A stretch of DNA of 32,260 nucleotides from Bacteroidaceae bacterium (GTDB lineage Bacteria; Bacteroidota; Bacteroidia; Bacteroidales; Bacteroidaceae), in the NCBI GenBank assembly GCA_021443415.1, contig JABUTZ010000013.1:85066-117325 (forward strand), given 5' to 3'. The notes beneath the pieces are model-generated. The model was not told where the DNA came from. It made no database searches and saw only the letters and a program-made list of their open reading frames with translations. Both the position numbers and the translations under genes were made by a program. Of this stretch, positions 1 through 32,260 are shown piece by piece. Each line of letters starts with the position of its first letter. Position 1 is the stretch's first letter.

Positions 1-54
1 AATGTCAAGTGGCATCGCAACTTACGTCGCGCTCAAAAAATATTTAGGACAATA

Positions 55-87
55 TTGGTGCAGACCCCCAAAAAATGACTATATTTG
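55..87 (+). promoter_or_regulatory. Possible Bacteroidetes-type promoter (-33 TTG, -7 TATATTTG) for the 106..2928 gene
   Basis: TATATTTG at 80-87 matches the TAnnTTTG -7 consensus, with TTG at 55-57; the start codon is about 19 nt downstream. Spacing is slightly long. Confidence 0.45.
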
Positions 88-105
88 CGAGCAAATAGTG
101 GGCAA

Positions 106-2928
106 ATGGACGAATTGCGGGTTAGGACGCGCTGGTTGCCGGCGGTCTGTATGGCATTGGCCATGCTGGCGGGTGAGTGCCGGGCGCAGATGGTGAGGGT
201 GCAGGGGACGGTGTGGGACGCGTTCCTGAAGGTGCCGCTTGCTCCCGGGCGTGTGGCCATATATGAGGCTGACAGCGTGAGCGTGGCGGTCGATTCGGCG
301 GCGGTGGAAACCATCCTCGACGAGAAAGGTGCGGCTTTGGCCGTGCTCTATCGCGCCAATGTGCCGGCCGGCCGCGACTATGTGGTCAGGGCCATGCGCG
401 ACGGATACGGCGACGAATGGCAGCGAGTGGCGGCGGTGGGTGACGCCGGTGCGAAGGTCAGTGTGCCGGCCATCAGGATGCGCAGGGTGGCGGTGCGCCG
501 CATGGGTGAGGTGGAGGTGAGGGCCACCCGTGTCAAGATGTACTGCAAGGGCGACACGATTGTCTACAATGCCGATGCTTTCAGTCTGCCCGAGGGTTCG
601 ATGCTTGACGACTTGATACGACAGATGCCGGGCGTGACGATGAACGAACACTCTGAAATTTTCGTCAATGGGCGCAAGGTGGACGAATTGCTGCTGGGTT
701 CGCGCACGTTCTTCGGCGGCAACAGCAAGGTGATGCTGGAGAACCTGCCATACTACACGGTGCGCCACATCAAGGTCTACGACAGGGAGAGCGGTCTCAG
801 CCGCGCCTTGGGCTATGAGGCCTCTCCGCGCCAATACGTGATGGATGTCATATTGCGCGAGGAATACAACCACGGATACATCGCCAATGCTGAGGGCGCG
901 GCCGGCAGCAGCTCGCGCTGGCTGGGACGGGCCTTCCTGCTGGGGTACACGGACCGTCTGCGCCTCACGTTGGTCGGCAATGCCAACAATGTGAACGAGA
1001 CGCGTCATGTGGGCGAGTCGGGTCATTGGACGCCGGCACGCATGCCTCGCTCGCTGACCACCGTCTTCGGGGCGGCGGCGGAGGTGGACTACCATTCGCC
1101 CGGCGACAGGCTCAACGAGACGTTCAGGGCCGAATACCGTTCGGTGCGCGACGAGGGGCTTATGAGGCAGAACAAGCGGCTGTTTGTCGGCGGCGTCCAT
1201 CCCACTTCGTTCCTGGAGAGCGGGACGGACGCAAGGGACTGGGGCGTCACGCTCAGCAACAACCTCCAGGTGTTCAGCCCCTTCTATCTTGTCCTCGGCA
1301 CCCACCTGAGCTACAACAGGCACAATGGGTCGCAAGACTCCGGCTTTGAGCAATACGGCGACTCGCTGACCTCTGCCATGCGTTCCACGGGTTTCGGCGA
1401 GCGCAGGACCTGGAATGCGCATGTCGATGCCATCGGGTCGATTCGTGTGGCGCGGAAATCGAGCGTGACCTATGTGGTGAGGGCCGACTATGCCGATGAC
1501 AAGTCGGAGAGCGCGACGCTGTATGAAACCCGCATGGGCGGCGGCGTGCAGGGAGGTCGGGCGGATGTGAGACGCAATGCGAACGATTTCGCCGACCGCA
1601 ACGCAAACGCCTCGGTGTCATTCTCCTACGATGGATTTCGATGGGGCAGGGCGCGTGTGGAGGTGAGCGACGAAGTGAGCGTCGGTGTGAGGAAGACTCG
1701 CGACTATCTCTTTCATCCCGACACCTTGCTGCTCGCCTCTCAGCTGGAGGCTCTCACTGCCATCACCGACCCGGCCAATTCATACGATAGCCGCCGGCGG
1801 GCGGTGGGCAGCACGCTCAGACTCTCGTTCAAGCATGAGTCGCGCTTCCTCGCCGATGCCAAGACGGGTGATTGGAAAACATATCCGAAATGGCATGCGG
1901 GAGTGAAGGTTCCTGTCACATGGCAACGGCTTGACTACCAACGCGCCGCCATTGACACGACGGCGCGCCATACGGCGGTGTTCGTCGAACCGTGGGTCAC
2001 TTTCCGCCACATAGCGAGCGAGAGCCGCCATGAGGTCAAGGTGGCGCTCAGCCATGCGCGCGAGACCGCTGACATGACCGACCGCATCCCGTTCCGTGAC
2101 GACAGCCATCCCCTGGTGGTCAAGACGGGAGGCGAGGGATTGCAGGACCCCAGCTCGACAAGTCTGCGTGCGGACTATTACAACCGCACCGATGTGGCGC
2201 ACGCGGGGCAATGGCACTTGAGCGCATGGGGGACATACCGGCACAGCACCGTGGCCCAGGCGGTGAACTACAACCCAGTGACGGGTGTGACCACCTACCG
2301 GCCCACGAACGTGGGCGGTGCGTTCCAGGTGTTTGCGCAGGCCGAGGTCTCGCGTTCCATCGACAGCCGCCGCCACTGGACGTGGCAGACGCAGCTGGAG
2401 GTGGGCTACAATCGCAGCGTGGACCATGCACGGCTGGACGGTGAGACGGAGAGCCGCGAGAATGTGGTCGGCACATGGGTGCTGCGCGACAACGCATACG
2501 TGCAGTATAGCCGCGGTACGTTCAATGTCCGTGCCTCGGGCGATGTGCGTTGGCGGAGGAGCGGCGGCAGGATGCGCGATTTCACCACGTTGAGCGTTGT
2601 CGATTTCCAGTATGGATTGGCGGGACGCTACACCATTCCTTCGTCCAAGACTACCATGGCGGCCGATGCCACCATGTACAGCCGCCGCGGCTACGGCAAC
2701 TCCGCCCTCAATACGGACAATTTCGTTCTCTGCGCCTCGGTGTCGCAGTCGTTGCTCGGCGGCCGTCTCATCCTCTCGGTCGAGGCTTTCGACCTCCTCC
2801 ACCAGCTCTCTCCGACGCAGTATGAGGTGAATGCGCAGGGCAGCACGGAGACGTGGTATCGCTCGCTTCCCCGCTATGTCATGGCCCATGTGGTGTTTCA
2901 CTGGAGCCGAAATCCGAAGCGGAAATGA
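106..2928 (+). CDS. TonB-dependent receptor-like outer-membrane beta-barrel protein with N-terminal carboxypeptidase-regulatory-like domain
   Basis: Signal peptide (MDELRVRTRWLPAVCMALAMLAGECRAQ), plug-like segment (DDLIRQMPGVTMNEHSEIFVNGRKVDELLLGSRTFFGG), long barrel-like C-terminus. The ORF opens at 85; ATG 106 gives the better signal peptide. Confidence 0.8.
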   Translation: MDELRVRTRWLPAVCMALAMLAGECRAQMVRVQGTVWDAFLKVPLAPGRVAIYEADSVSVAVDSAAVETILDEKGAALAVLYRANVPAGRDYVVRAMRDGYGDEWQRVAAVGDAGAKVSVPAIRMRRVAVRRMGEVEVRATRVKMYCKGDTIVYNADAFSLPEGSMLDDLIRQMPGVTMNEHSEIFVNGRKVDELLLGSRTFFGGNSKVMLENLPYYTVRHIKVYDRESGLSRALGYEASPRQYVMDVILREEYNHGYIANAEGAAGSSSRWLGRAFLLGYTDRLRLTLVGNANNVNETRHVGESGHWTPARMPRSLTTVFGAAAEVDYHSPGDRLNETFRAEYRSVRDEGLMRQNKRLFVGGVHPTSFLESGTDARDWGVTLSNNLQVFSPFYLVLGTHLSYNRHNGSQDSGFEQYGDSLTSAMRSTGFGERRTWNAHVDAIGSIRVARKSSVTYVVRADYADDKSESATLYETRMGGGVQGGRADVRRNANDFADRNANASVSFSYDGFRWGRARVEVSDEVSVGVRKTRDYLFHPDTLLLASQLEALTAITDPANSYDSRRRAVGSTLRLSFKHESRFLADAKTGDWKTYPKWHAGVKVPVTWQRLDYQRAAIDTTARHTAVFVEPWVTFRHIASESRHEVKVALSHARETADMTDRIPFRDDSHPLVVKTGGEGLQDPSSTSLRADYYNRTDVAHAGQWHLSAWGTYRHSTVAQAVNYNPVTGVTTYRPTNVGGAFQVFAQAEVSRSIDSRRHWTWQTQLEVGYNRSVDHARLDGETESRENVVGTWVLRDNAYVQYSRGTFNVRASGDVRWRRSGGRMRDFTTLSVVDFQYGLAGRYTIPSSKTTMAADATMYSRRGYGNSALNTDNFVLCASVSQSLLGGRLILSVEAFDLLHQLSPTQYEVNAQGSTETWYRSLPRYVMAHVVFHWSRNPKRK

Positions 2929-2933
2929 AAAAA

Positions 2934-2972
2934 GAGTATTCCCACGGGGATTTGAGGCCCGCGGGAATACTC
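2934..2972. terminator. Intrinsic terminator in a convergent intergenic gap
   Basis: GAGTATTCCC(a)CGGG...CCCG(c)GGGAATACTC hairpin; an A-run on its left gives a T-tract in the minus orientation, i.e. for the aquaporin transcript. Confidence 0.8.
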
Positions 2973-2998
2973 GTGATGTGAGGTTGATGTGTGCTTGC

Positions 2999-3661
2999 TT
3001 ACTTGTCGCTGCTGACCAGCTTCCAGGTGATGGCGGCGATGGCGGCGCCGATGAAGGGGCCTACGATGAACGCCCACAGCTGGTTGAGAGCCTCGCCTCC
3101 CTCGAAGACGGCGGGAGCGATGGAGCGGGCGGGGTTGACAGAGGTGCCCGTGTAGTGGATGCCCACGAGGTGCACGAGGATGAGCGACAGGCCGATGGCG
3201 AGGCCGGCGAGGTTGCCGGCGCCCTTCTTGGCGTCGGTGGTGCCGAGCACTACGAGCACGAAGACGAAGGTGAGGATGACCTCAGCGATCAGTGCGGGGA
3301 CGGCTCCGGCTGCGCATGAGTTGGCACCCGTTGTAGTGCCCTCGGCTGCAACCTGGCCTACAAGGAGGTAGAGGAGACCGGAACCGATGAAGGCGCCGAT
3401 GACCTGGAAGACCATGTACATGGCGGCGTCCTTGCTGCTGATGCGGCCCGTGAGGAGGCAGCCGAGTGTGATGGCGGGGTTGATGTGGCAGCCTGAGATG
3501 CCGCCGATGGTGTAGGCCATGGCGACCACTGCCAGACCGAATGCGCAGGCGGTGCCTACCACTGAAGCGGTGTCAGCACCGCATGCCAGGCTTACGGCTG
3601 TGCCGCAACCCATGAGGACGAGCACCATTGTGCCGACCATTTCTGCAAAATACTTTCTCAT
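2999..3661 (-). CDS. aqpZ: MIP family aquaporin (AqpZ-like)
   Basis: 220 aa, six hydrophobic segments, duplicated NPA motifs (HINPAIT; SVNPARS). Confidence 0.9.
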   Translation of the reverse strand: MRKYFAEMVGTMVLVLMGCGTAVSLACGADTASVVGTACAFGLAVVAMAYTIGGISGCHINPAITLGCLLTGRISSKDAAMYMVFQVIGAFIGSGLLYLLVGQVAAEGTTTGANSCAAGAVPALIAEVILTFVFVLVVLGTTDAKKGAGNLAGLAIGLSLILVHLVGIHYTGTSVNPARSIAPAVFEGGEALNQLWAFIVGPFIGAAIAAITWKLVSSDK

Positions 3662-3714
3662 TGTTTTTTGTTTGTTTTAAGTTAGTTGTTGAAATATTGA
3701 TAAGTAGAATCGTT

Positions 3715-4056
3715 TCATTCGTTAAGCAGAGCCTCTACCTCGTTGTGCAACAGCGGGATATGGTTGATGATCATGCTCCATAGAATGTCTGCCGACAGGC
3801 TGTCGTATGCATGGATGATATAGTTGCGCGCATCGACAATCTTTCTCGCATTGGTAATAGCAATCTCGGGCTCTTCCTTCAGGATATGGTTCATCGCCTC
3901 GCCCATAATCTCTATGTTGCGTTCTATGGCTTGGCGCAATAGGATATTGGCACTGAAATGCTCGAAGACTTTCGGTTTGCCTTCGAAGAATTGTTCGACG
4001 CGCTCGGTGCATGCAAGGATATCGAACAGATATTTCTGTGTCTTCTCACTAACCAT
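3715..4056 (-). CDS. HepT-like (DUF86) toxin/RNase of a MntA-HepT module
   Basis: RNYIIHAY matches the RX4-6HxY HEPN motif; overlaps the upstream nucleotidyltransferase gene. Confidence 0.82.
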   Translation of the reverse strand: MVSEKTQKYLFDILACTERVEQFFEGKPKVFEHFSANILLRQAIERNIEIMGEAMNHILKEEPEIAITNARKIVDARNYIIHAYDSLSADILWSMIINHIPLLHNEVEALLNE

Positions 4057-4360
4057 AAATCATCTGTTTTGTCGCATCGATGCTCTTGAGGAAATAGGGG
4101 TTGCTGATGGCTTTGTATTCCACCAGGTCGATAGGGCGACCAAGAGCCTCCTGAAGGCCGTCTTTCAGGCTGAAATAGTTGTCGGCGTAGTTCTCCAACG
4201 AGATGTCGCTGAAGCAAACCGCAAAATCCACGTCGCTCTGCGGTGTGAACCTGTCGGTCAGTACGGAACCGAACACGAACAACTTGTCCACCTTGTGCTG
4301 ACGGCACAGGGAGTGGATGCGGTCGGTGGCGAAACCTGTGAGATGTTGTGTCTGTTCCAT
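4049..4360 (-). CDS. MntA-like minimal nucleotidyltransferase antitoxin
   Basis: GSVLTDRFTPQSDVDFAV matches the GSx10DxD nucleotidyltransferase signature; 8-nt overlap with the HepT-like gene. Confidence 0.82.
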   Translation of the reverse strand: MEQTQHLTGFATDRIHSLCRQHKVDKLFVFGSVLTDRFTPQSDVDFAVCFSDISLENYADNYFSLKDGLQEALGRPIDLVEYKAISNPYFLKSIDATKQMIYG

Positions 4361-4479
4361 GTTGTTATTATAACGTACGAATGTGCAAAGTTATGATATT
4401 TTTTCGAGACTGATTGTGTTTTGGAAAGGAAATTTGGTGAAAAAGAGGGTGAACGGGGGGGGCTGTGGGAGCGAATGCC

Positions 4480-5364
4480 TCAGTCGGTGAGGGAGAAATT
4501 GCGTGAGACGAAGGGGAGGCATGCGTAGAGGGCGGTGTGCCAATACTCCCAGGTATGGCCGCCGTCGCGGACGCGGAACTGGCAGGGGATGTGGCGGCGG
4601 CGCATGGTCTGGTAGAACTCGATGTTGACGTCGAGCAGGAAGTCGTCGTCGCCGCAGTCGACGAACCACGCCACCGTGCGCAGCCGCTCGCAGGTCTGCT
4701 CGTCGGCGTTGCGCACATAGTCCGTGCAGCTGTTCTCGATGACCGAGCGCGTCAGCTTAGCCACCTTGTCGTCGGGATTGTTGGGGTCCTGGGGAAAACG
4801 AATTTCGGGCGATATGTGCATCAGGGCGCTCATGGCATAGACGGCGCAGAACATGTCCGGATGGCGCAGGCCGTAGGAGGTGGCCCCTCCGCCTCCCATC
4901 GAGAGGCCCGCCACGGCACGGTGGCGGCGGTCGCCGACGATGCGGTAGCGACTCTCAAGCGTGGGCACCAGCTCCTTGAAGAAGAAGTTCTCGAACTCCC
5001 AGCCGGGGATGTTGAAATAGCCGTTCTGGTACTTGTGCACGTCGCGCTCGCCCGCCTTGGGGGTGATGATGACCATCTCCGTCGCCTCGCCGTTGGCGAA
5101 GAGCGGTGCGGCGACGTCGAGCAGGCGGCCGTTCCGTTCCCACGAGCGGTTGTCGTCGGACATGCCGTGGAGGAGGTAGAGCACGGGATAGCGTCGGTCC
5201 GTGTCGCGCTCGAAGCTCGGCGGCAGCAGGACTGTCACTTCCTGGTCCATGCCCATCACCTCGCTGTGGATGGTGTCGACGACAATCTTCGCCCGCACGT
5301 GCTGCGCCGTGGCTGTCTGTGTGGCGGCGATTGCGACAAACAATGCAAAAAGTATTTTTTTCAT
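4480..5364 (-). CDS. Secreted alpha/beta-hydrolase esterase (esterase D / feruloyl or acetyl esterase type)
   Basis: Signal peptide; YPVLYLLHGMSDD; GLSMGGGGA nucleophile elbow; C-terminal DGGHTWEYWHTAL. Confidence 0.82.
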   Translation of the reverse strand: MKKILFALFVAIAATQTATAQHVRAKIVVDTIHSEVMGMDQEVTVLLPPSFERDTDRRYPVLYLLHGMSDDNRSWERNGRLLDVAAPLFANGEATEMVIITPKAGERDVHKYQNGYFNIPGWEFENFFFKELVPTLESRYRIVGDRRHRAVAGLSMGGGGATSYGLRHPDMFCAVYAMSALMHISPEIRFPQDPNNPDDKVAKLTRSVIENSCTDYVRNADEQTCERLRTVAWFVDCGDDDFLLDVNIEFYQTMRRRHIPCQFRVRDGGHTWEYWHTALYACLPFVSRNFSLTD

Positions 5365-5381
5365 ACTCTAAAAGAATGAAA

Positions 5382-5423
5382 AACGGCATTTCTGAGGAGT
5401 TCGGAGTCCGCAGAAATGCCGTT
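5382..5423 (-). terminator. Intrinsic terminator for the LRR gene
   Basis: AACGGCATTTCTG ... CAGAAATGCCGTT, 13-bp inverted repeat, with TTTTTC following in the minus orientation. Confidence 0.75.
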
Positions 5424-5445
5424 GTTGTGTGTTGACTGTGTGTGC

Positions 5446-6249
5446 TTACTGCTTGCCCGTGAGAGTCTGGATGTTCATCGCAGCCTCGAGGACACGTATT
5501 TTCGAGAAGCCGCACCAGAAGGCGTCTTTCTTGTAGTGGAGCAGGCCTTCGAGGGGCACGTAGAGGGTGGCCGTGGCCTTGGTGAGTCCGTCGAACGAGG
5601 TGAGTCCGAGCGGGCTGTCCACGTCGACCTTGATGGGAGTCGTGTTGAGGGGTATGACCGACTTGATGCCCGTGCAGCCGCGGAACGAGTTGTTGATGTT
5701 GACGATGCGGGTCGAGATGATCACCCACTCGATCGACGTGCAGTCGCGGAACGAGTTGGTCACCGAGCGCACGTTGCGTGGCACCTCGACGCTTGCCAGC
5801 GCGTGGCAGAAGTGGAAGTTGTCGACGAAGTCGTCCTTGAGCGTCTCGGGCAGGTTGATCGACTTGAGGCTCTGGCAGTAGTGGAACGACAGGGTCATCA
5901 GCTCCAGCCCTTCGGGCAGGATGGCGTCGGTGAGCTTGGGGCAGTTGTGGCAGAAGTTGTTGAGTCTCTTGACTGAGTTGGGCACCTCGATGTAGAGCAG
6001 TTCGCCGCAGTCGCTGAACGCGCCGTCCTCGATCTCGGTCACCACAAACTTCTTGTTTGCGAAGCGGATAGCGGGCGGGATAGTCACGCGACCCTCGTAA
6101 AGTTTCTCTCCAACAGTGACTTGCACCGTCTTCTCCTCCAACGACAGGATGTTGTAGTATATGCCGTCCAGCTCAAAGTCGTAGGCACCGGCACTTACAC
6201 AGAATATGGTCGCCAGTGTGAAAAGGTGCAAACGCAAAAGGTTCTTCAT
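5446..6249 (-). CDS. BspA-like leucine-rich-repeat (LRR_5) secreted protein
   Basis: Repeated pattern I..LPETLKDDFVDNFHFC / VEVPRNVRSVTNSFRDCTSI; signal peptide MKNLLRLHLFTLATIFCVSAGA; start trimmed from ORF 6342 to ATG 6249. Confidence 0.82.
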   Translation of the reverse strand: MKNLLRLHLFTLATIFCVSAGAYDFELDGIYYNILSLEEKTVQVTVGEKLYEGRVTIPPAIRFANKKFVVTEIEDGAFSDCGELLYIEVPNSVKRLNNFCHNCPKLTDAILPEGLELMTLSFHYCQSLKSINLPETLKDDFVDNFHFCHALASVEVPRNVRSVTNSFRDCTSIEWVIISTRIVNINNSFRGCTGIKSVIPLNTTPIKVDVDSPLGLTSFDGLTKATATLYVPLEGLLHYKKDAFWCGFSKIRVLEAAMNIQTLTGKQ

Positions 6250-6396
6250 ATTTGGTTGCTTAAGAGGGGTAGTTTTGTTCGTGATTTTGACGTTGATGCC
6301 ACATAATTTATGCAAAATTACAAAAAAATGTTTTCTGCCCAAAGGAAAATGACATTTTTTCTGCCTAAGGGGTGTAATTTTTCACATTTGCGGCTG

Positions 6397-6618
6397 TTAG
6401 TACTCCTCTTCGTCCCACAGGAAGTCCTCCTTGCTGGGGTAGTCGGGCCATATCTCCTCGATGGACTCATAGATGTCGCCCTCGTCCTCGATCTCGGTGA
6501 GGTTTTCGATGACTTCGAGTGGTGCGCCGCTACGCTGGGCGTAGTCGATGAGTTCCTCTTTGGTTGCGGGCCAGGGAGCGTCCTCGAGCTTCGAGGCCAG
6601 TTCAAGTGTCCAATACAT
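6397..6618 (-). CDS. DUF2795-like small acidic protein
   Basis: MYWTLELASKLEDAPWPATKEELIDYAQRSGAPLEVIENL resembles the DUF2795 family; start trimmed to ATG 6618. Confidence 0.65.
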   Translation of the reverse strand: MYWTLELASKLEDAPWPATKEELIDYAQRSGAPLEVIENLTEIEDEGDIYESIEEIWPDYPSKEDFLWDEEEY

Positions 6619-6712
6619 GTCGTTTTGTTGTGTGTGTTTCTTTTGAGACTGCAAAATTACACCATAAATGAATACGATGTATCTTTTTGGTGATAATTTT
6701 GCGTCTCGGGGG

Positions 6713-7258
6713 TCAATTTTTCCAGATTTGCTCCGGCATGCCGCTCAGTCGGTTGATTTCGAGGGCGAGGGCGTAGAGGTAGTCGCTCAGGCGGTTGAGA
6801 TAGACCTGCGAGGGCTGGGTGCTGTGCGGGATCTTCGGTGCGTCGGCGTCGAGGGCCACGAGGAGGCGTTCGGCTCGGCGGCAGACGGTGCGGCAGACAT
6901 GCGCCTGGGCGGCGGTGACCACTCCCGTGGGGATGACGAAGCCCTGCCACTTGGGTGCGATCTCGTCGATGGCCGTCTCGAGGAAGTCGTGCTCGGGTGT
7001 GTGGACGTCGGCTCCCGCGATGATGCCGCCGATGGTGGTGAGGTCGTGCTGGATGCGCGCGAGGGTCTCAAGATACTGGGCAACGTGGTTGCCGAGAGTG
7101 GTGAGCGGTTCGCTCAGATGGGCTACGAGGAGTCCGATGTGGCTGTTCAACTCGTCGATGGTTCCGTAGACACCGACTCTCGGGTCCGCTTTGCTCACGC
7201 GGGCGCCGCCCGCAAGGCTGGTCTGGCCGCTGTCGCCAGTTTTGGTGTAGATAGGCAT
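6713..7258 (-). CDS. Cob(I)yrinic acid a,c-diamide adenosyltransferase, PduO type
   Basis: N-terminal MPIYTKTGDSGQTSLAGG, YGTIDELNSHIG and downstream RRAERLLV motifs of PduO-type adenosyltransferases. Confidence 0.92.
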   Translation of the reverse strand: MPIYTKTGDSGQTSLAGGARVSKADPRVGVYGTIDELNSHIGLLVAHLSEPLTTLGNHVAQYLETLARIQHDLTTIGGIIAGADVHTPEHDFLETAIDEIAPKWQGFVIPTGVVTAAQAHVCRTVCRRAERLLVALDADAPKIPHSTQPSQVYLNRLSDYLYALALEINRLSGMPEQIWKN

Positions 7259-7264
7259 GGTGTT

Positions 7265-7298
7265 AGAGAATAAAGAATAGAGAATAAAGAATAAAGGG
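7265..7298. repeat. Heptanucleotide array (GAATAAA/GAATAGA), leader side of the adenosyltransferase gene
   Basis: gagaataaagaatagagaataaagaataaaggg. Confidence 0.9.
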
Positions 7299-7321
7299 TT
7301 ACTTTTGTGGGGTTGTTTTTT

Positions 7322-7362
7322 GGGTTATGGGTTATGGGGTTTAGGGTTTTGGGGTTATTGGG
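7322..7362 (+). repeat. G-rich degenerate heptamer array (GGGTTAT-type), predicted G-quadruplex former
   Basis: gggttatgggttatggggtttagggttttggggttattggg: six runs of 3-4 G separated by 4-5 nt. Confidence 0.85.
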
Positions 7363-7383
7363 TTTGGTGGTAATTCGGTTAGG

Positions 7384-7878
7384 TTAGAAGTTTATGATGT
7401 GGTGCTGGCGGTTTGTCGGGAGGTTGTGGTAGGCGAGGGCGAGGGTGTAGAGGTCGAAGGTGACGGTGACGGCGGGGTCGGCCTTCAGTGTTTCGAGGAG
7501 CGTCTGGCGGCGGCGCAGGTCGAGGACGATGGTCAGTAGCGGCTGCCCGTTGCGGCTGAGGGTGATCACGCCGTCATCGCCGGTGGGTTGAATCTCCGCC
7601 TTGCGGCAACCCTCGTGGATGTAGTCGCGCTCGGGTTCGGGGAGCGAGGGCGGCACGACGATGAGGTCGGGAGCCGTGTCGTTGGCGAGTCGGAAGAGCA
7701 GACGGGCTGTCTTCAGCCGGTCGAAGCGCAGGTGGTGGCGCCGCCGCAGCGTCTGGTAGGCATAGTAGGTGCCGTCGTTGTAGACCACCTGCGTCACCAG
7801 TCCGAAGACCAATGGCGAGTGGATGCCGTAGCCGCAGCGGTGGCGTATGCGGCGGAGCCAGACAAGCGGGTTTCTCAT
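7384..7878 (-). CDS. Shortened SAM-methyltransferase-like protein lacking an evident catalytic core
   Basis: N-term GIHSPLVFGLVTQVVYN and C-term VTVTFDLYTLALAYHN resemble the ends of Bacteroidales class I methyltransferase-like proteins, but no glycine-rich SAM motif is visible; ATGA overlap with the upstream gene. Confidence 0.55.
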   Translation of the reverse strand: MRNPLVWLRRIRHRCGYGIHSPLVFGLVTQVVYNDGTYYAYQTLRRRHHLRFDRLKTARLLFRLANDTAPDLIVVPPSLPEPERDYIHEGCRKAEIQPTGDDGVITLSRNGQPLLTIVLDLRRRQTLLETLKADPAVTVTFDLYTLALAYHNLPTNRQHHIINF

Positions 7879-9386
7879 TCCTTGTATGTGGCCACGCGCG
7901 CCTCCTGGTCGTAGACGGCGTTGCGCAGCTGCTGGTGGGTTGTGGGCACTGCGGTGCGTGTCAGCTCGGGCACGTTGTATGAGCGCATGCGGTAGGTGTT
8001 GTGGTCGGGGTGCTCCTGTGGCAGCATGAACGCCTTGTGGCCCACACCGTTCTTGTCAAAATAAGCGATGAACGCACGGCTGAAGTTGCCGTCGTCGCGC
8101 CGGCTCGCCAGCACTATCCAGCGGCTGTTGCTCGACCATGTGTGGTAACTGTCGGCGTCGGGGCTGTTGGTGGCTGTGAGCGCATAGCACGAGTCCGTCT
8201 CGAGGTCCTTGACCCAGAGGTCGGCGTCGAGGTGCCAGATGTGGAACTGCCCGTAGCGACCGCGTGTGAAGAGCACGTAGCGGCCGTCGGGGCTGACGCG
8301 CGGGACGGAGGCGCTGAAGCCATCCTTGGCCAGGCTCACCTCCGTGCGCGGAGCGCCGAACGAGCGCGTCCTGAGGTCGAAGGCGAGCGACTTGACATCG
8401 TAGAGGAGCGAGTCCCAGTGAGCCACCATCCACGGCGTGAGCATGCTGTCGGGCATCTCAGCGGGCATGGGCGGCATCTTCGCCTCGCAGTAGAAGAGGC
8501 GGTCGCCCTTGGGCGTCCAGCAGGGGAAGGTCTCGAGGGCGCTGTCGGTGCGCAGGATGTGCTTCACCTCGTTGCGCTCGATATCGTAGAAGAGCAGGTC
8601 CGACTTCTTGTCCAGCACCTCGATGCGCTCGCGGTGGTACTGGTGGAAGGTCTGTCCCGTCTGGTTGGTCGAGAAGACGATGAGGTCCTCGGTCGGGTGC
8701 CAGGTGGGATAGACGCCGGTGCCGAGTATGCTGTCGTGCTTGATCGCCACCTTGGTGGGCACGCCGTCGCGCACGATCATCGTGCCGCCGTGCATGCCAC
8801 GGATGTGGAAGAGGAAGCGGCGCGTGTCATAGGACTGGTAGTTGTGGCAGTTGAGGCAGTGGTTGTGCTCGCCCTCGAACTCGCGGTTGTTCTCCACGAT
8901 CGGCTCCTCGTCGAAGTTGGTCAGGTCGCGCTGGTAGAGGCCCAGCTGGCGGTAGAGCTCGTAGCCGGGCTCGATGAGGCGGTAGGAGAGGTAGCGGTCG
9001 ATGTCCTCGTCGGCCACCGTGATGGTGGTCTCGTGGCGCACCCAGCCTGTCGGGCGGTGGCTGAAGATGTGCATGGCGAGGCTCTTGCCGCGGTTGGCGG
9101 CGAGCGTCTGGCGCCAAGCCACGCTGTCCCACTGCACCACGCCGTCGTCGGTGGCGGCGACCACCATGTCGCCGAGCGTGGCGACGAACTCATCGGCAAC
9201 GTCGTCCACGACTCGGAAGTTGCAGGGTGCGATGTTCGGCGGCAGCGTCACGTCCGTGTAGTCGGGCCAGATGGCCAGCGAGTCGGTCGCCTCGGCGTAG
9301 GAGGCAGGGACTGAAGCGGTGCGCTGGCAAGCCAAGACTACAGAGAATAGAGTGTAGAGTGTAGAGTATAAAAGGAGCTTTTTCAT
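7875..9386 (-). CDS. TolB/PD40 beta-propeller lipoprotein with a CxxCH motif
   Basis: Lipobox-like signal peptide (..VVLAC); CLNCH; repeated propeller blades (YPTWHPTEDLIVFSTN; FPCWTPKGDRLFYC; PRVSPDGRYVLFT; HTWSSNSRWIVLAS). Confidence 0.75.
   Translation of the reverse strand: MKKLLLYSTLYTLFSVVLACQRTASVPASYAEATDSLAIWPDYTDVTLPPNIAPCNFRVVDDVADEFVATLGDMVVAATDDGVVQWDSVAWRQTLAANRGKSLAMHIFSHRPTGWVRHETTITVADEDIDRYLSYRLIEPGYELYRQLGLYQRDLTNFDEEPIVENNREFEGEHNHCLNCHNYQSYDTRRFLFHIRGMHGGTMIVRDGVPTKVAIKHDSILGTGVYPTWHPTEDLIVFSTNQTGQTFHQYHRERIEVLDKKSDLLFYDIERNEVKHILRTDSALETFPCWTPKGDRLFYCEAKMPPMPAEMPDSMLTPWMVAHWDSLLYDVKSLAFDLRTRSFGAPRTEVSLAKDGFSASVPRVSPDGRYVLFTRGRYGQFHIWHLDADLWVKDLETDSCYALTATNSPDADSYHTWSSNSRWIVLASRRDDGNFSRAFIAYFDKNGVGHKAFMLPQEHPDHNTYRMRSYNVPELTRTAVPTTHQQLRNAVYDQEARVATYKE
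9338..9372. repeat. Heptanucleotide array encoding the signal-peptide core of the 7875..9386 gene
   Basis: ctacaga gaataga gtgtaga gtgtaga gtataaa on + strand; sense translation LLYSTLYTLFSVV. Confidence 0.88.
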
Positions 9387-9474
9387 TGTTGATGGGCTGT
9401 CGGTTGTTGTTAGATTGTATAGAGTCTATAGATTCTATAGAATTTATATATGTTGTAGAGAGCAAAGACGCAGA

Positions 9475-9521
9475 AGCAAAGGTAAACCTTTATTCTCTAT
9501 TCTTTATTCTCTATTCTTTAA
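9475..9521 (+). repeat. 14-nt head AGCAAAGGTAAACC plus heptads TTTATTC TCTATTC TTTATTC TCTATTC
   Basis: Direct reading; ends about 2 nt from the stop codon of the 9523..11163 gene. Confidence 0.88.
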
Positions 9522-9522
9522 A

Positions 9523-11163
9523 TCAGTTCACTCCGTCGGACTGGCCGTAGCCGTACTTGGCGGCGGCGTCGGAGCGGGTGGCGCGGAGGTTGCCGAAATA
9601 GTAGTAGTAGGGGTAGTAGCCGCGCGACTCGTGGAAGAGACCGTCGGCGTAGGGGATGCGCTCCTGCGTGTTGCCAGTGGCTCCGAGGGCCTGCATGCGG
9701 CGCACGAACGACTGGTAGCGCTGGAGGTTGAGCTTGAGGCTGGGCAGAGCCTCGAGGATGCCCGGTTGCTTGTTCGCCTGCATGGCGAGGGCGTCGGCTA
9801 TGATGGGGTTCTGCAGGACACCCTCTTCGCCGAGGTACTGCGCGCGTTCGATGAACGGCGGCATCAGCTTGGTGTAGAGGCACACGGCCACGCTGTTGAT
9901 GAGCGCCTGGCGCGAGCGGCCCTCGAAGAGCGAGAGGTTGTAGCCGAGGAAGGCGGGGTCGGTGTAGCTCGACTCGAAGTTGTCGTGGAGCGGTTCGAGG
10001 CGGCGGATTCCCGCCACCGTCGGATCCTTCTCCATCTTCACGGTGTCGGCGAGGTAGGCGGACCATTTCTCCACGAAGTCCGCCGTGCCCGGTGTGCGGC
10101 TCAGGACGTTCAGGTACTTGCGCGCCACCTTGTCCTCGTGGCGCAGGGCGGTCACCTGGGTCAGGAGCTTGAGGTTGTGGAGCGTAGGCCCGTCCATCGT
10201 CATGTCCTCCATCGCCTTGTGGTAGGCGAACTGCGCCAGTCCGGCGTGGAGGTCGCACTCGGAGATGTAGTACGACGTCTCGTTCATCAGCTGTCCCTCC
10301 CAGTCGTACATGTAAATCGAGTCGTATTCGAAGCGAATGTCGAAGAGGTGCTTCATGATGGCGTCCTGGCGCACGAGGGCGATGGCGTAGTAGGCGGACA
10401 TCGGACGGCAGGTGATGGTGGCGTTGTCGGTCGCCGTCTTGCGTATGCCGTCCCAGTCCTCGTCGGCGTAGAGGCGCTCCATCGTGCCCGTCGGACGCGT
10501 CCACGGACGATACTGCGTCTCCCAGACGGCGGTCAGGGCGAGGAGGGTGAGCGGGAGCAGGTTGAGCGCCCATGCGAAGCGGAAGTCGGGTTTAGGCTCT
10601 TGTGCTCCCCAGTGGCGCATGGACGTGAGAGCCGCGAGGATGCCCACGAGGGCGAGGACGAGCACGGGAATGCCAAAGATGCGTCCCGGCTCACCCTTGA
10701 AATAGACGTTGAAGCTCGTGAACGTCAGCCAGGCGACCCATGCCACCGAGGGCAGGTAGCAGAGGGCGGCGAGGCGGCGCGCACGGCAGATGCGCTTCAG
10801 GCAGCAGGCCACTCCCGTCAGCAGGACGGCGAAGACGAGCGAGCCCAGCCACGGCCAGGCGTAGAGGGCGAGCAGAGCGCGGCCGGCAACCCACAGGCTG
10901 CCGAGCGGACGCGACCAGACGTGCTGGACCAGTTCCCACTCGAAGGCGAAGAACGAGCGTTCGTGGGCGGTCCATATCACATCGCCCCACCACAGCCAGC
11001 TCCACGCCCATACGGCGACGAAGAAGAGCGCCGGCGAGGCGGCGATGCGCGAGAGTGTTGTCCGCCAGCCGTTCTTGGGTGCGGCGGCGGGTGCGGCGGG
11101 TGCTGCGGGTGCGTTGGCGGGTGCGTTGGCGGTGTGTGCGTTATTTGAGGTTCGTGTTTTCAT
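9523..11163 (-). CDS. Large multi-pass membrane protein of Bacteroidales (possibly DUF6057 family)
   Basis: Several N-terminal hydrophobic helices followed by a helical soluble region; Ala/Pro-rich N-terminus (ANAPAAPAAPAAAP). Start trimmed to ATG 11163. Confidence 0.6.
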   Translation of the reverse strand: MKTRTSNNAHTANAPANAPAAPAAPAAAPKNGWRTTLSRIAASPALFFVAVWAWSWLWWGDVIWTAHERSFFAFEWELVQHVWSRPLGSLWVAGRALLALYAWPWLGSLVFAVLLTGVACCLKRICRARRLAALCYLPSVAWVAWLTFTSFNVYFKGEPGRIFGIPVLVLALVGILAALTSMRHWGAQEPKPDFRFAWALNLLPLTLLALTAVWETQYRPWTRPTGTMERLYADEDWDGIRKTATDNATITCRPMSAYYAIALVRQDAIMKHLFDIRFEYDSIYMYDWEGQLMNETSYYISECDLHAGLAQFAYHKAMEDMTMDGPTLHNLKLLTQVTALRHEDKVARKYLNVLSRTPGTADFVEKWSAYLADTVKMEKDPTVAGIRRLEPLHDNFESSYTDPAFLGYNLSLFEGRSRQALINSVAVCLYTKLMPPFIERAQYLGEEGVLQNPIIADALAMQANKQPGILEALPSLKLNLQRYQSFVRRMQALGATGNTQERIPYADGLFHESRGYYPYYYYFGNLRATRSDAAAKYGYGQSDGVN

Positions 11164-11188
11164 CTGCACATTTTGCGTTATATTACTG

Positions 11189-11196
11189 CAAATATA
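11189..11196 (-). promoter_or_regulatory. Putative -7 box (TATATTTG) for the 9523..11163 gene
   Basis: caaatata on + strand, 26 nt upstream of the start; no clear -33 box. Confidence 0.4.
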
Positions 11197-11371
11197 CAAT
11201 TTTTCTGCGATTTTCCATCATTATTTGTGCAAGAATGCATGTTTTGTGGCGAAAATGCGCAAGAAAATGTGCGTTTTTTCGCTTTGGAGAGGGAAAAATG
11301 AGTAAATTTGCGGGTCGAGGGGCGGCCGGTGGTGAGGCGGCTGGGGTGACAGCTGGGGCGACAGCTGGGGC

Positions 11372-11399
11372 GGGAACTGTCGTTTCCTGCACGGAACCC
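11372..11399 (+). repeat. Dispersed hairpin element (GGAACTGTCGTTTCC...CACGGAACC)
   Basis: Similar to 32116-32143, with stem changes that preserve pairing. Confidence 0.55.
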
Positions 11400-11413
11400 G
11401 CATCGACGCATGG

Positions 11414-11467
11414 GCATCTGCGCTCATCTGCGTTGACAAACATATTGTAAATTGTCAAATAGTAAAT
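11414..11467 (+). repeat. Leader repeat: ATCTGCG x2 plus ATTGTAAATTGTCAAATAGTAAAT before the AraC start codon
   Basis: The 24-nt segment 11444-11467 is identical to the reverse complement of 29128-29151. Confidence 0.85.
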
Positions 11468-11475
11468 AGAGTAAG

Positions 11476-12369
11476 ATGAAAGAGAGTAGTCCGGTGGCGA
11501 TAGGGATCAACGACTTTCCGGAGTCGTTGGGAGGGAGACTGAAGGATGTCATACTGCTGTTCGACAACCTTGAGGACCATGGGCACAGGCGCACGGAGGA
11601 CGCGTTTCCGCTCAAGACGGAGGACGTGATCTTCGTGATGATGGTCGGCGGCGAGTGCCGCATGATGGTCAACATGGAGGAGGTGACGGTGCGCAAGGGG
11701 CAGGTGCTCGGCATCATGCCCAACAGTGTGTTCATGGCGCGCTGGGCCAGCGATGACATGCGTTTCTGCTGTTTCTCGATGGCGTCCGACCTCTACGACT
11801 CCATCCTCAAGACCGTGGGCCTGTACATCAGTCTGCCGGAGCGTTACGCCCGCTTCACGATAGTCGACTGCGACGAGAAGTCGGTGGAGAGTTCGCTGGA
11901 GATGTACGCCATCATGAAGCGCGAGCTCCTGGGCGAGGACTATCCGACGAAGAAGATGGTGATGGAGCGCTACTGCGAGATACTCCTGCTCAAGTGCATC
12001 TACCGTCTTGATACCCACCAGCCCAGCGAGCAACCCGAGCTTGTCGTGCCTCGCCGCGTGCAAATCTACCGCGACTTCCTCTCCCTGCTTGAGCAGCATT
12101 TCCTGCGCGAGCGCAACCTCGCGTTCTATGCCAGCCAGCTCTGTCTCACGCCCAAGTACCTCTCCACCGTCGTGCGCGAGGTGAGCGGCAAGCACGGGGC
12201 GCAGTGGATCGACGAGTATGTCACCATGGAGGCGAAGGCGATGCTCCGCCAGGGGCGTTACAACATCAAGCAGGTCAGCGACGCCCTCCACTTCTCTTCG
12301 CAGAGCATGTTCGGCCGCTTCTTCAAGAAGATGACCGGCTACACGCCGAAGGAGTACAAGCAGCTTTGA
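11476..12369 (+). CDS. AraC family transcriptional regulator
   Basis: C-terminal HTH: LCLTPKYLSTVVREVSGKHGAQWIDEYVTMEAKAMLRQGRYNIKQVSDALHFSSQSMFGRFFKKMTGYTPKEYKQL. Confidence 0.93.
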   Translation: MKESSPVAIGINDFPESLGGRLKDVILLFDNLEDHGHRRTEDAFPLKTEDVIFVMMVGGECRMMVNMEEVTVRKGQVLGIMPNSVFMARWASDDMRFCCFSMASDLYDSILKTVGLYISLPERYARFTIVDCDEKSVESSLEMYAIMKRELLGEDYPTKKMVMERYCEILLLKCIYRLDTHQPSEQPELVVPRRVQIYRDFLSLLEQHFLRERNLAFYASQLCLTPKYLSTVVREVSGKHGAQWIDEYVTMEAKAMLRQGRYNIKQVSDALHFSSQSMFGRFFKKMTGYTPKEYKQL

Positions 12370-12505
12370 TGGGAGTTGACTCGCTGCACTCGTGGAGTTA
12401 ACTCGCTTTGCTCGTGGAGTTAACTCGCTTTGCTCGTGGAGTTAACTCGCTACGCTCGTGGGAGTTAACTCGCTTCGCTCGTGGGAGTTAACGGGAGTTA
12501 ATGAA
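12370..12505. repeat. Tandem array of about 22-bp units containing the palindrome GAGTTAACTC
   Basis: Five consecutive units of the form tggagttaactcgctttgctcg, followed by degenerate gggagttaac units. Confidence 0.92.
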
Positions 12506-12507
12506 TG

Positions 12508-12540
12508 GGAGTTAACGGAAGGTGTTATTCCGTTAACTCC
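12508..12540. terminator. 13-bp perfect inverted repeat GGAGTTAACGGAA/TTCCGTTAACTCC between convergent genes
   Basis: Loop ggtgtta (12521-12527); no T-tract, so the termination role is inferred only. Confidence 0.55.
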
Positions 12541-12643
12541 TAGCGCCGCAAGGCGCATTACTTCCATTCATTAACTCCCAGCCTGCCGAAAGGCAGGCAT
12601 AACTTCCATTTATTAACTCCCAGCGCCGCAAGGCGCATTACTC
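12541..12643. repeat. Three GNRA-tetraloop hairpin modules in TTAACTCC...TTCCATT direct repeats
   Basis: GCGCC-GCAA-GGCGC (12543-12556), GCCTGCC-GAAA-GGCAGGC (12581-12598), GCGCC-GCAA-GGCGC (12623-12636). Confidence 0.9.
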
Positions 12644-12646
12644 CCA

Positions 12647-14953
12647 TCAAGGCAACAAGATTTTCTTGTTGCCGACAATGTTGATGCCCTTGACGGGGCG
12701 TGCGAGGCGCGTGCCGGTCAGGCTGTGGATGGCTGTGGTGGCGGAGTCGGTGACGACGGTCGCGATGCCATCGAGGGTGATGCGTATGGTGAAGGAGTAT
12801 TCGGTGTAGATGGGGTCGCCCGTGGCGGCGTTGCAGACAGCACCCGAGCCGAGTACGAAGCGGTAGGTGCCGGGAGCCGTGATGGGGCTGTCGAGCGTGA
12901 ACGTCACCTGGTTGTCCACCTGCTCGCCATCTGCGCGCTCGTTGAAATGGCCGGTGAAGCGCGCGCCCTCACCCTCGGCCACCACCTCCTCGACATACGA
13001 GTCGACGGACGCGTCCCAGGTCGGGTTCACCGTGTTGTAGTTGAAGAACGTCAGCAGGATCGACTCGATGCTCTCCACCGTGTCGCCATCGCCGGGAGTC
13101 GCCACCACGTCGCGGCCGTCCCAGTTGCCCGTGACATTATAGACGAGCGTGAACGCCGTGCTCGCCAGGCCAGCAGTAAACTGGCTCTCGCCGTAGGTGT
13201 AGTCGCCGATGGCACCCTCGGGCACCGTGATGGTCACCTCGGAAGCCGCGCGCACGGGTTCGTCGAACATAATCATGACGTTCGTCATGCCGTCGCTCAC
13301 GAGACGGACGGTGGTGAAGTACTCCTCGTCCGCCGTCTTGACGCAGGCCGTCGGTTTCCTGTCCGAGTTGATGGCGTAGGTCGAGAAGAGAGGCAGATAG
13401 ACCTCGCCCAGCATGTTGAGGCTCGAACCGCTCACGGGATCGGCGAACATGGCGATGTCCCATTCGTAGGCGACGCCGCTGTTGTAGTAAGCCGCCACGG
13501 GGTGCATCGTGCCGTCAAGGCTCCAGATGATGTGGAGCGAGACACGCACGTTGTAGCCGTCCTTGGCTCCCGTGGGCAGGCGGAAGCCGATGAGTTGCTC
13601 CTTGCCCTCGGTAGTCAGCTGGCAGTCCTTGAGGTCGACGAACTCGTCGCGCAGGTCACCCCCGGCGGTCGTCCACGACACCTCGATGCCGTCGTAGTGC
13701 ACCAGTCCGGTGTCGCCGACCCATATCTCCACCTCCTGGTTCTCCTCGGTCAGGCGAGTGCCCGAGGCGGGCAGGATCTCGTAGGCGAGCACATCGGTTA
13801 TGTCCTTGAAAGGCAGGGTGTAGGAGAACGAACCAATCGTGCCGTGCTCGCCGCTGTAGCATGACTGACCGTTCGGGTCGCGCACCTCGAGGAGTTTGAA
13901 CTCGAAGGTGTTCCATGCTATGTTCAGGTTCATCGTCTTGTATGTGCGCATCACTCCCGTGAAGTCCACCTTGACCGTGTTGCCCTCGATGGTGACGCGG
14001 TTGGCGATGTCCTCGTCCACCCACACGTCGTCCACCTCGGCGTTGCCCATCATCAGATGTGCGCTCGCACTGCCCACCTCGTCGGAGAACGTGAACACGG
14101 CGATGCCCTCCTCGTCGCCCTCGTTGAACCACGACTTGATGGCCGCGGGCACCTTGGCGCTGACGAGCGTGAGGGGAGTCTTGCTAATCTTCCAGCGCAG
14201 GGTGAGCGAGCCGTCGGAGCCGAACTGCTGTCCCTCGCACTTGATGCCCGTGAGTTTCATCACCAGTTCGTCGCCCTCCTTTACCTTGCCCGAGCTCATC
14301 CAGCCATAGACGACGGTGCCGAGCTGTAGGCGGAAGCCATGGTCGTAGTGGCCCCAGACGAAGTCCTCCCAGTTCTCGACCACGCCCGAGGCTCCGTCGT
14401 CCGAGTAGTGGAGGATGCCGGCGGCTATCAGCTCGTTCCAGCGCGCCTGCGGATAGACGGTGGTGGAGCAGGAGCCGCAGGTCAGCGTGCCCTCGTGGAA
14501 CTCCACCTCGTTGGTGTTGAACGTGATCTGGAGTATGCCGTCGTTGGTAACGTCGAAGGGAGAGCCCTCGGCGGGGCTCACATCCTTGAGGGCAGGCACG
14601 AACGAGCCCTCCTTCTCGAAGGTGGCCATCACCTCGAAGTCGGCGAACGGCGACGTGTAGGTGATGTAGTAGAGCATGCCCGCCTTGGCGGTGAAGTAAT
14701 AGCCAGCCTCCTCACCTCCGTAGATGCCGTTGAAGGTGGCGACGATCTGCTCGCCGTTCCTTGACTTGATGGCAGGCGAGGCGTTGTAGCCCGTCAGCGA
14801 GATCTTGCCGTTGGCGGGAGCCGCCACCTGGAAATAGGTCGAGCCCATCGCCGCTACGGGATACTTCTTGCCGAAAGTCATCGGGGTGTAGGTTTGCGCT
14901 GTCGCGCACAAAGAATAAAGAATAAAGAATAAAGAATAAAGGAGATGTTTCAT
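12647..14953 (-). CDS. Secreted multi-domain protein with T9SS-like short C-terminal motif
   Basis: Signal peptide MKHLLYSLFFILYSLCATAQ; C-term IHSLTGTRLARPVKGINIVGNKKILLP. Confidence 0.75.
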   Translation of the reverse strand: MKHLLYSLFFILYSLCATAQTYTPMTFGKKYPVAAMGSTYFQVAAPANGKISLTGYNASPAIKSRNGEQIVATFNGIYGGEEAGYYFTAKAGMLYYITYTSPFADFEVMATFEKEGSFVPALKDVSPAEGSPFDVTNDGILQITFNTNEVEFHEGTLTCGSCSTTVYPQARWNELIAAGILHYSDDGASGVVENWEDFVWGHYDHGFRLQLGTVVYGWMSSGKVKEGDELVMKLTGIKCEGQQFGSDGSLTLRWKISKTPLTLVSAKVPAAIKSWFNEGDEEGIAVFTFSDEVGSASAHLMMGNAEVDDVWVDEDIANRVTIEGNTVKVDFTGVMRTYKTMNLNIAWNTFEFKLLEVRDPNGQSCYSGEHGTIGSFSYTLPFKDITDVLAYEILPASGTRLTEENQEVEIWVGDTGLVHYDGIEVSWTTAGGDLRDEFVDLKDCQLTTEGKEQLIGFRLPTGAKDGYNVRVSLHIIWSLDGTMHPVAAYYNSGVAYEWDIAMFADPVSGSSLNMLGEVYLPLFSTYAINSDRKPTACVKTADEEYFTTVRLVSDGMTNVMIMFDEPVRAASEVTITVPEGAIGDYTYGESQFTAGLASTAFTLVYNVTGNWDGRDVVATPGDGDTVESIESILLTFFNYNTVNPTWDASVDSYVEEVVAEGEGARFTGHFNERADGEQVDNQVTFTLDSPITAPGTYRFVLGSGAVCNAATGDPIYTEYSFTIRITLDGIATVVTDSATTAIHSLTGTRLARPVKGINIVGNKKILLP
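14913..14940. repeat. Four perfect GAATAAA heptads encoding the signal-peptide core of the 12647..14953 gene
   Basis: gaataaa x4 on + strand, translating on the minus strand as LYSLFFILYSL. Confidence 0.92.
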
Positions 14954-14960
14954 TGTGTGT

Positions 14961-14995
14961 GGGAGTTAGCGGGAGTTAGCGGGAGTTAGCGGGAG
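14961..14995. repeat. Decanucleotide tandem repeat GGGAGTTAGC x3 plus partial
   Basis: gggagttagcgggagttagcgggagttagcgggag. Confidence 0.9.
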
Positions 14996-14997
14996 AT

Positions 14998-15054
14998 TTT
15001 TTTCGAGATTTCGAATTTTCGATGTTTTCGAGATTTCGATTTGTCGTTATATCG
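14998..15054. repeat. TTTTCGAGATTTCGA direct repeats plus CGTTATATCG
   Basis: ttttcgagatttcga present twice; a copy also at 29331-29345. Confidence 0.75.
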
Positions 15055-15085
15055 ATGTAAGGGGGCGGAGGGGAGGACGAGGTGC

Positions 15086-18000
15086 TTACTTCGTGACGAT
15101 GACTTTGCCGTTTCTTATCGCGACGCCGCGGTAGGTGGCGGCGTTGACCTCCTGACCCTGCAGGTTGTAGGTCCTCGTAGCGTGTGAGTCGGTGGCGGTG
15201 ACGCTGTTGATGCCGTCGTAGCGCGAGGGGTCGATGTACGCGACACAGGCGTTGATGATGCGCTCGGTGTCTGCGTCGATGAGCATGACGACCATCTTTG
15301 CGTTCTTGGGGTTCTCGACCACATCGGTCAACTCGCCCTCCAACTCGCACACCATCACCTCGTCGGCTGCGGCCTGCTGGGGGAGCAGGGCGGGAGTGCC
15401 GGCATAAGATGAACTGTAGACGGTGCGCACCACGTCGTTGTGGACGTAGCCGCGCACGGTCTCCATGCCGTACTTGCCACCGCGTCCCCAGTCGCCGAGG
15501 AGCGGGTCGGGGTTGTTGGAGAAGTAGTTGTGCTGTAGGTTGACGAGGCTGTCCTCGAGGAGGACGGCGAAGACGTTCACCTTCATGTTCTTGATGTTCA
15601 GTGCGCTCGTCACCTCGACGGGCATGGTGAACTCGCGCGTTGTCTCGTTGTAGTTGACCTTTGCGGAAACGGCGAGGGGTGTTGCCTTTTCCATCTCGAC
15701 GGCCACGCGGTCCATCCACAGTTCGCCGTTGTGGCTGAACGTGAAGCGGAACGACTCGTCGGTAGTCATCGGCATGCATGCGTCCGTGCTGCGCTGGATG
15801 ACGGCGGTCGGAGCTCCGTAGAGACCAAGATAAGTGGTGTAGCCATCGAGTCCGTTGCCCCAGATGTCGCCCGTGTAGGTGTGGATGCTGACGGGAATGA
15901 AGCGGTTGCCGTAGAGGCGCTCCATCTGGCTGATGGCGAGGATGCCCTGCGGGCAGTTGCCGCAAGTGGTGCCCGTCATCTCCTCCAGTACGACGCGCTT
16001 TGTGGGTGTGAACGTGAGGTTGTCGACAGTGCCGCGGATGCGGTTGGTCACGCCGTCGAGAGTCAGTTCGATGGTGTACGCCACCGTCTCGCCGCGCCGG
16101 AGCGGCAGTTGGTCGGCGAACGTGAAGTCGTAGTGGTCGCCCGCCTTCAGCGAGAGACCCTCGGCTGAGAGCCGGCTTATGGTCTTACCCTCGCTGTCGA
16201 GGAGCGAGAGGGCGACGGACGAGTAGGTGTGTGTCTTGTCGGTGATGTCGAGGCGACCGCTGACGGTTGTCGCGCCGAGGTTCTCGACGCAGTCGGGCGA
16301 GGTCACCGTAATGATGAACGGCAGGTCGCGGCTCACCACTATGTTGTCCACGAAGACCATGCTCTGTGCGCGGTTCTCGTTGCCGAAGCAGAGGTATATG
16401 TTCTTGCCCGCGTAGGCGCTGAGGCTCAGGCTGATGTCCTGCCATTCGCCCGAGAGCATCTCCTCGTCGTCGCCAGGCGTGAGCAGTGTGTCAGCCACCA
16501 GGTCGCCCTCGCTGAGGATGCGGTTGTAGGTCGCCTCGTCGATGGAGGACAGCTGGTCGTCGGTGGCAAGAATGATGACCTTGAGGCGGTCCTGCTTGGC
16601 CTTGCGGTAGCTCTGCGCCTGGAACGACAGACGGCAGAGAGCGTCGGGGATGAAGATCTGGGGCGACACCATCCAGTCGTGCGACTGTCCCGAGGGCGAG
16701 TAGAGCGAGTGGGAGGCGGCGCAGTAGTCAGCGCTCTCGAGAGTCTCGTGGATGGAGAAGTTCCACGGTGTGTTGTCCTTGTCGAACTCCAGTTCGGTCA
16801 TCGCCGTGATTGGGTTGCGGTGGTCGCCCTCGTAGAGCATCCATGTGGCTATCGAGCTGGCAACGACGTTGAAGTCCTCCTTGAATATGATGGCGTCGCT
16901 CGGGTCCACCTCGCGCTCGTAACTACCACGGAGGCGCATTGTCCAGCGCTCGTTGGCCCCGCCGCCCATGAGGTCGGTCAACGAGCCGGCGCCCAGCGCT
17001 ACCGTGTAGTCGACGTCCTTGAGCAGGTACTGCGTGGTCGGGGGGAAGAGCATCACCGACGTGCCGTTGTATGCCACCACGAGGTCGCATACGCGCTTGC
17101 CCTCGGCTGTCGTCTCCACCCATGCCGAGGCGGTGTCGGTGCCCAGCACGTCGCAGTCCATCGTCAGCATGACGGGCGAGCTTGAGTAGTCGAGCTTCGA
17201 GGTCGTGCTGCCGTCCTCGGGATAGACGCTCACCACGCGCACGGGCGCACTCGCGCGTCCTTTATATTGTATCGTAATGTCCGTGTTAGTCTGTTCGCTG
17301 TCGCCCGCCACGCATACGGTGCCTGCGGGCAGGTGGAAGTCGTAGGTCTTGTCCGCCTCGAGGTCGCGCGAGCGGAACGCCACGACCACCGTCTTGCTGT
17401 CGGTCGGGTCGACATAGATGCCGTTGCCCGAGAGCGACTGCCACGAGCCAAAGGTGGCGGCCGTCTGTGCGCCGATCACCTCGACGCTGCGCGTGAACGT
17501 GAGCCGGATCTGGCTCAGGCGACTGAAGCTGGTCCCCGCCTCTGGCGAGGCCGTGTAGGCACCCAGCAGCTTGAGGTCCTTGCAGACATCCACCAGACGC
17601 TCGTTCATCTTCATCACCATGTTCTGCCCGAACTGCGGGTCGACCATCGCGGTGAACGTCATGCCGTCATCAGAGATGCTGTAGGGAGTGCCCGTGTTGT
17701 CCAGTCCCGACGCCGCCGTGAAGTCCATGCCGTAGCGCTGGGCGAGGAGCGAGCGCAGGCTGTACCAGTACTTGCCGCTGCGTATGTAGAACTCGCGCGC
17801 CGCGGTGCTCATGGGCGCGCCGCCGTAGATGTTGCCGTCGTTGTCGATGACGTTGCAGAGGATGTTGCGGTCTTCGTCGGAAGCGTTGAACGCCTCGACG
17901 GCACCCGTCTCGATGTTGTAGCGCACGGGGGCGTAGTATTCCTCGGGGCTCTGTACGAAATATCCGTTGCAGACGATCCACTTCGCGTTGGGCGACATGC

Positions 18001-18793
18001 CTTGGGGCGAGAGGAAGTAGAGACCCTTGAGCAGCGGTTCGTAGCCGATGGACGTCGCGCTACCCTTCTTGTAGGCGATGTAGGTGAACGCCCCCGTCCC
18101 GTCGTTCGCCTCGCGGTCGATGAGGAAGGCGTAGTCGGGGTAGTCGACGAACATATAGCCCAGTATGTAGCGACCGTCGGCGGACACATCGACAAAGCCC
18201 ACCATGCCGTTCTTGTTGCCCTTGGGGTCGGCGGCGGGGATGGCCTTGCTGCCGAGGGTCACCTCGGTGCCAGTCGTGAGGTCCCACATCTTGCCCCATG
18301 ACATCGTGTACCAGTCCACCTCCGAGCCCGAGCCGCCGCCGTTGTGCGTCAGTCCGACGGCATAGTGCCCGTCGGGAGTCACCGCGCGCACCTGTCCGGG
18401 TTCGCTCGACAGCTTCGTCCACTTGCCCGTGGTGCGGTCGAGGAAGGCGGGGCAGTTCTCATAGCTGCCCACCACGATGTTGCCGTCGTTGGTCACCGCG
18501 AGCGCTGCCGCCACTCCGTGGAGGCTGATGTCCTGCTTCGTCTGTAGGTCGGTGATGGCGTAGGTGGTGAGGTTGATGAGTTGCGACGTGGTCGTCGCCT
18601 CCACCTCCTGGTACTGTGTCACCCACTGCCCGTTTGCAGACATCTTGCCGAAGATGTAGCCCGTGGAACTGAAGCTCTTGATCGACGGACGCTGCTGGGC
18701 GAAGGCGGTGAGGGCGAGGAAGAAGAGGAGGAGGAGGGAAGCCCCCCTCCGGCTCCTCCCGAAATGGGGGGAGGGACTGGTGTGGTGAGTCAT
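15086..18793 (-). CDS. Large secreted protein: N-terminal repeat/propeller-like region, cleaved-adhesin/choice-of-anchor-J-like domain, C-terminal Omp28-like thioredoxin-fold domain, T9SS-like C-term
   Basis: EDFNV...DWMVSPQIFI (adhesin/MAM-like); VVLEEMTGTTCGNCPQGILAISQMERLYGNRFIPVSIH (Omp28-like, CxxC); C-term YNLQGQEVNAATYRGVAIRNGKVIVTK. Start trimmed from 18823. Confidence 0.72.
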   Translation of the reverse strand: MTHHTSPSPHFGRSRRGASLLLLFFLALTAFAQQRPSIKSFSSTGYIFGKMSANGQWVTQYQEVEATTTSQLINLTTYAITDLQTKQDISLHGVAAALAVTNDGNIVVGSYENCPAFLDRTTGKWTKLSSEPGQVRAVTPDGHYAVGLTHNGGGSGSEVDWYTMSWGKMWDLTTGTEVTLGSKAIPAADPKGNKNGMVGFVDVSADGRYILGYMFVDYPDYAFLIDREANDGTGAFTYIAYKKGSATSIGYEPLLKGLYFLSPQGMSPNAKWIVCNGYFVQSPEEYYAPVRYNIETGAVEAFNASDEDRNILCNVIDNDGNIYGGAPMSTAAREFYIRSGKYWYSLRSLLAQRYGMDFTAASGLDNTGTPYSISDDGMTFTAMVDPQFGQNMVMKMNERLVDVCKDLKLLGAYTASPEAGTSFSRLSQIRLTFTRSVEVIGAQTAATFGSWQSLSGNGIYVDPTDSKTVVVAFRSRDLEADKTYDFHLPAGTVCVAGDSEQTNTDITIQYKGRASAPVRVVSVYPEDGSTTSKLDYSSSPVMLTMDCDVLGTDTASAWVETTAEGKRVCDLVVAYNGTSVMLFPPTTQYLLKDVDYTVALGAGSLTDLMGGGANERWTMRLRGSYEREVDPSDAIIFKEDFNVVASSIATWMLYEGDHRNPITAMTELEFDKDNTPWNFSIHETLESADYCAASHSLYSPSGQSHDWMVSPQIFIPDALCRLSFQAQSYRKAKQDRLKVIILATDDQLSSIDEATYNRILSEGDLVADTLLTPGDDEEMLSGEWQDISLSLSAYAGKNIYLCFGNENRAQSMVFVDNIVVSRDLPFIITVTSPDCVENLGATTVSGRLDITDKTHTYSSVALSLLDSEGKTISRLSAEGLSLKAGDHYDFTFADQLPLRRGETVAYTIELTLDGVTNRIRGTVDNLTFTPTKRVVLEEMTGTTCGNCPQGILAISQMERLYGNRFIPVSIHTYTGDIWGNGLDGYTTYLGLYGAPTAVIQRSTDACMPMTTDESFRFTFSHNGELWMDRVAVEMEKATPLAVSAKVNYNETTREFTMPVEVTSALNIKNMKVNVFAVLLEDSLVNLQHNYFSNNPDPLLGDWGRGGKYGMETVRGYVHNDVVRTVYSSSYAGTPALLPQQAAADEVMVCELEGELTDVVENPKNAKMVVMLIDADTERIINACVAYIDPSRYDGINSVTATDSHATRTYNLQGQEVNAATYRGVAIRNGKVIVTK
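18741..18777. repeat. Palindromic dispersed element (CCCTCCCCCCATTTCGGGAGGAGCCGGAGGGGGGC) inside the signal-peptide coding region
   Basis: Near-identical to 20567-20605; here read in frame as PSPHFGRSRRG. Confidence 0.85.
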
Positions 18794-18810
18794 GATGCGC
18801 TGTTTTGGGC

Positions 18811-18855
18811 GTGCCTGCGGCACGGGTGATGCGGTTTGGGGTGTGCCTGCGGCAC
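18811..18855. repeat. Direct repeats of hairpin GTGCC-TGC-GGCAC
   Basis: GTGCCTGCGGCAC at 18811-18823 and 18843-18855. Confidence 0.85.
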
Positions 18856-18865
18856 GTTTGTTTTT

Positions 18866-18897
18866 CGTTATATCGTTATAACGTTATATCGTTATGT
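18866..18897. repeat. Octanucleotide array CGTTATAT/CGTTATAA/CGTTATAT/CGTTATGT
   Basis: Direct reading. Confidence 0.85.
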
Positions 18898-18923
18898 CGA
18901 CGCACGGCGAGGATTTCGAGAAT

Positions 18924-19034
18924 AGCAAGGCTATACCTTTATTCTTTATTCTTTATTCTTTATTCTTTATTCTTTATTCTTTATTCTCTACACTCTACAC
19001 TCTACACTCTACACTCTACACTCTATTCTCTATC
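18924..19034 (+). repeat. 14-nt head AGCAAGGCTATACC plus 13 uninterrupted heptads (7x TTTATTC, 5x TCTACAC, 1x TCTATTC) and a partial
   Basis: Longest heptad array; reaches the stop codon of the 19030..19665 gene. Confidence 0.95.
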
Positions 19035-19665
19035 TGATGACTGCCTTCTTGCCGTTGGCGATGACGAGGCCGCGGGTCTTGGCGGTGGCGGGCTGGCCGG
19101 TGACGGTGTACATGCGTGCGTCGGCGTTGGTCTGCTTGGCGGAGGCGATCGAGGCGGGGAAGGCACCGTTGCAGAAGTGGACGGTGATGGTGGGGCCGTC
19201 GCCTACGTAGAACTTCATGTTGTCATGGATGCGGAGCGTATAGACAACCGTGCAGTAGCCCGTGGTCCCGGGTCCGGGCACCCACTCGGAGCGCAGGTTG
19301 GTGTATGTGCCGGCATAGACCACCTCGGTGCCGGTGCGCACGATTTGTCCGGGAGTATTGTAGATGACGCAGTCGTTGGGGAAGCACTGGCTCAGGACGC
19401 CGTTGTCCATGTGCTGGATGTCGAGTGCCAGACCGGCGTTGCAGGCAATGTCCTCGCCTATGTATCCGACGAAGATCCCCGAGTCATAGTAATCTTCTCC
19501 TCCTCCGTAGGGGTCTTCTGTCTTCTCGGTAGCGGTAATCACGGCTCCGTCGGGATAGATGTTGCCGTCTTTGTCACAGAAGACGAGTTCTTCTTTGGTC
19601 TGTGCGTTTGCGCCGAGGCAGAGGAGAGCCAGGGCGAGAGAGAGTAAAGTTTTTTTCATATTCAT
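19030..19665 (-). CDS. Small secreted protein with T9SS-like C-terminal motif
   Basis: Signal peptide MKKTLLSLALALLCLGANAQ; C-term MYTVTGQPATAKTRGLVIANGKKAVIR; ATGA coupling with the upstream Omp28 gene. Confidence 0.75.
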   Translation of the reverse strand: MNMKKTLLSLALALLCLGANAQTKEELVFCDKDGNIYPDGAVITATEKTEDPYGGGEDYYDSGIFVGYIGEDIACNAGLALDIQHMDNGVLSQCFPNDCVIYNTPGQIVRTGTEVVYAGTYTNLRSEWVPGPGTTGYCTVVYTLRIHDNMKFYVGDGPTITVHFCNGAFPASIASAKQTNADARMYTVTGQPATAKTRGLVIANGKKAVIR

Positions 19666-20477
19666 TTGATTTTTGATGATGTCACCTGGATTATTCCGTT
19701 TGCGTCGTAGAGGAATGACACGGCGTAGCAGTTGGCGGGTACGAACTTGGCTGTCGTCGAGGGCAGCGTTTCGTTGTCCAGCTTGATCTTAGACGTGTTT
19801 GTGGTCTTGCCGCCGCTCGGGAGGGTCACTGACTCGCCCCCGTCGCCGTTGACATAGTCGCGGAAGACGTGGTTGTGCATGTACGAGTTGTCGGGCTTTC
19901 CGTTGGGCATTGTCTGCATGGCTACGATGCTGTCCTGGAGCAGCATGACCTGAAGTCGGGCGTCGAGGGCGTCGTTGGCGGTCACCTGTGTGGTCACCGT
20001 CATCTCCTTCGTCTGCTCGTCGTAGGCGGTCGTGCAACTCAGGTTCGTGTATGTCGGTTTCTGGATGGCCTCGCGCACCACGTCCGCCCACGATGTGTAT
20101 TCGGTCAGTCCGCCTATGCGGTTGACCGTGCCGATGGGTTGCGTTTGCACGTTGAAATTCTTTCCGTAGGCGCGGCTCACCTCGCTCATCAGTCCGATGA
20201 CTGTCGCCGTGCCGGCAAAACCCATCGGGTCGCAGTGGATGGCTACGGGCACTATCTTGTCCTCGCCATAGGCTTCAATGAGTGACTCGATGGTCTCGGC
20301 CGCCTTCGGACAGTTGGCGCATCGCTGGCCCGTGAAGTCCTCTATCATCACCACACGTTTTGTCGCCACCGGCTCGACGTATATCAGTCGCTCGTCGTCC
20401 TTGATGTCGGAGCAGGCGGCGAGGGCGACAAGGAATAAGGAACAAAGAATAAAGAATAAGGGATTAGTCGTTTTCAT
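19662..20477 (-). CDS. Omp28-related outer-membrane lipoprotein with CxxC
   Basis: Lipobox LAAC; VVMIEDFTGQRCANCPKAAETIESLIEAYGEDKIVPVAIHCD. Confidence 0.82.
   Translation of the reverse strand: MKTTNPLFFILCSLFLVALAACSDIKDDERLIYVEPVATKRVVMIEDFTGQRCANCPKAAETIESLIEAYGEDKIVPVAIHCDPMGFAGTATVIGLMSEVSRAYGKNFNVQTQPIGTVNRIGGLTEYTSWADVVREAIQKPTYTNLSCTTAYDEQTKEMTVTTQVTANDALDARLQVMLLQDSIVAMQTMPNGKPDNSYMHNHVFRDYVNGDGGESVTLPSGGKTTNTSKIKLDNETLPSTTAKFVPANCYAVSFLYDANGIIQVTSSKIK
20433..20460. repeat. Four heptads (GAATAAG GAACAAA GAATAAA GAATAAG) encoding the lipoprotein signal core
   Basis: Sense translation PLFFILCSLFLVA. Confidence 0.88.
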
Positions 20478-20492
20478 TGACGGTTGTTTTTT

Positions 20493-20552
20493 AACGCAGA
20501 TTGACGCAGATGCTCTTGTTGTTCGTTGTCTGAAATCAAATTGACGCAGATA
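20493..20552 (-). repeat. ATCTGCG leader element upstream of the Omp28 lipoprotein gene
   Basis: 20495-20527 is an exact 33-nt reverse complement of 32228-32260. Confidence 0.88.
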
Positions 20553-20566
20553 TTTTTGTGTGATTA

Positions 20567-20605
20567 GTCTCTCCCCCCATTTCGGGGGGAGCCAGAGGGG
20601 GGGGG
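20567..20605. repeat. Palindromic dispersed element (CTCCCCCC ATTTC GGGGGGAG) abutting the DUF6029-like stop codon
   Basis: 8-bp perfect stem; second copy at 18741-18777. Confidence 0.85.
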
Positions 20606-22231
20606 TTAGAAGTTGTAATTATAGCTCAGCGTGAGTCCTTTGGTCTCAGGCACATAGCGGCAGACACCGCCGGTGCAGTTGAAGCCGTCGCTGGTGCGCC
20701 CGTAGCCTACCTGGAGGCGATGGGCGTTGTAGTTGAAGGTCACGCTGCCCTGGTAGTAGTGCTCCTTCGTAGTGCCGCAGTTCCACTGGTCGCTGACGGT
20801 GAACATCCAGTGGGGCGCGAGCGAGAGCTCGAGGAGTCCGAACGCCCAGTCGCCCTTGTCGTCACGGGTGGAGAGGTATTGGAGTTCGGCGCGCAGAGTC
20901 GTCTTGCGCGAGAGTTGGAACTTGCCCTCGCCGATGAAGATGTTGGCGCGCACGATGTCGCCGTGCTTCTCGATGGCGGGCATGTTGTAGTACAGGTTTA
21001 TGTACATCAGGTTGAGCTTGAACGTCTTGGAGAACTTCTTCTCAAACTGCACGTTGATGTCGCGGTAGTAGGTGTCGTCACCGAACTTGAAAAACTTCGA
21101 CTTGTAGCCTTCGGTGCCTGCGCCGCCCACCTGCTCCACGTCGATGGCGCGCACGTAGCTGGCATGCACCTTGAGGCTCGTGCCGTACTTGCCTCCGAGA
21201 GCCGTGCCCTTCTTGAACTTGTATCCTATCTCACCCTGGAACGCCCACTCGCCGTTCGGGTCGGTGGCGTAGGGGTAGAGGGCTGGGAGCGAGTAGGTGT
21301 GGTCCATCGTGAACGGAGGCAAGTGGTTGAGGAACAACGGATACTGGCGTGTGTCCGAGCGCGAGCTGCGGAAAAACATGTTGTCGCTGCGCTTGGCCTG
21401 TAGCAGGATGCTCAGTCCTGTCCTCGAATAGGAGGCGGAGAGCATCGCCACGTCGCCTGTGCGATACAGATAGGGAACTTCCGTCTTCACGTTCGGGTCG
21501 ATGCCCTTGCGCGCATACTCGCCGAGGAGGCTGAAGCCGTGTGTCTGCAGGCGGATGCGTGCGTCCCAGGCGTTGACAAACTTCGGGAAGTTGTAGATGT
21601 GCGTTGCGTCGTGGTAGATCGTCTCGTCCTTCTCGTACTTGTTCACCCACGAACCGCCGATGGTCAGGTGCGTGCCGTTGTCCGCCATGCCCTTGACCCA
21701 CTCCCCGATGTCGAACTCAGCGTCGGCGCCCGAGACAACGCTGTTGGAGTTGAACTCCCAGTAAGCGCGCTGGATGCCCGAGAGCATCTTCAGCGAGATG
21801 CCCTTGTAGGGACGCAGGCAGAGGCGTGCGCCGAGCAGCGAGTTGTCGATGCCGAGGCTGCGCTCCTCGTAGGTGCGGAGGACGAAGCCGCTGCCGAACT
21901 GCTCGTAGAACGTGCCTGCCGTCAGGTCCCACTTGTCGTAGTTGAGTTTCAGGTAGATGTTGGACACGCCATAGCCCTTGAACGTCGGTTCGAAGCCCGG
22001 CATCGGGTGGTCGAGGTACTCAAACCGTATGCCCCCTTCGAGGTGGCGGTAATTGACGCGCAGGTTGGCGTATGTGTTTGTGAGGAAGTGCTCGGGCATG
22101 TCCGCGTTTATCTCCGAGGGGATAAGGACGTCGCTCTGTATGCTTCCCGTCACAATCGTCTTGTCGCTCTGCGCCATCGCGGTGGCGAATGGCAGCAGGC
22201 AGAGGACAACGAAAAATAAAAGTTTTCTCAT
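20606..22231 (-). CDS. Outer-membrane beta-barrel-like protein, likely DUF6029 family
   Basis: Signal peptide MRKLLFFVVLCLLPFATAMAQ; barrel-like alternation; C-terminal LTLSYNYNF; located between Omp28-like and TlpA-like genes. Confidence 0.7.
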   Translation of the reverse strand: MRKLLFFVVLCLLPFATAMAQSDKTIVTGSIQSDVLIPSEINADMPEHFLTNTYANLRVNYRHLEGGIRFEYLDHPMPGFEPTFKGYGVSNIYLKLNYDKWDLTAGTFYEQFGSGFVLRTYEERSLGIDNSLLGARLCLRPYKGISLKMLSGIQRAYWEFNSNSVVSGADAEFDIGEWVKGMADNGTHLTIGGSWVNKYEKDETIYHDATHIYNFPKFVNAWDARIRLQTHGFSLLGEYARKGIDPNVKTEVPYLYRTGDVAMLSASYSRTGLSILLQAKRSDNMFFRSSRSDTRQYPLFLNHLPPFTMDHTYSLPALYPYATDPNGEWAFQGEIGYKFKKGTALGGKYGTSLKVHASYVRAIDVEQVGGAGTEGYKSKFFKFGDDTYYRDINVQFEKKFSKTFKLNLMYINLYYNMPAIEKHGDIVRANIFIGEGKFQLSRKTTLRAELQYLSTRDDKGDWAFGLLELSLAPHWMFTVSDQWNCGTTKEHYYQGSVTFNYNAHRLQVGYGRTSDGFNCTGGVCRYVPETKGLTLSYNYNF

Positions 22232-22239
22232 AGAATTGC

Positions 22240-22281
22240 TTTACACTCTACACTCTACACTCTACTCTCTATTCTCTATAA
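22240..22281. repeat. Heptad array TTTACAC TCTACAC TCTACAC TCTACTC TCTATTC TCTATAA
   Basis: Contains the stop codon of the 22262..22759 gene. Confidence 0.92.
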
Positions 22282-22759
22282 GTGCTCTCACTTTCTCAAT
22301 CAATTCTGTCTCGGCGCCGTCGGTGTATCCGCTGTGGCGATAGACGATCTTGCCCTTGCCGTCTACGATGATGGTGTAGGGAATCATCTGTCCGCCGAGG
22401 GCTTTGAGGAAGTCGCTGTTGGGGTCGAGCAGCACCTCGTACTCCCATCCGTGGTTGTCGACCAGCGGCTTCACCTTGTTGATGTTGTGTGCCTGGTCGA
22501 TGCTCACGGCGATCACCTTCACGCCCGTCTCCTCCTTCCATTCGTCATACACCTCGGCGATGGCAGACAGTTCGCGGTTGCAGGGCTTGCACCAAGTGGC
22601 GAAGAAGTCGATGATAAACGGCTTGCCGTCGTTTGACAACTCATTGGTGTTTACGGTCTTGCCCTCGATGTTCTTAAGAGAGAAAGTCGGCAGTTCGCTT
22701 TGTGCGCTTGCTGTTGCCGCGCAGATGAGCATCATGGATGCAATAATGATATTCTTCAT
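22262..22759 (-). CDS. TlpA/ResA-like thiol-disulfide oxidoreductase
   Basis: FFATWCKPCNRELSAIAEVYDEW; signal peptide; MIPYTIIVDGKGKIVYRHSGY. Confidence 0.9.
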   Translation of the reverse strand: MKNIIIASMMLICAATASAQSELPTFSLKNIEGKTVNTNELSNDGKPFIIDFFATWCKPCNRELSAIAEVYDEWKEETGVKVIAVSIDQAHNINKVKPLVDNHGWEYEVLLDPNSDFLKALGGQMIPYTIIVDGKGKIVYRHSGYTDGAETELIEKVRALIENRE

Positions 22760-22829
22760 TTCGGTAGTGTTTTAATTCGTTTATATGACTATCTGTTAGG
22801 CCATTTGGTTGCAAAGGTACAAAAAAGAA

Positions 22830-22868
22830 CAAACCCGACAAAATCTTTTGACCATTTTGTCGGGTTTG
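22830..22868 (-). terminator. Strong hairpin/T-tract reading leftward in the divergent TlpA/AAA-ATPase gap
   Basis: 15-bp perfect stem CAAACCCGACAAAAT/ATTTTGTCGGGTTTG, 9-nt loop; minus strand continues TTCTTTTTTGT. Confidence 0.75.
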
Positions 22869-22932
22869 CTCGGATATTGAGTGAAATCGCACATCATTTG
22901 CGTCATTGTGACGATATTTCAAATATTATTTG

Positions 22933-22940
22933 TAATTTTG
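22933..22940 (+). promoter_or_regulatory. Putative -7 box TAATTTTG for the AAA-ATPase gene
   Basis: TAnnTTTG match about 38 nt upstream of the start codon; TTG at 22906-22908. Confidence 0.4.
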
Positions 22941-22977
22941 TGGGCAAATCAACCGATTGTATCAAAACGCATCAGAT

Positions 22978-24549
22978 ATGGCACTGTACATCAACAAAGG
23001 CAACGAGGCGTTTGCATCCATGCTCAAAGACGAATATGTCGACAAGACGGGCTTGATTGCAGAGATCAACAATACTCTGTTCAAGGAGAGGCGTTTCACC
23101 TGCTGCTCGCGCTGTCGCCGCTTCGGAAAGTCAATGGCGGCAAAGATGCTGTCTGCATACTACGATCGTTCGTGCGACTCGCGTGAGTTGTTCCGCGGAC
23201 TGGAGGCGGAGCGGCACCCCGACTTTGAGACGCACCTGAACAAATATCCGGTCATCTATGTCGACATGACGAATTTCATGACACAGTTCAGGGGTAACAA
23301 CGACATTGTCAGCATAATGCAGAAAACTCTGCTTGCGGACATTTCGAGCGTTTACACTGACATTCGCGTAGAGGAAGGTGACGATTTTATGAATTATCTG
23401 ACGCGGGTGGCCATTGCGACTGGCGACCGTTTCATCGTCATCATCGACGAGTGGGATGCCATCTGTAGGGAGTTCGCCGCCAGTTCGCCGGCGATGGATG
23501 ACTATGTCAACTTCCTTCGCCGAATGTTCAAGGGCGACGATGCCATGCGCGTGTTCGCCGCGGCGTACATCACCGGCATTCTCCCCATCAAGAAATACAA
23601 GACCGAGTCGGCGCTCAACAATTTCTGGGAGTATTCGATGACCCTACCGATGGTTTTTGACCGTTATTTCGGGTTTACCAGGGCTGAGGTTCAGAGGCTT
23701 TGCCAGAAGCATGGAATGGACTACGAGGAGATGGTAAAATGGTACGACGGCTACAGCATCGGTTCCGAGCGTTCGATGTTCAATCCGAGTTCGGTGATGA
23801 AGGCGATTGCCGCCAAGGATTGTGCTAATTTCTGGGCTTCAACAGGTGCTTTCGACGCTGTCACGCGCTACATTCAGATGGACTTCGACGGACTCAAGGG
23901 CGACATTGTCAAGATGCTTGGTGGCGGCTCCTGTCCTGTCAGCACAAACAGTTTCGGCAACGACCCCAACATCATCCGCTCGCGCGACGAGGTGCTCACG
24001 CTGCTTATCCACTTGGGCTATCTGTCGTATGACCGAGAGACGAGGACATGCCATATCCCCAACAAGGAGGTGGCGGAAGAGATGGAGTCAGCGGTGAAGG
24101 ACAATGGCTGGAAGTTGGTCGTCGATGCCCTCAATGACTCCAACGACCTCCTGAATTGCCTTCTGGACGGTGAGGCCGAGGAGGTGGCCGCCGGCATACA
24201 GAAGGTGCATGAGGAGAGTGCGAGCATACTGAAATACAACGACGAGAACACACTCTCGTGCGTCATCAACCTCGCCTTCTACACCGCCCGCAGCAAGTAC
24301 AAGATCATCCGCGAGATGCCAGCCGGCCGCGGCTTTGCCGATGTCGTCTTCGTCCCCTGGCGCAACGTCGACCTCCCCGCCATTGTCATCGAGTTGAAAT
24401 GGAAGAAGGAAGCCGTCACCGCCATCGACCAAATCCGTCAGAAGAACTATCCCGCCCCCCTGAAAGAGTATGTCGGCGAGGTCATCCTCTGCGCCGTCAA
24501 CTACGAGAAGAACGAGAAAGAGCACACGTGCGTGATTGAGCGCGTGTAG
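22978..24549 (+). CDS. AAA-ATPase-like / PD-(D/E)XK nuclease superfamily protein (DUF1703-type)
   Basis: MALYINKGNEAFASMLKDEYVDKTGLI; RRFGKSMAAKML P-loop-like; C-terminal GFADVVFVPWRNVDLPAIVIELKWKK nuclease motif. Confidence 0.85.
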   Translation: MALYINKGNEAFASMLKDEYVDKTGLIAEINNTLFKERRFTCCSRCRRFGKSMAAKMLSAYYDRSCDSRELFRGLEAERHPDFETHLNKYPVIYVDMTNFMTQFRGNNDIVSIMQKTLLADISSVYTDIRVEEGDDFMNYLTRVAIATGDRFIVIIDEWDAICREFAASSPAMDDYVNFLRRMFKGDDAMRVFAAAYITGILPIKKYKTESALNNFWEYSMTLPMVFDRYFGFTRAEVQRLCQKHGMDYEEMVKWYDGYSIGSERSMFNPSSVMKAIAAKDCANFWASTGAFDAVTRYIQMDFDGLKGDIVKMLGGGSCPVSTNSFGNDPNIIRSRDEVLTLLIHLGYLSYDRETRTCHIPNKEVAEEMESAVKDNGWKLVVDALNDSNDLLNCLLDGEAEEVAAGIQKVHEESASILKYNDENTLSCVINLAFYTARSKYKIIREMPAGRGFADVVFVPWRNVDLPAIVIELKWKKEAVTAIDQIRQKNYPAPLKEYVGEVILCAVNYEKNEKEHTCVIERV

Positions 24550-24620
24550 AGCGTAGATGTTTCGCCATGGAGGCGACGGTCGCGTCAAGACATACTCGTA
24601 GGCACTCTCAAGTCAGTGGC

Positions 24621-25523
24621 TTACATGTTGTTCTGCAATTCATACTCCTGAATGGCTGTTCCGACAAAACGCCCTAAATTCACAGGGACGGCATTTCCTA
24701 TCATTTGTTCCTGGTCGGTTTTGTTGCCAACGAACTTGAATCCTTTTGGGAAAGTCTGTATTCGGCTTCTTTCGTAGGTCGTCAAGGCTCGGATGCCCAC
24801 CAGTGATTGGATTGCATCTCCGGGATGCAGGGGATAGCCCTGCGGCATTGGTCTGTTCACCCCACGTATTGTCGGAGAGGGCTCATCGGTACTGAAGATT
24901 CCCCTCCGAACATAACTGCGCGGATGCCTGTAATAGTATTTGATGTCGATTTCGTCACCCAGGTACTCGGCTACTGTCAGGGGTTTTTTTGCAAGGTTCT
25001 TCTCTATGAATGGAAGCAGGAAGTTGTCGGGTGTATCTAACCGACCGACGAGGACGAAGCGCTTTCGTGCCTGTGGAACGCCGCAAAGGCTGGCGTTCAA
25101 GACGTATTGTGTCAATCCATAGCCCGCTGATTTGAAGATGTCAGTGGCGGCTGTGAGTTTGTTTGTCTTGACAATCCTTTCCACATTTTCCATCACAAAC
25201 CACTTGGGGCGTATGTGCGAAACAATCTGCGCGTAGCACACCGTCAAGTCGCCGCGTCCGTTGTCTTCGTCGCGTTTGCCTGCCGAGGAGAAATCCTGAC
25301 AGGGTGGGCCGCCGATGATCATGTCGGGTCCAAATGATTCGATGATGCCCACCGAGAGGTCTATGTCCTTCAAATCTGTCTTGATGATAGGGTGGTCGAA
25401 GTTGGCGCGATACACATCGATGGCCTTGTCCCAGTTGTCAAGTCCGGCCAAGATTCGATGCCCAGCCAGCGTGAAACCGAGGCTCATGCCACCGCATCCG
25501 CAAAATAAATCCACTATTTTCAT
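24621..25523 (-). CDS. DNA (cytosine-5-)-methyltransferase
   Basis: Motif I DLFCGCGGMSLGF; IV GGPPCQDFSSAGKR; VI MENVER; VIII QARKRFVLVG. Confidence 0.95.
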   Translation of the reverse strand: MKIVDLFCGCGGMSLGFTLAGHRILAGLDNWDKAIDVYRANFDHPIIKTDLKDIDLSVGIIESFGPDMIIGGPPCQDFSSAGKRDEDNGRGDLTVCYAQIVSHIRPKWFVMENVERIVKTNKLTAATDIFKSAGYGLTQYVLNASLCGVPQARKRFVLVGRLDTPDNFLLPFIEKNLAKKPLTVAEYLGDEIDIKYYYRHPRSYVRRGIFSTDEPSPTIRGVNRPMPQGYPLHPGDAIQSLVGIRALTTYERSRIQTFPKGFKFVGNKTDQEQMIGNAVPVNLGRFVGTAIQEYELQNNM

Positions 25524-25524
25524 T

Positions 25525-26609
25525 TTAGTCAAAAAGATCGGGACTGTTCACTATCACTGCGTCAAATCGCCTTTCCGGACTCAGGAGTTTCTGTCCTCCG
25601 CCCAGAATGATATTTTTGATCTCGCCTTTGGAGATACGGGGATGGGTTAGTTCGTTGCACGCCATCAGGCGATGGGACCTGGCTCCGTTGATGGAAAAAG
25701 CCTTGTCATTGGCATTGCCGTACGAGTTGTCCTTGATGATGCGCTTGTAGTCAAACTGCCCATAGTCAACGAAGTCTCGAAGCATAAGGTACACCCATAT
25801 GACCGCCCTTTCCAATCGTGAGATTTCGTTGTTGCGCGTGTGACTGCCCGTTTCCATGGTGCACATCTGTAAAATGGAAATGTTGGACCAAACGAAAACA
25901 TCCATGCAATCGTCCGCAAGATGTCCGTCCTTCATCTTCCAAACGGGTTGGATGATGAGCGGACTTTGCTGTCTTGCCATATTTTTGGCTATGTCGATTA
26001 CGACCTGCCTGATCAGCTTGTAGTGAGGCTTGACTCGTTTGGCTCATTCCAATGATATATTTTTGGCACTCGGTTCAAGTATGAGCGCAGTTTCTCTTTT
26101 CCTGCATTGTTGCCGTATGCCTCGCATATCCCACATGCAAGGTAGCATAGCGTTGGCGGACGGACAACGATTTCACAGCCGAATTGTTCCTCATCGTTGT
26201 CCTTGGTCGTGTTGTCGGGCAAAGCGGTTAGTTTGATCTCCAGTCCGACCAGGCTGTGGCTGTTCTCGCGATTGACCATTACGAGGTCGATGTTTTCGCG
26301 ATTGGAGTCTTCGGGGTCGATGTAGTAGTACTTCTCAAACTTTGCAAATCCTGCTTCAAAGTTGTAGAAAGCGTTGTCTGACAAAGGGTCTATCTTGAAC
26401 AACTTGTCTCCTGAAATTCGTTTGAGCTTGATTTTGTATTCGGCATTGGTCGTGATATAAACCGGGTCAATGCCTTTGGAGTGCATGTATGCGACCAAGG
26501 AGGCGGGGAAGGAACTGTTGAATTGGTTTTTCCCCCAGCAATACGGATTGGTGTAATCTCTGCTTGAATATTTCTGTCCAAAAAGACCGGGCTTTGTTTC
26601 GGTTGTCAT
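25525..26609 (-). pseudogene. HindVP-family restriction endonuclease split by a frameshift
   Basis: N-terminal ORF 26013..26609 (GKNQFNSSFPASLVAYM; LEIKLTALPDNTT; EIVVRPPTLCYLAC) and C-terminal ORF 25525..25980 (QPVWKMKDG; DVFVWSN; RISKGEIKNIILGGGQKLLSPERRFDAVIVNSPDLF) lie in different frames. Confidence 0.75.
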
Positions 26610-26678
26610 TGTGCGTGATGCTTCTATGCTAAAAACATTTTTGCAAAGTTATTAAATTTTGACGAGATAATCAGTCAA

Positions 26679-26885
26679 TCATTTAAATAATTTATAGCAT
26701 GCAGCTATACATTGTTCCCACAGACGCACAAACACATGCTGCACGGCATCTTTCGCCGCCTCCTCGTCCGCCAGGTAATGGAGGGCGAGTGAGTATAGTG
26801 TCGGCGCATAGCGGCGGTAGATGACGGTGAATGCCGTCTCGTCGTCCTTCGCCGCCACAAGCCGGAACAGTTCCAGTTCCGCCAT
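26679..26885 (-). pseudogene. Truncated ECF sigma-70 factor (region 2 only)
   Basis: MAELELFRLVAAKDDETAFTVIYRRYAPTLYSLALHYLADEEAAKDAVQHVFVRLWEQ then CIAACYKLFK*; no region 4 recognised in the window. Confidence 0.78.
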
Positions 26886-26930
26886 TGTCTCATATCCGCT
26901 GTGGGTGGTCATTGGGTGGAAAGTCAGATG

Positions 26931-29123
26931 TCACTTCCTTATCAGCGCGTAGTCGAGCTGCTTGCGGTCGAGGTCGGCGGCGGCGACTTTGATGCGGACC
27001 TCGTCGCCGAGGGAGTAGCGGTTGCGGCGGCGGCGGCCGACGAGGCAGTAGTTGCGCTCGTCGAAGTCGTAGTAGTCGTCGTTGAGGTCGCGCAGGGGGA
27101 CGAGGCCCTCGCACTTGCTCTCCTTCGTCTCGACATAGAGACCCCACTCGGTCACGCCCGTGATGACGCCGTCGTACTCCTCGCCGAGGCGCTCCGCCAT
27201 GAACTCCACCTGCTTGTACTTGATGCTGTCGCGCTCGGCCTTAGCCGCCAGTTGCTCCATGTCGCTGCAGTGGACGCAGAGTTCCTCGCAGCGGTCCTTC
27301 TGGGCCGAGCGTCCGCCCTCGGCGTAGCGCGTGAGGAGGCGGTGGACGATGAGGTCGGGATAGCGGCGGATGGGCGAGGTGAAATGCGTGTAGTAGGCGA
27401 AGCCAAGGCCGTAGTGGCCGATATTGACGGTGCTGTACTGCGCCTTCGCCATCGAGCGGAGGGCGAGCATCTGCATCATGTTCTGCTCGGGGCGGTCGTG
27501 GACGTCGCTCAGCATGCGGTTCATCGACTTGTTGGTCTCGCCCGCCGACTTGCCGATGCGGAAACGCAGTCCGAAGCGCGCCGCCATGTCGGCGAGGTTC
27601 TGCAGCTTCGTCTCATCAGGTTTGTCGTGGACGCGGTAGGGGAGCGTTTTCGCCTGCTTGCCCTTGGGCACACGGCCCACGCTCGCGGCCACGGTGCGGT
27701 TGGCGAGCAGCATGAACTCCTCGACCAGCTTGTTGGCATCCTTGGCGAACTTGAAATAAACGCTCGTCGGACGGCCGTCGGCATCGATCTCGAAACGCGG
27801 TTCGGCGCGGTCGAAGTCGACGGCGCCCTTGGCGAAGCGCTCGGCGCGCAGTTGCTTGGCGAGGCGGTTGAGAGTGATGAGTTCGAGGGCGAAGTCCTCG
27901 GCGGGTGCGGCGCCCTCATAGACGGCTCCCGCGTGGTCGCCCGGCTTGCCGTAGTCCTCGGGCGACGCCTCGCCCATGTCCTCGAGCACCTTCTGCACCT
28001 CCTCGTAGGTGAAGCGGCGGTCGGAGCGGATGACCGTGTGGGCGATGTGGAAGTTGCGCACGTTGGCGCGCTCGTCGATGGTGAAGATGACGCTGTAGGT
28101 CAGCTTGTCCTCGTCGGGGCGGAGCGAGCAAATTTGGTTGCAGAGACGCTCGGGCAGCATGGGAATGGTGCGGTCGACGAGGTAGATGCTCGTGGCGCGC
28201 TTCAGGGCCTCGCGGTCGATGACGCTCCCCTCGGTCACGTAGTGGCTCACGTCGGCTATGTGCACGCCCACCTCCCAGAGGCCCTTGCCCGCGGAGCGGA
28301 TGGAGAGGGCGTCGTCGAAGTCCTTGGCGTCGCGCGGGTCGATGGTGAACGTCATCACGCCGCGCATGTCCTCGCGCCGCGCAATCTCGTCCTCGGGAAT
28401 GACATCGCTGATCTGGTTGGCGGCGCGCTCCACATTCTCGGGGTAGTCGTAGGGCAGTCCGTACTCGGCGAGGATGGCGTGCATCTCAGTGTTGTTCTCG
28501 CCCGAGCGCCCCAGCACGTCGACCACCTTGCCGATGGGGTTCTTCGAGTCTTCGGGCCACTCGGTGATGACCGCCACCACCTTGTCGCCCTTCTCGGAGC
28601 CCTTGAGGTGGCGGCGCGGCAGGATGATGTCCTGCGCCATCGCCTTGTCGTCGGTCTGGAGCCAGCAGAAGTCCTTGTTGCCGCGCACGCGGCCGATGAA
28701 ACGGTTCTCGGCGCGCTCGAGGATTTCCGTGATCTGCGCCTCGCGGCAGTGGTTCTTGCGGCGGGCGAGGAGGACGGCCTGCACGCGGTCGCCCGTAAGG
28801 GCGTGGAGCGAGTTGCGCTCGGCGACCAGGATGGCTCGTCCGCCGCGGTCGTCCATGAAGATGTTCTTGCCGTTGGCCTTGCGCGTGAACGTGCCGGTCA
28901 TTATATGTCCGCCGTTGTTGAGGCGGAAAACCATGTATTCGGGGCATTGGAGCAGGTCGTCCTGCGCCATCTCGACCAGCATCTCGACGGCCATCTGGCG
29001 CGTGGGGTGGGTGGTGAGGTTGAGGCGGCGGAAGATGGTCTTCACGTCCATCGCCTCGTTGGGGTTCTGCTGGAACAGCGCCTGCAGCATCCCCTGTATG
29101 TCTTTACGTCGTAAGCCTTTCAT
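26931..29123 (-). CDS. rnr: Ribonuclease R (VacB/RNase II family)
   Basis: RDAKDFDDALSIR, YLVDRTIPMLPERLCNQICSL, HFTSPIRRYPDLIVHRLL, C-terminal S1-like domain. Confidence 0.96.
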   Translation of the reverse strand: MKGLRRKDIQGMLQALFQQNPNEAMDVKTIFRRLNLTTHPTRQMAVEMLVEMAQDDLLQCPEYMVFRLNNGGHIMTGTFTRKANGKNIFMDDRGGRAILVAERNSLHALTGDRVQAVLLARRKNHCREAQITEILERAENRFIGRVRGNKDFCWLQTDDKAMAQDIILPRRHLKGSEKGDKVVAVITEWPEDSKNPIGKVVDVLGRSGENNTEMHAILAEYGLPYDYPENVERAANQISDVIPEDEIARREDMRGVMTFTIDPRDAKDFDDALSIRSAGKGLWEVGVHIADVSHYVTEGSVIDREALKRATSIYLVDRTIPMLPERLCNQICSLRPDEDKLTYSVIFTIDERANVRNFHIAHTVIRSDRRFTYEEVQKVLEDMGEASPEDYGKPGDHAGAVYEGAAPAEDFALELITLNRLAKQLRAERFAKGAVDFDRAEPRFEIDADGRPTSVYFKFAKDANKLVEEFMLLANRTVAASVGRVPKGKQAKTLPYRVHDKPDETKLQNLADMAARFGLRFRIGKSAGETNKSMNRMLSDVHDRPEQNMMQMLALRSMAKAQYSTVNIGHYGLGFAYYTHFTSPIRRYPDLIVHRLLTRYAEGGRSAQKDRCEELCVHCSDMEQLAAKAERDSIKYKQVEFMAERLGEEYDGVITGVTEWGLYVETKESKCEGLVPLRDLNDDYYDFDERNYCLVGRRRRNRYSLGDEVRIKVAAADLDRKQLDYALIRK

Positions 29124-29127
29124 CGGA

Positions 29128-29166
29128 ATTTACTATTTGACAATTTACAATTTACAATTTATTTAC
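29128..29166 (-). repeat. ATTGTAA heptad leader upstream of the RNase R start codon
   Basis: Sense ...ATTGTAAATTGTAAATTGTCAAATAGTAAAT-tccg-ATG. Confidence 0.88.
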
Positions 29167-29180
29167 GATTTATTCGATGC

Positions 29181-29332
29181 TGTTTTTAAACGCAGATTAA
29201 CGCAGATGTTCTTGTAGTTCGTTGGATGAATTGAAATTTACGCAGATGTTTATGGGTGTTTTTAAACGCAGATTAACGCAGATGTTCTTGTGGTTCGTTG
29301 GATGAATTGAAATTAACGCAGATGTTATTTTT
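29181..29332 (-). repeat. Two tandem 76-bp copies of the ATCTGCG leader element
   Basis: TGTTTTTAAACGCAGATTAACGCAGATGTTCTTGTRGTTCGTTGGATGAATTGAAATTWACGCAGATGTT at 29181 and 29257. Confidence 0.93.
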
Positions 29333-29350
29333 CGAGATTTCGAATCAGAC

Positions 29351-29441
29351 AGCAAAACTATACCTTTATTCTTTATTCTCTACACTTTACACTTTACACT
29401 TTACACTCTACACTCTACACTCTATTCTCTAACCTCTAACC
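29351..29441 (+). repeat. 14-nt head AGCAAAACTATACC plus 11 uninterrupted heptads
   Basis: TTTATTC x2, TCTACAC, TTTACAC x3, TCTACAC x2, TCTATTC, TCTAACC x2; contains the rsmA stop codon. Confidence 0.95.
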
Positions 29442-30219
29442 TGCGCGTGAGCGCAACGAACTCCTGGACGGAGAGTTGTTCGGGGCGGAGCTCGAAGAAC
29501 TTGTCCTGGAGCATGGGGGTGAAGTCGCCGGGGAGGGTGGCGAGGAGCGGCTTGATGCTGCCTCGGAGCATCTTGCGGCGCTGGTTGAAGACCGTCTTGA
29601 CAAGGCGCTTGAAGAGAGCCTCGTCGCAGTCAAGCCGTTCAACATCGTTGCGCGTCATGCGGATGACCGCACTCTGCACCTTGGGGGGCGGATTGAACAC
29701 TGAGGGAGGGACGGTGAAGAGGTACTCGACATCGTAGTACGCCTGCACCAGCACGCTCAGTATGCCGTACGCCTTGCTGCCCGGACGTGCCGCCATGCGC
29801 TCTGCCACCTCCTTTTGAATCATGCCCGTGCAGAGCGGGATGAGGTGGCGGTAGTCGAGCACCTTGAAGAAGATCTGCGACGAGATGTTGTAGGGGTAGT
29901 TGCCCGTGAGTGCGAACTGTCGTCCGCCGAACGTATTCTCGAGGTGCATCTTGAGGAAGTCATCCTCGATGATGCCGTCCTCGAGGGCGGGGTAGTGGCC
30001 GCGCAGGTAGGCGACGCTCTCGAAGTCAATCTCCACCACCTTGAGCTCCTGCTGTTTCTCCGCCAGGAACTGCGTCATCACACCCATGCCCGGGCCCACC
30101 TCGAGCACGGGCAGGTCCGCCCGCACATCGACCGTGTCGGCTATGCGTCGCGCTATGGACAGGTCCGTGAGGAAATGCTGTCCCAGAAACTTCTTCGGTT
30201 TTACCTTGCCTTGAATCAT
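29422..30219 (-). CDS. rsmA: 16S rRNA (adenine1518/1519-N6)-dimethyltransferase
   Basis: KKFLGQHFLTD; VLEVGPGMGVMT; GNYPYNISSQI. Confidence 0.96.
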   Translation of the reverse strand: MIQGKVKPKKFLGQHFLTDLSIARRIADTVDVRADLPVLEVGPGMGVMTQFLAEKQQELKVVEIDFESVAYLRGHYPALEDGIIEDDFLKMHLENTFGGRQFALTGNYPYNISSQIFFKVLDYRHLIPLCTGMIQKEVAERMAARPGSKAYGILSVLVQAYYDVEYLFTVPPSVFNPPPKVQSAVIRMTRNDVERLDCDEALFKRLVKTVFNQRRKMLRGSIKPLLATLPGDFTPMLQDKFFELRPEQLSVQEFVALTRRLEVRE

Positions 30220-30241
30220 AGGCGTACAGTTAGCGAGGAAA

Positions 30242-30526
30242 TCACTTTTTTTCGGCTTTCGCCCTCTTCTTTTTCTGGTAGAAGTCGCCCTCGCCCGTGA
30301 GCAGCCACGCGGGCGACACCCCGTAGTCGCGCACGAGGTAGTGGAGCCACGCCGTCTGGAACATGTCGCGCGAGGGTTCCTTCTCCTGGGTGTTCATGTT
30401 CCAACGGTTGATGCCGTAGCGTGTGGTGAATGTCTGCTTGCCCCGTATATGCTTGTCGGCCTTGAGGCGGTAGAGGGCGTCGAAGAAGCGGCGCACGATG
30501 ATTTGGCTGTCTGCTGTCTGGCTCAT
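30242..30526 (-). CDS. Small protein with repressor-like SPAWLLTGEG motif
   Basis: DYGVSPAWLLTGEGDFYQ resembles the HTH-end motif of CI-like repressors; start trimmed from 30613. Confidence 0.5.
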   Translation of the reverse strand: MSQTADSQIIVRRFFDALYRLKADKHIRGKQTFTTRYGINRWNMNTQEKEPSRDMFQTAWLHYLVRDYGVSPAWLLTGEGDFYQKKKRAKAEKK

Positions 30527-30551
30527 AATGTTGTGATTTCTGCAAAAAGAT

Positions 30552-30899
30552 TTACTCCTTCGGGAAATAGTACTTCTCCCTGCTCTTGCGCTCGAAATAA
30601 TTGTTCGAGGCACGGCAGACGTAGGCTATCAGGCAGAGGAAGAACATGACGCCCGACACGGCGAGGGCGACGAGGAACAGCGTCTCGGTGAAGAGGCTTA
30701 GGAAGCCGCCGACCAGGAGGGCGAGAACGCCCATGATGCCGAACACGAGAATGCCCTCGCTGGCATCGGGATCCTTCGGCGGTTCTTCCGCGGGGCGCAT
30801 GAGTTCCGCCCTCTTCTTTGCCTCTTTCCTCGCCTCATAGCGGTCGCTGAGGTAGGCGGTGGCGGCGAGGAAGACAACAAAATCCGTAAGTTTCGACAT
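30552..30899 (-). CDS. Small membrane protein of unknown function
   Basis: Two adjacent hydrophobic helices (ILVFGIMGVLALLVGGFLSLF, LFLVALAVSGVMFFLCLIAYV). Confidence 0.65.
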   Translation of the reverse strand: MSKLTDFVVFLAATAYLSDRYEARKEAKKRAELMRPAEEPPKDPDASEGILVFGIMGVLALLVGGFLSLFTETLFLVALAVSGVMFFLCLIAYVCRASNNYFERKSREKYYFPKE

Positions 30900-31065
30900 G
30901 TCGTTTTTTTGTTTTTGGTTCTATGGTGGACTGTTAGGTGGAATGAATCGGATAGTATGGCTCTTGCACCCGTGGTCGGAACAATTCGTTGCAAAGTTAG
31001 TGAAAATTTATCGTTTTGCGAGCCGATAGGGGCGGATTATCATAGATTTTTCATAAATTTGCAAT

Positions 31066-32046
31066 GTGAATGTGATTCGGACCATATTGCGGGTCGTGCT
31101 GCCGATAGCGCTCGGCGGCGGCATTCTGTGGTGGATGTACCAGGGAGTGCGCTGGGCGGATGTCGAGGAGGCGCTGGCGGGCGGCATGGACTGGCGGTGG
31201 ATGCTCGCCTCGATGCCTTTCTGCGTGCTGGCGCAGTGGATACGCGCCGTCAGGTGGCGGCAGATGCTCGAGCCGCTCGGCGAGCGGCCGCGGTTGCGCA
31301 CGGCGACGATAGCCATCTATCTCAGTTATGCAAGCAGTCTCGTCATCCCGCGCGTCGGCGAGGTGCTGCGCTGCGGTGTGCTCAAGCGATATGACGGGAC
31401 GCGGTTCACGCCCTCGCTTGGCACCGTGGTCACGGAGCGCATCGCGGACATGCTGACGATTGGTGTCATTGCTGTACTCGTCTTTTTGTGGCAGTGGGAC
31501 GGCTTCCTGCGTGTCGCCGAGGAGACGGGTGCGGGCATAGGGCCTATCGTGCAGCAGTTCAGTCCGCAGGGCTGGTTTGTCACTGTGCTCTGCGCTGCCG
31601 TCACCGTGGCGTTCATCGCCTGGCTGGCGCGTCGGCTTGCCCTCTGGAACAAGTTGCGCGGCGCCGTACATGGCATGGTAGATGGACTGACATCAGTGCG
31701 GCAGTTGCGCCATAAGTGGCTGTTTGCGCTCTGGTCGGTGGGCATCTGGGTCGCTTATTTCCTCCACTTCTACGTTGCCTTTTTTGCTTTCGAGTGCACT
31801 GCTGACATAGCCGTGGGGCCCGCCTGGGTGGCGTTTGTCATCGGCACGTTCGCCGTGCTCGTGCCCACGCCTAACGGAGCCGGGCCGTGGCACTTCGCCG
31901 TCAAGACCGTGCTCTGCATATACGGAGTTGCCGCCACGCCGGCCGCCATGTTCTGCCTCATCACGCATACGCTGCAGACAGCGTTCACTGCGCTGCTGGG
32001 GGTGTATGGGCTTGTGGCGCTTGGGGTTTTAAAGAATAGAGAATAG
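31066..32046 (+). CDS. Lysylphosphatidylglycerol synthase TM-region / YbhN (UPF0104)-like membrane protein
   Basis: Multi-TM; RAVRWRQML, ...GEVLRCGVLKRY..., PTPNGAGPWHFAVKTVL; GTG start inferred. Confidence 0.82.
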   Translation: MNVIRTILRVVLPIALGGGILWWMYQGVRWADVEEALAGGMDWRWMLASMPFCVLAQWIRAVRWRQMLEPLGERPRLRTATIAIYLSYASSLVIPRVGEVLRCGVLKRYDGTRFTPSLGTVVTERIADMLTIGVIAVLVFLWQWDGFLRVAEETGAGIGPIVQQFSPQGWFVTVLCAAVTVAFIAWLARRLALWNKLRGAVHGMVDGLTSVRQLRHKWLFALWSVGIWVAYFLHFYVAFFAFECTADIAVGPAWVAFVIGTFAVLVPTPNGAGPWHFAVKTVLCIYGVAATPAAMFCLITHTLQTAFTALLGVYGLVALGVLKNRE

Positions 32047-32082
32047 AGTGTAGAGTGTAGAGAATAGAGAATAAAGAATAAA
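32034..32082. repeat. Seven heptads GAATAGA GAATAGA GTGTAGA GTGTAGA GAATAGA GAATAAA GAATAAA
   Basis: Contains the stop codon of the 31066..32046 gene. Confidence 0.93.
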
Positions 32083-32115
32083 GGGATAGAATTGGGGCGG
32101 GGAAGCATGATGGCT

Positions 32116-32143
32116 CGCAAACTGTCGTTTGCGACACGGAACC
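32116..32143 (+). repeat. Dispersed hairpin element CGCAAAC-TGTC-GTTTGCG-ACACGGAACC
   Basis: 7-bp perfect stem; related to 11372-11399. Confidence 0.6.
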
Positions 32144-32171
32144 TACAACAACGTCTTCGGGGCAAATGAAT

Positions 32172-32260
32172 ATCTGCGTTAAAAACAAACAAACACAAGC
32201 AACATCTGCGTCAATTTGATAACATCCAACGAACAACAAGAGCATCTGCGTCAATCTGCG
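32172..32260 (+). repeat. ATCTGCG leader element running off the window end
   Basis: atctgcgttaaaaac...aacatctgcgtcaatttgat...aacgaacaacaagagcatctgcgtcaatctgcg. Confidence 0.88.

Follow-up and report, generated by a model that had tools for sequence, protein, structure and literature searches.

A modular intergenic repeat array in a gut Bacteroidales genome: one copy of a dispersed family with probable MITE-like affinities

The gap between an araC-family gene and a convergent 768-aa gene, at 12371–12645 of the window (the whole stretch of 32,260 nucleotides that was analysed), is filled by one copy of a dispersed repeat, whose ends lie one base from the stop codon of each flanking gene. At least 40 such arrays are scattered between the genes of this uncultured gut Bacteroidales. 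They are non-coding mosaics in which copies of an 8-letter word form two inverted arms, one on either side of a short inverted-repeat core. We consider the array to be, probably, a decayed or expanded copy of a lineage-specific, modular MITE/BIME-like intergenic repeat, from a family that is either derived from a MITE-like element or part of one. The repeat is of a familiar kind and novel in its particulars, and no description of it was found in the open-access literature. The locus is laid out as follows:

11476–12369, + strand: AraC-family regulator gene (HTH_18, HTH_AraC), with its TGA stop at 12367–12369, one base ahead of the array
12371–12482, + strand: left arm, five forward words GGAGTTRA with the linker ACTCGC-N-GCTCGT, in units of 22–23 bp
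12483–12516, + strand: left arm, forward words with ACG and ATGAAT linkers
12517–12531, unstranded: core, a short inverted repeat GGAAGGTGTTATTCC between the arms, placed by repeat analysis and comparison with other copies
12532–12645, − strand: right arm, reverse words TAACTCC/TAACTTCC with linkers ATTCAT/TTTAT and hairpin modules
12543–12556, + strand: hairpin module GCGCC-GCAA-GGCGC
12581–12598, + strand: hairpin module GCCTGCC-GAAA-GGCAGGC
12623–12636, + strand: hairpin module GCGCC-GCAA-GGCGC, second site
12647–14953, − strand: 768-aa gene without a Pfam family, converging on the array, its stop one base past the array end
14961–14995, + strand: second small array, one-armed, GGGAGTTAGC repeated 3.5 times, just upstream of the start of the 768-aa gene

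The window contains nine copies of the word GGGAGTTA, where shuffles predict 0.4. A preliminary description of this gap had reported five units of about 22 bp carrying GAGTTRACTC, a 13-bp perfect inverted repeat at 12508–12520/12528–12540, three hairpin modules and a left arm whose match on the right is split. All are present: the units are spaced 22, 22, 22 and 23 bp apart, the hairpins lie where listed above, and 12493–12512 pairs with 12560–12579 at 95%. That description read the split as if a hairpin had interrupted an older palindrome; the modules do indeed sit between repeat words, but this is one case of a general modular build. The window also holds heptamer tandem repeats (CTTTATT, CTCTACA, AAAGAAT and AGAATAG, at 18937–19025, 29378–29438, 14910–14941 and 32033–32080) and, at 29181–29326, 1.9 copies of a 76-bp unit (TGTTTTTAAACGCAGATTAACGCAGATG..., 97%) that is unrelated to the array.

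In this genome, an incomplete draft (86% complete), the 9-mer GGGAGTTAA was counted 223 times, compared with four times for the reversed control. We parsed 41 arrays from stretches around these sites, so that the structured copies elsewhere whose absence would have spoken against the preliminary description proved to be numerous. In all 41 the word GGGAGTTA points inward, with forward words on the left and reverse words on the right: 25 arrays are two-armed (order FR) and 16 one-armed (10 F and 6 R), and the order RF never occurs. The arrays are short, with a median word span of 136 bp. Words are joined by linkers of several interchangeable types: ACG, GCG or TCG gives a 10-bp period, ATGAAT or ATAAAT one of 14 bp, and ACTCGC...GCTCGT one of 22–24 bp. 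Hairpins, among them TGCGCC-TGC-GGCGCT and TGCCTGCC-TGC-GGCAGGCT, also serve as linkers, and occupy the opposite arm from the ACTCGC...GCTCGT linkers in 16 of the 19 arrays that have both. Runs of N were observed at or beside arrays of nine loci (L046, L047, L049, L051, L057, L062, L067, L069 and L071).

The occurrence of the family was compared across 139 genomes of the genus, the present one among them. In the other genomes the count of GGGAGTTAA ranges from background to 97 and differs sharply between species; the one named relative matched by the pattern is RGIG9360, a metagenome-assembled Bacteroidales genome from yak abomasum. Arms pointing inward are likewise the rule for the relatives' elements, with word spacing and linkers peculiar to each species and with core ends GGACGATA/TATTGTCC. 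In one relative (G125) the core is conserved and usually 42 bp long (GGACGATAGCTTTGGATGCTGTCTGCCTATATGGTATTGTCC); another (G110) carries four near-identical copies of about 190 bp at different sites. The core of the present genome (G000) is GGAATGTTGGCTCC-like and differs from the GGACGATA...TATTGTCC of the relatives, with one copy (L041) retaining GGTATCGTCC.

The relatives also provide the marks of mobility. Copies in G125 and in other relatives have the 10-bp inverted repeat YTKAAGTTTC at their ends and 8-bp target-site duplications on either side: 7–8 of the 8 positions match in 12 of 19 pairings bounded by terminal inverted repeats (two of the 19 being alternative pairings at one locus), where 2000 shuffles averaged 1.97 and never exceeded 6. 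A further perfect duplication, TGACATAA, was found at locus L262. Such ends and duplications are the signature of DDE-type transposition, and on this evidence the element in the relatives appears to be MITE-like and mobile, probably moved in trans by a DDE-type transposase. No convincing autonomous partner was seen in the few candidate G125 stretches checked for an insertion sequence flanked by ends of this kind. In the present genome the duplication test gave no signal (mean 4.15, compared with 3.96 when shuffled; fraction 0.13), and the outer terminal inverted repeat is absent from the window. We therefore infer mobility here from the kinship of the architecture with that of the relatives' elements. 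The copies in this genome, which showed no outer transposition ends, would descend from a MITE-like element, and their arms would have expanded and diversified, presumably through slippage at the 8-bp words and recombination among them. Effects on the neighbouring genes, if any, such as folded 3′ ends or insulation of one gene from the other, would be secondary.

A somewhat different account of the same comparison is that the family is a genus-wide class of foldback-type mobile element, whose inverted arms are rewritten in a species “dialect” of spacing and linkers while the inward polarity and the short core are kept. We regard this as a possible but unlikely reading. If true, it would imply that the inverted arms evolve in concert over dozens of loci, and perhaps that a transposase recognises the word repeats themselves.

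The hairpins raise the question of whether the arrays are structured RNAs or terminating elements, in which transcripts arriving from either side would be stopped or protected by their folded 3′ ends and the hairpins kept for that purpose. In the fetched loci of this genome we identified 83 hairpin modules (86 pattern matches, three judged false). As many as 78 are fully paired, through stems that include GCGCC, GCGCCC, GCCTGCC, GTGCTC, GCGTCC and GCACCC, each seen with its matching partner, and double changes occur at three stem positions, as expected of compensatory stems. To the preliminary description, the pairing kept through different stems had suggested selection on structure. The pairing is a real property; however, selection on structure, palindrome-correcting mutation or module copying could each explain it, and the data do not separate them. 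The same description had taken a GNRA loop to be conserved, which holds in this window only. Across the genome the loop is of three nucleotides in 69 of the 83 modules, mostly GCA, and of four in nine; seven of these are GNRA, and three of the seven sit in this window. The GNRA loop is thus a local coincidence: the pattern first described is real, a local loop sequence was mistaken for a conserved feature, and the interpretation placed on it is partly supported. An Rfam search gave no family at gathering score (best 29.3 bits, against a gathering score of 60). Because the loop type is not conserved and no Rfam family was matched, the reading as a GNRA RNA was dropped.

Folding of both strands of the array gave strongly negative z-scores relative to shuffles (−11 on the + strand and −10 on the − strand). 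This agrees with a structured RNA, but long inverted arms fold in this way whatever their role. The genomic positions of the arrays are similarly two-sided. Many arrays begin a few bases past a stop codon and finish about ten bases ahead of a start codon, and in most of the gaps one or both neighbouring genes end toward the array, as would suit an element acting on transcript ends. With a coding-score gene call, however, most copies lie in tandem gaps (24, compared with 8 in convergent and 3 in divergent gaps, the remainder being undetermined), and the 8 to 3 difference is not significant; an apparent enrichment in convergent gaps under a crude gene call (12 to 2) was discarded on this basis. 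The array also lacks a U-tract, in that no GC-rich stem is directly followed by a T-run inside it, which argues against a terminator, and the species-specific copy number speaks against a conserved function. A role as structured RNA therefore seems to us quite improbable.

Could the arrays instead have grown where they stand? On this account each is a minisatellite, a tandem repeat that fills a gap by slippage and is immobile in this lineage, comparable to the heptamer repeats common in these gaps. The tandem periods of 10, 14 and 22–24 bp fit such growth, as does the lack of duplications in this genome, and so do the other tandem repeats that occupy the gap between purH and mreB in relatives. 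We used this gap for synteny because the best matches of the araC gene in relatives are only 43–49% identical and the reading downstream is invalid at several loci. Here the present genome has a 120-bp one-armed array, while none of the 28 corresponding gaps parsed in relatives contains a GGAGTTA array (one further locus was unparsable), a difference that favours the MITE-like reading; several relatives have AATCGTA-like repeats in the gap. The same word in the same inward order nevertheless recurs at some 40 loci spread over many contigs, which requires copying between loci, and we find it very doubtful that growth in place alone accounts for the family.

We note some further observations at the purH–mreB gap. 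In one relative (G085, locus L179) the gap holds an element whose core is similar (CTTTTGCTTTGG...GTATTGTCC) and whose word, GAAGATA/TATCTTC, is different, a combination suggesting that the core can persist when the word is replaced. Next to mreB, a 249-aa ORF (L059, 730–1479) covers the IMP cyclohydrolase part of purH and has an array after it. An AICAR transformylase-like protein (393 aa; L040, 202–1383), also followed by an array, is a separate ORF on a different contig.

The arrays could also be REP/BIME elements moved by a single-strand Y1 transposase (RAYT), their palindromic units spreading as folded single strands. Short palindromic units in intergenic mosaics, a high copy number and the lack of duplications in this genome are all in keeping with this. 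Y1 transposition makes neither target-site duplications nor terminal inverted repeats, and both are present in the relatives. Furthermore, a search of this 86% complete genome, with working controls, found no match to Y1_Tnp (PF01797), and we give this explanation very little credence. A plasmid or phage origin was rejected, since there was no blastn match and no viral contig with the 22-nt pattern.

A MITE-like ancestry thus remains our preferred reading of what seems to be a modular mobile repeat not previously described, present in a large group of uncultured gut Bacteroidales. The family accounts for recurrent structured intergenic arrays in these genomes, and possibly for some assembly breaks. 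It also offers a natural system in which to study the joint diversification of a mobile element's inverted arms.

Several known repeats resemble the family in part. REP/BIME elements and REPINs are likewise high-copy extragenic palindromes forming mosaics with spacers, as far as the portions consulted describe them; they differ in that no Y1/RAYT transposase was found here and that the relatives have target-site duplications (PMC2817692, PMC3116915). The neisserial dRS3/RS mosaic elements are also arrays of short repeats with interchangeable segments in intergenic DNA, and the sections of the account consulted do not describe for them a core with two inward arms (PMC3898611). The dRS3 pattern ATTCCC(N8)GGGAAT had no match in any fetched locus. 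The BOX elements of Streptococcus are similarly modular and intergenic, with variable internal modules and stable predicted folds, and are likely to be non-autonomous mobile elements; they are set apart by description, having the named modules boxA, B and C and belonging to another phylum, where the present family has an 8-nt word and linkers (PMC3049150).

The closest known system in the same order, Bacteroidales, is BrickBuilt, a MITE of Porphyromonas gingivalis that is intergenic, has a narrow host range and contains an internal 23-nt tandem repeat, or minisatellite; it forms long predicted stem-loops and causes assembly gaps (PMC4596501). The likeness lies in the intergenic position, the internal repeats and the folds. 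The BrickBuilt 23-nt repeat, AGAYCATARTATCCTCTCRTRTG, is absent from all fetched loci. The BrickBuilt terminal inverted repeat, GAGACCTTTGCA, is IS5-like and accompanied by variable duplications (PMC4596501), whereas the relatives studied here have YTKAAGTTTC ends and 8-bp duplications; and in place of a 23-nt tandem repeat, the present family has a word repeated in two inverted arms, with linkers that can be exchanged for one another.
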